Source: Gaiellales bacterium
Lineage (GTDB): Bacteria > Actinomycetota > Thermoleophilia > Gaiellales > JAICJC01
Direction of reading: 5' to 3'
Length of the DNA: 64,000 bases
Assembly (NCBI GenBank): GCA_036273515.1
Contig: DASUHM010000023.1
Span: 1-64,000 of the forward strand
The translations under genes and the position numbers were made by a program. Positions 1 to 64,000 of the stretch are shown here, one piece after another. The first letter of the stretch is position 1. Every line of letters begins with the position of its first letter. The notes beneath the pieces are model-generated. The model saw only the letters and a list, made by a program, of their open reading frames with translations. It was not told the origin of the DNA and made no database searches.

Positions 1-1
1 C

Positions 2-997
2 GCCGACGAGCTCGCCGGCCACCACGACACCCACGACTCCGACCCGCTCGGGAACCAGTTCTTCACGCGCACCGGCACCGAGGGCGCGCCCACGGTGATG
101 CTGTGCGCCCACATGGACGAGCTCGGCTTCATCGTCCAGCATGTCGAGGACGAGGGCTTCATCCGCATCGGGCCCATCGGCTATCACGACGACCGCATGG
201 TCATCGACCAGGACCTGCGCATTCACGGCCGCGAGGGGCCGGTCGACGGCGTGACCGGCGCGAAGCCGGCGCACGTGCTCCCGCCCGAGGAGGCGAAGAA
301 GGCCATCCCGATGGAGGAGATGTTCGTCGACGTCGGCACATCGAGCCGGGCCGAGACCGAGGAGCTGGGCGTGCGCGTCGGCGACCTGGTCACATTCGCC
401 CGTCCTGCCGGCCTCTTGAACGGCACGAAGGTCTTCACCGGCAAGGCGGTCGACGACCGCTCCGGCTGCGCCGTGATGGTCGAGGTCATGCGCCGGCTGC
501 CGGCCGACGTGGCCGCGACGGTGTGCGCCACCGCCGCGGTGCAGGAGGAGCTCGGCATCCGCGGCGCCGGCCCGGCCGCGCTGCGCGTGAAGCCCGACGT
601 CGCGCTCGCGATCGACGTGACGCTGTGCGGCGACACGCCCGGGGTCGAGTACTCGCGCCTCCCCATCAAGCTCGGCGCAGGGCCCGCGATCAAGTACTTC
701 GACTGGGCGCCGGCGGCCGGCTACGGCACGGCGGTGCCGCGGCGCCTGACCGACCGCCTCGAGCGGGCGGCCGAGAGCGCCGGCATCGCCTATCAGCGAG
801 AGGTGCTCCTGGGCGGCGCGACCGACGCCTACGGCATCCAGCTCTCCGGGACGGGCGTCCTGACCGGGTGCATCTCGGTGCCGTCGCGCTACATCCACTC
901 GGCGGTGGGCTGCGTGCATCTGGACGACGTCGACAAGGCGGCCGATCTGATCGTCGCCTTCATCGCCGACATCAGCGCGAACGGCCTGCCCGACTAG
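2..997 (+). CDS. M42 family metallopeptidase (partial, 5' end missing)
   Basis: Cytosolic dinuclear-metal aminopeptidase of the M42 family, which trims peptides and forms large tetrahedral assemblies. The reading frame is open to the window edge and begins mid-domain (DPLGN segment), so the true start lies upstream; the first internal start at 95 would cut the fold. Visible metal and catalytic motifs in order are AHMDELGF (first metal His), AVDDRSG (bridging Asp), QEELG (catalytic Glu plus metal Glu), AIDVT (Asp) and the C-terminal RYIHS histidine. All five expected ligand motifs are present, so an active enzyme is likely. It ends 54 bp before a secreted protein gene. Family assignment is firm; substrate is unknown. 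Confidence 0.9.
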   Translation, partial: ADELAGHHDTHDSDPLGNQFFTRTGTEGAPTVMLCAHMDELGFIVQHVEDEGFIRIGPIGYHDDRMVIDQDLRIHGREGPVDGVTGAKPAHVLPPEEAKKAIPMEEMFVDVGTSSRAETEELGVRVGDLVTFARPAGLLNGTKVFTGKAVDDRSGCAVMVEVMRRLPADVAATVCATAAVQEELGIRGAGPAALRVKPDVALAIDVTLCGDTPGVEYSRLPIKLGAGPAIKYFDWAPAAGYGTAVPRRLTDRLERAAESAGIAYQREVLLGGATDAYGIQLSGTGVLTGCISVPSRYIHSAVGCVHLDDVDKAADLIVAFIADISANGLPD

Positions 998-1051
998 GGC
1001 CGCGGCCGCTGGTATCCGGCGGCCACGGTCGTTACACTTGCCACCAGTCGG

Positions 1052-2095
1052 ATGGCGAGCAGGCGGACACTCGTGGCGCTCGTGCTCGCGGCGACGATCG
1101 CCGCCGGCGGCGCCGCGCCCGCCGCGGCGAGCAGCTGGACGCTCCAGCATTCGCCGCTGAAGACGGCACTGCTCGGCGTCGCCAGCGGCGGGCCGCGGTC
1201 GACGTGGGCGTTCGGGTTCGGCGCGGAGCGGTGGACGGCATCCGGCTGGCAGGTCTCCCCGACTCCGGGTCTTCGCGGAGACCTCTGGGACGGTGTGGCG
1301 CTCGGCCCTTCACGCATGTGGGCCGTCGGTCAGTCCCCCGTTGGCGGGAGCGGCCACGGCCTGATCATGGAGCGCAGCGGCGGCGCCTGGCACCGGATCG
1401 CGGGCCTCGCTGCGGTCTCCGGCCTGCGCTCGATCGCCCGCGTGCCGGGCACGTCGCGGCTCTGGGCGGCGGGCTGGAAAGGGGTCGGCGGGACATCGGC
1501 CCCGCTGATCGAGCACAAGGCGGGGGCGGGATGGCAAGCCGCGTCGCTGCCGCCGGGCTCCGGCATCCTGAACGGGATCGCCGCCGGCCGGGGAGAGACG
1601 TTCGCCGTCGGATCGTCGTCCTCCGGAGCGCTGGCACTTCGCCGCACATCGGCCGGATGGACGAGGACGCCGATCCCCCATGGCGCGGGGGCGAGCCTGC
1701 TCGGGGTCGCCCATGTACCGGGGACGGTGCGCTTCATCGCGGTCGGCTTCCGCAGCGGCGGGGGGAACCATCATCCGGTCGCCTACCTGTGGGACGGCGC
1801 CCGGTGGTCTGGGATGGCGATCGACGTCTCCGGCCGGGTCGGCGAGCTCGACGGCGTGGTCTCGATCCGGCGCGGGCTTGCCTGGGCGGTGGGCACGACC
1901 GGGCCGCAGCTCCACACGCTGGCCGAGCGCTGGCTCATGGGCCCGACGTGGCGCCGCGTCCCGACGCCGACGCCGTCTGGCACGTGCGGCCTCACCCTCC
2001 ACAGCGTCACCGCGGTCCCGGGCACGCCGGGGCCGACTCTGTGGGCCGCCGGCGACGACGGCTGCGGGTTCACGACGACCGAGCGCTACCGCTGA
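1052..2095 (+). CDS. Secreted protein with repeated WAVG-type propeller-like motifs
   Basis: No specific function recognised. The 347-residue product starts with a Sec signal peptide (RR followed by an Ala/Leu-rich core, cleavage near APAAAS, about residue 27). The mature part carries repeated units with motifs such as STWAFGFG, RMWAVGQS, RLWAAGWK, TFAVGSS and LAWAVGTT, spaced about 45-55 residues apart, which suggests a beta-propeller-like or BNR/kelch-like extracellular fold. A TACACT hexamer lies 13 nt before the ATG and there is no clear Shine-Dalgarno. The cupin gene follows after 11 bp, so the two may be cotranscribed. The repeat reading is direct; the propeller fold is inference. Confidence 0.75.
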   Translation: MASRRTLVALVLAATIAAGGAAPAAASSWTLQHSPLKTALLGVASGGPRSTWAFGFGAERWTASGWQVSPTPGLRGDLWDGVALGPSRMWAVGQSPVGGSGHGLIMERSGGAWHRIAGLAAVSGLRSIARVPGTSRLWAAGWKGVGGTSAPLIEHKAGAGWQAASLPPGSGILNGIAAGRGETFAVGSSSSGALALRRTSAGWTRTPIPHGAGASLLGVAHVPGTVRFIAVGFRSGGGNHHPVAYLWDGARWSGMAIDVSGRVGELDGVVSIRRGLAWAVGTTGPQLHTLAERWLMGPTWRRVPTPTPSGTCGLTLHSVTAVPGTPGPTLWAAGDDGCGFTTTERYR

Positions 2096-2106
2096 GACAA
2101 CGCGCG

Positions 2107-2445
2107 ATGGGCTATCGCGTCGTGGACGCCGCGGACATCTCCGCAGAGCCGGGGCCACACCCGGCGGCGAGCGCGTACGACAAGGGCATCGGCGCCGCGC
2201 TGGGCGTCGAGCGCTTCGGGATCTACCAGGTGGAGCTGCCGCCCGGCGCCGAGACGGTCGCGCACGACCACCGGGAGGACGGTGCCGAGGACGTGTACGC
2301 CGTTCTCCGCGGGAGCGGCGTCGTGATCGTCGACAGCACGGAGGTGCCCGTGCAGCCGGGCATGTTCATCGCCGTGGACAGAGGAAGCACCCGCCAGGTC
2401 CGCGCCGGCCCCGACGGCGTCACGTACATCGCGGTCTGCCGCTAG
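2107..2445 (+). CDS. Small single-domain cupin protein
   Basis: A 112-residue conserved beta-barrel (cupin) protein. The first cupin motif is visible as AHDHREDGAEDVYAVLRGSG, giving the two His and the downstream Glu that usually bind a metal, followed by VPVQPGMFIAV typical of the second motif region, although the second-motif His is replaced. Such stand-alone cupins bind small ligands or act as simple isomerases or dioxygenases; no substrate can be named. The ATG at 2107 lies 11 bp after the preceding stop, which supports cotranscription. The gene ends 7 bp before a dispersed palindromic repeat. Confidence 0.75.
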   Translation: MGYRVVDAADISAEPGPHPAASAYDKGIGAALGVERFGIYQVELPPGAETVAHDHREDGAEDVYAVLRGSGVVIVDSTEVPVQPGMFIAVDRGSTRQVRAGPDGVTYIAVCR

Positions 2446-2452
2446 ACGACGG

Positions 2453-2487
2453 GCGCACCAAAAGGGGTCTGACCCCGCCTGGTGCGC
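2453..2487. repeat. GGGGTCTGACCCC-core palindromic repeat, GCACCA-arm type
   Basis: Outer arms GCGCACCA and TGGTGCGC flank the core GGGGTCTGACCCC, so the whole element can fold as a hairpin. The inner 31 nt (2455-2485) match the copy at 61422-61452 with one mismatch, and match the copy at 37144-37174 in reverse complement. It sits 7 bp behind the cupin stop. It looks like a REP-type dispersed element. Confidence 0.85.
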
Positions 2488-2497
2488 TTAAACGGCT

Positions 2498-2524
2498 GAG
2501 GCCCGGAGCTGAGCTCCGGGCCTC
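2498..2524 (-). terminator. Strong hairpin between convergent cupin and groEL genes
   Basis: A 12-bp perfect GC-rich stem (GAGGCCCGGAGC with GCTCCGGGCCTC) around a 3-nt loop, 31 bp behind the groEL stop. No T-run follows on either strand, as is common in high-GC actinobacteria, so it is called a terminator from structure and position only. Confidence 0.6.
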
Positions 2525-2554
2525 TCACCGTGCGTATCGGGTGCTCCCGTGCCG

Positions 2555-4171
<1,617 letters not shown>

Positions 4172-4185
4172 TCAGTCCTCTCCTC

Positions 4186-4494
4186 CTACGCCTTCGCGGC
4201 GACCTTGCTGCTGACGACCTTGGCCAGGATGTCGGACTCGCGCAGGATGAGGTACTCGTCCCCCGACAGCTTGATCTCGGTGCCGCCATACTTCGAAAAG
4301 ATGATCTCGTCGCCCTTCTTCACGTCGAGCGCGACGAGCTTGCCGTCCTCGTAACGGCCGGGACCGACGGCGAGAACCTTGCCGCGCTGCGGCTTCTCCT
4401 TCGCCGTGTCAGGGAGGACGATCCCGCTGTAGGTGACCTCCTCCTCGTCCAGGACCTCGACGATCACGCGATCGCCCAGAGGCTTCAGATCCAT
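4186..4494 (-). CDS. groES: 10 kDa co-chaperonin GroES
   Basis: The lid of the GroEL cage. The 102-residue product begins [19 protein letters not shown], the conserved GroES N terminus, and contains the mobile loop region ([17 protein letters not shown]) and the [16 protein letters not shown]-terminal strand. I chose the ATG at 4494 rather than an in-frame upstream ATG because an AGGAGGG ribosome site precedes it and the extra residues have no family counterpart and would overlap the CIRCE operator. It is the first gene of the groESL operon. Confidence 0.97.
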
Positions 4495-4526
4495 GCAACC
4501 CTCCTCGGATATACCATGCTCAGAAC

Positions 4527-4555
4527 CCTGGCACTCTCGCATTGCGAGTGCCAGG
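4527..4555 (-). promoter_or_regulatory. CIRCE operator 1 (HrcA site) of groESL
   Basis: Perfect inverted repeat CCTGGCACTC - 9 nt - GAGTGCCAGG, matching the CIRCE pattern TTAGCACTC-N9-GAGTGCTAA in arm core and spacing. It lies 33 bp before the groES start. By family knowledge HrcA binds it and represses groESL until heat stress. hrcA itself is not in this window. Confidence 0.93.
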
Positions 4556-4584
4556 AGGCAGACTAGCAGGCCTGGCTCAGGCGT

Positions 4585-5748
4585 TCAACCAGAAGGTTGG
4601 CACTCTCTCACGGAGAGTGCCAGAGGACGCAGCGCAACAGCCACGACGAGCGACGCGATCACGAGCACCACATACGTGAGCCGGTCGGACGTCGACTGGG
4701 CCAGGGCGGCACCCGCGGCGGGGCCGATCAGGAAGCCTGCGCCCCACACCAGGTTGAGCAGCCCGAAGACGTTCGCGTGGGCGAGCGCGGCCCCGTCGGC
4801 GCCCTCCGCGCAGAGCGGGAACCCGACCGCGTACTGGCCGCTGATCGGGAGCGTCGCCGCCACGAACAGCACCGCCAGCACAAGGGCGGACGGCGCCGCT
4901 GCCAGCCCGGCGAGGACGGCCGCCATGCCGACGATCGACGCGAGGGCGATCGGGATCCCGCCGAAGCGGTCGAAGATGCGGCCGACGCCGTAGTTGGTGG
5001 CGCTGGCGAGCACGCCGGCCGTGGTCAGGACGACGGTGATCGCGACCGCCGAGTAGCCGTCGACCCCCAGGCGCAGCGGCACCAGCGTGTCGATCGTGCC
5101 GGAGACGACGGCAACGAGCAGCATCACCGAGAGCGCCGCCACCATCGTCCGGCTCCCGGCCACCGCGCGCACGAGCTCGCCGACCCCCACCGGCGCCAGG
5201 GCCGGCGGCCCGGCCGGCGCGCGGGCGACGACGACCGTCAGGACGACGGTCACGATCCCGAGCAGCACGAACGGCATGCGCAGCCCGTAGGCGCCGCCCA
5301 GGACACCGCCGATCACCGGCCCGACCAGCGTGCCGACGGTGGCGAACGACATCGCCGTCCCCAGCACGCGCCCGCGGGCGTTGGGCTCGCTCGCCTCCGA
5401 GAGCCAGGCCATGCCGGCCGTCCACGAGACGGCGGAGGAGAGGCCCTGGCCGGTGCGGGCCGCGAGCAGCGCCCAGAACCCGCCCGCGAACGCACAGCCG
5501 AAGGTCGCCAGGGCGAGCAGCGCCACGCCGAAGATCGTGAGGCCGCGGGCGCCGACGCGCGCGGCCAGGTAGCCGACGGGCACCGACCCGACCAGGACGG
5601 CGCCGCTGTAGATGCCGACGACGAGGCCGATCTCGGTCTTCGACAGGTGCAGGTCGCGGGCGTACCCCGGCAGGAGGGGCACGATCGCGAACATCAGGAG
5701 GGCGTCGAGGAACACCACCCAGTAGAGCGCACGCGGCTGCCGTCGCAT
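4585..5748 (-). CDS. Major facilitator superfamily transporter
   Basis: A 387-residue, twelve-helix secondary transporter in the cytoplasmic membrane, of the drug-efflux-like MFS type. Helix 1 begins at ALYWVVFLDALLMFAIVPLLPGYA; the loop 2-3 signature is seen as GYLAARVGARGL, and motif C-like glycines occur in FATVGTLVGPVIGGVLGG. I chose the ATG at 5748 because the 24 codons upstream are Arg-rich and unlike MFS N termini. The C-terminal codons overlap CIRCE operator 2, and transcription runs toward groESL. Substrate cannot be told from sequence. Confidence 0.88.
   Translation of the reverse strand: MRRQPRALYWVVFLDALLMFAIVPLLPGYARDLHLSKTEIGLVVGIYSGAVLVGSVPVGYLAARVGARGLTIFGVALLALATFGCAFAGGFWALLAARTGQGLSSAVSWTAGMAWLSEASEPNARGRVLGTAMSFATVGTLVGPVIGGVLGGAYGLRMPFVLLGIVTVVLTVVVARAPAGPPALAPVGVGELVRAVAGSRTMVAALSVMLLVAVVSGTIDTLVPLRLGVDGYSAVAITVVLTTAGVLASATNYGVGRIFDRFGGIPIALASIVGMAAVLAGLAAAPSALVLAVLFVAATLPISGQYAVGFPLCAEGADGAALAHANVFGLLNLVWGAGFLIGPAAGAALAQSTSDRLTYVVLVIASLVVAVALRPLALSVRECQPSG
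4598..4622 (-). promoter_or_regulatory. CIRCE operator 2, inside the 3' end of the MFS gene
   Basis: TGGCACTC - 9 nt - GAGTGCCA, again the exact CIRCE core and spacing, 69 bp upstream of the first element. It lies within the last codons of the transporter gene, so the transporter's C-terminal residues (LSVREC) are encoded by operator DNA. Two CIRCE copies before a chaperonin operon suggest tight HrcA control. Confidence 0.85.
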
Positions 5749-5825
5749 GGGCCGACAGTAGCGCAGGCACCCCGGCCGGAGCCGCCGGGTTGAACCCCTC
5801 CGGGCCTGGTTATGATGCACGCGCC

Positions 5826-6173
5826 GTGAACGCTCTCAACTTCTATTCCCCGGTCGTCGCCGACCAGCTCCGCCACCACCGCAAGACGGCGACGATCCGT
5901 CTCGGCGACAAGAGCGGGAAGTACAAGAAGGGCCAGGTCGTGTGCGTGCTCGTGGGACAGCGCTTCGGCGTGCGCGAGAAGGTCTTCGACGCCGTCATCG
6001 ACAAGGTCGAGGTGAAGCAGCTGCAGGAGGTCTCGCCGCGCGAGATCCAGCACGACAACCCGGAGATCCGGCACATCGACGAGTTCACGCACTTCCTCGG
6101 CCAGCTGTACAACCGCGAGGTGACCGAGGAGGCCACGGTCACCGTCATCCACTTCTCCGAGATCCGGGGCTAG
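5826..6173 (+). CDS. ASCH/PUA-like domain protein
   Basis: A 115-residue protein beginning VNALNFYSPVVADQLR. It has the small beta-barrel ASCH layout, with the conserved KTATIRLG and KYKKGQVVCVLVG segments near the N terminus and a terminal EATVTVIHFSEI strand. ASCH domains are PUA relatives thought to bind RNA or modified bases. A perfect TATGAT -10 hexamer at 5811-5816 lies 9 nt before the GTG, and no Shine-Dalgarno is visible, so the transcript is probably leaderless; this also excludes an earlier start. It is divergent from the MFS gene. Confidence 0.7.
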   Translation: MNALNFYSPVVADQLRHHRKTATIRLGDKSGKYKKGQVVCVLVGQRFGVREKVFDAVIDKVEVKQLQEVSPREIQHDNPEIRHIDEFTHFLGQLYNREVTEEATVTVIHFSEIRG

Positions 6174-6180
6174 CCCCGCC

Positions 6181-6834
6181 TCAGCCGCGGTGGTACCAGG
6201 GCGGCGCCGCGAGGCACGCCCGCAGCGCTTGCCGCCCGTCGCCGATCGCCGACGGCCCGTGCGTCATCAGGGCGTGCTCGAAGGGCTCGTCCAGAATCGG
6301 GAGGACGGTCGGCGCGAACCGCTCGGCGTAGAAGGCGAGGCGGCGCTCGTTCAGCGGCTCGTTGCACCACATCCGCAGGCCCTCGCCGGTGCCGACGATG
6401 GCGTCGCCGAAGGCGAGTGCGGCGTGCGACTCGACCAGCACCGGCAGCTCGGCCCGGCGGGGCTTGCCGATGTGGTAGGCCCGAACGCCCGGCGGGGCCG
6501 AGTCGGGGGCGAGCTCGCGAAAGACGGAGCGGTCGGCCAGCCGGCGGCCGGCGTTGGCGTGGCCCCACACCGTCGTGCCGGGATAGCGGCCGCAGACGGC
6601 CTCCGCGCTGCGGACGTGGTAGCCGATCGTGATGAGCACCGTCACCGGCCCCGCGACGACACCGTCGAGCCGGGTCCAGAACCCGTCCTCGTCGTCGGGC
6701 GCGAGCGGATCGATCAGGACGGTGCGGCCGCTCCCCGGGAGCGCGAACGAGACCACCCGCGCGCCGAAAACGCCGGGGTGCCACTCGGGATGCCGGGCCG
6801 TCCAGCTCCAAATGCCGTCGGCGATCTGCTCCAC
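6181..6834 (-). CDS. Degenerate metallo-beta-lactamase-fold protein
   Basis: A 217-residue protein with the outline of an MBL fold: an N-terminal strand pair (DGIWSWTARHPEW), the FALPGSGRTVLIDPLAP strand, and a later DAIVGTGEGLRMW segment. Where true MBL enzymes have THxHxDH, this protein reads TIGYHVRSAEAV (residues about 69-80), so most metal ligands are missing and hydrolase activity is doubtful. The GTG start is preceded by TAGGGT (6842-6847) at a 7-nt gap, consistent with a leaderless transcript. A dispersed repeat lies just upstream. Family is inferred from layout only. Confidence 0.6.
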   Translation of the reverse strand: MEQIADGIWSWTARHPEWHPGVFGARVVSFALPGSGRTVLIDPLAPDDEDGFWTRLDGVVAGPVTVLITIGYHVRSAEAVCGRYPGTTVWGHANAGRRLADRSVFRELAPDSAPPGVRAYHIGKPRRAELPVLVESHAALAFGDAIVGTGEGLRMWCNEPLNERRLAFYAERFAPTVLPILDEPFEHALMTHGPSAIGDGRQALRACLAAPPWYHRG

Positions 6835-6848
6835 GGCCGGGACCCTAG

Positions 6849-6878
6849 TGAATAAACGGGTCTGACCCCGTTTATTCA
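6849..6878. repeat. GGGTCTGACCCC-core palindromic repeat, AATAAAC-arm type
   Basis: Arms TGAATAAAC and GTTTATTCA flank the core, here with one G deleted on the left (GGGTCTGACCCC). Same core family as the copies at 2.4, 37.1, 49.9, 61.2 and 61.4 kb, but with a different arm; the half-arm GTTTATTCA recurs at 37119-37127. Confidence 0.85.
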
Positions 6879-6898
6879 GTCCAGGACGGTGCGCCCAC

Positions 6899-7543
6899 TC
6901 AGTCTTCGTCGTCCCAGACGGCCATCGCGACGGGCACGGTGCCCGGCTTGATCGGCTCGTCGCGGACGGCGCGGCGGGCGCTGCGAAGGGCGGAGCCGGC
7001 CCGCTCGACCAGCTCCTCGAACGACTCCGCGTGGGCCGGGCAGCTGGCGATGCCGACCGCAGCCTGCGGCGTCGAGCCGCCCTCGGTTCGCGCCCGGGCG
7101 ATGGCGCGCAGGACGCGCTCCGAGGCGACCGAGGCCGAGCGCGAGTCGGTCTCCGGCATGATCACGCCGAACTCGGTCGTGCCCACCCGGCAGGCGACGT
7201 CGAGCGCCCGGACGCTGCCGCCGATGGCGGCGCCGAGCGTGCGCATCGAGGCCTCGACCTCGTCGGCGGACACGTCGTCGACGCTCGCGAGCGCCAGCGC
7301 CACCGGCCGGTCGTAGGTGCGCGACCGCTCGATCTCGCGCGTCAGCGCCTCCACGAAGAAGCGGCTGTTCCAGAGCCCGGTGTCGTCGTCGCGGCGCTCG
7401 AGCAGCGTCGCCTCGGTGCGGGCGGTCTGCAGCTCGTCGGCGAGCGTGCGGGCACGCCGGTGCTCACGGACGGCGAACACGACGGCAGCGGCCAGCGCTG
7501 CCACCGCGACGACCAGGATGGGAAGGAGGATCGCGAGGCTCAC
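6899..7543 (-). CDS. Membrane-anchored degenerate GGDEF-domain protein
   Basis: A 214-residue protein: one N-terminal membrane helix (about residues 3-25), a short coiled linker, then a GGDEF-type domain starting at DDTGLWNSRFFVEAL, the usual D-x-LT-G-L-x-N-R entry motif. The signature GGDEF is replaced by GTTEF (residues 121-125), so diguanylate cyclase activity is unlikely; degenerate domains often act as c-di-GMP or protein-binding modules. It overlaps the upstream zinc-ribbon gene by 4 bp (GTGA), so the two are translationally coupled. Confidence 0.78.
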   Translation of the reverse strand: MSLAILLPILVVAVAALAAAVVFAVREHRRARTLADELQTARTEATLLERRDDDTGLWNSRFFVEALTREIERSRTYDRPVALALASVDDVSADEVEASMRTLGAAIGGSVRALDVACRVGTTEFGVIMPETDSRSASVASERVLRAIARARTEGGSTPQAAVGIASCPAHAESFEELVERAGSALRSARRAVRDEPIKPGTVPVAMAVWDDED

Positions 7544-7872
7544 GAGGGTGTCCTCTCGTTATCGCGCGCGGCGCGGCCTGCGTCAAGGCGGCGGTGCCGT
7601 TCCGGCTTGCGCCGGATCTCCGTCCCGAACAGGTGCGCCGGCCGCAGCTCCTCCCCACACCCGGCGCAGGTGAGCGCCATCATCGAGACGATTCCGGTGC
7701 CGCACTTCGGGCAGGCGGTGATCACCCGGCCGCCGCAGTCCGGGCAGGCCGTCGGCAGGGTGTCGGCGTTGGGCGCCATGAACCGCCGGCCCCAGCCGCA
7801 GCGCAGGCAGAACCCGCACCGGTCTCCCAGCTCTCGGCTCCGGTCGTATCCCACTCGTCGATTCTTGCACAC
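7540..7872 (-). CDS. Small zinc-ribbon protein with four Cys knuckles
   Basis: A protein of up to 110 residues containing CGFCLRC, CPDC, CPKC and CAGC, i.e. two probable treble-clef or rubredoxin-like zinc sites, followed by a basic tail (RRKPERHRR). No named family is recognised. The listed GTG is the longest start; a second GTG at 7854 (VGYDRSREL) leaves all cysteines intact and is preceded by AAGAAT at 6 nt, so it is a possible true start. It is coupled to the degenerate GGDEF gene and divergent from the HD-GYP/LuxR gene, which suggests a signalling neighbourhood. Confidence 0.65.
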   Translation of the reverse strand: MCKNRRVGYDRSRELGDRCGFCLRCGWGRRFMAPNADTLPTACPDCGGRVITACPKCGTGIVSMMALTCAGCGEELRPAHLFGTEIRRKPERHRRLDAGRAARDNERTPS

Positions 7873-7904
7873 CGCCCCGGGGGTGCCGCCTGTAGCATCG
7901 CGCG

Positions 7905-9449
7905 ATGGCCGGCGAACCCGTCCGCCTGGCGGAGCTCCTGGGGGCGCTCTCGGCGATGAGCGACCTCGCCCGCGGCCACGCCGTCGACGAGGCCACCCGC
8001 TCGTGCCTGGTCGCCACGGGCCTGGCCCGTCGTCTGGGACTCGCCCCGCCCGAGGTCTCGGACGTCTACTACACCTCGCTCCTGCGGTCGGTCGGATGCA
8101 CCGCGACGTCGCACGAGATCTCGGTGCTGATGGGCGGCGACGACATCGCCGTCCGCGCCCGCGGCGACATGGTCGACATGTCCCGCCCCGGCGAGGCGGC
8201 GGCGTTCATCGCCGGGATGGGCCGCGGCCTTCCGCCCACCAGGCGCCTGCGCGCGGTGGCCGGGACGGCCGCGCTCGGCAAGCGGGCGGCGGCGGAGGGG
8301 GCCCACGCCGACTGCGAGGTCGGCGCCGCCATCGCCCGCCGGCTGCGCCTGCCGGCGACGGTGGAGGCGGCGCTGCTCGACGTGTTCGAGCGCTGGGACG
8401 GGCGCGGCGGCTACCGCGGCCTGGCCGGCGACGCGATCGCCGCGCCGGCACGGTTCGCCGCCGTCGGCCTGTGCGCGGCCATGTTCGCCGACGAGCCCCA
8501 GGGAGCCGCGGACGCCGTCCGGCGCTGGCGGGGGCGCGCCCTCGACCCCGAGCTGGCCGACGCGTTCCTGGCCTCGGCGGACGAGCTGCTCGCCGAGTCG
8601 GGCGTGGAGGATCCGTGGCTGGCGGCGGTCGGCTGCGAGCCGGAGCCGCGCCGGACGGTCGCCGCGGACGGTATCGACGCGCTCGCCCGCGCCTTCGCCG
8701 ACGCCGTCGACCTGAAGGCGCCGTTCCTGCACGGCCACTCGGCCGGGGTCGCCGACCTCTCGGCCCGGGCCGCGGCGCTGGCCGGCTGGGAAGAGGCGCG
8801 GGTGCGCGACCTGCGCCGGGCGGCGCTGCTGCACGACATCGGCCGGGCCGCGATCCCGACGGGCGTCTGGGAGAAGCCGGGCCCGCTCTCGATCGCCGAG
8901 TGGGAGCAGGTGCGCCTGCACCCCTACCACGGCGAGCGCATCCTCCTGCGGGCGCCGGCCCTCGCGCCGCTCGCGGCGACGGCGGGGATGCACCACGAGC
9001 GCACCGACGGCAGCGGGTATCACCGCGGCGTCGCGGGGACGGCCGTCGACGCACCGGCCCGGTTCCTGGCGGCCGCCGACGCGTTCCATGCGATGACGGA
9101 GCCACGCCCGCACCGGCCGGCGCTCACGTCGACTTCGGCGGCGGCGGCGCTGGCCGCGATGCCGCTCGACCGCGATGCCGTGGCCGCGGTGCTCGAGGCG
9201 TCCGGACAGCCTCGGCCGCGGCCGCCGGCCTGGCCGGGCGCGCTCACCGACCGCGAGGTCGAGGTGCTGCGCCTGCTGGCAGCGGGCCGGTCGAAGCGCG
9301 AGATCGCCGGCCGGCTGGTGCTCTCGCCGGCGACGGTGCACACGCACACCGTGCACATCTACGCCAAGGCGGGCGTGTCGACCCGCGCGGCCCTGGCGAT
9401 GTGGGCGATGGAGCACGATCTGGTCGGGCCGGGGCGCCATATCGACTGA
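7905..9449 (+). CDS. HD-GYP phosphodiesterase-like protein with C-terminal LuxR helix-turn-helix
   Basis: A 514-residue protein with two HD-GYP-like halves and a DNA-binding tail. The first half (residues 1-250) lacks the HD pair (LLRSVGC replaces LLHDIG). The second half carries LLHDIGRAAIP (about 308-318) and HHERTDGSGYHRG (about 363-375), the HD and GYP motifs of c-di-GMP phosphodiesterases. Residues 448-510 form a LuxR/GerE helix-turn-helix (LTDREVEVLRLLAAGRSKRE). This suggests a one-component regulator reading a nucleotide second messenger. TAGCAT (7893-7898) lies 6 nt before the ATG, so the transcript is probably leaderless. Confidence 0.85.
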   Translation: MAGEPVRLAELLGALSAMSDLARGHAVDEATRSCLVATGLARRLGLAPPEVSDVYYTSLLRSVGCTATSHEISVLMGGDDIAVRARGDMVDMSRPGEAAAFIAGMGRGLPPTRRLRAVAGTAALGKRAAAEGAHADCEVGAAIARRLRLPATVEAALLDVFERWDGRGGYRGLAGDAIAAPARFAAVGLCAAMFADEPQGAADAVRRWRGRALDPELADAFLASADELLAESGVEDPWLAAVGCEPEPRRTVAADGIDALARAFADAVDLKAPFLHGHSAGVADLSARAAALAGWEEARVRDLRRAALLHDIGRAAIPTGVWEKPGPLSIAEWEQVRLHPYHGERILLRAPALAPLAATAGMHHERTDGSGYHRGVAGTAVDAPARFLAAADAFHAMTEPRPHRPALTSTSAAAALAAMPLDRDAVAAVLEASGQPRPRPPAWPGALTDREVEVLRLLAAGRSKREIAGRLVLSPATVHTHTVHIYAKAGVSTRAALAMWAMEHDLVGPGRHID

Positions 9450-9523
9450 ACGGTCGATGCGGCGGCGAGGGCCGCCTCCGTACGGTGGGCCGGTCAACCG
9501 TTCCCCTCGTAAGGAGGCCCACC

Positions 9524-9925
9524 ATGATCGAGACCCAGAGCGCCGCCGAGGCGACCGTGCTGCGCGGCTACCAGGCGTTCGCGAGCGCGGACATGGAGAC
9601 GCTCGGCGAGCTCTTCCACCCCGACATCGTCTGGACGCACCACAACGACGACCGGTTCGGCGGCCCCAAGATCGGCTGGCCGGCGGTCGCGCAGTACTTC
9701 GCCGAGTCGGCGGAGCTCACGGCCGGAAACCTGGAGGCGCGCGTCGAGTCGACGACGGCGTCCGGCGAGCTGGTCGCGGTCGGCGCCCGCATGATCGGCA
9801 CCCGCCCGGACGGGCGCCGCTTCGACGATCCCCAGATGCATCTCTTCCGGCTGCGCGACGGCCGGGTCGTACAGGTCGAGCAGTACGTGGGCGATCCCCA
9901 GGCCGTGGAGGCGTTCTGGGCCTAG
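9524..9925 (+). CDS. SnoaL/NTF2-like protein
   Basis: A 133-residue cone-shaped alpha+beta barrel protein of the nuclear transport factor 2/SnoaL superfamily, with the typical start (VLRGYQAFASADMETLGELF), HPDIVWTHH and the closing RDGRVVQVEQYVGD strand. Members are small-molecule isomerases, hydrolases or ligand-binding proteins; this one has no assignable substrate. Unlike most lead genes here it has a full Shine-Dalgarno (AAGGAGG, 8 nt before the ATG). It stands 74 bp behind the HD-GYP/LuxR gene. Confidence 0.8.
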   Translation: MIETQSAAEATVLRGYQAFASADMETLGELFHPDIVWTHHNDDRFGGPKIGWPAVAQYFAESAELTAGNLEARVESTTASGELVAVGARMIGTRPDGRRFDDPQMHLFRLRDGRVVQVEQYVGDPQAVEAFWA

Positions 9926-9994
9926 ACACAAACCCCCGTCGGCAGCCTGACGTCCAGGCGCGCGGGGGCGGGGATCAGTCATCGACGCCGGATC

Positions 9995-10032
9995 GGGCGT
10001 GACGCGTTCGGGTGATGTGACGCGTCACGCCC
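9995..10032. promoter_or_regulatory. 12-bp inverted repeat at the oxoacid dehydrogenase promoter
   Basis: GGGCGTGACGCG - 14 nt - CGCGTCACGCCC, perfect arms. The right arm lies directly before a TACACT -10 hexamer (10039-10044) that is 10 nt from the E1-alpha ATG, so the palindrome spans the -35 zone and is well placed as an operator. A terminator for the preceding SnoaL-like gene is the alternative. Confidence 0.55.
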
Positions 10033-10054
10033 ACCGGATACACTGCGCAGAAGC

Positions 10055-11101
10055 ATGGCGGTAGCTCGCGAAGCCACGCCGGTCTCCTCGGCGGCGGACA
10101 TCAAGCAGGCGGATCTCGACCGCGAGGACCTTCTCAGCATCTACCGGAACATGCTGATCACGCGCGGCATCGAGGAGCGCGGCCACATCCTGTACCGCCA
10201 GGGCAAGATCCCCGGCAGCTTCTACACCGGCCGCGGCAACGAGGGCGCGGCGGTCGGCGTGGCGACGGCGATGCGGACGGACGACGTCGGCACCCCGATC
10301 CAGCGTGACATGGGCGTGCACGTGAGCCGCGGCACCGAGCCGTGGCGGATCTTCGCCCAGTACATGGGCCGCGCGGACGGCCTCGCCGCCGGCAAGGACG
10401 GCAACGTCCACATGGCCGACTTCCGGCTCGGCCTGATCGCGATGGTCAGCCACCTGCCGGCGCTGATGCCGGTCGCCGTCGGCTGCGCGCTCGCCTTCAA
10501 GATCCGGCGCGAGCCGCGGGTGGCGGTGACCTGGAGCGGCGACGGCGCCATGGCCCGCGGCGACGCCCACGAGGCGATGAACCTGGCCGGGGTCCACCGC
10601 CTGCCCGTCGTCTTCATCTGCGACAACAACCAGTACGCCTACTCGACCCCGAACCGGTCCGAGTTCGGCGTCGACCACCTCGCCGACCGCGCCGCCGCCT
10701 ACGGGTTCGAGGGCGTCGTGGTCGACGGCACCGACGTGCTCACCGTCTACCGCGAGGCCCATGCCGCCATCGAGCGGGCCCGCGCGGGCGGCGGGCCGAC
10801 GCTGCTCGAGCTCGTCACGCTGCGCATGGAGGGGCACGCGGTCCACGACGACGCCTTCTACGTCCCCCGCGAGCTGCTCGAGGCCTACGCCAAGAAGGAC
10901 CCGATCGAGCGCTACCGGCGCTGGCTGAAGGAGCAGAACGTGCTCGACGAGGTGCGCGACGACGAGATCAACGTCGAGGTGAAGAAGCTCCTGAACGACG
11001 CCATGAAGCGGGCCGAGGAGAGCCCGCTGCCCGAGCCGGCCGACCTGCTCACCGGCGTCTACGCGGAGCCCGAGGAGCTCGACACCCCCCATCACCGATA
11101 G
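10055..11101 (+). CDS. 2-oxoacid dehydrogenase E1 component, alpha subunit
   Basis: Thiamine-diphosphate-dependent decarboxylase subunit of a pyruvate or branched-chain 2-oxoacid dehydrogenase complex (cytosol). In 348 residues it shows the family order: RGIEERGHILYRQGKIPG, GRGNEGAAVG, and the ThDP/Mg motif GDGAMARGDAHEAMN followed by NN (about residues 162-192), then the phosphorylation-loop region YSTPN. It heads a tight operon with E1 beta, E2, lipB and lipA. The sequence resembles the PdhA/BkdA group; substrate preference cannot be decided here. The start follows TACACT at 10 nt. Confidence 0.92.
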   Translation: MAVAREATPVSSAADIKQADLDREDLLSIYRNMLITRGIEERGHILYRQGKIPGSFYTGRGNEGAAVGVATAMRTDDVGTPIQRDMGVHVSRGTEPWRIFAQYMGRADGLAAGKDGNVHMADFRLGLIAMVSHLPALMPVAVGCALAFKIRREPRVAVTWSGDGAMARGDAHEAMNLAGVHRLPVVFICDNNQYAYSTPNRSEFGVDHLADRAAAYGFEGVVVDGTDVLTVYREAHAAIERARAGGGPTLLELVTLRMEGHAVHDDAFYVPRELLEAYAKKDPIERYRRWLKEQNVLDEVRDDEINVEVKKLLNDAMKRAEESPLPEPADLLTGVYAEPEELDTPHHR

Positions 11102-11110
11102 CGAGGTCAC

Positions 11111-12085
11111 GTGGCCACGAAGACGTACCTGCAGGCGATCTCAGACGCGCTCCGCGAGGAGATGCGGCGTGACTCGCGCGTGTTTTTGATCGGCGAGGAC
11201 ATCGGCGTCTACGGTGGCGCGTTCAAGGTTACCCAGGGCTTCCTGCAGGAGTTCGGCGAGGACCGCGTGATCGACTCGCCCCTGTCCGAGACGGCGATCG
11301 TCGGCTCGTGCACCGGCGCCGCGCTGATGGGCATGCGGCCCGTGTGCGAGATGCAGTTCTCCGACTTCGTCTCCTGCGCCTTCGACCAGCTGGTGACCGT
11401 CGCCGCCAAGCAGCACTACCGCGTCGGCACGCCGGTGCCGATGGTCGTGCGCCTGCCGTCCGGCGGCGGGTTCTCGGGCGGGCCGTTCCACTCCCAGAAC
11501 CCCGAGGGCTTCTTCGCCCACTGCCCCGGCCTCAAGATCGCCTGCCCGGCGACGCCGGCCGACGCCAAGGGGCTCCTGACGCAGGCGATCCGCGACCCCA
11601 ACCCGGTGCTCTACTTCGAGCACAAGCACCTGTACCGCCGCATAAAGGGCGAGGTGCCCGACGGTGAGCACGTCGTCGAGTTCGGGAAGGCGCGCGTGCA
11701 CCGCGAGGGCGCCGACCTGACGGTGGTCACCTACGGCGCGATGGTCTACACCGCCGAGGAGGCTGCCGACGCCGTGTCGAAGGACGGCACCTCGGTCGAG
11801 ATCGTCGACCTGCGCACCGTGACGCCGTGGGACCGGCAGGCGGTGCTGGACTCCGTGGCGAAGACCAGCAAGGTGATCGTCCTGCACGAGGACACGCACA
11901 CGTCCGGCTTCGGCGCCGAGATCGCCGCCACCATCGCGGAGGAGGCGTTCGAGCTGCTCGACGGCCCGGTCGTGCGCGTCACCGCGCCGGACACGCCGAT
12001 ACCGTTCTCCCCACCGCTCGAGAAGGCGTTCCTGCCCCAGGTGGCCGACGTGGTCGCCGCGATCGAGAAGCTGTCCGCCTACTAG
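11111..12085 (+). CDS. 2-oxoacid dehydrogenase E1 component, beta subunit
   Basis: Partner of the upstream alpha subunit, completing the ThDP site of the alpha2-beta2 E1 enzyme. The 324-residue GTG-started product shows the family landmarks FLIGEDIGVYGGAFKVT, DSPLSETAIVG, MRPVCEMQFSDF, RLPSGGGFSGGPFHSQ and the C-terminal domain motif IVDLRTVTPWD followed by VLHEDTHTSGFGAE. The gap to the alpha gene is 9 nt. Substrate class (pyruvate versus branched-chain) is not resolved. Confidence 0.93.
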   Translation: MATKTYLQAISDALREEMRRDSRVFLIGEDIGVYGGAFKVTQGFLQEFGEDRVIDSPLSETAIVGSCTGAALMGMRPVCEMQFSDFVSCAFDQLVTVAAKQHYRVGTPVPMVVRLPSGGGFSGGPFHSQNPEGFFAHCPGLKIACPATPADAKGLLTQAIRDPNPVLYFEHKHLYRRIKGEVPDGEHVVEFGKARVHREGADLTVVTYGAMVYTAEEAADAVSKDGTSVEIVDLRTVTPWDRQAVLDSVAKTSKVIVLHEDTHTSGFGAEIAATIAEEAFELLDGPVVRVTAPDTPIPFSPPLEKAFLPQVADVVAAIEKLSAY

Positions 12086-12109
12086 ATGACCCGGAGGAGC
12101 TGACCTCAC

Positions 12110-13504
12110 ATGGCCACTGGAACACTCGTCGACGTCGTCATGCCGCAGATGGGCGTGAGCGTGTCCGAGGGAACGATCACCCGCTGGGCGAAGGCCGTGG
12201 GTGAGACGATCGAGGCCGACGAGACCATCGTCGAGATCTCGACGGACAAGGTCGACACCGAGGTTCCCTCCCCTGCGTCGGGTGTGGTGCGCGAGCTGTT
12301 CGCCGGCGAGGGCGACACCGTCCCCGTGAACACCCGCATCGCCGTGATCGACACCGGCGGCGAGGGCGGCGACGACGAGGCGCCCGCCGAGCCGGCCGCC
12401 GAGGCTGTGCCCGAGCCCGCTGCCGCGGCTCCGGCCGCGCCGCAGGCCGCGCCCGCCGAGGGCAACGGCAACGGCCATAACGGCGACGGACGCACGTTCG
12501 TGAGCCCGGTCGTCGCCCGCATGGTCGCCGAGCACGGCCTCGACGTCAGCGCGATCCCCGGCACCGGCCGCGGCGGCCGCGTGACGAAGAAGGACGTGCA
12601 GCAGTTCATCGACTCGGGCGGCACCGCCGCCCCGGCGCAGGCGCCCGCCGAGGTGCACGACGTGCCCCACTTCGCCCCGCCGCCCGAGGCGCCCGAGACG
12701 GCCGCGCCGGCCGCCCCGGCTCCGGCCCCGCCGGCCGCTCCCGCGGCGCCGGCGGTCGAGGTCGCCGCACCGGGCCAGGCCGGCCCCGGCGAGGAGCTCT
12801 ACCGCTTCAACACGATCCGCAAGGTGATCGCGCGGCACATGCGCCACTCGCTCGAGACCGCCGCCCAGGTGACGACCGTGATCGAGGTCGACATGACCGG
12901 CGTCGTCAACCTGCGCAAGAAGTGGAAGCCGGAGTACCAGAGCCGCTACGGCGTCAACCTGACGTACGTCCCGTTCGTCGCCCGCGCCACCATCGACGCG
13001 ATCGGCCGCTGGCCGTGGGTGAACGCCGAGGTGCAGGGCGAGAGCGCGCTCATCAAGAAGTACGTGAACCTGGGCATGGCCGTCGCCGTCGACGACGCCA
13101 AGGGCCTGATGGTGCCGGTGATCCAGCACGCCGAGGAGAAGAACCTCGTCGGCCTCTCCCGCTCGGTGATCGAGCTGGCCGACAGGGCCCGGACGAAGAC
13201 GCTCTCGCCCGACGAGATGAGCGGCGGCACCTTCACGATCACGAACCCCGGCGTGTTCGGGGCGCTGATCGGCACGCCGATCATCCCCGAGGGGCAGGTC
13301 GCCATCCTCGACGTCGAGGCGATCGTGAAGCGCCCGGTCGTGGTCACCGACGCGCACGGCAACGACGCCATCGCGATCCGCCACATGATGTTCCTGTGCC
13401 TCAGCTACGACCACCGCCTGGTGGACGGGGCATATGCGGCCCAGTTCATGGCCCAGGTGAAGCAGAACCTGGAGAGCTGGGACGAGAACGCCTTCGGCCT
13501 CTAG
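12110..13504 (+). CDS. 2-oxoacid dehydrogenase E2, dihydrolipoamide acyltransferase
   Basis: Core acyltransferase of the complex. Residues 1-80 form one lipoyl domain with the lipoylated lysine in STDKVD (K47). A Glu/Ala/Pro linker leads to the E1/E3-binding domain (about 131-167, SPVVARMVAEHGLDVS then GTGRGGRVTKKDV), a second Ala/Pro linker (about 170-225), and the catalytic domain ending with YDHRLVDG (HxxxDG, about 433-440). It lies 24 nt behind E1 beta with GGAGCTGA as ribosome site. The E3 subunit is not in the window. lipB and lipA directly follow, which provide the cofactor this protein needs. Confidence 0.94.
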   Translation: MATGTLVDVVMPQMGVSVSEGTITRWAKAVGETIEADETIVEISTDKVDTEVPSPASGVVRELFAGEGDTVPVNTRIAVIDTGGEGGDDEAPAEPAAEAVPEPAAAAPAAPQAAPAEGNGNGHNGDGRTFVSPVVARMVAEHGLDVSAIPGTGRGGRVTKKDVQQFIDSGGTAAPAQAPAEVHDVPHFAPPPEAPETAAPAAPAPAPPAAPAAPAVEVAAPGQAGPGEELYRFNTIRKVIARHMRHSLETAAQVTTVIEVDMTGVVNLRKKWKPEYQSRYGVNLTYVPFVARATIDAIGRWPWVNAEVQGESALIKKYVNLGMAVAVDDAKGLMVPVIQHAEEKNLVGLSRSVIELADRARTKTLSPDEMSGGTFTITNPGVFGALIGTPIIPEGQVAILDVEAIVKRPVVVTDAHGNDAIAIRHMMFLCLSYDHRLVDGAYAAQFMAQVKQNLESWDENAFGL

Positions 13505-13508
13505 CTCG

Positions 13509-14195
13509 ATGGCCGGCGCCTACCTCTACGACCTGCACGGGCTGACCCCGTACGCCGACGCGTTGCGGCTCCAGCAGGAGCTGGCCGCGGCCCGCTCGCA
13601 GCAGGCGATCCCCGACACGGTCGTCCTGCTCGAGCACGAGCCGGTCATCACGCTGGGCTCGCGGGCGGTGCGGGCGGAGGAGCTGCCGCTGGCCGCCGAC
13701 GAGTACGCAGCGCGCGGGATCGAGATCGTCGAGGTGCCGCGCGGCGGCCGCTCCACCTACCACGGCCCGGGCCAGCTCGTCTGCTACCCGATCCTCGACC
13801 TGAACGACCGCGGCCGCGACCTGCGCCGGCACGTGCGCGGGCTCGAGCAGACGATCGTGCGCACGCTGGCCGGGTTCGGGATCGCGGGCAGTGGGCGGGA
13901 CGAGCCGCACCAGAGCGGCGTCTGGGTGGACGACCGCAAGATCGCGTCGATCGGCGTTCGCTGCGCCCGCTGGGTGACGAGTCACGGCCTGGCCGTGAAC
14001 GTCGATCTCGACCTCGGCGTGTACGAGCTCTTCGACGCGTGCGGCCTGGGCAAGGCCCGGTTCACCTCGATCGCGGCCGAGGCCGGGCGCCCGGTCACCA
14101 CCGACGAGGTGCGCGGGCCGCTGCTCGACGCGCTGTGCGAGGCGTTCGGGCTCGAGCTCGAGACCGTGCCGGCGGAGGATCATGCCCTGGTCTGA
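13509..14195 (+). CDS. lipB: Octanoyl-[acyl-carrier-protein]:protein octanoyltransferase LipB
   Basis: Transfers octanoate from acyl carrier protein to the lipoyl lysine, first step of lipoate synthesis. The 228 residues contain the LipB signature RGGRSTYHGPGQLVCYP, the lysine motif GVWVDDRKIASIGVR, and the acyl-thioester cysteine in DACGLGKARFTSI. It starts 4 nt after the E2 stop and overlaps lipA by 14 bp. The order E2-lipB-lipA makes the operon self-sufficient for lipoylation. An extended C-terminal segment after the catalytic Cys is normal for actinobacterial LipB. Confidence 0.96.
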   Translation: MAGAYLYDLHGLTPYADALRLQQELAAARSQQAIPDTVVLLEHEPVITLGSRAVRAEELPLAADEYAARGIEIVEVPRGGRSTYHGPGQLVCYPILDLNDRGRDLRRHVRGLEQTIVRTLAGFGIAGSGRDEPHQSGVWVDDRKIASIGVRCARWVTSHGLAVNVDLDLGVYELFDACGLGKARFTSIAAEAGRPVTTDEVRGPLLDALCEAFGLELETVPAEDHALV

Positions 14196-15108
14196 GCTCC
14201 AGAAGGCGCGGCCGCAGTGGATGACCGTCAAGGCGCCGTCGCCCAACGGCCGCTTCACGGAGCTGCGCGGGCTGATGCGCGAGGGCGGTCTGCACACGGT
14301 GTGCGAGGAGGCCCGCTGTCCCAACATCGGCGAGTGCTGGGGCCGCGGCACGGCCACCTTCCAGATCCTCGGCGACGTCTGCACGCGCGCCTGCCGCTAC
14401 TGCGCGGTCACGTCCGGCCGGCCCGAGTCGGCCCCCGAGCCGCTCGAGCCGCTGCGGGTCGCCCGCGCGGTGGATCGGATGGGGCTGCGCCACGTCGTCG
14501 TCACGTCGGTCGACCGCGACGACCTGCCCGATCGGGGGGCGGGCCATTTCGCCGCCACCATCCGGGCGATCCGGCGGGCCAGCCCCGGCTGCGGCGTCGA
14601 GGTGCTCGTACCCGACTTCCTCGGGTTCCGCGACGAGGCCCTGCGGACGGTGCTCGAGGCCGCCCCCGACGTCTTCAACCACAACATCGAGACGGCCGAG
14701 CACCTGTACCGGCGCGTGCGGCCGAAGGGCGACTACGCAAAGGCGCTCGATTTGCTCGACCGGGCCAAGGACGTCTGGGCCGAGATCCACCCCGGCCGGC
14801 CGCCGCTGATGACGAAGTCCGGGATGATCGTCGGCATGGGCGAGTCCGACGGCGACATCCTCGGCGTCATGCGCGACCTGCGCGCACACCGGGTCGACGT
14901 GGTCACGATCGGCCAGTACCTCCAGCCCACCGAGCGCCACCTGCCGCTCGACCGCTGGGTGACACCGGAGCAGTTCCGCCGCTACCGCGTCGAGGGCGAG
15001 GCGATGGGCTTCGGGTCGGTGTTCGCCGGCCCGCTCGTGCGCTCGAGCTACCGGGCCGAGGAGCAGCGGCTCGCGGCCGGGGGCGGCTCGCGCGCCGTCG
15101 CGCACTAG
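14182..15108 (+). CDS. lipA: Lipoyl synthase LipA
   Basis: Radical SAM enzyme inserting two sulfurs into the octanoyl chain made by LipB. The 308 residues contain both iron-sulfur motifs: the auxiliary cluster CEEARCPNIGEC (about 41-52) and the radical SAM CTRACRYC (CX3CX2C, about 67-74). The GDVCTRACRYCAVTSG and LQPTERHLPLDRWVTPEQF segments and the C-terminal RSSYRAEE serine motif, which ligates the auxiliary cluster, are all present. Start ATG overlaps the end of lipB; the 3' end overlaps the convergent deacetylase gene by 4 bp. Confidence 0.97.
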   Translation: MPWSELQKARPQWMTVKAPSPNGRFTELRGLMREGGLHTVCEEARCPNIGECWGRGTATFQILGDVCTRACRYCAVTSGRPESAPEPLEPLRVARAVDRMGLRHVVVTSVDRDDLPDRGAGHFAATIRAIRRASPGCGVEVLVPDFLGFRDEALRTVLEAAPDVFNHNIETAEHLYRRVRPKGDYAKALDLLDRAKDVWAEIHPGRPPLMTKSGMIVGMGESDGDILGVMRDLRAHRVDVVTIGQYLQPTERHLPLDRWVTPEQFRRYRVEGEAMGFGSVFAGPLVRSSYRAEEQRLAAGGGSRAVAH

Positions 15109-15797
15109 CCCACGCGCACGGTCTCCAGTCCCGCATCGCGGATGCGGCCCGCGATCTCGGGCAGGGCTTCGACCGTGCGCCCCCACGACCCCCGGGCCGA
15201 GTAGGCGTCCGAGTCGTGCAGGAGCAGGATGTCGCCGCCCTCGACGCCCCCGGCGACACGGCGGGCGATGGCATCCGGCGCCGCCCCCGGCTCCCAGTCA
15301 CGGCCCCACCGTGACCAGCTGACGAGCGGGAGCCCGGCCCCGGCGGCATAGCGCAGGGTGGCCAGGCTGGCGGCGCCAAATGGCGCCCGCACGCTCCGCA
15401 CCTCGGCGCCGGCCAGCTCCTCGACCTCGGCCCGGGCGCGCTCGAGCACCCGCTCGAGAACGAGCGGGGGCAGGAGCGCGTGCGGCAGGTGCGGGCCGCC
15501 GTGCAGGCCAAGCCCGTGCCCGGCCGCGACGACCTCCACCAGCTGTGCCGGGTGGCGGCGGGCCCGGGCCGCGACCACGTAGAAGGTGGCGACGAGCCCG
15601 TGGCGGTCGAGCTCGGCGAGCACCGCCGGTGTCCCGGCCGGGTGCGGTCCGTCGTCGAAGGTGAGCGCGACCGCATCGTCGCGGCCCTCGAGCCGGCGCA
15701 CGACGCCGGGGTAGCGCAGCCGGCCGACCGCCCCGAGCGCCGGCGACGCGTAGGCCGCGGCCGCCGCACAGGCGACCGCCGCTAGCGCCCTTCCCAT
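15105..15797 (-). CDS. Polysaccharide deacetylase (NodB homology domain)
   Basis: A 230-residue metal-dependent carbohydrate esterase 4 protein, probably exported or membrane-linked through its hydrophobic Ala-rich N terminus (residues 3-23). Motif 1 TFDDG (46-50) with the catalytic Asp and metal Asp is intact; motif 2 appears as LHGGPHLPH with the His pair (about 99-103) in altered spacing; later RAPFG and LLLHD motifs are present. It likely de-N-acetylates a cell-surface glycan or glycolipid. It overlaps the upstream glycosyltransferase gene by 16 bp, so the two probably work on the same surface molecule. Confidence 0.85.
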   Translation of the reverse strand: MGRALAAVACAAAAAYASPALGAVGRLRYPGVVRRLEGRDDAVALTFDDGPHPAGTPAVLAELDRHGLVATFYVVAARARRHPAQLVEVVAAGHGLGLHGGPHLPHALLPPLVLERVLERARAEVEELAGAEVRSVRAPFGAASLATLRYAAGAGLPLVSWSRWGRDWEPGAAPDAIARRVAGGVEGGDILLLHDSDAYSARGSWGRTVEALPEIAGRIRDAGLETVRVG

Positions 15798-16999
15798 TGC
15801 TGCACCACGGCGCCGTGATGGGCGGAGACCGGCGTCGCCGCGACGGCGTCGCCCAACTTGTCGGCCATGCCGAGCGCCATCACCGCCGCGGTGACGACGG
15901 CGACGCGGCGCACCCGCACCAGCGCGCGGGTCGGGCCGGCGGCGGGGCGCAGGGCGGCGAGATGCTCGGCCGTGCAGGGGCGCTCGAAGAGGGCCAGCGC
16001 CCTCGCGGCCGTCTCGGGTGCCCGGACGGACCAGAAACCGTTGTCGGCGAGCAGCGCCCGCAGGCCGGGCTCGCTCGCGGCGGCCGTGATCATCCCGGCC
16101 CGCTCCATGTGCCGGCCGTTGTCCTCGCCGTGGCCCGGGAGCGGGTCGAACATGACGACGGGGAGGCCGGCCGCGAAGGCCTCGAGGCAGGTGAGGCCGC
16201 CGGCGTTCGCGACCAGGACGTCGCTCGCGGCCATCAGCCCGGCCATCAGCCCCGTGAACCCGAAGACGGTGACCCCCTCGAGCGCGGGGTCGGTCTCGAT
16301 CCGCCGGCGCAGGCCGTCGTTGTGCCCGGCGACGACGATCGGGCGCATCCCCGGCACGGCCGCGACCGAAAGGGCCGCGTCGTGCAGGTGCCCGACGCCC
16401 CAGGCACCGCCGACGATCAGGACTGCGCGCTCGCCGGGCGCGAGCTCCAACCGCTCGCGCATGCACGGGCGCAGCGTGGGGTCGTCCGGCGGCACCGGCA
16501 CCGGCGGCCGCACGGGCCGCATCCCCTCGCTGCAGACGCCGCCGACGCCCAGGTTGGCGTCGAGCTCGGGGTGCACCCAGGCCGGGTGCGGGTCGAAGTC
16601 GGTGACGAGCGTGCAGCAGGGGACGCGCAGCTTGCCCGTCCGGCGCAGGCGGGCGAGCACCATCGAGACCACCGGATAGGCGGACACGACGGCGTCGTAG
16701 CCGCCGGACTCGATCCGCTCCCGCAGCCGGCGCCCGCCCCGCAGCGCCAGGAACGCCCCGCCGAGCCGGATCAGCCGGCGGGAGCGGGTGACGCGATACA
16801 GCACGCGCCATGACCACGGTGCATACTCGATCTGGCAGTGGTATCCGTCGACCACCAGCCGGTGCACCAAGCGGCCGATCAGCGCCAGCCCGTCGTCGAT
16901 CTCGACTTCGGCGCCCCGCGCGCGCAGCTCCGCGGCCACGCCGCGCGCAGCCGCATCGTGTCCGGCACCAACCGGGGCGGAGAGGATGAGAACCCTCAC
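15782..16999 (-). CDS. MGDG-synthase-type glycosyltransferase (GT28-like)
   Basis: A 405-residue GT-B-fold glycosyltransferase resembling monogalactosyldiacylglycerol synthase/MurG. It opens with VRVLILSAPVGAGHDAAARG, the Gly-rich acceptor loop, and carries TLVTDFDPHPAWVHP in the N-terminal domain and the nucleotide-sugar motif ASDVLVANAGGLTCLEAFAAGLPVV in the C-terminal domain. I chose the GTG at 16999 because family proteins begin at this strand; in-frame codons upstream encode Pro-rich sequence without counterpart. It pairs with the deacetylase, suggesting glycolipid or wall-glycan synthesis. Confidence 0.85.
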   Translation of the reverse strand: MRVLILSAPVGAGHDAAARGVAAELRARGAEVEIDDGLALIGRLVHRLVVDGYHCQIEYAPWSWRVLYRVTRSRRLIRLGGAFLALRGGRRLRERIESGGYDAVVSAYPVVSMVLARLRRTGKLRVPCCTLVTDFDPHPAWVHPELDANLGVGGVCSEGMRPVRPPVPVPPDDPTLRPCMRERLELAPGERAVLIVGGAWGVGHLHDAALSVAAVPGMRPIVVAGHNDGLRRRIETDPALEGVTVFGFTGLMAGLMAASDVLVANAGGLTCLEAFAAGLPVVMFDPLPGHGEDNGRHMERAGMITAAASEPGLRALLADNGFWSVRAPETAARALALFERPCTAEHLAALRPAAGPTRALVRVRRVAVVTAAVMALGMADKLGDAVAATPVSAHHGAVVQQWEGR

Positions 17000-17121
17000 G
17001 GCTGGGCCAGGGCGCCGCTGACCGCGGGAGGGAGCGCCGGCATGAGGCGAGAGCTTAGACGGTGGGTGCGGCGTGCGCGGGGTCGGATGCCCGGAAGTCA
17101 ATACATCCTTAAACTGCCCGC

Positions 17122-17916
17122 GTGAGCAGGTTCCACATCCTGGTGTGGGGTGCCGGGGACCTGCCGCCGGTCGTCTGCCTCCATCGCGCCCGCGGCCACG
17201 CCCGCCGGTTCGAGCGGGTCGCGCGCATGATGACCGACGACCGGCGGGTGATCGCGTACGACCTGCGCGGCCACGGCCGCTCGCCCTGGTCGGGCCCGCA
17301 TACGCTCGCCCAGCACGCGGCCGACCTCGACGAGGTGCTCGAGGAGGTCGGGGCCGGCCAGGTGGTGCTCGTCGGCGACGGCTTCGGCTGCCGGGTGGCG
17401 CTCGAGTACACCGCCGCCCAGGGCGGCCGGGTGGCGGCGCTCGCGCTGCTCGATCCGCCGCTCCGTCCCGACCCCGAGCGAGTGCGCGAGCTGGCCGCCG
17501 CCGAGCGGCGCAGCAAGATCTACGCGAACGCCGACGCGGCCATCGCCGAGTGGCCCGGCTACGCGGGCCGCCTCCACACGCCGGGCGTGCTGATCGAGGA
17601 GGACGTGGCCGAGCATCTCGTCGTCGACCAGGACGGGCGCCTCCGCTTCCGCTACAGCCACGACGCCGCCGCGGCCGCGCTCGAGGCGATGGCCCAGCCG
17701 GCCCAGGGGCTGAAGGAGATCGTCTGCACCGTCCTCATCGTGCGCGGCGAGCGCTCGGACATGCTCACCGCGGCCGACGCCGAATGGGCAGCCGCGGAGA
17801 TGCGGAGATGCCGGCTCGAGGTCGTTCCGGGCGGGCACGTGCCGCTGTGGGACGCGCTGGCCGAGAGCGGCGCGCTCGTGCGCAGCTTCGTGGCTGCTCA
17901 GCGGGCCAGGGCGTAG
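17122..17916 (+). CDS. Alpha/beta hydrolase-fold protein lacking the nucleophile
   Basis: A 264-residue alpha/beta hydrolase-fold protein: RVIAYDLRGHGRS (strand 4 motif), then the nucleophile elbow, then a lid, VLIVRGERSDML (strand 7) and VPGGHVPLWD with the catalytic-type His. The elbow, normally GxSxG, reads GDGFG (residues 85-89), so the nucleophile position is Gly87. Classical esterase or dehalogenase chemistry is therefore not expected; a non-catalytic binding role or cofactor-free chemistry is possible. TAAACT (17110-17115) is 6 nt before the GTG start, a leaderless arrangement. It converges on the next gene with a 19-bp overlap. Confidence 0.82.
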   Translation: MSRFHILVWGAGDLPPVVCLHRARGHARRFERVARMMTDDRRVIAYDLRGHGRSPWSGPHTLAQHAADLDEVLEEVGAGQVVLVGDGFGCRVALEYTAAQGGRVAALALLDPPLRPDPERVRELAAAERRSKIYANADAAIAEWPGYAGRLHTPGVLIEEDVAEHLVVDQDGRLRFRYSHDAAAAALEAMAQPAQGLKEIVCTVLIVRGERSDMLTAADAEWAAAEMRRCRLEVVPGGHVPLWDALAESGALVRSFVAAQRARA

Positions 17917-18185
17917 ACGATCACGCCGAGCAGCACGAGGACGAGCACGGCGAACGGCACCCGGGACGAGCCGAGGCGGAAGTCCGCGACGCGGTCCTCG
18001 GGCGGGGGCGGCGGGTACATCGGCTCCTCGCCCGCGGCGATCCGCCCGGCCAGCTCCTGGGCGGCATCCGCCTTCACGAGCGCGACGGCGATCTCGGCCG
18101 GGACGTCGAGCTGCTCGGCGATCTCGGCCGTGCTCGACCCGCCGTCGCGCAGCGCCATGTAGCGGCGCACCTGGTCGTCGCTCAT
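17898..18185 (-). CDS. Small tail-anchored protein with helix-turn-helix-like N terminus
   Basis: No named family recognised. The 95-residue product has an N-terminal helical segment (VRRYMALRDGGSSTAEIAEQ) that resembles a helix-turn-helix or CtsR/UBA-like bundle, a Pro-rich spacer (PMYPPPPPE), and a single C-terminal membrane helix (about residues 76-93, FAVLVLVLLGVIVYAL) ending in Arg. The ATG at 18185 is used because it follows the amidotransferase stop by about 50 bp. It may be the last gene of the fumC-amidotransferase run. Confidence 0.65.
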   Translation of the reverse strand: MSDDQVRRYMALRDGGSSTAEIAEQLDVPAEIAVALVKADAAQELAGRIAAGEEPMYPPPPPEDRVADFRLGSSRVPFAVLVLVLLGVIVYALAR

Positions 18186-18234
18186 CGCGAAGTCGGACGC
18201 GTCCTGGGCGGCGAACCGGAGCGCCAGGAAGCGG

Positions 18235-18954
18235 CTATCCGGCGACGGGGACGGCAAGCTCGGCCCAGCGCTCGAACATCGCCCGGCCGGTCGCCCGCAT
18301 GCCCGCCTCTGCGCCGTCGAACGCGGCCAGCAACCGCCCCATCCCGCCCTCGCCGAGCACGCGGTCGGCATAGCCGGCGTACTCGGGCACGAGCGCCCAC
18401 GCGCGCGCCATCTCCGGCAGCACCTCCATGTGGAACTGGATGCCGTAGGCGGCGCGGCCGTAGCGGAACGCCTGGTTCGGGAAGGCCGGCGACGACGCGA
18501 GCAGGGTCGCGCCCTCGGGCAGGTCGAACGTGTCGCCGTGCCACTGCAGCGTCGGGAAGGACGCCGGCAGGCCGGCGAAGAGCGGGTCGGCGGCACCTTC
18601 GGCCGAGAGCGTCACCGGCAGCACGCCCACCTCGGGCTCCGGTCCGGCATAGACGCGCGCGCCGAGGCTCGCGGCGAGGAGCTGCACGCCGAGGCAGGCG
18701 CCGAAGTACGGCACGCCCGCGCGGACGGCCTCGCCGATCGCCGCCTTCTCGGCAGTCAGCCAGGGCAGCTCGGCGTCGTCGTTCACGCTCATGGGGCCGC
18801 CCATCGCGACGATCGCGTCGAACTCGGCGAGCGCCGGGAGCGGCTCGCCCTCGTCGAGCTCGACCCGGTGCAGGGTGGCCCCGCGCTCGCGCAGGACGGT
18901 CTCGTACTCGCCGGGCGGCTCGCAGGCGATGTGCTGGAGGACGACGACGTCCAT
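18235..18954 (-). CDS. Class I glutamine amidotransferase-like protein
   Basis: A 239-residue GATase1-fold protein similar to GMP-synthase-like stand-alone amidotransferases. It has the MGGPMSVND oxyanion segment, the nucleophile elbow GACLGVQLLAASLG (Cys87), and the His-x-Glu dyad in GIQFHMEV (His175, Glu177), so the triad is complete. Without a synthetase partner it may act on gamma-glutamyl compounds. A GTG two codons upstream (18960) overlaps the fumC stop as GTGA and could be the real start; coupling to fumC is implied either way. Confidence 0.85.
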   Translation of the reverse strand: MDVVVLQHIACEPPGEYETVLRERGATLHRVELDEGEPLPALAEFDAIVAMGGPMSVNDDAELPWLTAEKAAIGEAVRAGVPYFGACLGVQLLAASLGARVYAGPEPEVGVLPVTLSAEGAADPLFAGLPASFPTLQWHGDTFDLPEGATLLASSPAFPNQAFRYGRAAYGIQFHMEVLPEMARAWALVPEYAGYADRVLGEGGMGRLLAAFDGAEAGMRATGRAMFERWAELAVPVAG

Positions 18955-18956
18955 GC

Positions 18957-20291
18957 TCACGCCTCCTGGTTGCCGCGCGCGATCGCCCGCAGGTCGAGCG
19001 CGGTGTCGAGGATCTCCTCGTCGACGCCGTGGTCGCGCGCGACCTCGCGCAGCGAGCGGCCGGATGCGGCGGCGTCCTTCACGATCGCCGTGGCCCGGTC
19101 GTAGCCGATGTACGGGTTGAGCGCGGTGGCGACGGCGAGCGTGCTCTCGGCGTGGCGCTCGCAGTTGGCCTCGTTCGCCTCGATGCCCTCGACGCAGCGC
19201 TCGGCGAGCAGCCGGCAGGCGGCGGCCAGGAGGCCGATCGAGCCGAGCAGGTTGCGGGCCATGAGCGGGATCTGGACGTTCAGCTCGAAGTTGCCCTGCA
19301 GGCCGCCGACCGCGATGGCGGCGTCGTTCCCGATCACCTGGGCGGCGACCTGGCAGGCCACCTCCGGGATCACCGGGTTCACCTTGCCGGGCATGATCGA
19401 GCTGCCCTTCTGGAGCTCGGGCAGGATGATCTCGGCCAGGCCTGCGCGGGGGCCGGAGCTCATCCAGCGCAGGTCGTTCGCGATCTTCGTCAGCGAGACG
19501 GCGACCGTGCGCAAGGCGCCGGAGGCCTCGACGAGGCCGTCGCGGTTGGCCTGCGCCTCGAACGGGTCGGCCGGCGGGTGGATCTCGAGGCCGGTGTCGC
19601 CGGCCAGCCGCGTGCGCACGCCGGCGGCGAAGTCCGGGTGGGTGTTCAGGCCGGTGCCGGTGGCAGTGCCGCCGAGCGGGATCTTCGCGAGCCGCTCGAG
19701 GGTCGCGTCGACCCGGGCGCCGCCCTCGCGGATCTGGGCCGCGTAGCCGCCAAACTCCTGCCCCAGCGTGACCGGGACGGCGTCCATCAGGTGGGTGCGG
19801 CCGGACTTGACGACATCTGCGAACTCGTCGGCCTTCGCGCCGAGCGCGGCCGCGAGGCGGTCGAGCGCGGGGCGCAGGTCGTGGACGAGCCGGTCGAGCG
19901 CGGCCAGGTGCACGGCCGACGGGAAGACGTCGTTGGACGACTGGCCCATGTTCACGTGGTCGTTCGGGTGGACGCCCTCGCCGGCGAGGGTCGCGATCAC
20001 CTCGTTCGCGTTCATGTTGGACGACGTGCCGGAGCCGGTCTGGAAGACGTCGATCGGGAACTGGTCGTCGTGGTCGCCGTTGGCGACCTGGTCGGCGGCG
20101 GAGGCGATGCGGGCGGCGACGTCGGCGTCGAGCAGTCCCAGGTCGGCGTTCACGCGCGCGGCGGCCGCCTTGATCCGGCCCAGCCAGTGGACCACCGCCG
20201 CCGGAATCGGCTCGCCCGACACCGGGAAGTTCTCGACCGCCTTGCGCGTCTCCGCGCCCCAAAGCTCGCGGGATGCGGTGGTCTCGGTCAT
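18957..20291 (-). CDS. fumC: Class II fumarate hydratase
   Basis: Cytosolic TCA-cycle enzyme interconverting fumarate and malate. The 444-residue protein shows [14 protein letters not shown], the active-site region [17 protein letters not shown], and the fumarate lyase signature [15 protein letters not shown] (296-310) carrying the catalytic Ser loop. I chose the ATG at 20291 ([10 protein letters not shown]) over upstream in-frame codons: TAGTCT (20299-20304) lies 7 nt before it, the leaderless pattern seen across this window, and fumarases begin here. It is followed by the coupled amidotransferase gene. Confidence 0.96.
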
Positions 20292-20382
20292 GTATTGGAG
20301 ACTACTCCCGCCGGGCTTGAACGGGTTGCAGGGCGAGGTTTCACGCCTTCGTGCCGGGATGTGGCAAGAGTGTCGGGAAACT

Positions 20383-20409
20383 GCAAATGACACATGCAAA
20401 CAACGCCAA
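20383..20409. repeat. Short direct repeat B, copy 1
   Basis: A 27-nt unit beginning GCAAATGACACATGC that recurs at 21234-21260 in the same orientation with two mismatches. Together the copies flank the GNAT gene and a small minus-strand gene. A larger imperfect palindrome (GTGTC at 20370 and GACAC at 20388) includes its left end. Confidence 0.65.
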
Positions 20410-20470
20410 CAGCCAGACCCGCGACGAACAGGACCGTCCGCCCACCCGGGCGGTCAGTAGGGTGCGAGGC

Positions 20471-20974
20471 GTGAGCGCGACGGTGACTCTCGTGCCGTGG
20501 GGCGGCGGCGATCTGCCGCTGCTGGAGCGGCTGATGGGCGATCCGCGGATGACCGGGCACCTCGGTGGCCCGGAGAGCCCGGAGAAGGTGCGGGAGCGGC
20601 AGGCTCGGTACGAGCAGCTCGAGCCCGGCGATCGCATGCTGAAGATCGTCGACGTGGCGAGCGGCGCCGGCGTCGGCTCGGTCGGCTTCTGGATGAAGGA
20701 GTGGCGCGGCGGCCAGGTCTACGAGGTCGGCTGGATGGTCGTGCCGGAGTACCAGGGCCGCGGCATCGCCGTTGCGGCGACTGCGCAGGCGATCGCGCTC
20801 GCGAAGGAGGACGACATGCACAGGTTCATGCACGCCTTCCCGAACGTCGACAACGCCCCGTCCAACGCGATCTGCCGCAAGCTCGGCTTCGAGCTGCTCG
20901 AAGCGTGCGAGTTCGAGTACCCGGAGGGGCACTGGATGACCTGCAACGACTGGCGCCTCGACCTCCGGGCCTAG
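20471..20974 (+). CDS. GNAT family N-acetyltransferase
   Basis: A 167-residue acetyl-CoA-dependent acyltransferase of the GNAT/RimJ-like type. The acetyl-CoA pyrophosphate loop is visible as QGRGIAVAATAQAI (after the VGWMVVPEY strand) and the C-terminal NAICRKLGFELL helix-strand is typical. The acceptor is unknown. I chose the GTG at 20471 because TAGGGT (20458-20463) lies 7 nt before it and a CCGCCC-4-GGGCGG hairpin precedes that; an earlier in-frame ATG would run through repeat DNA. The stop shares its CTAG with the stop of the convergent small gene. Confidence 0.85.
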   Translation: MSATVTLVPWGGGDLPLLERLMGDPRMTGHLGGPESPEKVRERQARYEQLEPGDRMLKIVDVASGAGVGSVGFWMKEWRGGQVYEVGWMVVPEYQGRGIAVAATAQAIALAKEDDMHRFMHAFPNVDNAPSNAICRKLGFELLEACEFEYPEGHWMTCNDWRLDLRA

Positions 20975-21207
20975 TTCGACGAGTCGATCGTGCAGCCGGT
21001 GGCCATCGGCCACGCGGGGTAGCGGCCGCCGGTCCGGACGACCAGCGTGGAGCACGGACAGGTCGAGAGCACCCAGTAGTCCCGCAGCAGCGCCGGGGGC
21101 TGGCCGCACCACGAGTCACCCGATTCAAGCCTCGGACGGAAGGGCCGGCGCGCGTAGGTGCCCGAGATGACGGCGGTCGAGCCCGGGCCGGCTATCCCCC
21201 GATGCAT
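20971..21207 (-). CDS. Small hypothetical Cys-containing protein
   Basis: No named family. An open frame of 78 codons whose third positions are almost all G or C, matching the coding bias of neighbouring genes and supporting a real gene. The C-terminal part has STCPCSTLVV, a GGRYPAW segment and ATGCTI, which resembles a half-degenerate zinc ribbon. The start is uncertain; the ATG used precedes SGTYARRPF by about 15 residues. It ends on the same CTAG tetranucleotide as the GNAT gene. It lies between the two copies of direct repeat B. Confidence 0.45.
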   Translation of the reverse strand: MHRGIAGPGSTAVISGTYARRPFRPRLESGDSWCGQPPALLRDYWVLSTCPCSTLVVRTGGRYPAWPMATGCTIDSSN

Positions 21208-21233
21208 CCTGTGCCCGAACTGTGGCGGAACAC

Positions 21234-21260
21234 GCAAATGACACATGCGAACACCGCCAA
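21234..21260. repeat. Short direct repeat B, copy 2
   Basis: Same 27-nt unit as at 20383-20409 (25 of 27 identical), beginning GCAAATGACACATGC and ending CGCCAA. Flanked by the inverted hexamers TGGCGG and CCGCCA. The rest of the gap between the small gene and the next gene shows only a TATGAT promoter. Confidence 0.65.
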
Positions 21261-21346
21261 GTGCCAGGTACCGGCCTTCCGGACCAACCGCCGCCAATCA
21301 GCGCCAAGCTATCGACGCGCTATAGCCCCTACGCTATGATTAGTCC

Positions 21347-21718
21347 ATGGAGCGTCGCCTTGCGATCGCGAGCCTGGCCCTCATCACGGTCGCCGTCTGG
21401 TGGTTCTACGCTCGCCACCTGCCAGGGATCTGGATGGTGTTCCCGATCGTGGCGATCCTGGCCGGCGGGGCGTGCGGCGTCTACACCTCGCGCACACGCT
21501 GGTGGCTGCCGTTCCTGCCGCTGCCCGTCCTCGCGGCCGCTGGGATCGCCCTCTCGTTCGCGTTCTCCAACACCCACCCGTTCGGTGGTGGCGGTGACTG
21601 GTCAGCCCGGGCGGTCGTCGCGTTCGAAGGCATCTGGTGCGGCCTCATCGCCACGGCGGCGGTGCTCGCCGTCCTCGCGATCCGGGCGGCGGCCTACTCG
21701 GTCGAGTACTTCGGCTGA
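21347..21718 (+). CDS. Small four-helix membrane protein
   Basis: No named family. The 123-residue product contains four hydrophobic helices (about 5-22, 27-43, 50-68 and 88-112), with Arg-rich cytosolic turns (TSRTRWW). A canonical TATGAT -10 (21335-21340) lies 6 nt before the ATG, so the mRNA is leaderless. The 3' end overlaps the convergent flavoprotein gene by 25 bp. Role unknown. Confidence 0.75.
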   Translation: MERRLAIASLALITVAVWWFYARHLPGIWMVFPIVAILAGGACGVYTSRTRWWLPFLPLPVLAAAGIALSFAFSNTHPFGGGGDWSARAVVAFEGIWCGLIATAAVLAVLAIRAAAYSVEYFG

Positions 21719-22692
21719 GCCTTCTCGCCGCGGATGCGCGCCACGGCGTGGTTCGCGGCCAGCGCGGCCTCCGCAAATCCGACCGTGATGAGCGTGATCT
21801 TGCCGTCGAAGCCGGCCACGTCGCCGGCGGCGTAGATGCCCGGAAGGTTCGTCTCGCAGGTCTGGTTGACCTGGATCTGACGCTTGTTCGCGAAGTCGAG
21901 GCCCCAGTTGGCAATCGGGCCCAGGTGCGACACGAAGCCGAGCAGCGTCACGACCTCGTCGCAGGCCACCTCGCGCATCTCGCCCGTCTCGGTGTTCTCG
22001 ACCGTGATCGCCTCGAGCCGCCCGTTCCCCGAGGCCGCCCGCACCTCGCACGGCACCATGATGTCGACCCGGCCCTCGCCGGCCAGGCGGCGCACCTCGT
22101 TCACCGACGACTCCAGGCCGCGGAACCGCTCGCGCCGGTGGATCAGCGTGATCGGGGCCGCCGCGGTGTCCTGCAGGCCGAGCGCCCAGTCGAGCGCCGA
22201 GTCGCCGCCGCCGACCAGCACGACCCGCTTGCCCGAGAACGCCTCCTTCTTCTTCACGAAGTAATGCAGGCCGTTCCCCTCCCACCGGTCCAGGTCAGGC
22301 AGGTCGAGCTTGCGCGGGTTGAACGCCCCGTGGCCCGCGGTGATGATCATCGTCCGCGTGAGCAGCGTCTCGCCCGCGGCCGTGTGCAGCTCGATCACCT
22401 CGTCGTCGCGGTGGGAGATCGTCTCGACGACCTCGCCCAGCCGTACCTCCGGCTGGTACTGCATCGCCTGGTCGGTGAGCCGGTCGATCAGCTCCTGGCC
22501 GTTGATCTTTGGGTATCCGGCCACGTCGAAGATGTGCTTCTCGGGGTAGACGGCAGAGACCTGGCCGCCCAGCTGCTCGAGGCTCTCGACGATCCGCACC
22601 GAGGCATCACGGTGCCCGCCGTAGTAGGCGGCCGCAAGGCCGGTCGGCCCACCGCCGATGATCGTGATGTCGACGATCTGCTCGGAAGTCAC
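21694..22692 (-). CDS. Ferredoxin/flavodoxin-NADP reductase-like flavoprotein (TrxR-fold)
   Basis: A 332-residue two-dinucleotide-domain flavoprotein. It has the FAD motif TIIGGGPTGLAAAYYGG at the N terminus, the NADPH motif VVLVGGGDSALDWAL in the middle, and the FAD-binding GIYAAGDVAGFDGKITLI near the C terminus. The thioredoxin-reductase CxxC is missing, which places it with YumC-type ferredoxin-NADP+ reductases rather than thioredoxin reductases. The GTG at 22692 is supported by TAGACT (22700-22705) at a 7-nt gap. It is divergent from nuoA, so both use the same 130-bp promoter region. Confidence 0.88.
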   Translation of the reverse strand: MTSEQIVDITIIGGGPTGLAAAYYGGHRDASVRIVESLEQLGGQVSAVYPEKHIFDVAGYPKINGQELIDRLTDQAMQYQPEVRLGEVVETISHRDDEVIELHTAAGETLLTRTMIITAGHGAFNPRKLDLPDLDRWEGNGLHYFVKKKEAFSGKRVVLVGGGDSALDWALGLQDTAAAPITLIHRRERFRGLESSVNEVRRLAGEGRVDIMVPCEVRAASGNGRLEAITVENTETGEMREVACDEVVTLLGFVSHLGPIANWGLDFANKRQIQVNQTCETNLPGIYAAGDVAGFDGKITLITVGFAEAALAANHAVARIRGEKAQPKYSTE

Positions 22693-22808
22693 GATGAGCA
22701 GTCTAGTCACGCCCTTCTCGAGGGGCGTTTGTGACACCCGCCACCCCACGCGAATCCGCAAGAACATGCGGATCGCGGCGCGGCGGAAGGGGAGCTTGTG
22801 AGCGGTGC

Positions 22809-22814
22809 TATAGT
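22809..22814 (+). promoter_or_regulatory. -10 hexamer TATAGT of the nuo operon
   Basis: TATAGT ends 8 nt before the nuoA GTG, with no Shine-Dalgarno between, so the operon mRNA probably starts at or within a base or two of the start codon. No good -35 is seen. Confidence 0.65.
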
Positions 22815-22822
22815 CGCCCTCG

Positions 22823-23185
22823 GTGCTCGGCGACTGGGCAGCTCTGCTCGTATTTGCGGCGATCGCATTCGTGATCCCGTTCAGCCTCTTGTTCGCGACC
22901 TTCGCCCTCTCGACGCGCACCTCTCGCCACGCCGGCGACAAGAGCATCCCGTTCGAGTCCGGCGTCTCGTCGCAGACGTTCCTGGCCGGCCGGTTCACGG
23001 TCAGCTACTACATGACCGCGATGCTCTTCATCGTGTTCGACATCGAGATCGTGTTCCTCTACCCGCTCGCGCTCACGCTGCACGCGCTCAAGTGGTTCGG
23101 GCTGGCCGAGATGGTCACGTTTGTCGTGCTGCTCGTGGTGGCATATGTCTATGTCTGGCGTAGGGGGGCACTGGAATGGCGGTAA
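22823..23185 (+). CDS. nuoA: NADH-quinone oxidoreductase subunit A
   Basis: Small membrane subunit of respiratory complex I, part of the quinone-site linkage between arm and membrane. 120 residues with three membrane helices; the conserved loop [27 protein letters not shown] matches the family (the usual YECG region is FESG here), as does the acidic [14 protein letters not shown] helix. GTG start just downstream of TATAGT. First gene of the fourteen-subunit operon; overlaps nuoB by 10 bp. Confidence 0.96.
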
Positions 23186-23703
23186 CGCCCGTCCATATCG
23201 ACCGCGCGGTCCGCTCGGAGGATCTCGAGCAGTACGTCATGCTGACGACCGTGGAGAAGGCGCTCGCGTGGGCGCAGTCGAACTCGATCTGGCCGGCGGG
23301 CTTCGGCCTCGCCTGCTGCGCGATCGAGATGATGTCGCTTCCGTCGCCGCGCTACGACATCGCCCGCTTCGGCGCCGAGGTCTTCCGCAGCTCGCCCCGC
23401 CAGTCCGACCTTCTGATCGTGTCCGGGCGCGTGTCGCACAAGATGTCCGCGCCCCTGCGCCAGGTCTACGACCAGATGCTCGTGCCGAAGTGGGTCATGG
23501 CGATGGGCGCCTGCTCGAGCTCGGGCGGCATGTTCGCGAACTATGCGATCCTCCAGGGCGTCGACAAGATCGTCCCCGTCGACGTGCACGTCCCCGGTTG
23601 CCCGCCCCGGCCCGAGGCGGTGCTCGACGGCTTCCGGCTGATCCAGCGCAAGATCCGCGCCGGCATCCCTCCCGCGTACGAGCTGGAGAAGTCGAAGGCG
23701 TGA
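23176..23703 (+). CDS. nuoB: NADH-quinone oxidoreductase subunit B
   Basis: Peripheral-arm subunit carrying cluster N2, the last iron-sulfur centre before quinone. The 175 residues show the tandem-Cys motif [11 protein letters not shown], the [11 protein letters not shown] cysteine and the [15 protein letters not shown] cysteine, i.e. all four N2 ligands. Overlaps nuoA by 10 bp and nuoC by 4 bp (GTGA), indicating coupled translation. Confidence 0.98.
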
Positions 23704-24272
23704 CGGCGGCGCAGCTTGCGGCGGCGGTAAAGAAGGCCGTGCCCGGCTCCGTGGTCGGGCATGAGAAGGGCATCGACATGCCCACGCTCACGGTCAAGCC
23801 GGAGAAGCTGATCGACGTCTGCACCTACCTGCGCGACCAGCAGGGCAAGAACTTCCTCTCGGCCGTCTCGGCCGTCGACCACCTCGGCTACGGCGACGCC
23901 GTCGCCGGCTACTTCGGCACGGAGCGCGGCCGCGATCTGAACGCGCCCGGCAGCTGGGGCGCGGCGCAGACGCCCGAGCAGCCGCCGAAGCGCTTCGCGG
24001 TGCGCTACCACCTCGCCCACGTCGGCGACGGGCCCACGGACCGCGTGCGCGTGCAGGTCTGGCTGGACGACGGCCAGGAGGTGCCGAGCGTCGTCCCGGT
24101 GTGGCCGACCGCCGACTGGCACGAGCGCGAGCAGTACGACCTGATGGGCGTCGTCTTCACCGGCCACCCCAACATGCGCCGCCTCATCATGCCGAACGAC
24201 TGGGACGGGCACCCGCTGCGCAAGGACTATCCCATCGGCGGCGAGCCGGTCCAGTTCACGGACGCGGTATGA
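23700..24272 (+). CDS. nuoC: NADH-quinone oxidoreductase subunit C
   Basis: The 30 kDa peripheral-arm subunit that helps hold NuoD. The 190-residue product begins at a GTG overlapping the nuoB stop (GTGA). The family signature is present as [18 protein letters not shown] followed by [19 protein letters not shown]. NuoC and NuoD are separate genes here, as in most actinobacteria, not fused. Confidence 0.96.
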
Positions 24273-25531
24273 GCACCGTCGAGCGCCCACCCGCCCCGGT
24301 CGAGCCCCTGTTCGCCCCCGCGCAGATCCCGCCGGGCGCGCCGTCGAAGGTCGACCCACCGCCGGGCGAGGACCTGATCACCGTCAACTTCGGGCCGAAC
24401 CACCCCTCGACGCACGGGGTCCTGCGCCTGATCGTGACGCTCGACGGCGAGGTGGTCGTCGGCCTCGACGCCGACATCGGCTACGTCCACACCGGCTTCG
24501 AGAAGAACTTCGAGCAGAAGACGTACTGGAAGGGCATCCCCTACGCGCCGCGGATGGACTACGTGGCGTTCTTTGCGAACGAGCTGGCCTACGTCGGCGC
24601 GGTCGAGAAGCTGATCGGGATCGAGGTGCCCGAGCGGGCCCAGTGGATCCGCACCCTCTTCGCCGAGCTGAACCGGATCCACAGCCACCTGATCTACCTG
24701 GGCACGTCGGCCGTGGAGATGGGCGCGATGTCGGTCTTCTTCTACTGCCTGCGCGAGCGCGACGCGGTGCTCGACCTGTTCGAGATGGCCACCGGCGTGC
24801 GCATGCACGACCGCTATCCGCAGGTCGGCGGCGTGGCCGAGGACCTGCCCAAGGGCTTCTACGCCGAGTGCCGCAAGTTCTGCGAGATGATGCCGAAGCG
24901 GATCGACGAGTACCTCGACCTGCTGGCCGGCAACGCGGTCTGGAAGTCGCGCTACCAGGGGATCGGCACGATCTCCAAGGAGACCGCGATCGCGATGGGG
25001 CTCTCCGGCCCCAACCTGCGCGCGAGCGGCGTCCCCTACGACCTGCGCCGCACGGACCCGTACCTGGCGTACCCCGAGCTCGACTTCGACGTCATCGTCG
25101 GCGAACGCGGCGACGCGTATGACCGCTTCCTGTGCCGCACGAAGGAGATGTACGAGTCGGTGCGGATCATCGAGCAGTGCCTCGACAGGATGCCGTCCGG
25201 CCCGGTGATGGCGACCGACCGCAAGTACGTGCTGCCGCCGCGGGCCGAGCTGCACACCTCGATGGAGTCGCTGATCCACCACTTCAAGCTCGTCACCGAG
25301 GGCTTCCGGGTCGCGCCCGGGCAGGTCTACTACCCGGTGGAGTCGCCCCGGGGCGAGTTCGGCTGCTACCTCGTGTCCGACGGCGGTCCCAAGCCGTGGC
25401 GGGTGCACTTCCGGGCGCCGAGCTTCGTCAGCCTCCAGGTGACGGCGATGATGTCGGTGAACCGCTACGTCGGCGACATGATCGTCGTGGTCGGATCGCT
25501 CGACGGCGTGATGGGCGAGGCGGACCGGTAG
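24269..25531 (+). CDS. nuoD: NADH-quinone oxidoreductase subunit D
   Basis: The 49 kDa subunit forming most of the quinone pocket with NuoB. 420 residues; FGPNHPSTHGVLRL contains the quinone-headgroup His region, and QKTYWKGIPYAPRMDY with the later SPRGEFGCYLVSDG are conserved. A roughly 35-residue Pro-rich N-terminal extension precedes the core. Starts with ATGA overlap at the nuoC stop and shares one base (TAGTG) with nuoE. Confidence 0.98.
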   Translation: MSTVERPPAPVEPLFAPAQIPPGAPSKVDPPPGEDLITVNFGPNHPSTHGVLRLIVTLDGEVVVGLDADIGYVHTGFEKNFEQKTYWKGIPYAPRMDYVAFFANELAYVGAVEKLIGIEVPERAQWIRTLFAELNRIHSHLIYLGTSAVEMGAMSVFFYCLRERDAVLDLFEMATGVRMHDRYPQVGGVAEDLPKGFYAECRKFCEMMPKRIDEYLDLLAGNAVWKSRYQGIGTISKETAIAMGLSGPNLRASGVPYDLRRTDPYLAYPELDFDVIVGERGDAYDRFLCRTKEMYESVRIIEQCLDRMPSGPVMATDRKYVLPPRAELHTSMESLIHHFKLVTEGFRVAPGQVYYPVESPRGEFGCYLVSDGGPKPWRVHFRAPSFVSLQVTAMMSVNRYVGDMIVVVGSLDGVMGEADR

Positions 25532-26085
25532 TGGATCCGGCCACCGCCGAGACGCTCGCGGGCGCGATGGAGACCCGCCCGGAGATGCCGCCGCCGCTTC
25601 GGCCGGACGACACGAGCGCGCCCCTGCGCGACCGCATCCTGGCCGTCGTCGCGCTCTACCCCGAGCCGCGCTCGGCCCTGATCCCGGCGCTGCGGCTGGC
25701 CCAGGAGGAGTACAGCTGGCTTTCGACCGAGGCGTTCGAGCAGGTGGCCGACGCGACCGGCTTCACGCCCGCGCTGTGCAAGTCGGTGGCGTCGTTCTAC
25801 GACATGTTCCGGCTGCACCCCGCCGGCACGCACGAGATCTGCGTCTGCACGAACATCTCCTGCGCGCTCGTCGGCGCGGGCGAGACGCTGCGCGAGTTCT
25901 CCCGTGAGCTCGGCATCGAGCCCGGGTCGACGACGGCCGACGGCCGGTTCACACTGCGCACCGTCGAGTGCTACGGCGGCTGCGGCTGGGGCCCCGTCGT
26001 CTCGGTCGACGAGCGCTACCACGAGCCCTTTGGCCCCGACCGGGTGAAGCCGCTCCTGGACGAGCTGCGCGGGGAGGCCCGATGA
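25531..26085 (+). CDS. nuoE: NADH-quinone oxidoreductase subunit E
   Basis: The 24 kDa subunit of the NADH dehydrogenase module, holding the [2Fe-2S] cluster N1a. 184 residues with a thioredoxin-like fold; the ligands are visible as CTNISC and CYGGC. The first 30 residues are a poorly conserved, acidic/Pro-rich extension. GTG start immediately after the nuoD stop; nuoF begins before this gene ends. Confidence 0.96.
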   Translation: MDPATAETLAGAMETRPEMPPPLRPDDTSAPLRDRILAVVALYPEPRSALIPALRLAQEEYSWLSTEAFEQVADATGFTPALCKSVASFYDMFRLHPAGTHEICVCTNISCALVGAGETLREFSRELGIEPGSTTADGRFTLRTVECYGGCGWGPVVSVDERYHEPFGPDRVKPLLDELRGEAR

Positions 26086-27392
26086 GCGACACGAAGAGGA
26101 TCCTGCTCGACTTCGACGGCGACCGCCGCGACGTCCACTCCTACGAGCAGGCGGGCGGCTACCAGTCGCTGCGCACCGCACTCGGCATGGAGTCCGCCGA
26201 CGTGGTCTCGCTGGTCGACACCTCCGGCCTGCGCGGCCGCGGCGGCGCCGGCTTCCCCACCGGGCGCAAGGCGTCGTTCCTGCCCAAGGGGCGCACGCCG
26301 GCCTACCTGTGCGTGAACGCGGACGAGTCGGAGCCTGGAACGTTCAAGGACCGCGAGATCATGCTGCGCAACCCGCACGCGCTGATCGAGGGGATCCTGA
26401 TCATGAGCTACGCGATGTCCGCCACCTCGGCGTTCATCTACATCCGGGGCGAGTACCGCACCGAGTTCGAGGTGCTGAAGCGGGCGCTCGAGGAGGCCCA
26501 CTCGCGCGGCTACGTCGGCCGCAACGTGCTCGGCTCGGGCTACGACGCCACCGTCGTCCTGCACCGCGGCGCCGGCGCCTACATCTGCGGTGAGGAGACG
26601 GCCCTTCTGACCTCGCTCGAGGGCGAGCGCGGCCAGCCCCGCTCGAAGCCCCCGTTCCCCGCCGTCGCAGGCCTCTACGCCGCGCCGACGCTCGTGAACA
26701 ACGTCGAGACGCTGGCCTCGATCCCCGCCATCGTGAAGATGGGCGGCGAGGCCTATGCCGCCATCGGCACGGAGCGGTCGAAGGGCACGCGCGTCTTCTC
26801 GCTCTCCGGCAACGTGAAGCGGCCCGGCAACTACGAGCTGCCGCTGACCTCGACCCTGCGCGACCTGATCGAGGGCCTGGGCGGCGGCGCGCCCGACGGG
26901 CGCACGATCAAGGCGATCATCCCCGGCGGCTCCTCGACGCCGCTCCTCATGCCCGACCAGCTCGACACCGGCATCGACTACGAGTCGATCGCCGCCGCCG
27001 GATCGATGGCCGGCTCCGGCGCGGTGGTCGTGATCGACGACCGCACCTGCATGGTGCAGCTGGCCCTGCGCGTGGCGCAGTTCTACCGCCACGAGAGCTG
27101 CGGCAAGTGCACGCCCTGCCGCGAGGGCACGAAGTGGGGCGTCGACATCATCCAGCGGATTGAGGAGGGCACCGCCGGCCAGCACGACCTCGACCTGCTC
27201 CTGAACGTGTGCGACCGCATCCTCGGCAAGTGTCTGTGCCCGCTCGGCGACGCGATGGCGATGCCGGTCGCGAGCTACGTCACCCACTTCCGCGAGGAGT
27301 TCCAGCGCCATATCGACGAAGGCGGCTGCCCCTTCGTCGCGAAGAGCCCGATCTCGAGCCTGTACCACGACACGAGCGGCGTGCCGGCGTGA
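26082..27392 (+). CDS. nuoF: NADH-quinone oxidoreductase subunit F
   Basis: The 51 kDa NADH-binding subunit with FMN and cluster N3. 436 residues; GLRGRGGAGFPTGRKASF is the NADH/FMN glycine-rich loop, CVNADESEPGTFKDRE binds FMN, and the cluster motif ESCGKCTPCREGTKW with a later CLCPLGDA cysteine is complete. ATGA overlap with nuoE. A small acidic gene, not nuoG, follows. Confidence 0.98.
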   Translation: MSDTKRILLDFDGDRRDVHSYEQAGGYQSLRTALGMESADVVSLVDTSGLRGRGGAGFPTGRKASFLPKGRTPAYLCVNADESEPGTFKDREIMLRNPHALIEGILIMSYAMSATSAFIYIRGEYRTEFEVLKRALEEAHSRGYVGRNVLGSGYDATVVLHRGAGAYICGEETALLTSLEGERGQPRSKPPFPAVAGLYAAPTLVNNVETLASIPAIVKMGGEAYAAIGTERSKGTRVFSLSGNVKRPGNYELPLTSTLRDLIEGLGGGAPDGRTIKAIIPGGSSTPLLMPDQLDTGIDYESIAAAGSMAGSGAVVVIDDRTCMVQLALRVAQFYRHESCGKCTPCREGTKWGVDIIQRIEEGTAGQHDLDLLLNVCDRILGKCLCPLGDAMAMPVASYVTHFREEFQRHIDEGGCPFVAKSPISSLYHDTSGVPA

Positions 27393-27559
27393 ACACCTTC
27401 CACGACGCGTTCCTGGACGTGCGCCGTCGCATCGAGGAGGGCGAGGACCCCGAGCTGATCGTGCCCGACCTCCTGCGCCTGGCCGCGGCCCAGGACGAGA
27501 TCGACATGGCCGAGGAGCTGTACGAGGACGACCCCGACATGGACGAGGAGCCCGCGTAG
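27389..27559 (+). CDS. Small acidic protein encoded between nuoF and nuoG
   Basis: No named family. The 56-residue product (start VNTFHDAFLDVRRRI) is strongly acidic, about one third Asp/Glu, with a DLLRLAAAQDEIDMAEELY helix and a tail of alternating acidic residues. Its GTG overlaps the nuoF stop (GTGA) and its last base is the first base of the nuoG GTG (TAGTG), the same coupled junctions as the true nuo genes, so it is almost certainly translated. It may be an accessory or assembly factor for the NADH module; that is inference from position. Confidence 0.75.
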   Translation: MNTFHDAFLDVRRRIEEGEDPELIVPDLLRLAAAQDEIDMAEELYEDDPDMDEEPA

Positions 27560-29856
27560 TGGCGACGGTCGAGACCAACACCGTCACGCTGCAGATCAAC
27601 GGCCGCGAGGTCACGGTCGCCAAGGGCCTTTCGGTGGTCGAGGCGGCGGCCGAAGCCGGCGTCGAGATCCCCGTCTTCTGCTACGAGCCCCGGCTCGGGG
27701 CCGGCGTGGGCGCATGCCGCATGTGCCTGTGCGAGATCGAGGGCATCCCCAAGCTGCAGACCGCCTGCACGACGCCCGTCGCCGACGGCATGATCGTGAA
27801 CTCGCACTCGGCCCGGGCCAAGGAGGGCCAGGACGCGGTGCTCGAGTTCCTGCTGCTGAACCACCCGCTCGACTGCCCGGTGTGCGACAAGGGCGGCGAG
27901 TGCCCGCTGCAGGACCTGACCTTCCGCTATGGCCCCGGCGTCACCCGCATGACGCTGTCGAAGCGGACGCAGGACAAGCCGGTGCCGATCTCGCCGCTGA
28001 TCAAGCTCGACCGCGAGCGCTGCATCCTCTGCTACCGCTGCACGCGCTTCTCCGAGGACGTCTCCGGCGACATGCAGCTGGTGACCGAGAACCGCGGCGC
28101 CAACTCGATCATCACCACGTTCGAGGGGCGGCCCTACACGAACGAGTTCTCCGGCAACGTGACCGAGCTCTGTCCCGTTGGCGCGCTCACCTCGTCGACG
28201 TACCGCTTTCTGGCCCGGCCGTGGGAGATACAGAACGTGCCCACCGTCTGCGGCGGGTGCGCGGTCGGCTGCAACACCTACGCCACCATCCGCGAGGGCA
28301 AGGTCAACCGCATCCTCTCGCGCAACCATCCCGAGGTGGACGAGGGCTGGCTGTGCGACAAGGGCCGCTACGGGTTTGGCCACCTGCACAGCCCCGAGCG
28401 GGTGACGCAGAACCTGATCCGGGGCGGGCGCGGCCTGGAGGCGGTCGCGACGACCGACGTCCTCGACCACGTCGCGGATCGCCTGCGCGCCACCGTCGAG
28501 CGGTTCGGCCCCGGGTCGGTCGCGGTGCTGGCGTCGGGCGAGCAGACCAACGAGGAGGCGCACGCCTGGGCGCGGCTGCTGGCCGAGGCGCTCGGCGGCG
28601 GCGTCGGCGTGTGCGGCCCCGAGGGCGGCTCGTGGTGGGGCGACCTCGAGCCGTACGCGGCGTCGATCCCCGACCTGGCCGGCGCGAGCGCGATCGTGGT
28701 CGCCGGCGACGCCGACCTCGGGCATCGCGCGCCCGTCCTCGAGCTCTGGATCCGCAAGGCCGTCGGCAAGGGCGCCGGCGTCTTCACCGTCGGCCCCGGT
28801 GCCACCCGCCTCGACACGCTGCGGGGCGCGACCCACGCCTCGGCCGCGCCCGGCACCTCGCACACCGCGCTGCTCGAGGCGGCCGGCGGCGACGGCCCCC
28901 TGGCGGACGCCCTGCGCGGCGAGAACGCCGTCCTGATCTGGGCCGGCCCGATGCGGGCCGAGGTGGCCTCGGTGCTCGCGCACGTCGCCCACACCTCCGG
29001 CTGCCGCGTCCTGCGCACGCCCCGGGCCGCGAACGAGATCGGGATCGCGGCCGCCGGCCTCGGCACCGCCTCGCCCGACCAGGCGCTGGAGCTGGCCGAG
29101 TCGGGCACGATCAAGGCGCTCGTGCTGCTCGGCGCCGACCCCGTCGGCGACTGGCACGGCGGGGAGCGATGGCGAAACGCGCTCGCGCGGTGCTTCTTCG
29201 CGCTCCAGGTGGCCGGCTTCCAGAGCGACTCGTCCGGCTGGGTCACGACGATCGTGCCCGAGTCGCAGACGCTCGAGAAGGACGGAACGCTCGTGAACCT
29301 CGAGGGGCGCGTGCAGCGCCTGCGCGCCGCCGCCAGGGCGCCCGACGGCGTCACCGACGGCTACGCCTGGGCGGCCGAGCTGGGCGCCCGCCTCGGCGTC
29401 GAGCTTCCGCACGACCCGCCGGCCGCGTTCGCCGACCTGGCCGAGCGCCGGCCCGCCTTCGCCGGCCTCTCGTGGTCAGGCATCGGCGAGCGCGCGCCGC
29501 TCGGCGAGCGCACGACCGCCGGGGAGGCCCCGGCAGCGGCCCAGGTGGCCGCCGCCGCGGTGCCGCAGACGGTCGTCGTCGGCTACCGCGAGCTGATGTC
29601 CGGCGCCGCCGTCGACCACACCGAGGCGCTGCACTTCCAGCGCCGCCGCGGGATCGAGATCGCCCACGTCGACGCCGAGTCGCTCGGCATCGCCACCGGC
29701 GAGCGCATCCAGGTGACGCACGACGGCCACACCGTGACCGGCCCCGCGCTGGTGCAGCGCGGCCTGCGCCCCGGAGTCGTCCGCCTGGCCGCGCGCGTGC
29801 CGCACGTCGGCCCCGGCTCGGTCGCCGCCGCGCCGGCGGAGGCTCCGGATGCCTGA
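27559..29856 (+). CDS. nuoG: NADH-quinone oxidoreductase subunit G
   Basis: The large 75 kDa subunit with several iron-sulfur clusters. In 765 residues: a plant-type ferredoxin domain (CYEPRLGAGVGACRMCLCEIEG), the NuoG His-Cys motif HPLDCPVCDKGGECPLQDL, a CILCYRCTRFSED cluster segment, then a molybdopterin-type domain with its own CGGCAVGCNTY cluster and a later Cys in GWLCDKGRYGF (cluster N7 ligands). A C-terminal molybdopterin-dinucleotide-like barrel ends the protein. It overlaps nuoH by 8 bp. Confidence 0.97.
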   Translation: MATVETNTVTLQINGREVTVAKGLSVVEAAAEAGVEIPVFCYEPRLGAGVGACRMCLCEIEGIPKLQTACTTPVADGMIVNSHSARAKEGQDAVLEFLLLNHPLDCPVCDKGGECPLQDLTFRYGPGVTRMTLSKRTQDKPVPISPLIKLDRERCILCYRCTRFSEDVSGDMQLVTENRGANSIITTFEGRPYTNEFSGNVTELCPVGALTSSTYRFLARPWEIQNVPTVCGGCAVGCNTYATIREGKVNRILSRNHPEVDEGWLCDKGRYGFGHLHSPERVTQNLIRGGRGLEAVATTDVLDHVADRLRATVERFGPGSVAVLASGEQTNEEAHAWARLLAEALGGGVGVCGPEGGSWWGDLEPYAASIPDLAGASAIVVAGDADLGHRAPVLELWIRKAVGKGAGVFTVGPGATRLDTLRGATHASAAPGTSHTALLEAAGGDGPLADALRGENAVLIWAGPMRAEVASVLAHVAHTSGCRVLRTPRAANEIGIAAAGLGTASPDQALELAESGTIKALVLLGADPVGDWHGGERWRNALARCFFALQVAGFQSDSSGWVTTIVPESQTLEKDGTLVNLEGRVQRLRAAARAPDGVTDGYAWAAELGARLGVELPHDPPAAFADLAERRPAFAGLSWSGIGERAPLGERTTAGEAPAAAQVAAAAVPQTVVVGYRELMSGAAVDHTEALHFQRRRGIEIAHVDAESLGIATGERIQVTHDGHTVTGPALVQRGLRPGVVRLAARVPHVGPGSVAAAPAEAPDA

Positions 29857-30844
29857 CGGCTTCATCGTCACGCTGATCAAGTCGCTCATCCTGGCCAACC
29901 TCGTGATGGGCGTCTTCGCCGTCCTCACCTGGGGCGAGCGGCGCCTGCTCGGCCGCTTCCAGGTGCGGCTCGGACCCAACCGCGTCGGCCCGTTCGGGCT
30001 GCTCCAGCCGATCGCCGACCTGGTCAAGCTGATCCGCAAGGAGAGCCTGCTCCCCGTCGGCGTGAACCCGGTGCTCTACCTGGCGGCGCCGCTCGTGTCG
30101 CTGTTCGCGTCGCTCTGCGTGTTCGCCGTAATCCCGTTCGGCGGCCAGGCCACGATCCCGGGCACCGACTTCCAGATCTTCCTGTGGATCTCCGACCCGA
30201 ACGTGGCCCTGCTCGTGGTGTTCGCGCTGGGATCGCTCAGCTTCTACGGCTTCCTGGTCGGCGGCTGGTCGTCGAGCTCCAAGTACAGCCTGCTCGGCTC
30301 GATGCGGGCCGTCAGCCAGCTGATCTCCTACGAGGTCAGCCTGGCGCTCGCCGTGATCGGCGTCGTCATGATGAGCCACACGCTCTCGCTGACCGGCATC
30401 GTCGAGGCCCAGCACCGCGACGGAATCCCCTACATCATCCCGCAGTTCCTCGGGTTCATCGTCTACGTCGTCGCCTCGACGGCCGAGACGAGCCGCATCC
30501 CGTTCGACCTGCCGGAGGCCGAGGGCGAGCTCGTCGCCGGCTACCACACCGAGTACGGCGGCATGCGCTTCGCCATGTTCCAGAACGCCGAGTACGTCGC
30601 CCTGATCGCCTTCTCGGCGATCGCGTCGGTGCTGTTCCTGGGCGGCTACGGGTGGCCGTGGCTGCCCGGCCCGGTCTGGATGGTGCTCGAGATGGCGATC
30701 TTCATCTTCGTCGCCATGTGGCTGCGGGCGACGCTGCCGCGCGTGCGCTACGACAAGCTGATGTCGATCGGCTGGAAGGTGCTCCTCCCGGCCGCCACCC
30801 TCAACCTGCTGGTCACGTCGGTCATCGTGGCCTGGCGCGCGTAA
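29849..30844 (+). CDS. nuoH: NADH-quinone oxidoreductase subunit H
   Basis: Membrane subunit at the quinone-entry site, joining arm and pump modules. 331 residues with eight helices; landmarks are GERRLLGRFQVRLGPNRVGP, LIRKESLLPVGVNP and the acidic AETSRIPFDLPEAEGELVAGY loop. ATG start inside the end of nuoG. A 12-nt gap with AAGGATCGAGGA leads into nuoI. Confidence 0.98.
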   Translation: MPDGFIVTLIKSLILANLVMGVFAVLTWGERRLLGRFQVRLGPNRVGPFGLLQPIADLVKLIRKESLLPVGVNPVLYLAAPLVSLFASLCVFAVIPFGGQATIPGTDFQIFLWISDPNVALLVVFALGSLSFYGFLVGGWSSSSKYSLLGSMRAVSQLISYEVSLALAVIGVVMMSHTLSLTGIVEAQHRDGIPYIIPQFLGFIVYVVASTAETSRIPFDLPEAEGELVAGYHTEYGGMRFAMFQNAEYVALIAFSAIASVLFLGGYGWPWLPGPVWMVLEMAIFIFVAMWLRATLPRVRYDKLMSIGWKVLLPAATLNLLVTSVIVAWRA

Positions 30845-30856
30845 GGATCGAGGACA

Positions 30857-31357
30857 ATGCCCGTCACCGGCACCGTCAAGGGCTTCGCGGTCACGTTCCG
30901 GCACCTGTTCCGGAAGCCCGTCACGCAGCAGTACCCGGAGTACAAGCGGCCGGTCTACCCCCGGTTCCGCGGCCGCCACCGCCTGCACCGGCACGAGAAC
31001 GGCCTCGAGAAATGCGTCGGCTGCTCGCTCTGCGCCGCCGCCTGCCCGGCCGACTGCATCCGGGTCGTGGCGGCCGAGAACACGCCTGAAGAGCGCTACT
31101 CACCGGGCGAGCGCTACGCCCGCATCTACGAGATCAACATGAGCCGCTGCATCTTCTGCGGCTACTGCGAGCTGGCCTGTCCGTTCGACGCCATCACGCT
31201 CGGGCACGACTACGAGCTGGCCGAGATGTCCCGCGAGGCGATGGTCTACGACAAGGACATGCTGCTCGAGCCGATGCACCCGAGCCGCACGACGCCCGTC
31301 GCCCCGGTCGACCCGTTCGACGTGGTCGATCCGGCCGGCGAGGGAGGCCCGGCGTGA
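30857..31357 (+). CDS. nuoI: NADH-quinone oxidoreductase subunit I
   Basis: The 23 kDa 8Fe-ferredoxin-like subunit carrying clusters N6a and N6b. The 166 residues have the two expected motifs CVGCSLCAAACPADC and CIFCGYCELACPFDA. The N terminus contains GFAVTFRHLFRKPVTQQYPE, typical of NuoI. The C-terminal extension is Pro/Asp-rich. Overlaps nuoJ by 4 bp (GTGA). Confidence 0.98.
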   Translation: MPVTGTVKGFAVTFRHLFRKPVTQQYPEYKRPVYPRFRGRHRLHRHENGLEKCVGCSLCAAACPADCIRVVAAENTPEERYSPGERYARIYEINMSRCIFCGYCELACPFDAITLGHDYELAEMSREAMVYDKDMLLEPMHPSRTTPVAPVDPFDVVDPAGEGGPA

Positions 31358-31998
31358 CCTACGACATCGTGTTCGTCGTCGCCTCCGTGGTGGCGATCTC
31401 GGCCGCGCTGATGGTCGTGCTCTCCGGCAACCCGTTCATCTCGTCGCTCTCGCTGATCGCGAACCTGATCGCGCTCGCCACCTTCTACATCCTGCTCCAG
31501 TCCGACTTCCTGGCCGCGGCGCAGGTGATCGTGTACGCGGGCGCGGTGATGATCATGTTCCTGTTCGTGACCGCCTACCTGGGCGGCCGCGCCGACGAGC
31601 CCACCCGGGGGGAGCGGCCGTGGTGGCAGACGCTGGCCGCGCTCGTCGCGGCCGCCGGCATCGCCGCCGAGATCGTGTTCGGCGTCGAGCGCGAGAGCTT
31701 CCTGCACGGCCCCGTCGTGAGCGACGCCTTCGGCGCTCCCCAGGCGATCGCCCAGAGCTTCCTGGGCCGCTACCTGCTCGCGTTCGAGGGCACGTCGGTG
31801 CTGCTCCTGATCGCCGCCGTCGGCGGCGTCGTCCTCGCCACCCGCCGGCCCGCGCCGCGCGGCGCCGACGAGCCGGGCGCGTTCGAGGTCGAGCAGCCCG
31901 TGCGGGTGCAGTCGCTGCAGTCGTCGGTCATGCAGGCCGAGACGGAGTTCGAGATCGTCCGCTCCGGCGCCGGGTCCAACGAGAAGGACGAGGGCTGA
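31354..31998 (+). CDS. nuoJ: NADH-quinone oxidoreductase subunit J
   Basis: Five-helix membrane subunit of the proton channel linkage. 214 residues; the ALMVVLSGNPFISSLSLI and AAQVIVYAGAVMIMFLFV helices (the latter containing the pi-bulge region) are conserved. The last 45 residues are a soluble, acidic tail longer than in E. coli NuoJ. Stop overlaps nuoK start (TGATG). Confidence 0.96.
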   Translation: MTYDIVFVVASVVAISAALMVVLSGNPFISSLSLIANLIALATFYILLQSDFLAAAQVIVYAGAVMIMFLFVTAYLGGRADEPTRGERPWWQTLAALVAAAGIAAEIVFGVERESFLHGPVVSDAFGAPQAIAQSFLGRYLLAFEGTSVLLLIAAVGGVVLATRRPAPRGADEPGAFEVEQPVRVQSLQSSVMQAETEFEIVRSGAGSNEKDEG

Positions 31999-32303
31999 TG
32001 CACGTCGGCGTCGAGTGGTTCGTGTCGGTGTCGGCCATCCTGTTCGGGATCGGCCTCTACGGCGTCTTCACCCGCCGCAGCCCGCTGATCCTGCTGCTCT
32101 CCGTCGAGATCATGCTGAACGCCTGCAACCTGGCGCTGATCTCCTTCTCGCGCTACCTGGGCCAGCAGTCCGGGCAGGTCTTCGCGCTCGTCGTGATGGC
32201 CGTGGCGGCGTCCGAGGTCGTCGTCGGCCTCGGGATCGTCGTGGCCGTCGCCCGGCGCAAGGGCGACCTCGACGTCGACCGGCTGACGGGGCTGCGGGGC
32301 TGA
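31998..32303 (+). CDS. nuoK: NADH-quinone oxidoreductase subunit K
   Basis: Three-helix membrane subunit related to MnhC antiporter subunits. 101 residues; both conserved glutamates for proton transfer are visible in LLLSVEIMLNACNLALISF and VAASEVVVGLGIVVA. It shares single-base TGATG junctions with nuoJ and nuoL. Confidence 0.96.
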   Translation: MHVGVEWFVSVSAILFGIGLYGVFTRRSPLILLLSVEIMLNACNLALISFSRYLGQQSGQVFALVVMAVAASEVVVGLGIVVAVARRKGDLDVDRLTGLRG

Positions 32304-34201
32304 TGGAGGCGCTCGCCTGGATCTGCCTGTTCGCGCCGCTCGCCGGCGTGGCGGCCCTGACCCTGGCCGGGTCGAAGATCTCGCGCCAGGCGGCGGCCTG
32401 GGGCGGCACGCTGTTCGCTTTCGTCGCGTTCGCGGCGGCGGTCGGCGAGTTGATCGGGATGCTGGGCGAGAACGCCTCCGCCCGGGCGCACACCTACACG
32501 CTCTACACGTGGGCGGGCTCGGGCACGTTCCGGGTGCCGTTCTCGATCCTGGTCGACCCGCTCTCGGTGACCGAGATGCTGATCGTGGCCGGCGTCGGCG
32601 CCGTGATCGTCATGTACTCGATCGGCTACATGCACGGCGACGTCAAGGAGCGGCGCTTCTTCGTCTACATGGACGTGTTCCTGTTCTCGATGCTGCTGCT
32701 GGTCATGGCCGGCAACTTCGTGCTGCTGCTGGCCGGCTGGGGCCTGGTCGGCCTCTCGTCCTACCTGCTGATCGGCTTCTGGCACGAGCGGCCCGAGCCG
32801 GTCGCCGCGGCGAAGAAGGCCTTCGTGATGAACGCGATCGGCGACGTCGGAATCGCCATCGCCATCTTCTTCATGGTCCGCGACCTGGGCACCACCGACT
32901 ACGGCGCCGTCTTCTCGACCGCCTCGCAGCACTGGGCGAAGGGGTCGGACGATGCCAACTGGATCGCGGGCGGGCTGCTGCTCGGAGCGCTCGCGAAGTC
33001 GGCCCAGATCCCGCTCCACACCTGGCTTCCCGACGCCATGGAGGGCCCCACCCCGGTCTCGGCCCTGATCCACGCCGCGACGATGGTGACCGCCGGCGTC
33101 TACCTGGTCGCCCGGGCCCACCCGCTGTTCGTGAACGCGCCGGACATCCTGGCGCTGACGGCGCTGCTCGGGATGGCGACGCTCCTGATGGCGGGCGTCG
33201 TCGCCCTCGTCCAGACGGACATCAAGCGGATCATCGCCTACTCGACGATGAGCCAGATCGGGTACATGTTCACCGCCGTCGGCATCGGTGCCTACTCGGC
33301 GGGCATGTTCCACCTGCTCACGCACGCCTTCTTCAAGGCGCTGCTCTTCCTCGGCGCCGGCATCGTGATCCACGCGCTCGGCGGCGAGCAGGACGTGCGC
33401 AAGATGGGCGGCCTCGGCGCGGCCCTGCCGAGGACGAAGTGGCTCATGTGGATCGGCACGGTGGCCCTGATCGGGTTCTGGCCGCTCTCGAAGGACGCGA
33501 TCCTCGCGAGCGATCTCGAGAAGGGCGGGACGACGGCAACCATCGTCTGGGTCGGCGGCCTCGCCGGCGCCTTCCTGACCGGTATCTACGCCACCCGCCT
33601 GATGCGGCTCACGTTCTACGGCGAGCGCTCCCAGTATGCGACCGAGCACCTCCACACCGATCACGGTGAGGCGCCCTGGACGATGATGACGCCGGTCGTG
33701 ATCCTCGCCATCGGCACGCTCCTCTCGGGCTTCCTGGCGATCGGGTTCGGCGTGAACCAGACCTTCGCCGACTGGCTCGCGAGCGCGGCGCCCTCGATCG
33801 AGCCGACCACCGCCGACGACGTCGTCACCACCGCGATCGCCTGGGCGGTCGGCGGCGCGGGCGCGCTGCTCGTGTGGCGGGCCTACGCCGACCCGGCCCT
33901 GCTGGCGCGGCTCAAGCGCCCGTTCGGCCGCACCGTCGCCGTGGCCGAGCACAAGTTCTACTGGGACGAGCTCTACGACCGGATCGCGTACATCCCGGCG
34001 GCGGCCATCGCCACCGGGATCTATCGCTTCTTCGAGCGCTGGGTGATCTGGGGCACGGTCAGCCTCGTCGCCTATGTCGTCGGCCTGGTCGCGCGGGGGA
34101 CGGCCGACGCCCAGAGCGGCATCGTCCGTCAGTACGCGACGGTGCTCGTGGCCGGGGCGGCGGTGCTCGGCGTGTACTTCCTCTCGAGAGCGACCCTGTG
34201 A
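32303..34201 (+). CDS. nuoL: NADH-quinone oxidoreductase subunit L
   Basis: Distal antiporter-like proton pump with the long lateral helix. 632 residues with about 16 helices; the antiporter core is seen as AGWGLVGLSSYLLIGFWHERP, AKSAQIPLHTWLPDAMEGPTPVSALIHAATMVTAGVYL and ALVQTDIKRIIAYSTMSQIGYM, with the key Lys and Glu residues. The C-terminal lateral helix region (FYWDELYDRIAYIPA) is present. TGATG junction with nuoK and GTGA overlap with nuoM. Confidence 0.98.
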   Translation: MEALAWICLFAPLAGVAALTLAGSKISRQAAAWGGTLFAFVAFAAAVGELIGMLGENASARAHTYTLYTWAGSGTFRVPFSILVDPLSVTEMLIVAGVGAVIVMYSIGYMHGDVKERRFFVYMDVFLFSMLLLVMAGNFVLLLAGWGLVGLSSYLLIGFWHERPEPVAAAKKAFVMNAIGDVGIAIAIFFMVRDLGTTDYGAVFSTASQHWAKGSDDANWIAGGLLLGALAKSAQIPLHTWLPDAMEGPTPVSALIHAATMVTAGVYLVARAHPLFVNAPDILALTALLGMATLLMAGVVALVQTDIKRIIAYSTMSQIGYMFTAVGIGAYSAGMFHLLTHAFFKALLFLGAGIVIHALGGEQDVRKMGGLGAALPRTKWLMWIGTVALIGFWPLSKDAILASDLEKGGTTATIVWVGGLAGAFLTGIYATRLMRLTFYGERSQYATEHLHTDHGEAPWTMMTPVVILAIGTLLSGFLAIGFGVNQTFADWLASAAPSIEPTTADDVVTTAIAWAVGGAGALLVWRAYADPALLARLKRPFGRTVAVAEHKFYWDELYDRIAYIPAAAIATGIYRFFERWVIWGTVSLVAYVVGLVARGTADAQSGIVRQYATVLVAGAAVLGVYFLSRATL

Positions 34202-35655
34202 CCAGCGCGCTCATCTTCCTGCCGCTCGCCGGGGCGCTCATCGTCGGCCTGCTGCCCCTGCAGCGGCGGGCGACCGAGTGGCTGGCGCTGGTGGTCGCCC
34301 TGGCCGAGGCCGTGCTGGGCGCGATCGCCCTGATCGGCTTCAACACCGGCGGCGGCATCCAGTACGTCCAGAACACGCGCTGGATCTCGGACTTCGGCAC
34401 GGGCGTGCCCATCCGCTACCACGTCGGCATGGGCGGCCTCTCGCTCTTCATGGTGCTGCTCTCGGCCGTCGGCATCGCCGCGGCGATCGGGGCCGCGATG
34501 ATCGCCGGGCGCGACCGCTCGCGCGCCTACCTGGCGCTGCTGCTCCTGCTCGAATCGGCACTCGTCCTGCTCTTCACCGCCCAGGAGCTCGTCCTCTTCT
34601 ACGTCGGGTGGGAGGTCATGATGATCCCGCTCTACGTGCTGATGGGCCAGTGGGGCGGCGAGGGCCGGCGCCGGGCCACGTTCCAGTTCGTCGTCTACAC
34701 GCTCGTCGGGTCACTGCTCATGCTGGTCGCCATCGCCGTGCTCGGCGTCACCGCGCACACGTTCGAGCTCTCCGCGCTCACCGCCCACCCGCACGAGTCG
34801 ACCTGGCTCTTCCTGGCCTTCGCCGCCGCCTTCTGCATCAAGGCGCCGATCTTCCCGCTGCACGGCTGGCTGCCGAGCGCCTACCGCGAGTCGACGCCCG
34901 AGGTGACGGCGCTCCTCTCCGGCGTGATCTCGAAGGCGGGCGCGTACGGCCTGATCGTGTTCGCCGTGCCGCTGTTCCCGTCGGTCGCCCACGACTGGCG
35001 CTGGGTGTTCCTGGGGCTGGGACTGGCCGGGCTCCTCTACGGCGCGATCGTCGCCTTCCGCCAGCCGGACGCGCGCGGCGTCGTCGCGTACTCGAGCCTC
35101 AGCCAGATGAACCTGATCGTGATCGGGATCTTCGCCTTCAACTCGAACGGCGTCACCGGGGCGATCCTGCAGATGGTGAACCACGGTGTCGTGTCGCTGG
35201 CCGCGTTCCTCCTGATCGGCCTGGTCGAGCTGCGGGCCGGCTCCGACCGCTTCCGCGTCCTCGGCGGCCTCGCCAACGGGCGCCCCGTGATGTCGACCGT
35301 TCTCCTGATCGCGGCGCTGTGGGCGCTGGCCGTGCCCGGCTCGGGCATCTTCGTCTCCGAGCTCTACATCCTGATCGGCGCGTTCCAGCAGCAGGCCGTG
35401 CTCGGCGGCGTGGCCGCCTGCGGGATCGTGCTGGCGGCGATGTACATGCTGCGCTGGTACTCGGCGCTCGCCCACGAGCAGGACGGCGAGAAGGTATCCG
35501 CGGAGACGCCCGACCTGCGCGTCGGCGAGCTCGCGATCGCCGTGCCGCTGATCCTGATTCTGTTCGCGATGACCGCCTACCCGTGGGGCGTGATGCAGCG
35601 CGTCACGACCTCGCAGGTCGCGTTCGACGCCCCGGCCAAGGTGCAGCAGCTGTGA
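34198..35655 (+). CDS. nuoM: NADH-quinone oxidoreductase subunit M
   Basis: Antiporter-like proton-pumping subunit. 485 residues with about 14 helices; ELVLFYVGWEVMMIPLYVLMGQWGG carries the conserved pumping Glu, FCIKAPIFPLHGWLPSAYRE the conserved Lys, and YSSLSQMNLIVIGIFAF the third conserved block. GTG start overlaps the nuoL stop (GTGA); nuoN begins the same way. Confidence 0.98.
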   Translation: MTSALIFLPLAGALIVGLLPLQRRATEWLALVVALAEAVLGAIALIGFNTGGGIQYVQNTRWISDFGTGVPIRYHVGMGGLSLFMVLLSAVGIAAAIGAAMIAGRDRSRAYLALLLLLESALVLLFTAQELVLFYVGWEVMMIPLYVLMGQWGGEGRRRATFQFVVYTLVGSLLMLVAIAVLGVTAHTFELSALTAHPHESTWLFLAFAAAFCIKAPIFPLHGWLPSAYRESTPEVTALLSGVISKAGAYGLIVFAVPLFPSVAHDWRWVFLGLGLAGLLYGAIVAFRQPDARGVVAYSSLSQMNLIVIGIFAFNSNGVTGAILQMVNHGVVSLAAFLLIGLVELRAGSDRFRVLGGLANGRPVMSTVLLIAALWALAVPGSGIFVSELYILIGAFQQQAVLGGVAACGIVLAAMYMLRWYSALAHEQDGEKVSAETPDLRVGELAIAVPLILILFAMTAYPWGVMQRVTTSQVAFDAPAKVQQL

Positions 35656-37103
35656 CGACCATCCCCGTCTCGTTCAGCGCGATCGGCCCGGAGATCATCC
35701 TGCTCGGCACGGCGGCCGTCCTGCTCGTGTCCGCGATCTTCCTGCCCGACGAGCCCGCCCGCCGGCTCTCGGCCGGCGCGACGGCGATCGCGCTCGCGGC
35801 CGCGACCGCCTTCGCGGCGACCCAGTTCCACGACCACGCCCGCGCCCCGTTCGATCACACGCTGCGGATCGACGCCTTCGGCCAGAGCGGGCGGATGCTC
35901 ATCTTCGTGGCGGCGATCATCGCGGTCGCCTTCTCGTGGGGCATGGGCCACCTGCGCGAGCGCGGCGTCGAGTACCACGCGCTGCTCCTGACCGCGGCCG
36001 CCGGCATGTCGCTCCTGTGCGTGGCGAACAGCTTCGTGACCGCCTTCGTGGCGCTCGAGCTCTTCTCGCTCGCGCTCTACGTCCTCGTCGCCATCGAGAC
36101 CGACGACCTGCTCTCGCTCGAGGGCGGCCTCAAGTACCTGATCATCGGATCCGTCGGCGCCGCCTTCCTGCTCTACGGCGCGGCGCTCACGTACGGCGCC
36201 AGCGGCCAGCTCGAGTTCGACCGCATCCGGGCCGGCCTCGCCGCCGGCGACCACCACGACGTGCTCGTCCTGATGGGGCTCACGATGGTCGTCGTCGGGC
36301 TCGGCTTCAAGGCGAACGCGGCGCCGTTCCACATGTGGACGCCGGACGCCTACGAGGGCGCGCCGACGCCGGTCACGGCGTTCATGTCCGCCGCGACGAA
36401 GGTCGTCGCCCTCGTGTTCGCGCTGCGGGTGCTCGTGACCGCCTTCCCCCGCCAGTCCGACATCTGGCAGATCGGCCTCGCCGGAATCATCATCGCCTCG
36501 TTCGTCGTCGGGAACCTGGCGGCGCTGCGGCAGACGAACGTCAAGCGCATGCTGGCCTACTCGACCGTCGGCCACTCCGGCTTCCTGCTGACGGCCGTCG
36601 CCGCCCACAGCGCCCTCGGCACGCGCGCGCTGCTCTACTACCTGACCGTGTACGGCGCGATGAACCTGGGCGCCTTCGGGATCGTCGCGGTGCGCGAGCG
36701 CGAGCTGGGCCGGCCCGTGCTGATCAGCGACTTCGCCGGCTGGGGCTACCGCCGGCCGCTGCTCGGGATCGGCATGCTGATCTGCATGCTCTCGCTGGCC
36801 GGCTTCCCGCCCACCGGCGGCTTCCTGGGCAAGCTCTACGTCTTCTCCGCGGCGGTCGACAACGGCCAGACCTACCTGGCCATCGCCGGCGTCATCGCGA
36901 CGATGGTCGGCCTCGTCTACTACCTGCGGGTGCCGTTCGCGCTCTACGACCGCGACGCCGAGGCGCCTGCCGTCAGCGCCGGCCCGGGCTTCACGCTGAT
37001 CGCCGGCGCGGCGGGCATCGCCTCCGTGCTGGCGCTCGTGCTCGGCATCATCCCGACACCGATCATCGACCTGGCCCGCACAGCGTCAAACTCCCTGTTC
37101 TAA
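35652..37103 (+). CDS. nuoN: NADH-quinone oxidoreductase subunit N
   Basis: Third antiporter-like pump and last complex I gene. 483 residues with about 14 helices; FVALELFSLALYVLVAIE holds the conserved Glu, KANAAPFHMWTPDAYEGAPTPVTAF the conserved Lys/His region, and LAYSTVGHSGFLLTAVA the third block. The TAA stop is rare in this window, and the GGGGTCAGACCCC repeat starts 2 bp later, so the repeat or its hairpin may act as the operon end. Confidence 0.98.
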   Translation: MTTIPVSFSAIGPEIILLGTAAVLLVSAIFLPDEPARRLSAGATAIALAAATAFAATQFHDHARAPFDHTLRIDAFGQSGRMLIFVAAIIAVAFSWGMGHLRERGVEYHALLLTAAAGMSLLCVANSFVTAFVALELFSLALYVLVAIETDDLLSLEGGLKYLIIGSVGAAFLLYGAALTYGASGQLEFDRIRAGLAAGDHHDVLVLMGLTMVVVGLGFKANAAPFHMWTPDAYEGAPTPVTAFMSAATKVVALVFALRVLVTAFPRQSDIWQIGLAGIIIASFVVGNLAALRQTNVKRMLAYSTVGHSGFLLTAVAAHSALGTRALLYYLTVYGAMNLGAFGIVAVRERELGRPVLISDFAGWGYRRPLLGIGMLICMLSLAGFPPTGGFLGKLYVFSAAVDNGQTYLAIAGVIATMVGLVYYLRVPFALYDRDAEAPAVSAGPGFTLIAGAAGIASVLALVLGIIPTPIIDLARTASNSLF

Positions 37104-37174
37104 GCGGGGTCAGACCCCGTTTATTCACGGTCGGCGCACTCACGCACCAAGCGGGGTCAGACCCCTTTTGGTGC
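37104..37174. repeat. Tandem pair of GGGGTCAGACCCC palindromes behind nuoN
   Basis: Two cores, 37106-37118 and 37153-37165, 47 bp apart. The first has the GTTTATTCA half-arm of the 6.85-kb copy. The second has full GCACCA/TGGTGC arms, and its 31 nt (37144-37174) are the exact reverse complement of 61422-61452. The pair fills the nuoN-radical SAM gap up to 3 bp before the SOS box. Confidence 0.88.
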
Positions 37175-37177
37175 AGG

Positions 37178-37191
37178 CGAACATACGTTCG
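37178..37191 (+). promoter_or_regulatory. LexA (SOS) box before the radical SAM gene
   Basis: CGAACATACGTTCG is a perfect 14-bp palindrome with the CGAAC-N4-GTTCG form of the actinobacterial/Bacillus SOS box. One base further a TATGAT -10 (37193-37198) lies 6 nt from the ATG, so bound LexA would block the promoter directly. Confidence 0.85.
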
Positions 37192-37204
37192 CTATGATGC
37201 GCCC

Positions 37205-38143
37205 ATGAACGAGGCGCAGCTGGCCCTCTTCCCCGAGCTCGACGGCATGGGCGACGGCCGCGCGCTGCGCGACGTCGAGTACATCCACACGCGCGCGAAG
37301 AAGATCATCAACCGCGTGCCAGAGGCGTCGCAGATGCCCTTCCGCTTCACGATCAACGCCTACCGCGGCTGCTCCCACGCCTGCACCTACTGCTTCGCCC
37401 GGCCGACCCACACCTACCTGGGCATGGACGCCGGCAGCGACTTCGAGCGCCGCATCGTTGTGAAGGTGAACGCGGTCGAGCGCCTGGCCGCCGAGCTGCG
37501 CGACCCGCGCTGGGGCGGCGACCACATCGCGATGGGCACGAACACCGACCCCTACCAACCGGCCGAGGGTCGCTACCGGCTCACCCGTGGCCTCGTCGAG
37601 CAGCTGATCGCGGCCGGGAACGAGTTCTCGATACTGACGAAGTCGCCGATGATCATGCGCGACATCGACCTCCTGGCAGACGCCGCCCGGGCGGGGCTCG
37701 TGCGCTGCAACCTCTCGATCGGGACGCTCGACACCGGCGCCTGGCACGCCAGCGAGCCGGGCACGCCGCCCCCGCGGCGGCGTGTGGAAGCAGTCGCGAA
37801 GCTGAACGCAGCGGGCATCCCCACCGGCGTCCTGATCGCGCCGGTGCTGCCGGGCATCTCGGACGATCCCGCCCAGCTGGCCGAGGTCGCCGAGGCTTGT
37901 GTCGAGGCCGGTGCCGTCTCGGTCAGCCCCATCCTGCTGCACCTGCGCCCCGGCGTGCGCGAGGTCTTCATGCCGTGGCTCGAGGGCTACCGGCCCGACC
38001 TGGTCGGTCGCTATCGCGAGCTCTACCCTTCGTCGTATGCGTCGCCCGGCGCGCGGGCGCGGCTGGCCCACCAGATCGACGACATCGTCGACCGCGTCGG
38101 CGGCACGGCGGTGCCGCCGTCACGTACCCGCGAAGCGGCCTGA
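37205..38143 (+). CDS. SOS-controlled radical SAM protein (SplB/Rv2578c-like)
   Basis: A 312-residue radical SAM protein related to spore photoproduct lyase and the mycobacterial Rv2578c family. The cluster motif is CSHACTYC (CX3CX2C, Cys56, 60, 63), preceded by INAYRGC and followed by FARPTHTYLGMDAG. GTNTDPYQPAEG and LTKSPMIMRDIDLL are further family blocks. The upstream perfect LexA box and leaderless TATGAT promoter indicate DNA-damage induction, which supports a repair role; the substrate is not known. The reading frame start is fixed by the promoter at 6 nt. Confidence 0.9.
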   Translation: MNEAQLALFPELDGMGDGRALRDVEYIHTRAKKIINRVPEASQMPFRFTINAYRGCSHACTYCFARPTHTYLGMDAGSDFERRIVVKVNAVERLAAELRDPRWGGDHIAMGTNTDPYQPAEGRYRLTRGLVEQLIAAGNEFSILTKSPMIMRDIDLLADAARAGLVRCNLSIGTLDTGAWHASEPGTPPPRRRVEAVAKLNAAGIPTGVLIAPVLPGISDDPAQLAEVAEACVEAGAVSVSPILLHLRPGVREVFMPWLEGYRPDLVGRYRELYPSSYASPGARARLAHQIDDIVDRVGGTAVPPSRTREAA

Positions 38144-38174
38144 CGGACACCTAGGATCCGCGGGTGGTGGTCGC

Positions 38175-38547
38175 TCAGGAGCCTGCGGGCGGCGCGCCGG
38201 TGACCTCGTCGCCGGCGACGAACACGTGCGTGATCTGCAGATCGCCGTGGTGAGCACGGGCATCCACGGCCGCAGCGCGGCGGCGCCTGCCGCGGCCCAC
38301 GCCGCCGACGATGCCGACGCTGGCTCGCCGAGGCGGCCGAGTGCCGTGCCTGGAAGGGCGCCGTGCGCGAGCACGGGCGGCTTCCGCCAAAGGACGTCCG
38401 GAGTCGGGATCGGCGCGATGGCCATCGCGGCGACCTCGCGTCGGTGCGCGCCCGGTCGGTGTCGATCTTCAGGAACACATCGCCGACACGCAGGGGCGCA
38501 CGCTCGCTATGGGCGACGACGAGCTCGACCGTCTCCCCGTCCCCCAT
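38175..38547 (-). pseudogene. Decayed aminoglycoside-phosphotransferase-family kinase
   Basis: Three minus-strand frames carry consecutive pieces of one kinase. From 38547 the first frame reads VELVVAHSERAPLRVGDVFL; after TDRARTDA a one-base loss shifts into a second frame reading PTPDVLWRKPPVLAHGALPG and GRLGEPASASSAAWAAAGAA. That joins, apparently by an internal deletion, to ALRPWMPVLT. A further shift then gives HGDLQITHVFVAGDEVTG, the Brenner/APH catalytic loop, before a premature stop. The DxD metal loop and C terminus are missing. It fills the otherwise gene-free stretch 38144-38571. Confidence 0.75.
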
Positions 38548-38571
38548 CTTCGCCAGCGGCGAGAGGCGGCG

Positions 38572-38985
38572 CTAGATCCGGCGCATGAGCCGGGCGAGGC
38601 CCGCGTCGCGCTGCCACAGCTCGCGCAGGTGCTCCCGGACGAGCGAGCCGATCGCGGCCGCGCCCGACACGGCCAGCGCCAGCCAGGCCAGCTTGACCGA
38701 CGCCGACGGTGTGACGCCTGAGACCACGTCGGGGAAGCGCAGGCTCGTGCCGGCGAGGGTGAGCAGCGCAGCGACGGCGCACGCACCGAGCTCGAAGACC
38801 GCCCACTCGGCCGGCTCGTCGACGACCCCGAGGTACGCCGCGAAGGCGGCGCCGAGCAGTGCAGCCGTCGCGACCATCGCGATGTAGAAGCCCGTGAGTG
38901 CCGGCCCCAGCAGGGCGAGCACGACCGCGAACGCGGCGAGCGCGGCGACGCGGGCGGGGGTGACATGGCGGGGCAGGCGAGGCAT
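38572..38985 (-). CDS. Small four-helix membrane protein
   Basis: No named family. The 137-residue product has a basic N terminus (MPRLPRHVTPARV) and four hydrophobic helices (about 12-30, 32-52, 63-80 and 96-116), followed by a charged amphipathic tail (REHLRELWQRDAGLARLMRRI). The last strand of two helices brackets SLRFPDVVSG. The kinase pseudogene lies 24 bp downstream. Role unknown; coding bias supports the frame. Confidence 0.65.
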   Translation of the reverse strand: MPRLPRHVTPARVAALAAFAVVLALLGPALTGFYIAMVATAALLGAAFAAYLGVVDEPAEWAVFELGACAVAALLTLAGTSLRFPDVVSGVTPSASVKLAWLALAVSGAAAIGSLVREHLRELWQRDAGLARLMRRI

Positions 38986-39027
38986 CGTGCCACCGGAGTT
39001 CTGGCCCGGGCCGGCGACTCCTGCTGT

Positions 39028-39103
39028 GGGCCGTCAGGTGACGTCGTTGGCGTCGACGGCGAGCGAAAGCCGCCGGAACCCGACGGACATCGCCTGACGG
39101 CCC
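39028..39103. repeat. 11-bp inverted repeat enclosing a 54-bp segment
   Basis: GGGCCGTCAGG (39028-39038) and CCTGACGGCCC (39093-39103) are perfect inverted arms. The left arm runs into CGTCAGGTGACG, itself a palindrome. On the minus strand the enclosed DNA is an 18-codon frame starting MSVGFRRLSL. It could be a structured leader, terminator or small mobile remnant; the rest of the 38986-39163 gap holds nothing else I recognise. Confidence 0.4.
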
Positions 39104-39163
39104 GCCAGTTCGTCCGGTCCGGGTGATGCCCGGCGGCCGGGGGCCGGGGAGGCTGCGGCGGCC

Positions 39164-39811
39164 ATGCGCCTCGAGCTCGGAACGCACATCCACTGCACCG
39201 ACGGCGACGTCGGCGAGCTGGCCGATGTGGTCGTCGACCCGGTGAAGCGGCGGGTCACCCACCTCGTCGTCCAGCCGCACGGGAACCTCGGCCCGGCCCG
39301 CCTGGTGCCGGCCGACCTCGCCGACGGCGACGGGCAGAAGATCTCGCTGCGCTGTACCCGAGCAGAGGTGGACGGCTTCGCCACCGTGCGCGAGTCGGCC
39401 TACCTGCGCACCGGCGAGCTGCCCCACGACGACCCCGACTGGGACATCGGGGTGGAGGACGTCCTCGCGATGCCGTACTACACGACGCCCGACGTCGGCG
39501 TGTACCCGTCGTTCGACGAGCCGTATGTGATGACGTACGACCGCGTCCCCAAGGGCGAGGCCGAGATCCGGCGTTCGAGCGCCGTCGTCTCGAAAGACGA
39601 CCAGCACCTGGGGACGGTGGAGGCCCTGGTCGTCGACGGTGATGAGATCACCCACTTCGTGCTCGAGCGCGGCCATCTCTGGGGCCGGCGTGACGTGACG
39701 ATCCCGATCGGCGCGGTGGCCAAGGTAGAGTCGGACACCGTGACGCTGCGGATCTCGAAAGACGAAGTCGGCGACCTCCCCGCCGTGCGGGTCCACCGCT
39801 GGAAGCCCTGA
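39164..39811 (+). CDS. PRC-barrel domain protein
   Basis: A 215-residue protein with two PRC-barrel-like modules. The first is about residues 1-80 (GTHIHCTDGDVGELADVVVD then KRRVTHLVVQPHG). The second is about 135-205 (SSAVVSKDDQHLGTVEALVVD then HFVLERGHLWGRRDVTIPIG). Such modules bind partners in photosynthetic reaction centres, RimM and stress proteins; in actinobacteria they are common in small stress-related proteins. A GGGGAGG ribosome site lies about 12 nt before the ATG. The stop overlaps a possible CTG start of the next gene. Confidence 0.8.
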   Translation: MRLELGTHIHCTDGDVGELADVVVDPVKRRVTHLVVQPHGNLGPARLVPADLADGDGQKISLRCTRAEVDGFATVRESAYLRTGELPHDDPDWDIGVEDVLAMPYYTTPDVGVYPSFDEPYVMTYDRVPKGEAEIRRSSAVVSKDDQHLGTVEALVVDGDEITHFVLERGHLWGRRDVTIPIGAVAKVESDTVTLRISKDEVGDLPAVRVHRWKP

Positions 39812-39876
39812 CCGGCGGCCCCGGCCGTCCGCGCGCCCTCATCGTTGCGCTCGCGGTCGCCCCGTGCCTGCTCGCG

Positions 39877-41691
39877 ATGTTCGCGCAGCCGGCCTCCGCG
39901 GCGACCTCGGCAGCCACGCAATTGGCGCAGCGCTACGCGCCAATTGTCGTGCTGAAGAAGCAGTCCCGCGCGTGCGACACGAACGGCGAGGCGTACGAGC
40001 CCGTCGCCGTCAACCTGGTGCTCGGCCGCAAGGACGTGACCCTGCGCGGCCCGGACGGCTACACCCTGCAGGCGCCGACGATGCGCGACATCTACGGCAA
40101 GGACTCGGAGTACTTCCTCGACTTCCCCGGGAATCCGCTGCAGCCGGGCTGCTCGTACGAGCGCTGGTTCAAGAAGATCTCCGAGGGAGAGCCGTCGACC
40201 GTCTACGCGCACATCGCCACCCAGCCGGACCGGCCCGACCGGCTCGCGCTCCAGTACTGGCTGTACTACGTCTACAACGACTGGAACAACAAGCACGAGG
40301 GCGACTGGGAGATGCTCCAGCTCGTCTTCGCCGCCCACACGCCCGAGGAGGCGCTCGCCGGCCGGCCGCTCGAGGTCGGCTACTCCCAGCACTCGGGCGC
40401 CCAGGGCTCGGACTGGGACGGCGGCGACCTGGAGCGCCGCGGCACGCATCCCCTGGTCTACTCGGCGTCCGGTTCGCACGCGAACTTCTTCCGCTCGGCC
40501 CTGTGGTTCGGCTACAGCGCCGCGGCCGGCGTCGGCTGCGACGACACCCGCGCCCCGTCGCGCGACATCGACCCGGACGTCGTCGTCGTCCCGACCACGC
40601 CCGCCGGGGCGGACAGCCCCTTCGCCTGGCTGGGCTTCGACGGCCTGTGGGGCCAGCGCCTGCGCAGCCCGAACGGCGGCCCCACCGGCCCCAACGCCAA
40701 GACGCAGTGGCACGAGCCCATGACCTGGACGGAGACGACGTGGCACGACACCGCCCTGTCGGTACCCGGCGGGACGTCGCTCGGCCCGAGCGCGACCGGC
40801 TTCTTCTGCGGGTTCGTCGCGTCGGGATCGAAGCTCTACCTGCGCACGCTCGCGAGGCCGTGGCTCGTGATCCCCGTCGTGCTCGCGCTCGCCGCCGCCG
40901 CGGTCTTCCTGGTGCGGCGCACACGCTGGTCGCCGGGGAGCCCGGCGATCGACCGCCGCCGGGCTGCCGGCGAGATGTTCAGCTCGGCGTGGCGGATCCA
41001 CGCCGCGCACCGCGGCTGGTTCCTCGGCGTCGGGGCCGTGTTCGTCCCGCTCGGCGTGCTGGCCGCCGGCGTCCAGGCGATCGTCTTCGCACACACGCCG
41101 TTCACCGACCCGAAGGGCATCGAGGGCGGTGACCGCTTCATCTCCGGCGTCGCCGCCCTGATCGTCGGCAGCGGCATGACGGCGCTCATCCCGGGCGTCC
41201 TCGTGGCGGCGGCGGTGGCGATGTCGGTCGAAGGGCTGGCCCGCGGCGGAACGGGGAGAGTGAACATCCACGCGCTCGGCGAACGGCTGCTTCCGCTGGC
41301 CGGCGCGATCCTGATCATCGCGATCGTCGTCGCCCTTCTGGCGACGACCGTCGTCGGGCTCGTCTTCGCGGTCGCGTTCCTCGTGTGGCACGCGATCACG
41401 ACGCAGGCCTGCGTGATCGAGCGGCGCACGGCCCGGGGCGCGCTCGGCCGCAGCCGCCGGCTCGTCCGCCACCACGCCTGGCGGGTGTTCGCGATCACCG
41501 CCGTGGCCACCGGCCTCGGCCTGCTCACCGGGCCCGTCGTCGGGCTGGCGGTGCTGTTCGCAACGTCGGCCTCGCTGGGCGCGATCGACATCGTGAGCTC
41601 GATCGTCTACGCGGTCGTCATGCCGTACGTCTCGATCGTGCTCGCGCTGCTCTTCTTCGACCTGCGCAATCAGTCCGGGTCGCGGGCATAG
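39877..41691 (+). CDS. Secreted Vps62-like domain fused to a multi-helix membrane domain
   Basis: The listed ATG gives 604 residues. The N-terminal 320 residues resemble the Vps62 family (QYWLYYVYNDWNNKHEGDWE, GYSQHSGAQGSDWDGG, YSASGSHANFF). A membrane helix follows (about 325-345), then a domain with about five helices (380-600). In-frame codons upstream of the ATG encode a perfect signal peptide (Arg-rich start, ALIVALAVAPCLLAMFA core, ASA cleavage) but contain no ATG, GTG or TTG; the only fitting start is CTG at 39808, overlapping the PRC stop as CTGA. The real start is therefore probably 39808. Function unknown. Confidence 0.8.
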   Translation: MFAQPASAATSAATQLAQRYAPIVVLKKQSRACDTNGEAYEPVAVNLVLGRKDVTLRGPDGYTLQAPTMRDIYGKDSEYFLDFPGNPLQPGCSYERWFKKISEGEPSTVYAHIATQPDRPDRLALQYWLYYVYNDWNNKHEGDWEMLQLVFAAHTPEEALAGRPLEVGYSQHSGAQGSDWDGGDLERRGTHPLVYSASGSHANFFRSALWFGYSAAAGVGCDDTRAPSRDIDPDVVVVPTTPAGADSPFAWLGFDGLWGQRLRSPNGGPTGPNAKTQWHEPMTWTETTWHDTALSVPGGTSLGPSATGFFCGFVASGSKLYLRTLARPWLVIPVVLALAAAAVFLVRRTRWSPGSPAIDRRRAAGEMFSSAWRIHAAHRGWFLGVGAVFVPLGVLAAGVQAIVFAHTPFTDPKGIEGGDRFISGVAALIVGSGMTALIPGVLVAAAVAMSVEGLARGGTGRVNIHALGERLLPLAGAILIIAIVVALLATTVVGLVFAVAFLVWHAITTQACVIERRTARGALGRSRRLVRHHAWRVFAITAVATGLGLLTGPVVGLAVLFATSASLGAIDIVSSIVYAVVMPYVSIVLALLFFDLRNQSGSRA

Positions 41692-42647
41692 AGGCCACGC
41701 ACGGTGCGGCGGATGCGGACGCGCAGGCGCTCGCCGCCGCCCGGGTCGGGCGGGCGTGACCAGGCCGCCGCCACCTGGGCGCCGAACAGGAGCGCCGAGG
41801 CGTACAGGTAGACGGAGTAGAGGAACACGAGCGCGGAGGTGAGCGATCCGTACACCACGCTCAGGCGGGTGACGTTGTCGTAGATCCGGCCCGAGGCGAA
41901 GGAGATGGCCAGGAGCAGGATCGCCGTCGTGATCGCCCCTGCGAGCGCGTCCGCCCGCCGCAGCCGCCGCGACGGGACGAACCGGTAGAGCAGCATGACG
42001 ATGACGATCGACGCCAGGACGGCGGCGATGCGCGGCGGGCTGGCGCCCGCGACGGTGGTGCGCAGGCCGGCGAACGCGTCGATCCTGCGCAGCTCGCGCT
42101 GGGCCAGCCGGTCGAGCACCGTCGCGGCAACCGTGGCCAGCACGAGGACGGCGGCGCCGACGACGAGCAGGAGGTCGACGAGCTTGCCACGGGCCGCGGG
42201 CCGGCCGCGACCGGAGCCGAGCACCAGCTCGAGGCCGGTGCGGATGGACGCCATCATCCCGGTGGCCGCCCACGCGAACAGCGCGATGGTGACGAGGCCG
42301 ACGAGCCCGGACGGCGAGGCGATGTCGGAGATCGCGTTCGCGACGTCCTCCCGGCTGGCGACGCTCGGCGGCAGCGCGCGGACGACCGTGTCGACGACGG
42401 CGTCGTGCACCTCGCGGTTGCCGAGCAGCAGGCCGAACACGGCGACCACGACGATGGCGAGCGGGACGATCGAGAACAGCACCCGGTAGGCGATGCCGGC
42501 CGCATGCTGCGGGCAGCCGTCGGCGAAGTAGCGGTCGACGGCCGTCGCGAGCACCGCGGCGACCCGGCGCAGCGCCCGCCCGCAGGCGGCGCGGACTCCG
42601 CCCCCCGAGGGCGTGGGCTCCGGGCCCGGTCGCGCCGGTGCGGACAT
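41670..42647 (-). CDS. YihY/virulence factor BrkB family membrane protein
   Basis: A 325-residue inner membrane protein with six helices, family UPF0761/BrkB (often misnamed ribonuclease BN). Typical blocks are HAAGIAYRVLFSIVPLAIVVVAVFGLLLG, ALFAWAATGMMASIRTGLELV, YRFVPSRRLRRADALAGA and VVYGSLTSALVFLYSVYLYASALLFGAQVAA. Transport or lipid-related roles have been proposed for the family; none is established here. TAGCCT (42654-42659) lies 6 nt before the ATG (leaderless pattern). The 3' end overlaps the Vps62-like gene by 22 bp. Confidence 0.88.
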   Translation of the reverse strand: MSAPARPGPEPTPSGGGVRAACGRALRRVAAVLATAVDRYFADGCPQHAAGIAYRVLFSIVPLAIVVVAVFGLLLGNREVHDAVVDTVVRALPPSVASREDVANAISDIASPSGLVGLVTIALFAWAATGMMASIRTGLELVLGSGRGRPAARGKLVDLLLVVGAAVLVLATVAATVLDRLAQRELRRIDAFAGLRTTVAGASPPRIAAVLASIVIVMLLYRFVPSRRLRRADALAGAITTAILLLAISFASGRIYDNVTRLSVVYGSLTSALVFLYSVYLYASALLFGAQVAAAWSRPPDPGGGERLRVRIRRTVRGLYARDPD

Positions 42648-42659
42648 GGCCGAAGGCTA

Positions 42660-42799
42660 GATGGTTGATCGGCAACTCCTCGCGCGCCTGGACGTTCTAT
42701 GGGCGCGACCGAGGACGCGGCGATGCGATGGTTCGCAGCCGCAGCCGCTGCTCGGTTCGCAGCCGCCCAGGACATCACGGGACTTACCGATCAACCATC
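42660..42799. repeat. 140-bp segment bounded by 13-bp inverted repeats
   Basis: GATGGTTGATCGG (42660-42672) and CCGATCAACCATC (42787-42799) are perfect inverted repeats. Inside are two direct copies of GGTTCGCAGCCGC. The right arm is also the last codons (MVDR) of the DUF2252 gene, and the left arm abuts the BrkB -10 hexamer. It resembles a small MITE-like insertion or an inverted duplication of the DUF2252 gene end. Confidence 0.5.
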
Positions 42800-44256
42800 G
42801 CCGCGGTCGCCAGGCGCCCCGACCGGACCGCGGCAGCGAACGCGTCGTAGTCGCGCTCGTTCTGGTCCGCGTACGCGGCCGAGAAGTCGGCCATCGCCCG
42901 CTCGAACGTGTCGCCCTTGCCCAGATAGGCGGCGATCGCGATCCGGTCGCCCCAGCGGGCGTGGGCGCGGGCGAGGGTCGCGCCGCAGAGGCGGGCATAG
43001 AGCGTGGCGCCGGCCACCCTCAGCCGGTCGACGTCGGCGCTGCCCTTCCAGTCGTGCAGCTGGCGGACGTAGTAGTCGCGGTGGAGCCCGTCGAGCCCGC
43101 GGATCCGCTGCCACCCGAGGAAGACGTCGGTCGCCGCCTGCATCACCCTCTGGCCGATCACGACCCGCGCCCCGTGGTTTCGGTACCGCGGCCCGCGGAG
43201 GTGCTCCTCGAGCACGGACGGCCCCGCCTCCTTCACCTGCAGGAACAGGGGATCGCGGTGGTCGCGGCCGACGAGCAGGAGGATGTAGCAGCGGGTGCCG
43301 ACGCTGCCGACGCCGACGACCTTGCGTGCCGCGTGCACGAAGCGGAACTCCTCGAGCGGGTGGTGCTCGCGGGTGAGCGTGCGCCGGTAGGACGAGAGCA
43401 GCGTCTTGATGAGGCGCTCGGCGTCCTCCCACTCGGTGCCCGGGGCGACCAGCTCCTCGAGCGGCACGATCAGCGGCGGCTCGGGCAGGATCCGCAGGTC
43501 GCCGTCGACCGCCGCCGCCCGCCGCGCCAGCACGCGCACGCTGTCGCGCGTCCGCGCCCGGGCGATGTCGCTCTCGGCCCAGCGCGCCTCCTTCTTCGAC
43601 AGCCGGCCGCGGCCGACCTGGCGCCACACCTCGTCGAGCAAGCGCTCGGCGTCGACATGGTCGTACCATGCGCCGAGCGTGCCCATGCCGGCGGTGCGGC
43701 GCATCTGGCGGCGGTACGCGCGCGCACACTCCATCACGATCGCGCGCCGTTCGCGCGTCCGGAAGCCGCGGTCGCGGCCGCCGACCTCGAAGCTCGCCGC
43801 CAGCCGCTTCACGTCCCACTCCCACGGCCCCGGGTAGGTCTCGTCGAAGTCATTGACGTCGAAGATCATGCGCCGCTCGGGCGTTCCGAAGAGGCCGAAG
43901 TTCGACATGTGGGCGTCGCCGCAGAGCTGGACCGTCACCCCGGACACGGGGGTCGCGGCGAGGTCGCCGGCCATGATCGCCGCCGCGCCGCGGTAGAACG
44001 TGAACGGCGAGACGGCCATGCGGGCATGGCGCACGGGCACGAGCTCGGGCACACGCTCGGCGTCCTGGCGGGTGAGCAGCTCGACCGGATCGGCGCGGCC
44101 GGCCGCCGGCGCCCACTCGCCGTGGGACGAGCGCGGAGCGGCCACCCGCGCCGCTTTCCCGCGGGCGACCCGCTGCTGCGGCGTCAGGCGCCGCCTGCGC
44201 CATTCGGAGGCGAAGGTCGCGCGTTCACGGGCGGACCGTTCGTAGGCCTCCGTCAC
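42784..44256 (-). CDS. DUF2252 family protein (kinase-like fold)
   Basis: A 490-residue cytosolic protein of the DUF2252 family, common in actinobacteria and thought to share the protein-kinase/phosphotransferase fold. Recognisable blocks are RHARMAVSPFTFYRGAAAIM, QLCGDAHMSNFGLFGTPERR, DVNDFDETYPGPWEWDVKRL (catalytic-loop-like Asp/Asn and DFD-like motif) and VGVGSVGTRCY. The biochemical activity is not established. GTG start preceded by GAGGAT at 6 nt. The last four codons lie in the inverted repeat described above. Confidence 0.88.
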   Translation of the reverse strand: MTEAYERSARERATFASEWRRRRLTPQQRVARGKAARVAAPRSSHGEWAPAAGRADPVELLTRQDAERVPELVPVRHARMAVSPFTFYRGAAAIMAGDLAATPVSGVTVQLCGDAHMSNFGLFGTPERRMIFDVNDFDETYPGPWEWDVKRLAASFEVGGRDRGFRTRERRAIVMECARAYRRQMRRTAGMGTLGAWYDHVDAERLLDEVWRQVGRGRLSKKEARWAESDIARARTRDSVRVLARRAAAVDGDLRILPEPPLIVPLEELVAPGTEWEDAERLIKTLLSSYRRTLTREHHPLEEFRFVHAARKVVGVGSVGTRCYILLLVGRDHRDPLFLQVKEAGPSVLEEHLRGPRYRNHGARVVIGQRVMQAATDVFLGWQRIRGLDGLHRDYYVRQLHDWKGSADVDRLRVAGATLYARLCGATLARAHARWGDRIAIAAYLGKGDTFERAMADFSAAYADQNERDYDAFAAAVRSGRLATAAMVDR

Positions 44257-44382
44257 GCCCGGATCCTCGACCGCCGGGTTGGGCCGGCCCTCATCCAGGA
44301 AGCATGATCCGCATGACCGGGTCGCACAGGCGGTGTCGGCTATGTTCTGCGCGGTCCCAAAGACACGAGAGGGAGGGCCTCT

Positions 44383-45108
44383 ATGTCACTCGGAAACGGC
44401 GTCAAGCTCACCTGGATCGGGCACGCGTCTTTCATCCTCGACACGCCCGGCGGCAAGCGGGCCCTTATCGACCCCTGGATGACCGGGAACCCGGTCTGTC
44501 CGGAGTCGCTGCACGACCCCGGCGACGTCGACCTGATCCTGCTGAGCCACGGCCATTCCGACCACACCGCCGACGTGTTCCGGCTCGCCAAGGAGAAGAG
44601 CCCGGCCGCCGTCATGTGCATGATCGAGCTCGGCGACTATCTCGGGTCGAAGGGCGTCGAGAACATCATGGGCGGCAACAAGGGCGGGACGCTCTCGGCC
44701 GAGGGCATCAGCGTCACGCTGACCCACGCCTTCCACTCCTCGAGCTACGGCGAGGAGGACGGCACGATCGTCTACACGGGCGAGCCGGCCGGCCTGATCA
44801 TCACGCTCGAGAACGGCTACCGCATCTACTTCGCCGGCGATACGACCGTCTTCGGCGACATGGCCCTGATCGGCGAGCTGTACAAGCCCGACCTGGCCAT
44901 GCTCCCGATCGGCGACTTCTTCACCATGGGCCCGATGGAGGCGGCCAAGGCGGTCGAGCTGCTCGGCGTGAAGCACGTCGTGCCGATGCACTACGGCACG
45001 TTCCCGCTGCTCGTGGGCACGCCGCAGGGGCTGCGGGACGAGCTCGCCAAGCGCGGCCTCACCGACGTGGTCGTCGAGGAGCTCCAGCCCGGAGACACGC
45101 TTTCGTGA
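44383..45108 (+). CDS. UPF0173/UlaG-like metal-dependent hydrolase (MBL fold)
   Basis: A 241-residue metallo-beta-lactamase-fold hydrolase. Motifs: WIGHASFIL, then SHGHSDHTAD (HxHxDH, about residues 56-61), THAFHSSS, FAGDTTVFGDM (metal Asp) and PMHYGTFPLL (last His), all as in the UPF0173/YtkL group. The metal site is complete, so it is probably active on a phosphoester or lactone; substrate unknown. Start ATG has a GAGGGAGGG ribosome site. It overlaps the DUF1028 gene by 4 bp (GTGA). Confidence 0.92.
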   Translation: MSLGNGVKLTWIGHASFILDTPGGKRALIDPWMTGNPVCPESLHDPGDVDLILLSHGHSDHTADVFRLAKEKSPAAVMCMIELGDYLGSKGVENIMGGNKGGTLSAEGISVTLTHAFHSSSYGEEDGTIVYTGEPAGLIITLENGYRIYFAGDTTVFGDMALIGELYKPDLAMLPIGDFFTMGPMEAAKAVELLGVKHVVPMHYGTFPLLVGTPQGLRDELAKRGLTDVVVEELQPGDTLS

Positions 45109-45935
45109 CCTTCTCCCTGGTGGCGTGCGATCTCGAGGCACGCCAGTGGGGCGTCGTCGTCGCATCGAAGTTCCTCGCCGTCGGCGCGGTCGTGCCGTGG
45201 GCGCAGGCCGAGGTCGGCGCGATCGCGACCCAGGCGTCGGCGAACGTGTCGTACGGGCCGCGCGGCCTGCAGCTGCTGGCGACGGGGGCGAGCGCCCAGC
45301 AGACGATCGACCGTCTCACCGGGGATGACCCGGGCACGGCCGAGCGCCAGATCGGCGTCGTCGACGGCGCCGGCGGGAGCGCGACGTTCACCGGGCCGGA
45401 GTGCTTCGGCTGGGCCGGCGGCCGGGCCGGCCCGGGCTACGCGGCCCAGGGCAACCTGCTGGCCGGCGCCGCGGTCGTCGAGGCGCTGGCAGACACGTTC
45501 GAGGGCACGGAGGGGCCGCTGGTCGAGCGTCTGCTCGCCTCGCTGGCGGCGGGCGACGAGGCCGGCGGCGACCGCCGCGGCCGCCAGTCTGCGGCGGTGA
45601 TCGTGCGCGAGACCGACGGCGGCTACGGGGGCGGGACGGATATCCTGATCGACCTGCGGGTCGACGACCACCCCGACCCCGTCACGGAGCTCCAGCGCCT
45701 CTACGCGATCCAGGACCTCCTCTTCGGCCGCACGCCCGAGGACCAGCTGATCCCGCTCGAGCAGGTGCAGGCCGAGCTCGCCGAGCTGCTCGGAAGCGTG
45801 GGACACGCCGGCCCGATCGAGCACGGCCTGCGCGAGTGGGCGGGGATGGAGAACCTGGAGGAGCGGCTCTACGCCGGCCGCGTCGACCCGGTCGTCCTGC
45901 GCGCACTTCGCGACCGGGCCGAGGCGGGCGCCTAG
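45105..45935 (+). CDS. DUF1028 family protein (Ntn-hydrolase-like)
   Basis: A 276-residue protein of the DUF1028 family, which resembles N-terminal-nucleophile hydrolases. Family blocks visible: TFSLVACDLEARQWGVVVAS at the N terminus, QASANVSYGPRGLQLLATG, ERQIGVVDGAGGSATFTGPEC, YAAQGNLLAG and RQSAAVIVRE. The C-terminal 90 residues carry a DHPDPVTELQRLY segment with a peptidoglycan-binding-like tail seen in some members. GTG start coupled to the preceding hydrolase gene suggests joint function. Activity unproven. Confidence 0.85.
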   Translation: MTFSLVACDLEARQWGVVVASKFLAVGAVVPWAQAEVGAIATQASANVSYGPRGLQLLATGASAQQTIDRLTGDDPGTAERQIGVVDGAGGSATFTGPECFGWAGGRAGPGYAAQGNLLAGAAVVEALADTFEGTEGPLVERLLASLAAGDEAGGDRRGRQSAAVIVRETDGGYGGGTDILIDLRVDDHPDPVTELQRLYAIQDLLFGRTPEDQLIPLEQVQAELAELLGSVGHAGPIEHGLREWAGMENLEERLYAGRVDPVVLRALRDRAEAGA

Positions 45936-45937
45936 CG

Positions 45938-46348
45938 CTAGCCGGCGAAGACCGCCTTGGCGCGCGCGTGCGACGAGCCGCGCGCGTCGGAGACCGATGC
46001 CGAGATGACGTAGCTGCCGTTCGGCGTCTTCGCCGTGATCTTCTGGCGTAGCGTCTCGCCCGCGAGCCGGCCCGGCGGCAGCGTTCCGGCCATCGCGGCC
46101 CCGATCCCGCTCTGCGGCGTCGACCAGGTGAACGACCACTGGCCCTTCAGGCTGCGCGTGGTGAGGTTCGTGATGCGGAAGGTGGCGACGACCGTCTGGC
46201 CGACCTTCGGATGCGCCGGGGTGATCGTCACCCGCACCCGGAACTGCGGGTTCTGGGTGCCCGTGACGGTGGTCGCGGCGGCCGCGGCGGCGAACGCGGC
46301 GAAGACCACTGCGACGCAGATGGCTATCCGGAGAGCGCGCCCACGCAT
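45938..46348 (-). CDS. Secreted Ig-like/CARDB-type domain protein
   Basis: No named family. The 136-residue product has a signal peptide (MRGRALRIAICVAVVFAAFA, cleavage near residue 25) and one beta-sandwich domain: FRVRVTITPAHPKVGQTVVA, TFRITNLTTRSLKGQWSF and SYVISASVSDARGSS, the strand pattern of extracellular Ig-like or CARDB domains. TACAGT (46356-46361) lies 7 nt before the ATG, leaderless pattern. It ends 3 bp from the convergent DUF1028 gene. Confidence 0.7.
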   Translation of the reverse strand: MRGRALRIAICVAVVFAAFAAAAAATTVTGTQNPQFRVRVTITPAHPKVGQTVVATFRITNLTTRSLKGQWSFTWSTPQSGIGAAMAGTLPPGRLAGETLRQKITAKTPNGSYVISASVSDARGSSHARAKAVFAG

Positions 46349-46434
46349 GCGCCGGACTGTAGCCCGCCCCGCGGACGCTCAGGCGGCGGCCACTGCGCCC
46401 GGGTGTGAGCGCGGCGCGGCCGCCGCCAAGAGGC

Positions 46435-46599
46435 TCAGTACCACCTGCCGCGGGCGAACCCGCCGAAGGCGATGAGACCGATGAGCGCGATGATGATCCC
46501 GAGCACGAGGCTCCAGACGATGGCGACGATGATGCCGATGATCACGATGATGCCGCCGGTCGTGATGCCGCCGAATCCGCTACGTCCGCGTGTCGTCAT
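46435..46599 (-). CDS. 54-residue Ile-rich small membrane protein
   Basis: A short frame with a strong Shine-Dalgarno (GGAGGA, 6 nt before the ATG). The product begins MTTRGRSGFGGITTGG, then has a long hydrophobic Ile/Val-rich stretch interrupted by one Trp (IVAIVWSLVLGIIIALIGLI), and ends in a basic FARGRWY tail. It would span the membrane once or as a tight hairpin. No family recognised; the Gly/Ile pattern resembles small hydroporin-like or stress membrane peptides. The remaining flanks in 46349-46670 show no other gene. Confidence 0.65.
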   Translation of the reverse strand: MTTRGRSGFGGITTGGIIVIIGIIVAIVWSLVLGIIIALIGLIAFGGFARGRWY

Positions 46600-46670
46600 G
46601 CGATTCCTCCGTTGGAGTCGGTCGGGCCACCTATGCCCCGCCGGCCCTCATCCTGAAACCCGACCCCGGG

Positions 46671-47780
46671 CTAGCGGACGCTGAGGCGGCGGTCGATCCG
46701 CTCGGATCCGCTGCGCGGGCGAAGCACCCCCGGCAGGCCGGCGGCCACGTCGGCGACGGCCCGCGCCGATGCCGCGTCGGGGTCCTCGAGGACGAGCGGC
46801 CGGCCGGCGTCGGCGGCCTGCCGCAGCGGCTCGTCCAGCGGGATCTCGCCCAGCAGCGGCACGCCCAGGCGGTCGGCCAGCGCCCGCCCGCCGCCCTCGC
46901 CGAAGACGTGCGACCGCTCGCCGCAGCACGGGCAGATCAGATAGCTCATGTTCTCGATCACGCCGGCGACGTGCATCCCCGTCTTCGCGGCCACCTCGGC
47001 CGACCGCTCGGCGACCTGCTGGGCGGCCGACTGCGGCGTGGTCACGATGATGACGTCGGGCGATGGCAGCAGCTGGCCGAGCGAGATCGAGACGTCGCCG
47101 GTGCCCGGCGGCATGTCGACGACGAGGTAGTCGAGATCGCCCCAGTGGACGTCGGTCAGGAACTGCTCGAGCGCCTTGTGCAGCATCGGGCCGCGCCAGA
47201 CGACGGCCTGGTCGCCGTCGAGGAAGAAGCCGATCGACATGATCCGCAGGCCGTGGTTCACCGGCGGCACGATCATGCCGTCGACGACCACCGGCCGCCG
47301 GGTGATGCCGAGCATGCGTGGGATCGAGTAGCCGTAGATGTCGGCGTCGATCACGCCCACCTCGGCCCCGCCGGCGGCGAGCGCCGCGGCCAGGTTCGCG
47401 GTCACGGTCGACTTGCCGACGCCGCCCTTCCCGGAGGCGACGGCGACGACGCGGGTGCGCTTGGCGAGCGCGATCGGCTTGGCGGCGCCGCTCCCGCCGG
47501 GGTGCAGCCGCTCCCGCAGGGCGGTGCGCTGCTCGGGCGTCATCACGTCGAAGCTGACCCCGACCGACTCGACCCCCTCGACGGCGCCGACCCGGCCCCG
47601 CACCTGCGACTCGAGGTCGGCCTTCATCGGGCACCCGGCGACGGTCAGCGCGATCGTGACGTCGACGTGGCGCTCGCGCACGTCCACGGCGCGCACCATG
47701 TCGAGCTCGACCACGCTGCGACGCAGCTCCGGGTCGATGACCCCCGTGAGCGCTTCGCGGATCGCGGGCTCGGAAACCAT
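46671..47780 (-). CDS. Mrp/NBP35-type iron-sulfur carrier ATPase (ApbC)
   Basis: A 369-residue P-loop protein that carries and delivers Fe-S clusters. N-terminal MIP18/DUF59 domain (residues 1-85, VIDPELRRSVVELDMV, with Cys50), then the deviant Walker A SGKGGVGKSTVTANL (116-130), the Switch/Walker B VVDMPPGTGDVSISLGQ, and the cluster-binding CPCC (283-286) followed by FGEGGG. TACACT (47787-47792) lies 6 nt before the ATG, leaderless. It may be cotranscribed from the phosphatase gene upstream, though the own promoter argues for separate control. It could serve complex I maturation; that is inference. Confidence 0.93.
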   Translation of the reverse strand: MVSEPAIREALTGVIDPELRRSVVELDMVRAVDVRERHVDVTIALTVAGCPMKADLESQVRGRVGAVEGVESVGVSFDVMTPEQRTALRERLHPGGSGAAKPIALAKRTRVVAVASGKGGVGKSTVTANLAAALAAGGAEVGVIDADIYGYSIPRMLGITRRPVVVDGMIVPPVNHGLRIMSIGFFLDGDQAVVWRGPMLHKALEQFLTDVHWGDLDYLVVDMPPGTGDVSISLGQLLPSPDVIIVTTPQSAAQQVAERSAEVAAKTGMHVAGVIENMSYLICPCCGERSHVFGEGGGRALADRLGVPLLGEIPLDEPLRQAADAGRPLVLEDPDAASARAVADVAAGLPGVLRPRSGSERIDRRLSVR

Positions 47781-47798
47781 GCTTGCAGTGTAGGTGCC

Positions 47799-48613
47799 CT
47801 ACGGCTCGCCGGCGTACACGAGCCCGGCGAGGCGGGTCGACCACTCGCGGTCGCGCGCGGCGGTCGCCCGGGTGCGCGACTCGAGGTCGAGCGGCAGGGC
47901 CGGGTCGTCCAGCAGGAAGACGTCGGCCCCGGCCTCGCGCACGATCAGCCACGCCGCCGCCAGGTCGACGGAGCGGGACGGCTTGAGCGTCGCCACGGCG
48001 TCGACGCGGCCGTCCGCGAGCTGGCACAACGCGAGTGCCAGCGCCCCCATCACCCGGATCCGGCCGACGTTCCCGTCCATGCGGGCGGCGGCGGCCGCCA
48101 CCAGCGACGCGTTCGTCGCCTCGAAGTCGACGATCCCGAACCGGGCCTTGGGGCGGGTGCCGCCCAGGGGGCGGCCGTCAACGGTCGCGCCGCCGCCGGC
48201 CTCGGCCACCCACTCCTCGCCGCTGCCGAAGTCGCGCACGTAGCCGAACTTGACGTCGGCGATCGTCGGGCCGTCGGCGAACGCGATCGAGAGGCAGTAG
48301 AACGGCAGCCGCCGCTTGGCGTTCAGCGAGCCGTCGATCGGGTCGACGACCACCACCCAGGGGCTCTCGCCTGACCCGAATGTGCGCTCGCCGAGCTCCT
48401 CCGACACCAGCCGGAAGTCGATCCCGAGGGCGTGCAGCGCCTCGAGCTGGGCGACCGCCGCCTGCTCCGCCCGGTCGTCCATCACCGTGGTGTCGTCGCC
48501 GCCGCTGCCGCGGCCCACGACCGGCTCGCGGTCGTCGCGCGTCGGCAGGTCGGCCAGCGCCACCTCGACGTCCGCGGCCACCCGCCGGCAGAAGTCGAGC
48601 CACTCCTGCCGCA

Positions 48614-48614
<1 letters not shown>
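47799..48614 (-). CDS. Inositol monophosphatase family protein
   Basis: A 271-residue Mg-dependent, Li-sensitive-type sugar phosphatase. Motif A is VVVVDPIDGSLNAKR with the metal Asp pair; the upstream SEELG carries the metal Glu; motif B is seen as SRSVDLAAAWLIVREAGA. Substrate may be inositol phosphate, fructose bisphosphate or a nucleotide; the SLNAKR variant of the usual TxNF blurs assignment. The ATG overlaps the DUF1015 stop (ATGA), so the two are coupled. Confidence 0.88.
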
Positions 48615-49903
<1,289 letters not shown>

Positions 49904-49955
49904 CCGCGGGATACTAGGTGGTCGCACCTCCGGCCTGTGCCTGGCACCGGAAGGC

Positions 49956-50018
49956 GGGGTCAGACCCCGTACAAAAGTGTCACAAAACTGCAACGGCCGC
50001 CGTTCGGGGTCTGACCCC
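49956..50018. repeat. Compound inverted pair of GGGGTC-core palindromes
   Basis: Cores GGGGTCAGACCCC (49956-49968) and GGGGTCTGACCCC (50006-50018) start exactly 50 bp apart and are in opposite orientation. The spacer ends with AAACTGCAACGGCCG and CGTTC, nearly identical to the spacer of the pair at 61200-61262, which has the same 50-bp period. A REPIN-like arrangement between divergent DUF1015 and nuclease genes. Confidence 0.88.
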
Positions 50019-50067
50019 GATTGTCGGCCCGGCCTCCCGGGCCGCCGGCCGATAAAGTGTCGCGGAG

Positions 50068-50925
50068 ATGGCGGGCGACACCTACGTGGCCGATCTGAGC
50101 GAGGGGACGCTCGTCGACGCCATGTTCGCCGTCCAGCGCAAGCAGCGCCGCCATACCCGCAACGGCGACCCGTTCCTCTCGATGGAGCTGGCCGACCGCA
50201 CCGGACGCGTGCCGGGCGTCGTCTGGAACGACGTGAACCTGCTCGGATCGCGCTTCGACCAGGGCGACACCGTCCGGGTGCTGGGACGGGTGGAGAGCTA
50301 CGGCGGCCGGCTCCAGATCGCCGTCCGCGACCTGGAGAAGATCGAGGCGGGCGACCCGCTCGACCTCGTGCCCGGCGCCCGCCGCGACGCCGAGACGCTC
50401 GACGGCTTCGTCGAGTTCCTGGCCGGCGAGGTCGCCCACGCCGGGCTGCGCGGGCTGCTCGACCGGTTCCTCGCCGACGCCCGCTTCCGCGAGCGGCTGC
50501 GCTCCGCGCCGGCCGCCGAGACGCACCACGACTACGCCGGCGGCCTGCTCGAGCACACCGTCGCCGTGGCGACGCTCTGCCGCGAGGCCGCCCAATTGCA
50601 CCCGCGCCTCAACTCCGACATCCTGGTCACGGCGGCGCTGCTCCACGACGTCGGTCGCACCGAGACCTTCCGGCCCGGCGTCACCATCGCCGTCTCGGAG
50701 CAGGGACGGCTGCTCGGGCACGTCCTCGCCGGGGTGCGCATGATCGACGCCGGCGCCCGCGAGGCCGGCCTGGCCGACGACGTGCTCCTGCCGCTCCTGA
50801 ACGCGGTCGCGGGCCATCACGGCCCGATCGAGGGCCGCCGCCTGGAGACGCCCGAGGCCGTCGCCCTCTACCACGCGAACACGCTCGACGCCCGGGTCGG
50901 CGAGGCCCTCTCCGGCCATGGCTGA
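50068..50925 (+). CDS. OB-fold/HD-domain 3'-5' exoribonuclease (YhaM-like)
   Basis: A 285-residue protein with an N-terminal OB-fold nucleic-acid-binding domain (about 8-92, DPFLSMELADRTGRVPGVVW) and a C-terminal HD domain. Metal ligands are visible as HHDYAGGLLEHT (His154 and 163 region), LLHDVG (His193/Asp194) and GHHG. This is the architecture of Bacillus YhaM, a 3'-5' exonuclease. TAAAGT (50053-50058) lies 9 nt before the ATG. It overlaps the SDR gene by 8 bp. Confidence 0.85.
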   Translation: MAGDTYVADLSEGTLVDAMFAVQRKQRRHTRNGDPFLSMELADRTGRVPGVVWNDVNLLGSRFDQGDTVRVLGRVESYGGRLQIAVRDLEKIEAGDPLDLVPGARRDAETLDGFVEFLAGEVAHAGLRGLLDRFLADARFRERLRSAPAAETHHDYAGGLLEHTVAVATLCREAAQLHPRLNSDILVTAALLHDVGRTETFRPGVTIAVSEQGRLLGHVLAGVRMIDAGAREAGLADDVLLPLLNAVAGHHGPIEGRRLETPEAVALYHANTLDARVGEALSGHG

Positions 50926-51643
50926 CCGCGTCGTCCTCATCACGGGCGGCTCGACCGGGATCGGCGCGGCCACCGCCCGCCGCGCGGTCGCGGGCGGCGA
51001 CAAGGTCGTCCTCGCGGCGCGGCGCAAGGGGGCGCTCGACGCACTCGCGGCCGAGCTCGGGCCGGACAACGCCCTCGCCGTCGCCTGCGACGTGACCGAG
51101 TGGGACCAGGTCGAGGCCCTCGCGACCGCGACGCTGGAGCGCTTCGGCCGGATCGACGTCGTCTTCGCGAACGCGGGCTTCGGCGCGACCCGCGGCTTCC
51201 TCAACGAGACGCCCGAGCACTGGCGGGCAATGGTGCTCACGAACGTGCTCGGCATCGCGTACACGATCCGGGCGACGCTCGCGCACCTGCTCGAGCGCGG
51301 CACCGGCCACTACGTCCTGACGAGCTCGATCGCGGGCCGGCGATCGCTGCCCGGGTCGCTCTACTCGGCCACGAAGTGGGCCGTGACGGGCATCGGCCAG
51401 AGCCTGCGCGGCGAGCTGCGTGAAACGCACGGGAACACCCGCATCCGGGTGACGCTGATCGAGCCGGGCGGCGTCGAGACGCCGTTCTTCGACAACCGGG
51501 GCGAGGGCCGGCTCGAGGCCGACGACGTCGCCGGCGCCGTCATGTGGGCGCTCGACCAGCCCGAGCACGTGGACGTCAGCGAGGTGCTGATCCTGCCCAC
51601 GGCGCAGGGGGCGATCCCGCCGGCGAGTCAGCCGAAGCCCTGA
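50918..51643 (+). CDS. Short-chain dehydrogenase/reductase
   Basis: A 241-residue Rossmann-fold oxidoreductase of the classical SDR group. NAD(P) loop TGGSTGIGAATARR (TGxxxGIG), NAG-type motif VVFANAGFG, and the catalytic SSIAG and YSATK (Tyr-x-x-x-Lys) motifs are all intact. The Arg residues following strand 2 (AARRKGA) suggest NADP preference. Substrate unknown. Start ATG lies within the nuclease gene end; its 3' end overlaps the convergent VOC gene by 16 bp. Confidence 0.92.
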   Translation: MADRVVLITGGSTGIGAATARRAVAGGDKVVLAARRKGALDALAAELGPDNALAVACDVTEWDQVEALATATLERFGRIDVVFANAGFGATRGFLNETPEHWRAMVLTNVLGIAYTIRATLAHLLERGTGHYVLTSSIAGRRSLPGSLYSATKWAVTGIGQSLRGELRETHGNTRIRVTLIEPGGVETPFFDNRGEGRLEADDVAGAVMWALDQPEHVDVSEVLILPTAQGAIPPASQPKP

Positions 51644-51996
51644 AGCGGGCTCGCGTGCTTCGGCTGGTACAGGCCGATCTCGCCCGCGCCGGGCACATTG
51701 ATCGACGTGATCAGGCCGAAGCGCTCCTCGGCGATCGGCGAGGCCAGCTCGACGCCGCGCGCCTCGAGGTCGGCGGCCGTCTGGTGGATGTCGTTGCACA
51801 TCAGCCACAGCTGATGCTCGCCCGGCCGGCGGTCGTTTCCCTGCGTCGGATGGACGGCGAGCTCCGCCGGCGGAAGGGCGAAGATCAGCCAGCCGCCGCC
51901 GGCGTCGACCGAGTCGAGGCCGAGCACGTCGCGCAGGAAGGTGCGAGCCGCCTCGGCGTCGTCCGCGTAGATCAGCGCGTGCACGCCGGCAATCAC
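51628..51996 (-). CDS. VOC (glyoxalase/dioxygenase fold) protein
   Basis: A 122-residue vicinal-oxygen-chelate superfamily protein with the paired beta-alpha-beta-beta-beta units: VHALIYADDAEAARTFLRDVLGL and GEHQLWLMCNDIHQTAADLEARG. The terminal GEIGLYQPKH carries the usual C-terminal ligand Glu. Activity unassigned. GTG start chosen by family N terminus; a CATGAT hexamer lies a few nt upstream. It precedes no partner directly; ychF follows upstream on the same strand after 20 bp. Confidence 0.78.
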   Translation of the reverse strand: MIAGVHALIYADDAEAARTFLRDVLGLDSVDAGGGWLIFALPPAELAVHPTQGNDRRPGEHQLWLMCNDIHQTAADLEARGVELASPIAEERFGLITSINVPGAGEIGLYQPKHASPLQGFG

Positions 51997-52016
51997 ACCC
52001 GCATCATGCCCCAGAC

Positions 52017-53096
52017 TCAGACGTTGAAGCGGATGTTGAGCGTGTCGCCGTCGGCGACCACGTAGTCGCGGCCCTCGACCCGCACCCAGCCGCGCTTCTT
52101 CGCCTCGGCCTCGGAACCGGCCTCGACCAGCCTGTCCCATTCGATCACCTCGGCCCGGATGAAGCCGCGCTCGAGGTCGGAGTGGATCCGGCCCGCCGCC
52201 TGCTGGGCGTTCTGGCCGCGGCGGATCGTCCAGGCACGCGTCTCCTTCGGCCCCGTCGTGAAGAACGGGATCAGGTCGAGCAGGCGGTAGGCGGCCAGCG
52301 TGACCAGGTCGAGCGCCGGCCGCTCGATCCCGAGATCGGCCAGGAACGCCTCGGCGTCCTCCGCCGGCAGCTCGCGCAGCTCCGCCTCGATCTTGCCGTT
52401 GACGGCGATGCACTCGCTGCCGCGCTCCCGGGCGAAGCGCTCGACCGCCGCCACCTGCTCGGCATCGCCGCCCTCGTCGACGTTGGCGACGTAGAGCTCG
52501 GGCTTGGCCGTGAGCAGGTCGAGCGACGCCGGTACCTCGACCGGGCACGAGCGGGCCGGCTGGCCCGCCTCGAGCCACTCGCGCAGCCCATCGAGCGCCG
52601 ATTGCTCGGCGACGGCCGCGGCGTCGCCGCCCTTGGCCGCCTTGCCCACCCGCTCGGCCCGCCGCTCGATGGCCGCGAGATCGGCGAACACGAGCTCGAT
52701 TTCGACCGTCTCGGCGTCCTCGAGCGGATCGATCCGGCCGGCGGGATGCGCGACCGTGTCGTCCTCGAAGCAGCGCAGCACGTGCAGCACGGCGTCGGTG
52801 TTGCGGATGCTGCCGAGGAACTGGTTGCCGAGCCCCTCGCCGTGGGAGGCGCCGCTCACGAGCCCGGCGATGTCGACCACCCGGAGCGTCGCCGGCACGA
52901 CCTTGCCCGACTGCGAGCTCGAGACGGCGTCGAGCGCCTCCAGCCGGGGATCGCGGACATCGGCGACCCCGTGCACGGTCTCGACGGTCGAGAACATGTG
53001 CGGCGCGACCACCGCACCGCCGCCGGCCAGGGCATTGAAGAGCGTGGATTTGCCGCTGTTCGGCAGGCCGACCAGGCCGACCTCGACGCCCGCCAT
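52017..53096 (-). CDS. ychF: Redox-regulated ribosome-binding ATPase YchF
   Basis: An Obg-family P-loop ATPase of 359 residues that binds ribosomes. It shows GLVGLPNSGKSTLFNAL (Walker A), VVDIAGLVSGASHGEGLGNQFLGSIR (switch II with the YchF-type helix), a central coiled coil, and the C-terminal TGS domain (FFTTGPKETRAWTIRRGQNAQQAAGRIHSDLERGFIRAEV). ATG overlaps the PAP2 stop (ATGA), so it is coupled to that gene. Universally conserved; assignment secure. Confidence 0.97.
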   Translation of the reverse strand: MAGVEVGLVGLPNSGKSTLFNALAGGGAVVAPHMFSTVETVHGVADVRDPRLEALDAVSSSQSGKVVPATLRVVDIAGLVSGASHGEGLGNQFLGSIRNTDAVLHVLRCFEDDTVAHPAGRIDPLEDAETVEIELVFADLAAIERRAERVGKAAKGGDAAAVAEQSALDGLREWLEAGQPARSCPVEVPASLDLLTAKPELYVANVDEGGDAEQVAAVERFARERGSECIAVNGKIEAELRELPAEDAEAFLADLGIERPALDLVTLAAYRLLDLIPFFTTGPKETRAWTIRRGQNAQQAAGRIHSDLERGFIRAEVIEWDRLVEAGSEAEAKKRGWVRVEGRDYVVADGDTLNIRFNV

Positions 53097-53536
53097 CAGA
53101 CCGCCGCGGCCATCGTGCCGGTGACCGCCCCGACGGCGACGCCCGCGACGACGTCGCTCGTGTGATGGACGCCGGCGTAGGCCCGGCTCCAGGCCATCGC
53201 CCCCGCCATCGCCACCCACAGCGGGGCGAGCCGCGGCCGCACCTTGCACAGGGCGATCGCGGCCGCCGTCGACATGGCGGCGTGGCTCGACGGGAACGAG
53301 GACGACGACGGCGCCGGGACGAGCGGGTCGGCGCCCGGATCGGCCGGCCGCTCCCGGTTGACCGCCTGCTTGACCGCGTAGTTCACGCCCAGCGTCCCCC
53401 ACACGGTCGCCGCCACCCGCACCGGCCGTCCGCAGCCGAGCCCGATCGCGACCCAGAGCAGCCCGTAGTCACCGGCCCGGGTGTAGGGCCGCACGACGCG
53501 GTCGAGGCCCGGGTGGCGCCACCGGCGGAGGGTCAG
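53096..53536 (-). CDS. PAP2-family phosphatase, probable CTG start
   Basis: A 146-residue membrane phosphatidic-acid-phosphatase-like enzyme. The three catalytic motifs are complete: KQAVNRERP, FPSSHAA and SRAYAGVHHTSDV. The N terminus LTLRRWRHPGLDRVVRPYTRAGDYGLLW matches related proteins, but its first plausible codon is CTG at 53536, overlapping the upstream stop as CTGA. Other in-frame starts are either far upstream inside the preceding gene or too far downstream. Probably acts on prenyl or lipid phosphates at the membrane surface. Confidence 0.78.
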   Translation of the reverse strand: MTLRRWRHPGLDRVVRPYTRAGDYGLLWVAIGLGCGRPVRVAATVWGTLGVNYAVKQAVNRERPADPGADPLVPAPSSSSFPSSHAAMSTAAAIALCKVRPRLAPLWVAMAGAMAWSRAYAGVHHTSDVVAGVAVGAVTGTMAAAV

Positions 53537-53751
53537 AACCCCACCCGGCCGACGTGGGTCTCGTGCTTCACGTAGCTGATCTTCGAGACGTCGATGTGGT
53601 ACGTCGCGTTCTCGTCGCCGGCGAACGTGACGACGCCCTTCCCGGACCTGAGCGCCTCCTCGACGCCCGCCCACTCCTTGGCCGCGATCTTCGTGATCAC
53701 GATCAGCCCGCCGTCGAACCCGATCTCCACCCGCGACACGTCAGCTGCCAT
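53533..53751 (-). CDS. Small hypothetical beta-rich protein
   Basis: No named family. The 72-residue product begins MAADVSRVEIGFDGGLIV and continues in alternating hydrophobic strands (TKIAAKEWAGVEEALRSG, GVVTFAGDENATYHIDVSKI). It has no Cys or membrane helix. The ATG at 53751 has a GGAGGAGA ribosome site and overlaps the epimerase stop by 11 bp; its own TGA overlaps the PAP2 CTG. The epimerase, this protein, PAP2 and ychF thus form one overlapping operon. Confidence 0.7.
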   Translation of the reverse strand: MAADVSRVEIGFDGGLIVITKIAAKEWAGVEEALRSGKGVVTFAGDENATYHIDVSKISYVKHETHVGRVGF

Positions 53752-54163
53752 CGCCGTCTCCTCCATATTGCACATACTCGACCAGGACCCCGGCCACGCT
53801 GCCGGGATGGATGAACGCCACCTCGAGGCCGAAGAGGCCCGGGCGCGGCTCCGCATCGATCAGCTCGGCACCGGCCGCCGCGGCCCCGCGCAGCGAGGCG
53901 CGGATGTCCGAGACGAGGTAGGCGATGTGGTGCATCCCGGGGCCGCGGTTGGCGAGGAACTTGCCGACCGGCGTGTCCTCCCCCAGCGGCCGCAGGAGCT
54001 CGATCCGGCCGTCGCCGACCCGCATCGACACGGCCTCCACGCCCTGCGCGGGAACCGTCTCGCGATGCTCCACCACGCCGCCGAAGAGCCGCTCGTACAC
54101 ATCCATCGCGGCGGGGAGGTCGTCCACGGCATGGCCGATATGATGGATGGCTTGCGGATGCAC
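53741..54163 (-). CDS. Methylmalonyl-CoA epimerase-like VOC protein
   Basis: A 140-residue VOC-fold enzyme with the methylmalonyl-CoA epimerase pattern: AIHHIGHAVDDLPAAMDVY, GKFLANRGPGMHHIAYLVSDI and GVLVEYVQYG, giving the metal His, His and Glu. It would interconvert (R)- and (S)-methylmalonyl-CoA in propionate metabolism. Other VOC enzymes remain possible. GTG at 54163 chosen because TAGGAT (54172-54177) lies 8 nt before it and the family starts here; it is divergent from the coiled-coil gene. Confidence 0.85.
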   Translation of the reverse strand: MHPQAIHHIGHAVDDLPAAMDVYERLFGGVVEHRETVPAQGVEAVSMRVGDGRIELLRPLGEDTPVGKFLANRGPGMHHIAYLVSDIRASLRGAAAAGAELIDAEPRPGLFGLEVAFIHPGSVAGVLVEYVQYGGDGDGS

Positions 54164-54202
54164 TGGACGGCATCCTAGAGAACACGAAACGAGGGGGTTT
54201 GC

Positions 54203-54610
54203 ATGGGATTTCTGGACAAGCTGACACAACAGGCGTCCGAGGTCGCGTCGAGCGTGGCCGTGAAGACGCAGGAGGTCGCGAAGACCGGTCAGCTGCAGGT
54301 GCAGCTGCGCAACCTGAACGGCGAGGAGCGCGACGCGCTCGTCGAGTTCGGGCGTGAGGCCTACAACCTGCAGCAGGCGAACGCGCTGGCCGAGCGGTCC
54401 GGCGAGCTCGCCGGGGCCGCGGCGAAGATCACCGACATCCGCGCCCAGATCGCCGCGAAGGAGCAGGAGATCGCCGCAGTGAAGAGCGACGGCCTGGCCG
54501 ACGACGCCCCGTCGTCCGACACGGTCGAGAGCTCGGCCGAGGAAGTGGCGGAGCCCCCCGCGGCGGAGACGCCCGGCGCCGGCACGCCGCCCAACGGCCC
54601 CACCGTGTAG
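54203..54610 (+). CDS. Coiled-coil protein with acidic Pro-rich tail
   Basis: No named family. The 135-residue product begins MGFLDKLTQQASEVASSVAV, an amphipathic helix, and forms a coiled coil through about residue 95 (heptad-like KITDIRAQIAAKEQEIAAVK), followed by a disordered Ala/Glu/Pro tail. It contains no Cys and no membrane helix. An AGGGGG ribosome site precedes the ATG. It might be a cytoplasmic stress or scaffold protein; its 3' end lies 3 bp from the convergent FtsH gene. Confidence 0.72.
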   Translation: MGFLDKLTQQASEVASSVAVKTQEVAKTGQLQVQLRNLNGEERDALVEFGREAYNLQQANALAERSGELAGAAAKITDIRAQIAAKEQEIAAVKSDGLADDAPSSDTVESSAEEVAEPPAAETPGAGTPPNGPTV

Positions 54611-54613
54611 CGG

Positions 54614-56200
54614 CTACTCGGGCGGAGGCGGCGGCTGCATCGCCAGGGCCGCCTCCACACCGATGTCGAGCGAGGAGTTCGACTCGGGCTCGAGCCCCTC
54701 GAGCAGCACGTCGATGTCCGGGCGCTCGAGCGTCTCGGTCGCGAGCAGCGCCTGGGCCAGGCGGTCGAGGTAGGTGCGGTGCACCTCGACGAGGCGCAGC
54801 GCGTCGCGGTAGGCCGCGTCGGTGATGCCGCGCTGCCCGGCGTCGCGCATGCGCTTCGTCTCCTCCGAGAGCGCGTAGTTGTCGGCCCGCATCTGCTGGT
54901 GCGGCATCGACTCGCCCATGCCCCACTCGAACACCATCGAGCGGGCGATCGCCGTGGCCCGCTCGAGATCGTTGGCGGCGCCGTTCGTGATCCGGCCGAA
55001 CACGACCTGCTCGGCCGCCCGGCCGGCCAGGATCACCTTCAGCCAGTCGCGCAGCTCCTCGGTCGAGTGCAGGTAGCGGTCCTCCTCGGGCAGGTTCAGG
55101 GTGTACCCGAGCGCCTGGCCGCGGGGGACGATGGTCACCTTGTGCAGCTGCATCGCGTCGCCCATCAGCCGGGCGACGAGCGCGTGCCCGGCCTCGTGGT
55201 AGGCGATCACGCGCTTCTCCTTGTCGGTGATCAGCTTGCGCTGCTGGAGGCCGGCGACGACCCGCTCGAGGGCGTAGTCGAAGTCGGCCTGGACGATCTC
55301 CGAGCGCTCGGCGCGGCCGGCGCTGATGGCGGCCTCGTTGCAGATGTTGGCGAGATCGGCACCTGTCAGGCCCGACGTCTGGCGGGCGACGTCGGCCAGG
55401 CGGACGCCCTCGGCCAGCGGCTTGCCGCGCGTGTGCACCTCGAGGATCTGCTCGCGGCCGTGCAGGTCGGGGGCGGACACCCCGATGTGGCGGTCGAAGC
55501 GCCCGGGGCGCAGCAGCGCCGTGTCGAGCGCGCCGAGCTGGTTCGAGGCGCCGATCACGACCAGCCGGTCGCTCTGGTGGAAGCCGTCCATCTCGACCAG
55601 CAGCTGGTTCAGCGTCTGATCGTGCTCCTGGCTGCCGCCGCCCGCCCCGCCGCTGCCGCGGTGGCGGCCGACGGCGTCGAGCTCGTCGATGAAGATGATC
55701 GCGGGCTGGTTCTTGCGGGCCGTCTGGAAGAGGCGGCGGATGCGGGCGGCGCCAAGGCCGCTCCACATCTCGACGAACGACGACGCGCTCTGAAAGTAGA
55801 AGCTCGCCTCGGACTCGTTGGCGACCGCCTTGGCGAGCAGCGTCTTGCCGGTGCCCGGCGGGCCGTACAACAGGACGCCCTTGGGCACGCGCGCGCCGAG
55901 CTTCGCGAACCGGGAGGGGTCCTTCAGGAACTCGACCACCTCCTCGAGCTCGGCCCGCACCTCCTCGACGCCCGCCACCTCCTCCCAGCGCACGTCCGAG
56001 TCGGCCCGCGCCTCCAGCTGCTTGGGACGGACGTTCGGCATCATCGTGATGAACTTCCAGGTCAGCCAGCACAGCAGCCCGAGGAAGATGAAGATGCCCC
56101 AGGCGACCAGGAAGTCGTGCAGCCAGCCGACGGCGAGGTGCAGCCCGTGCACCGCGTCGTGCAGCCAGTCGTGCACGTTGCGCTCGCTGATCCAGTCCAC
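54614..56200 (-). CDS. FtsH-type AAA+ zinc metalloprotease, short N-terminal form
   Basis: A 528-residue membrane-anchored ATP-dependent protease. Domains: one membrane helix (about 26-52), AAA domain with Walker A GPPGTGKT (113-120), Walker B IIFIDELDAVGRHRG (168-182), SRH with RPGRFDR, and M41 protease with YHEAGH (335-339) and the third ligand Asp in GAANDLERAT. The usual two-helix N terminus with a 70-residue external domain is absent, so only one short helix anchors it. The second GTG (56200) is used because TACGCT lies 7 nt before it. Likely degrades membrane or cytosolic clients. Confidence 0.9.
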   Translation of the reverse strand: MDWISERNVHDWLHDAVHGLHLAVGWLHDFLVAWGIFIFLGLLCWLTWKFITMMPNVRPKQLEARADSDVRWEEVAGVEEVRAELEEVVEFLKDPSRFAKLGARVPKGVLLYGPPGTGKTLLAKAVANESEASFYFQSASSFVEMWSGLGAARIRRLFQTARKNQPAIIFIDELDAVGRHRGSGGAGGGSQEHDQTLNQLLVEMDGFHQSDRLVVIGASNQLGALDTALLRPGRFDRHIGVSAPDLHGREQILEVHTRGKPLAEGVRLADVARQTSGLTGADLANICNEAAISAGRAERSEIVQADFDYALERVVAGLQQRKLITDKEKRVIAYHEAGHALVARLMGDAMQLHKVTIVPRGQALGYTLNLPEEDRYLHSTEELRDWLKVILAGRAAEQVVFGRITNGAANDLERATAIARSMVFEWGMGESMPHQQMRADNYALSEETKRMRDAGQRGITDAAYRDALRLVEVHRTYLDRLAQALLATETLERPDIDVLLEGLEPESNSSLDIGVEAALAMQPPPPPE

Positions 56201-56249
56201 CACGTCCAGCGTACGGGACTTCGCTTGCGACGAACACCCTTGCGCCCTT

Positions 56250-57787
56250 ATGCCTTCGTGCGTGGGGGGTGGTCGCCGCGGCGGTGGCGGTCGCGGCCTC
56301 GGCGGGCACGGCCGGTGCGGGCTGGCGACGCCGCCCACGTGATGCCGCGGGCCTCCGGCGAGCTCGACTGCAACGGCTTCAGCCCCATCCAGCAGGCGGT
56401 CAAGCCGACCCTCGTATGCGCCGATCCGCGCACCTCGAAGACCGAGCGCTTCGAGGACCACGGCCACTACATCGGCCACGACGAGCCGTCGCTTCGGTTC
56501 ATCTCCTCGCGGCCCGGCCCGGCCACGACGTCGTCCACACCTTCGAGCTCAGCCTGGCGCCGTGGTTCTCGATGAACCTGTGCGATCCGAACTCCGACCC
56601 GCTCCTGCCGTGCAAGCCGCGCTCGGACTCGAACGCCGCGCACGGCTCGTTCCCGGGCGGCGGATCGGCGTTCATGGAGCTGCAGTTCTATCCGCCGGGG
56701 TTCGCGCCGTTCTCCGACTCCATCGGCTGCGACAAACACCCACTGGTGCTCGGCGCTCAATATCGACAGCGTCGAGTGCGACGCCGGCGGCACCTGCAAT
56801 AACAGCTGCATCGAGCCGGTGAACTTCGCGTTCATCCAGCGGAACGGCGTGCCGCCCGGTCCGCCCAGCCCGCAGCTCGCGGATCTGTCCACGTTCACGC
56901 CGAACGGCCAGACGTTCCTGATGCACCCGGGCGACCGGATCGCGATCCACATGTTCGACGCGAAGGTGCAGGGCGGCCATGCGTTCGAGGTGCGCGAGAC
57001 CGACCTCACCACGGGGCAGGGCGGGTTCATGATCGCCTCGGCCGCGAACGGGTTCATGAACACGAGCCCGGTCGACTGCAGCGGGACGCCGTTCAACTTC
57101 CAGCCCGAGTACTCGAGCGCGAAGCCGCAGAACGTCGTGCCGTGGGGCCCGGGCCCGTACAACATCAACACCGAGTTCGAGATCGGCCACTTCGAGCCGT
57201 GCACGCGCGTCACAGGCAAGTCCGGGCCGGCGTCCGACCCCTACTTCAACGTGTGTCACGGCCCGTACGAGTCGGACGCCCCGGTCGACAAGGGGTCTGA
57301 CCTCGAGCCGAACGATGCGCCCTGCTACCGCAAGGGCGACACGCACGGCGGCATCTCGCCGCCGAACCAGGTCACCGGCTGCGACGTGTTCTTCAACGCC
57401 GTCGGCGACCTCGACTACGACGGCACGCCGTACCGGGCCGACTGGCCGACCTCCGTGCACCCGAACCGGTTCCCGAGCCCGTTCGAGCAGCTCTCGCCGA
57501 TGACGCGCGGGCGCAGCTACGCGGACATGCAGTTCGTGACCGACACGAGCTCGACCGAGGCCGGCTGCAACGTCGTCACCGGCGCCGGCTGCGTGCTGCC
57601 CCCGCCAGGCCCCGGGCACTTCTTCCCGTACTGGACGCGTGCGCGCGTCGGCGGGCAGTGCGTCTGGGAGTTCGGCAACATGCGCAACGGCAACACGTTC
57701 GGCCGTGACCGCCAGTACGGCCGGGTCGGCCCGAACACGCGCCAGGCGTTCGTCAGCCGGATCAAGCCCGTGGCGGCCTGCAAGTAG
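56250..57787 (+). pseudogene. Frameshifted secreted protein (DUF1996-like)
   Basis: Pieces of one secreted protein lie in alternating frames. A signal-peptide stretch (VVAAAVAVAASAGTAGAG) shifts near 56335 into DAAHVMPRASGELDCNGF and on to DEPSLRFISSRPGP. A shift near 56525 gives DVVHTFELSLAPWFSMNLCD through FYPPGFAPFSDSIGCDK, and a shift near 56740 gives HWCSALNIDSVECDAGGTC, after which 320 codons (from NFAFIQRNGVPPGPPSPQL) stay open to the end. Three indels in about 500 bp, with the 3' half intact, indicate a recently broken gene or local assembly errors. The intact 3' frame alone (56819-57787) could be annotated as a shorter protein. Confidence 0.75.
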
Positions 57788-57813
57788 GCGCGCTGGGGCC
57801 TGGCCCCGGTTGG

Positions 57814-58611
57814 CTACACCTCGGCGCCCTCCAGCCGCAGCACCTCGTGCAGCGCGGCCTCGGCCACCTCGAGCTCCTCGGCGCTCGGCTCGCGGGTGGC
57901 AGCGACGCGCTGCAGCTCGTATCCGGGCCGCTGCATCGCCTTCGCCAGCGGGTGGTCGCGGTGGCGGGTCATCCAGGCGAAGGCCTCGGTGGCGGCGCCC
58001 ATCGCGGCGACGCTCGCCACGAGGCGGGCGGGCCCGCGGCGCGACGCCGGCAGCCGCGAGACGAGCACGTTCCCGACCGCGGTCGCCGCGATCAGCGGCC
58101 CCACCATGTGCGAGCCGCAGCGCTCGTGCTCCTTGGCGATGTCGACGGGCGCGCCGTCCTTCTCGTAGCCGCCGATCGCCTTGTGCTCGGCGCCGTGGTA
58201 GCCCGCGATGCGCGAGCCGCGTAGCGCCATCATCGCCGGGAACAGCGCGGCGCCCGCCGTCACGACCTCGATCGTGGCCGGGTGCAGCCGGGTGCGCCGG
58301 ATCACCTGGGCCAGGATCGCCGACCCGGCCAGGGCGGCGCCCATGCCGGGCGACTCCATCGGCAGGCGCGCCTCCGGCAGCCGGCGCTTGATCGTCGGCA
58401 GCAGGTAGGCGACCTCGAACATGCGGGCGACGCCGCGCAGGAGCGGCGTCCCGGTCACGATCTCGGGCAGGTCCGGCTTTCGGCCCGACGCCAGCTTGAC
58501 CTCGCCGGCGGCGTCGCGGACGGCCACCGCCCAGTGGTCGAAGCTGTGGACGAGGATCCCGTTCTGGAGCGCCATCCCGCCGAGGCGCACCTTGTCGTCG
58601 GCCGCGCTCAT
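57814..58611 (-). CDS. DUF1385 family membrane protein (YqhQ-like)
   Basis: A 265-residue membrane protein of the DUF1385/YqhQ family. The core motif GYHGAEHKAIGGYEKDG and ERCGSHMVGPLIAATAVGNVL are typical; hydrophobic helices surround them. Bacterial members are linked to metal-dependent enzyme or lipid functions in some reports but the activity is not established; the His/Glu motif suggests a metal site. The ATG overlaps the stop of the M20 gene (ATGA), so they are coupled. A GGGGCC hairpin separates its 3' end from the pseudogene. Confidence 0.85.
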   Translation of the reverse strand: MSAADDKVRLGGMALQNGILVHSFDHWAVAVRDAAGEVKLASGRKPDLPEIVTGTPLLRGVARMFEVAYLLPTIKRRLPEARLPMESPGMGAALAGSAILAQVIRRTRLHPATIEVVTAGAALFPAMMALRGSRIAGYHGAEHKAIGGYEKDGAPVDIAKEHERCGSHMVGPLIAATAVGNVLVSRLPASRRGPARLVASVAAMGAATEAFAWMTRHRDHPLAKAMQRPGYELQRVAATREPSAEELEVAEAALHEVLRLEGAEV

Positions 58612-59906
58612 GCCGCCTCCCCCATCGCCCGGGCCAGGTGCAGGAAGCAGCGCACGGCCAGATCGAGGTCGTCCAGCGGGATGCGCTCGTCGGCCGAGTG
58701 GACGAGCGTCCCGGCCAGCTGCGGATCCATCGTCGTCGGCATGAAGCCGTAGGCGATCGAGCCGAACGCCTCACGCATCCAGTGGCTGTCGGTGAACCCC
58801 GAGCAGATCACCGGCGCGGCCGACGCGCCCGGCTCGATCTGCGGAACGAACTCCTCGATCGCGGCGTAGAGCGGCGTGTCCGGCGGCGACATCGTGCCGC
58901 CGTCGTGCTCGAGAAACTCGAACTCGTATTCGAGCCCGGCCAGCGCCCCGCGCACCGCCGCCTCGACGTCGGCCTGCGTCATCCCGGGCAGGATTCGGCA
59001 GTCGACGCGCAGCTGCGCGCGGCCGGGGATGACGTTGATCTTCGAGCTGGCCGTCATGCCGGTCGGCGCGATCGTGGCGCCGAGCATCGGCTCGATCGTG
59101 GCCGCGAGCAGCGGGTTCGTGTTGCGGGCCGCGTTCAACACGCCCTGGGGATCGCCGTCGGCGCCAATCGCCGCCAGGAACGCCCGCAGCTCCGGCAGGT
59201 CGCGGGTCGGCGGCACCATCCGGTCGATCCGCTCGAGCACCGGGATCATCCTCAGGAGGGCGTTGTCGGACGCGCCCGGAGTCGACGCATGGCCGCTCCT
59301 CCCGTGCGTCGTCACCGCGAACGCGGAGCACTGCTTCTCGCCGATCCCGACCCGGTAGGCGACGCGGTCGCCGTTCGTGATCCGCTCGCCGCCGCCCTCG
59401 TTCACGACGTAGTCGGCCCGGACGAGGTCGGGGTGGTGCTCGGTCAGCCAGGGCAGACCCCAGCCGTCGCCCACCTCCTCGTCGGCCACGGCGCAGTAGA
59501 TCAGGTCGCCGGCGCCGCTCCAGCCCTCGCGGGCGAGCGTCGCGAACGTGACCGCCTCGGCGGCCACCTGGCCCTTCATGTCGAGCGCGCCGCGACCCCA
59601 GATATGGCCGTCGCGCTCGAGGCCGGAGAAGGGCTCCACCGACCACTCCGAGCGGTCGGCGAGAACGACGTCGGTGTGGCCGAGCAGCATCAGCGAAGGG
59701 CCGTCGCCGGTGCCGCGCAGGCGGGCGACCAGGTTGGCCCGCTCGGGGACGCGGCCCCGCAGGGCCGCCTCGACGCCGGACTCGGCCAGGTAGGCGGCCA
59801 GGTGTTCGGCGGCGGGCGTCTCGTTGCCGGGCGGGTTGGTCGTGTCGATGCGGATCAGATCGGCCAGCAGCCTGGCCGTCTCCGCGCGGAGATCGTGTTC
59901 GAGCAT
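58608..59906 (-). CDS. M20 family zinc metallopeptidase/deacylase
   Basis: A 432-residue cytosolic di-zinc peptidase or deacylase of the M20/ArgE/DapE group. Metal and catalytic residues: GHTDV (His77, Asp79), RGALDMKG (Asp109, catalytic bridging), ADEEVGD (Glu143/144), an Asp/Glu later, and a C-terminal TLVHSADERIPLDDL His. The dimerisation lid lies in the middle (residues ~200-320). Substrate unknown. TAGCGT (59913-59918) lies 6 nt before the ATG, leaderless pattern. Divergent from rarA. Confidence 0.9.
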   Translation of the reverse strand: MLEHDLRAETARLLADLIRIDTTNPPGNETPAAEHLAAYLAESGVEAALRGRVPERANLVARLRGTGDGPSLMLLGHTDVVLADRSEWSVEPFSGLERDGHIWGRGALDMKGQVAAEAVTFATLAREGWSGAGDLIYCAVADEEVGDGWGLPWLTEHHPDLVRADYVVNEGGGERITNGDRVAYRVGIGEKQCSAFAVTTHGRSGHASTPGASDNALLRMIPVLERIDRMVPPTRDLPELRAFLAAIGADGDPQGVLNAARNTNPLLAATIEPMLGATIAPTGMTASSKINVIPGRAQLRVDCRILPGMTQADVEAAVRGALAGLEYEFEFLEHDGGTMSPPDTPLYAAIEEFVPQIEPGASAAPVICSGFTDSHWMREAFGSIAYGFMPTTMDPQLAGTLVHSADERIPLDDLDLAVRCFLHLARAMGEAA

Positions 59907-59966
59907 GTCCGCACGCTACACGACGTCCGTGTGAACGGCCGTGCCGTGGGGAGTAGATTTTGATGC

Positions 59967-61208
59967 ATGTCCCGCGACCTCTTCTCGGACTCCGCGGACG
60001 CCCAGCTGGAGTCGGTGGCGCCGCTGGCGCAGCGGCTGCGGCCGCACACGCTGGACGAGTTCGTCGGCCAGTCCGGCATCGTCGGCGAGGACAGCGCGCT
60101 GCGGCGGGCGATCGCGGCCGACCGGGTGCCGTCGATGATCTTCTACGGGCCGCCCGGGAGCGGCAAGACGACGCTCGCGCGGATCGTCGCCTCGACCACC
60201 CAGGCCCACTTCGAGGAGCTCTCGGCGGTGCAGGTTGGCGTCGGCGACGTGCGCCGGGTGCTGGGCGAGGCGCGCGACCGGCTGGGCGGGAACGGCCGCC
60301 GCACGATCCTCTTCCTGGACGAGATCCACCGCTTCAACAAGGGCCAGCAGGACGCCCTCCTGCCCGCGGTCGAGTCAGGCCTTCTGACGCTGATCGGGGC
60401 GACGACAGAGAACCCGTACTTCGAGGTCAACTCGGCGTTGCTCAGCCGCTGCCAGCTCTTCGAGCTCATGCCGCTCGCAGCGCCCGACCTGGAGGCGATC
60501 GTGCGCCGGGGCGAGGCGACGCTGCGCGTCGAGCTCGAGCCCGGCCTGCGCGACGAGGTCGTGCGGGCCGCCGGCGGCGATGCCCGAAGCGCGCTGAACA
60601 TCCTCGACGCGGCGGTCGCGAGCGCGGCCGGCGGCCCCGTCACCGAAGACCACGTCCGCGACGCCGCGCGCAAGCAGCCGCTGCTCTACGACAAGGGCGG
60701 CGACCGCCATTACGACACGACCTCCGCATTCATCAAGAGCATGCGCGGCTCCGATGCGGACGCGGCCCTCTACTACATGGCCACGATGATCACGGCCGGC
60801 GAGGATCCCAAGTTCATCGCCCGGCGGATGATCGTGTTCGCGTCGGAGGACGTCGGCAACGCCGATCCGCAGGCGCTGCAGGTGGCGGTTGCCGCCGCCC
60901 GCGCGGTGGAGTTCGTCGGCCTGCCGGAGTGCCGCATCAACCTGGCCCAGGCGGCGGTCTACCTGGCCCGGGCGCCCAAGTCGAACGCCGCCTACGTCGG
61001 CATCGACGCCGCCATGGCCGAGGTGCGCGACCACGGCGCCCAGCCGCCGCCGGCGCACCTGCGCGACGCGAGCTACCGCGGCGCCCAGAAGCTGGGCCGC
61101 GGCGTCGGCTACAAGTACCCGCACGACTTCCCCGGCGGCGTGGTCGACCAGCAGCACCTGCCCGACATCCTGGCGGGCCGCAAGTTCGTCCCCGAGAACG
61201 GGGTCTGA
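59967..61208 (+). CDS. rarA: Replication-associated recombination protein RarA (MgsA/WRNIP1 family)
   Basis: AAA+ ATPase of the clamp-loader group acting at stalled replication forks. 413 residues: Walker [10 protein letters not shown] (61-69), Walker [10 protein letters not shown] (116-123), sensor 1 [12 protein letters not shown], arginine-finger region LSRCQLF, and the C-terminal tetramerisation domain (KYPHDFPGG near the end). TAGATT (59954-59959) lies 7 nt before the ATG. The last codons and the TGA are supplied by the GGGGTCTGACCCC repeat, so the protein ends Asn-Gly-Val by virtue of the insertion. Confidence 0.95.
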
Positions 61209-61262
61209 CCCCGAACGTACGCGCAACGAAACTGCAACGGCCGACGTTCGGGGTCTGACCCC
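61200..61262. repeat. Compound pair of GGGGTCTGACCCC palindromes ending rarA
   Basis: Cores at 61200-61212 and 61250-61262, exactly 50 bp apart. They are flanked by GAACGT and ACGTTC, so the whole forms 19-bp arms of a large hairpin with one mismatch. The spacer shares AAACTGCAACGGCCG and CGTTC with the pair at 49956-50018. The left core supplies the rarA stop codon. Confidence 0.9.
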
Positions 61263-61393
61263 GACCGGGCGGGCCGCTGCAATCGCGAGCCGGAGGCTTA
61301 CGCTGGGATCGTGGGCTTCACCATCAGGACGCCGATAGGCTTCTCCTGGTCGCGCTCGTGTACCCCGTGCCCGGTGGCGTGAGTGAGTTCTCC

Positions 61394-61452
61394 TGCATAA
61401 CCCGCGCCCGGCACCGGTTATGCACCAAAAGGGGTCTGACCCCGCTTGGTGC
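61394..61452. repeat. Nested hairpin plus GCACCA-arm palindromic repeat
   Basis: TGCATAACC (61394-61402) and GGTTATGCA (61416-61424) form a perfect 9-bp hairpin overlapping the 31-nt repeat 61422-61452, whose core is GGGGTCTGACCCC. The 31-nt unit is the exact reverse complement of 37144-37174. It ends 2 bp from the arginase stop and probably terminates that gene. The rest of 61263-61393 contains one 23-codon frame noted among the findings. Confidence 0.88.
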
Positions 61453-61454
61453 GC

Positions 61455-62375
61455 TCAGAGGATGCGGGCGCCCAGCGCCGAGCAGACCAGCTCGACGGCC
61501 AGGCTGGCGGTGGCGTTGTGCTCGTCGAGCACGGGGTTCACCTCGACCACCTCGAGCGAGCTCACGACGCCGTGCTTGGCCAGGATCTCCATGCCGAGGT
61601 GCGCCTCGCGGTAGGTGATCCCGCCGCGCACCGGCGTGCCGACGCCGGGCGCCTGCTCCGGGTCGACCACGTCCATGTCGAGCGAGACGTGCAGGAACGC
61701 GCCGCCGGACGCGAGCTCGATCGCTTCCTCGACGATCGTCCCGATCCCGCGCCGGTCGACGTCGTACATCGTGAAGACGTGCACGCCCAGGTCGCGCAGC
61801 CGCTGCTTCTCGCCCTCGTCCACGCTGCGAATGCCGATCAGGACGGTGCGCGTGTCGGTCAGCATCGGCAGCGGCCAGGCGTCGCTCGCGAACCGCGGAT
61901 CGTCGGTCATCCCCAGCGCAACCGCGAGCGGCATCCCGTGGACGTTGCCCGACGGGGAGGTATCCGGCGTGTTCAGGTCGGTGTGCGCGTCGAACCAGAT
62001 CAGGCCACCGGGGCCGCCGTGCGCCGCCGCGAGGCCGCCGAGCGTCCCGACCGCGATCGAGTGGTCGCCGCCCAGCACGAGGGGCAGCTCGCCGGCCTGG
62101 ACGGCGCGGGCGACGCCGCGCGCGAGCTGCTCGCAGGTCGCCTTGATCGCGTCCCAGTAGCGGGCGCTGGGGTCGCCCTCCGAGAGCGCCTCGGCCAGCT
62201 CGGAATCGACGTTGCCGAGGTCGTCGATCTCGTAGCCGAGCGCGCTCACCTGCTCGCTGAGGCGCGCGTAGCGGATCGCCGAGGGCCCCATGTCCACGCC
62301 CCGGCGGCCCGAGCCGAGGTCGAGTGCCGCGCCGATCACGGCGATGCGGCGGGCGGGGTCGGCGGCTGCGGTCAC
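61455..62375 (-). CDS. Arginase/agmatinase family ureohydrolase
   Basis: A 306-residue binuclear-manganese ureohydrolase. Ligand motifs are GGDHS (102-106), DAHTD (129-133) and SLDMDVVDP (231-239), and the early GVDMGPSAIRYARL segment is typical of RocF-type arginases. It most resembles arginase (L-arginine to ornithine and urea), though formimidoglutamase or agmatinase cannot be excluded. TAGGCT (62384-62389) lies 8 nt before the GTG start, leaderless. A dispersed repeat sits immediately behind its stop. Confidence 0.9.
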   Translation of the reverse strand: MTAAADPARRIAVIGAALDLGSGRRGVDMGPSAIRYARLSEQVSALGYEIDDLGNVDSELAEALSEGDPSARYWDAIKATCEQLARGVARAVQAGELPLVLGGDHSIAVGTLGGLAAAHGGPGGLIWFDAHTDLNTPDTSPSGNVHGMPLAVALGMTDDPRFASDAWPLPMLTDTRTVLIGIRSVDEGEKQRLRDLGVHVFTMYDVDRRGIGTIVEEAIELASGGAFLHVSLDMDVVDPEQAPGVGTPVRGGITYREAHLGMEILAKHGVVSSLEVVEVNPVLDEHNATASLAVELVCSALGARIL

Positions 62376-62507
62376 GGCGCGCAAGCCTATCCGAGCAGCG
62401 GCCGCGGCGGGATCGCCGCTAAAGCCGGACGGGTGAAGCCCCGATAACCCTGAAGGACGACCCCCTCGTCCCGACCGCCCTACCGCGCCCGAGGAGTCCC
62501 ATCCAAC

Positions 62508-63317
62508 ATGATCGATCTCGCGAGCATCCGCAACGCGTCGTTCACGCTCACCCCCACCGGATACAACCCGGAGGAGGTCGACCGCTTCCTGGCCGACCTC
62601 GCCGACCAGCTGGCCGAGGGCCTTGCCGTCGCCCCGGTGCCCGAGCCGCTGTACGAAGCACCCCAGACCTTCGAGGCCGCGCCGGCGCCCGTCGTCGAGC
62701 TGCCCGTCCCCGGCCGCGAGCCCGCCGATGTCGACGGCCTGCGCGAGGTGATCGAGCGCACCATCGGCGCGATGGACGCCTTCGTCGCCAACGAGCTGGC
62801 GTCGCTCAAGTCCGCCACCGAGGTCGAGACCGAGGAGCTCCTGGCCGAGCGCGAGCGCATGCTCGACGAGGCCGGCGAGGCTGCCCGCGCCCACCTCGAG
62901 GAGACGCGCACCCGCGCCGAGGCGATCCTGGCCGAGGCCCGCCGCGACGGCGAGGCCATGCGCGCCCGCTTCGACGGCGAGCTGCAGGTCGACCGCGAGC
63001 GCTTCGAGCAGTCGCTGGCCGACCGCGAGGCGCAGGCCCAGGCCCGCGCCGCCGAGATCCTCGCCGACGCCGAGCGGCGCCGCGAGGAGGCCGACGAGCT
63101 CGTCGAGAGCGCGAACCGCGTGCAGACGCAGATCCTGGCCTCGCTCGAAACGGCACGTGCCAGCCTGTCGCCGGCTGCTCCGGTCGCCCCGGCTGCCGCC
63201 GAGCCGGCCCACACGGCCGAGGCGCCGTCCTTCGAGGACGACCCGAGCGACGTCTTCGCCCCCGAGAAGGGCGACGACGCCGACCCGTTCGGCAACACGA
63301 GCGATGCCGCAGCTTGA
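62508..63317 (+). CDS. DivIVA/GpsB-like coiled-coil protein
   Basis: A 269-residue cytoskeletal-type protein. The N-terminal motif FTLTPTGYNPEEVDRFLADL matches the DivIVA membrane-curvature domain, followed by a Pro-rich spacer and a long charged coiled coil (about 95-215, heavy in Glu/Arg/Ala). The C-terminal tail is acidic and Pro/Ala-rich. Such proteins organise cell poles and wall growth in actinobacteria. SD GGAG precedes the ATG. It overlaps the next gene by 14 bp. Confidence 0.88.
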   Translation: MIDLASIRNASFTLTPTGYNPEEVDRFLADLADQLAEGLAVAPVPEPLYEAPQTFEAAPAPVVELPVPGREPADVDGLREVIERTIGAMDAFVANELASLKSATEVETEELLAERERMLDEAGEAARAHLEETRTRAEAILAEARRDGEAMRARFDGELQVDRERFEQSLADREAQAQARAAEILADAERRREEADELVESANRVQTQILASLETARASLSPAAPVAPAAAEPAHTAEAPSFEDDPSDVFAPEKGDDADPFGNTSDAAA

Positions 63318-64000
63318 TCAGCAGCTGCCCGCATTCCAGCTGACGTCGCCTCAGGGCGATCGGATCGCAGTCGACGACCTGGTCCAGGGCGGGCCGGTCG
63401 TCCTGGCTGCGATCGAGGCTGACGGTGCGGGCGACCCTCGGGCGGAGATGCTCGAGGACCTGGCGGAGCGGCTCGGCGCGGGCCGCACGCTGGTCGTCAT
63501 GTCCCCCGGCGCATCCTCGCTCGGCAGCAGCCTGGCCGCGTCGGGCGGCGCGACCTGGCTGCAGGACGCCGACGGCGAGGCGTTCGCCGCGCTCGGCCTG
63601 ACCTACAAGCGCATCGGCCGCACGAAGCGGCTGGGCGGCCTCTTCGTGATCGACCCCGAGCGGCGGCTGCGGTTCGCGTTCATGAGCGCCGACCGCGAGG
63701 CCTGGATCCCCGGCTCCTTCGTGCTCTCGCGGCTCGACCGCCTGGGCGCGGCGGCGCCCGCCCCTGCGGGGGCCGAGGCCGTCGACGTCCGGGAGGACGC
63801 CGCCGAGCCGGAGCTCGAGCGCCTCGTCGCCGCGGTAGCCCGGCGGATGGGCCTCCGCGAAACGGAGCTGTCCGACCTCGCGACCGCGACGCGCGTGCGC
63901 GACATCGGCATGGCCACCGTGCCGGACGAGATCATCACCAAGGACGGGCCCCTCGACGACCAGGAGTGGGCCGTCATCCGCATGCACCCCGAGCGCTCCG
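63304..64000 (+). CDS. Redoxin-like domain fused to degenerate HD-GYP domain (partial, 3' end missing)
   Basis: The 232 visible residues start with a peroxiredoxin/AhpC-TSA-like domain (about 1-150: PAFQLTSPQGDRIAVDDL, ATWLQDADGEAFAALGLTYK, GLFVIDPERRLRFAFMSADR) and run into an HD-GYP-type domain (from about 165) reading ATRVRDIGMATVPDEIITKDG and EWAVIRMHPE. The redoxin part has no cysteine at all, so it cannot be a peroxidase, and the HD pair is RD (199-200), so the visible HD metal site is altered. The gene continues past the window. Coupled to divIVA, which suggests a polar or cell-cycle signalling role. Confidence 0.78.
   Translation, partial: MPQLDQQLPAFQLTSPQGDRIAVDDLVQGGPVVLAAIEADGAGDPRAEMLEDLAERLGAGRTLVVMSPGASSLGSSLAASGGATWLQDADGEAFAALGLTYKRIGRTKRLGGLFVIDPERRLRFAFMSADREAWIPGSFVLSRLDRLGAAAPAPAGAEAVDVREDAAEPELERLVAAVARRMGLRETELSDLATATRVRDIGMATVPDEIITKDGPLDDQEWAVIRMHPERS

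Follow-up and report, generated by a model that had tools for sequence, protein, structure and literature searches.

The window, by which we mean the whole 64,000-nucleotide stretch analysed, corresponds to the initial 64 kb of contig C23 in a genome of 4.07 Mb and 98 contigs. It ends inside a gene that encodes two fused domains and overlaps the gene upstream of it. The features of this gene pair are the following:

62508..63317, plus strand: DivIVA-motif protein of 269 aa, the upstream partner (Pfam DivIVA 1.2e-6 at aa 7-36; TIGR03544 DivI1A 2.5e-8)
63304..63317, plus strand: overlap of the two genes by 14 bases, read from the sequence (14, 14, 14, 29-35 and 29 bases in the five genomes of the family)
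63304-64302 of the contig (L009:2304-3302), plus strand: fusion gene, ATG at 63304, 332 aa
63304..63753 (aa 1-150), plus strand: Cys-free redoxin-like domain (profile, alignment and low-confidence model evidence)
63424..63441 (aa 41-46, GAGDPR), plus strand: peroxiredoxin active-site position by alignments, PxxxTxxC in Cys-containing relatives
63796..64000, plus strand: first part of the HD-GYP domain (HD_5, 9e-30), in a gene that runs to contig position 64302 (L009:3302)
63898..63912, plus strand: RDIGM (aa 199-203) in place of HDxGK, with R and M invariant in all five orthologs
63985..63987, plus strand: H228, a canonical HD-GYP His, retained by alignment

The fusion gene is cut by the window end after aa 232 of 332; its missing 3' end was recovered from the contig, where the reading frame continues to position 64302. 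The complete gene bears out the sequence-only reading, which had described a Cys-free redoxin domain fused to an altered HD-GYP domain: the whole 332-aa protein contains no Cys, and its HD_5/HD-GYP domain spans approximately aa 165-319 (Pfam HD_5 at aa 171-317, E 9e-30, 104 bits against a gathering score of 27.2).

Distribution and context of the gene pair

The family was represented by five genomes, all draft assemblies, from two genera (three genomes in g1 and two in g2). Each contains an open and full-length ortholog of the fusion gene, and the domain order read from the window recurs in all of them. At E<=1e-5, all five family genomes had the redoxin-like domain, and 394 further genomes of the class yielded no match. 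A search with the HD part returned the five orthologs at 55-100% identity, and the next matches, to other HD-GYP domains, dropped to about 45% or below. The DivIVA-motif gene, likewise present in every family genome and not found at E<=1e-10 in 124 further genomes of the order, lies directly upstream of the fusion gene in all five and overlaps it by 14-35 bases. In genome G150, contig C36 starts inside this gene, and the missing start is probably the piece on contig C34. For the close pair G000-G283, the dN/dS ratio (NG86) is 0.29 in the redoxin part and 0.18 in the HD part, which indicates selection and not decay; the values at longer distances, 0.27-0.81, are unreliable in such GC-rich genes. 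The anatomy of the locus, its conservation, the loss of catalytic residues, the gene overlap and the co-distribution of the two genes are direct observations.

No obvious Shine-Dalgarno sequence precedes the ATG at 63304, which together with the overlap makes translational coupling likely; the overlap also suggests that the two products form a common complex. A search around the gene pair for sigma-70-like promoters and intrinsic terminators gave none. The partner protein has a single N-terminal DivIVA motif of about 30 aa followed by what, on inspection by eye, resembles a coiled coil. It shares this motif with DivIVA/Wag31 and DivI1A-motif proteins (TIGR03544, 2.5e-8), but it reaches only 22.5 bits against the Wag31 model, for which the cut-off is 260, and the bona fide DivIVA of the genome (101 bits) is encoded on contig C78. 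Thus, we rejected the assignment of the partner as a true DivIVA orthologue. The coupling to divIVA claimed from the window stands as an overlap with a DivIVA-motif gene in five of five genomes, and not as a coupling to the DivIVA gene proper; the link to polar growth is not supported, and a polar-growth role was considered and not adopted.

Some features of the neighborhood vary among the genomes. The partner has two DivIVA motifs in tandem in genus g2 (L019:6603-7748 and L095) and one in genus g1, and Pfam counts three DivIVA stretches in the G215 partner. Genes that were named rarA-like and agmatinase-like by eye from sequence adjoin the gene pair in G000 and G215. Downstream of the fusion gene, at L009:3300-3801 (contig about 64300-64801), the sequence may contain what is left of a frameshifted EamA-type transporter gene, and in G213 a longer EamA-looking reading frame occupies the same place; both were recognized by eye.

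The redoxin-like domain and a second locus in genus g2

The N-terminal domain matches Pfam AhpC-TSA over the full length of the profile (aa 5-124 against positions 2-123 of 124), although it stays under the gathering score of 26 bits, with 19.1 bits (E 0.0013) when the full protein is scanned and 22.1 bits (E 1.5e-4) when the domain is scanned by itself; AhpC-TSA is matched at E<=1 by four of the seven redoxin-domain family members. A profile of the seven domains was aligned by hhalign with the redoxins of the same genome (95%, score 50) and with a set of Prx relatives (98%, score 82), the latter score being inflated because the set had been picked by the same profile. The controls gave a maximum of 19 for column shuffles, which were run against the Prx set and not against the genome's own redoxins, and 14 for the HD family. 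In a search of 397 genomes of the phylum, this profile matched proteins in 17 genomes besides its own; all were peroxiredoxin-like, and nearly all were Cys- or Sec-containing and BCP/PrxQ-like. The PDB sequence match is 5epf, a Prx of M. tuberculosis (E 4.8e-4). Such profile evidence supports a redoxin fold for aa 1-150. The AlphaFold2 models, made from two near-identical sequences, the protein and a single relative, are poor (pLDDT 39 for the whole protein and 46 for the redoxin part). In Foldseek, the redoxin-part model ranked 5epf first at low confidence (E 1.4e-3), and of the 37 matches of the full model at E<=1e-3, most carry a peroxiredoxin or thioredoxin-like annotation and a few are uncharacterised; no HD fold was among the matches listed for this low-confidence full model. 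These models point, with low confidence, to a peroxiredoxin fold, the same way as the profiles.

In comparison with BCP/PrxQ-type peroxiredoxins (M. tuberculosis BcpB, 5EPF), aa ~5-130 align end to end, and the likeness in fold rests on the low-confidence model; the fusion protein differs in having neither PxxxTxxC nor any Cys. The column of the peroxidatic Cys is occupied by D, G or E in all seven domains in one alignment and falls into a two-residue gap in a second one. The peroxidatic Cys motif is absent from all five family orthologs, and where Cys occurs elsewhere in them it is scattered, with no position in common.

The searches also returned other redoxin-like proteins. In three other actinobacterial loci (L131, L138 and L140) the matched stretch has no Cys; the tail of the L131 protein is charged and of low complexity, and no HD-GYP or DivIVA-like neighbor was seen by eye in the reading-frame lists around L131 and L138. 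Two AhpC-TSA-like reading frames have an in-frame TGA at the expected redox Cys, namely C26:10051-10425 of G000 (L082; ..GT-U-RTQ..) and L128 in G639 (MTPG-U-TRE), and are candidate selenoprotein peroxiredoxins.

Both g2 genomes encode a DUF5317-MFS membrane protein that ends in a related redoxin-like domain; its gene lies just downstream of that for an HD-GYP protein:

L022:5740-8049 and 8051-10339: locus of the DUF5317-MFS-redoxin-like fusion with its HD-GYP neighbor
L023:55-2367 and 2368-4623: the same pair of genes

The HD-GYP protein of this locus in G215 has HD_5 and a weak GGDEF match. This second locus is independent support for a tie between the redoxin-like domain and HD-GYP proteins. 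No second redoxin-like copy was found in the three g1 genomes (E<=1e-3), and nothing was found on DUF5317 in the literature.

The metal site and the pocket of the HD-GYP domain

For comparison, the HD-GYP domain was aligned with 25 such domains from the class and with the remaining 15 of its own genome, and positions conserved in at least 85% of 38 other HD-GYP domains served as the reference. All five orthologs have changes at 8 of the 39 conserved positions, including three of the six metal-ligand positions and the lysine of GK; the enrichment of total losses at metal ligands is not significant alone (3/6 versus 5/33, P=0.09). The replaced ligand positions are the early His, the His of HD, which is RD, and aD, which is E; GK has become GM. 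The replacement residues R199, M203 and E281 are fixed in the five orthologs across the two genera. The RD read from the window (R199, D200) was thus confirmed, as RDIG or RDLG in every ortholog; none of the five retains the peroxidatic Cys or HD. The metal-site residues D200, H228 and H253 are kept in five of five, as is the GYP loop, DG[ST]GYP, together with IP and R275. As judged from the alignment, the protein has the domain and the GYP loop of an HD-GYP phosphodiesterase and lacks the full set of metal ligands.

Among the 16 HD-GYP domains of the genome, HD is lost only here; the other 15 keep H, with GK or GR. The first His of HHE is C, S or T in many HD-GYP domains of the genome that keep HD, and therefore its loss is not diagnostic; for the same reason the S in SHE was rejected as a mark of inactivity. 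In the tree of HD-GYP domains, the five orthologs form one clade with support 1.0. Partial changes are also seen in other HD-GYP domains of the class (L053, L056, L058, L065 and L068 are examples), so decay of this domain recurs there.

A precedent for a receptor derived from an HD-GYP domain is DvhD of Desulfovibrio vulgaris (PDB 9RBZ and 9RC0), which binds c-di-GMP with SQ at HD and MN at HH, metal-free and without hydrolysis (PMC13090378). DvhD matches aa 172-328 of the fusion protein in phmmer (E 1e-17). The two proteins are alike in that metal ligands including HD are replaced and several nucleotide-facing positions are the same or similar. At the DvhD contact residues Y621, M646, R650 and Y652, taken from PMC13090378 and placed by hand on the alignment, the orthologs have Y (5/5), M (4/5, I once), R (5/5) and F or Y (5/5), whereas K582 and E668 are unmatched by the same placement. 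Since ordinary HD-GYP domains conserve these pocket residues too, they are weak evidence for binding. The differences are that (i) the HD position is SQ in DvhD and RD in the fusion protein, (ii) DvhD has dCache, TM and PAS parts in place of a redoxin-like domain and a DivIVA-motif partner, and (iii) DvhD is modelled as a controller of a periplasmic protease. The phosphodiesterases PmGH (4MCW) and V-cGAP3 (5Z7C) belong to the same family with an intact GYP (PDB sequence matches of the HD part at E 4e-12 for 4mcw and 8e-20 for 5z7c); compared with them, the fusion protein is without the early His, the His of HD and the Asp of the last motif.

Degenerate HD-GYP and HD-GYP-LuxR proteins are already known in actinobacteria from Streptomyces HdgB and SLUN_31535 (PMC6205966); the degenerate Streptomyces proteins are without the GYP residues, whereas the fusion protein keeps GYP and loses HD. 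The HD-GYP-LuxR type resembles in architecture the dual-HD protein at window positions 7905-9449 (plus strand; HD-[HD-GYP]-LuxR), whose C-terminal HD-GYP domain keeps the early His, HD, H, HH and D, with GR for GK and GYH for GYP. Contigs C11 and C90 also encode proteins that match HD_5 a second time, at the N-terminus. The GGDEF protein at 6899-7543 (minus strand) is degenerate (GTTEF). The sequence-only reading had combined the proteins at 6.9-9.4 kb with the fusion protein into a set of catalytically silent readers; the degenerate GGDEF protein stands, but the set does not, given that the metal ligands of the dual-HD protein are in place, HD is present in each of the other 15 HD-GYP domains, and 20 of the 25 GGDEF domains of the genome are intact (five are without an exact GG[DE]EF). 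With 20 intact GGDEF and 15 HD-keeping HD-GYP domains, turnover of c-di-GMP in this organism is likely.

Possible roles of the fusion protein

By its sequence, the fusion is a conserved protein composed of two dead-looking enzyme halves and found in one family of uncultured actinobacteria. We tentatively favor, at somewhat short of an even chance, the interpretation that it is a pseudoenzyme specific to this lineage, which in a probable complex with its DivIVA-motif partner reads a cyclic dinucleotide (c-di-GMP being the most likely one). The proposed mechanism has four elements: (i) the HD-GYP domain, having lost a part of the hydrolytic metal center and kept the GYP loop and nucleotide-facing positions, would bind the nucleotide and not degrade it, (ii) the Cys-free redoxin-like domain would serve as a redox-inert module for interaction or dimerisation, (iii) the fusion protein would be co-produced with the DivIVA-motif protein, probably in a complex, and (iv) the DivIVA-motif scaffold would be altered in its state or location once the nucleotide is bound. 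We infer the loss of activity, nucleotide binding, complex formation and output alike. The partly lost metal site, the kept GYP loop and the 20 intact GGDEF domains fit a receptor.

Both altered active sites, together with the overlapping and co-distributed partner gene, would also be expected of a pure scaffold, in which the two domains would be folded and bind no small molecule, the fusion protein being a structural partner of the DivIVA-motif protein. A scaffold, however, has no need of a GYP loop and pocket, which are essentially unchanged in all five orthologs despite the three lost metal ligands, and we regard this explanation as rather unlikely. An altered enzyme, in which a divergent metal site of D200, H228, H253 and E281 would hydrolyze a cyclic dinucleotide or another phosphoester, could draw on the three ligands kept in five of five and on the chemical similarity of E to the D that it replaces at 281; with the early His and the His of HD lost, the latter to Arg in every ortholog, and with DvhD inactive after comparable losses, it appears quite improbable. 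That the redoxin-like domain is present in all orthologs, and that the sister genus has a related domain on the DUF5317-MFS protein adjoining an HD-GYP protein, might indicate a redox or stress sensor that works by a non-thiol route and relays its signal to the HD-GYP part, but there is no Cys, Sec or other recognizable redox center at the peroxidatic position and no Cys in common elsewhere, which leaves such sensing very improbable. A gene drifting towards loss with no current function, as two altered active sites and a small number of family genomes in draft might suggest, is scarcely credible and already disfavored by the full-length open frames in five of five, the dN/dS of 0.18-0.29 in the close pair and the same replacement residues across two genera.

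Neither a fusion of redoxin and HD-GYP domains nor a DivIVA-HD-GYP system was found in the titles, abstracts and passages of the literature that were searched. To our knowledge, c-di-GMP receptors other than RsiG are few in Thermoleophilia and Rubrobacteria. RsiG itself is a c-di-GMP-binding anti-sigma factor in these two groups (PMC8325347).

The fusion protein is a clear example of two enzyme domains being retained although both active sites have changed. If the predicted receptor does bind a nucleotide, it would be an HD-GYP domain turned receptor through a metal-site replacement that differs from that of DvhD, with a direct handle on a DivIVA-motif scaffold. In its fullest form, which we consider unlikely though worth stating, the proposal would amount to a new class of cytoplasmic cyclic-dinucleotide receptor, made from two dead enzymes and switching a DivIVA-motif scaffold, that would tie c-di-GMP directly to cell organisation in deep-branching actinobacteria.
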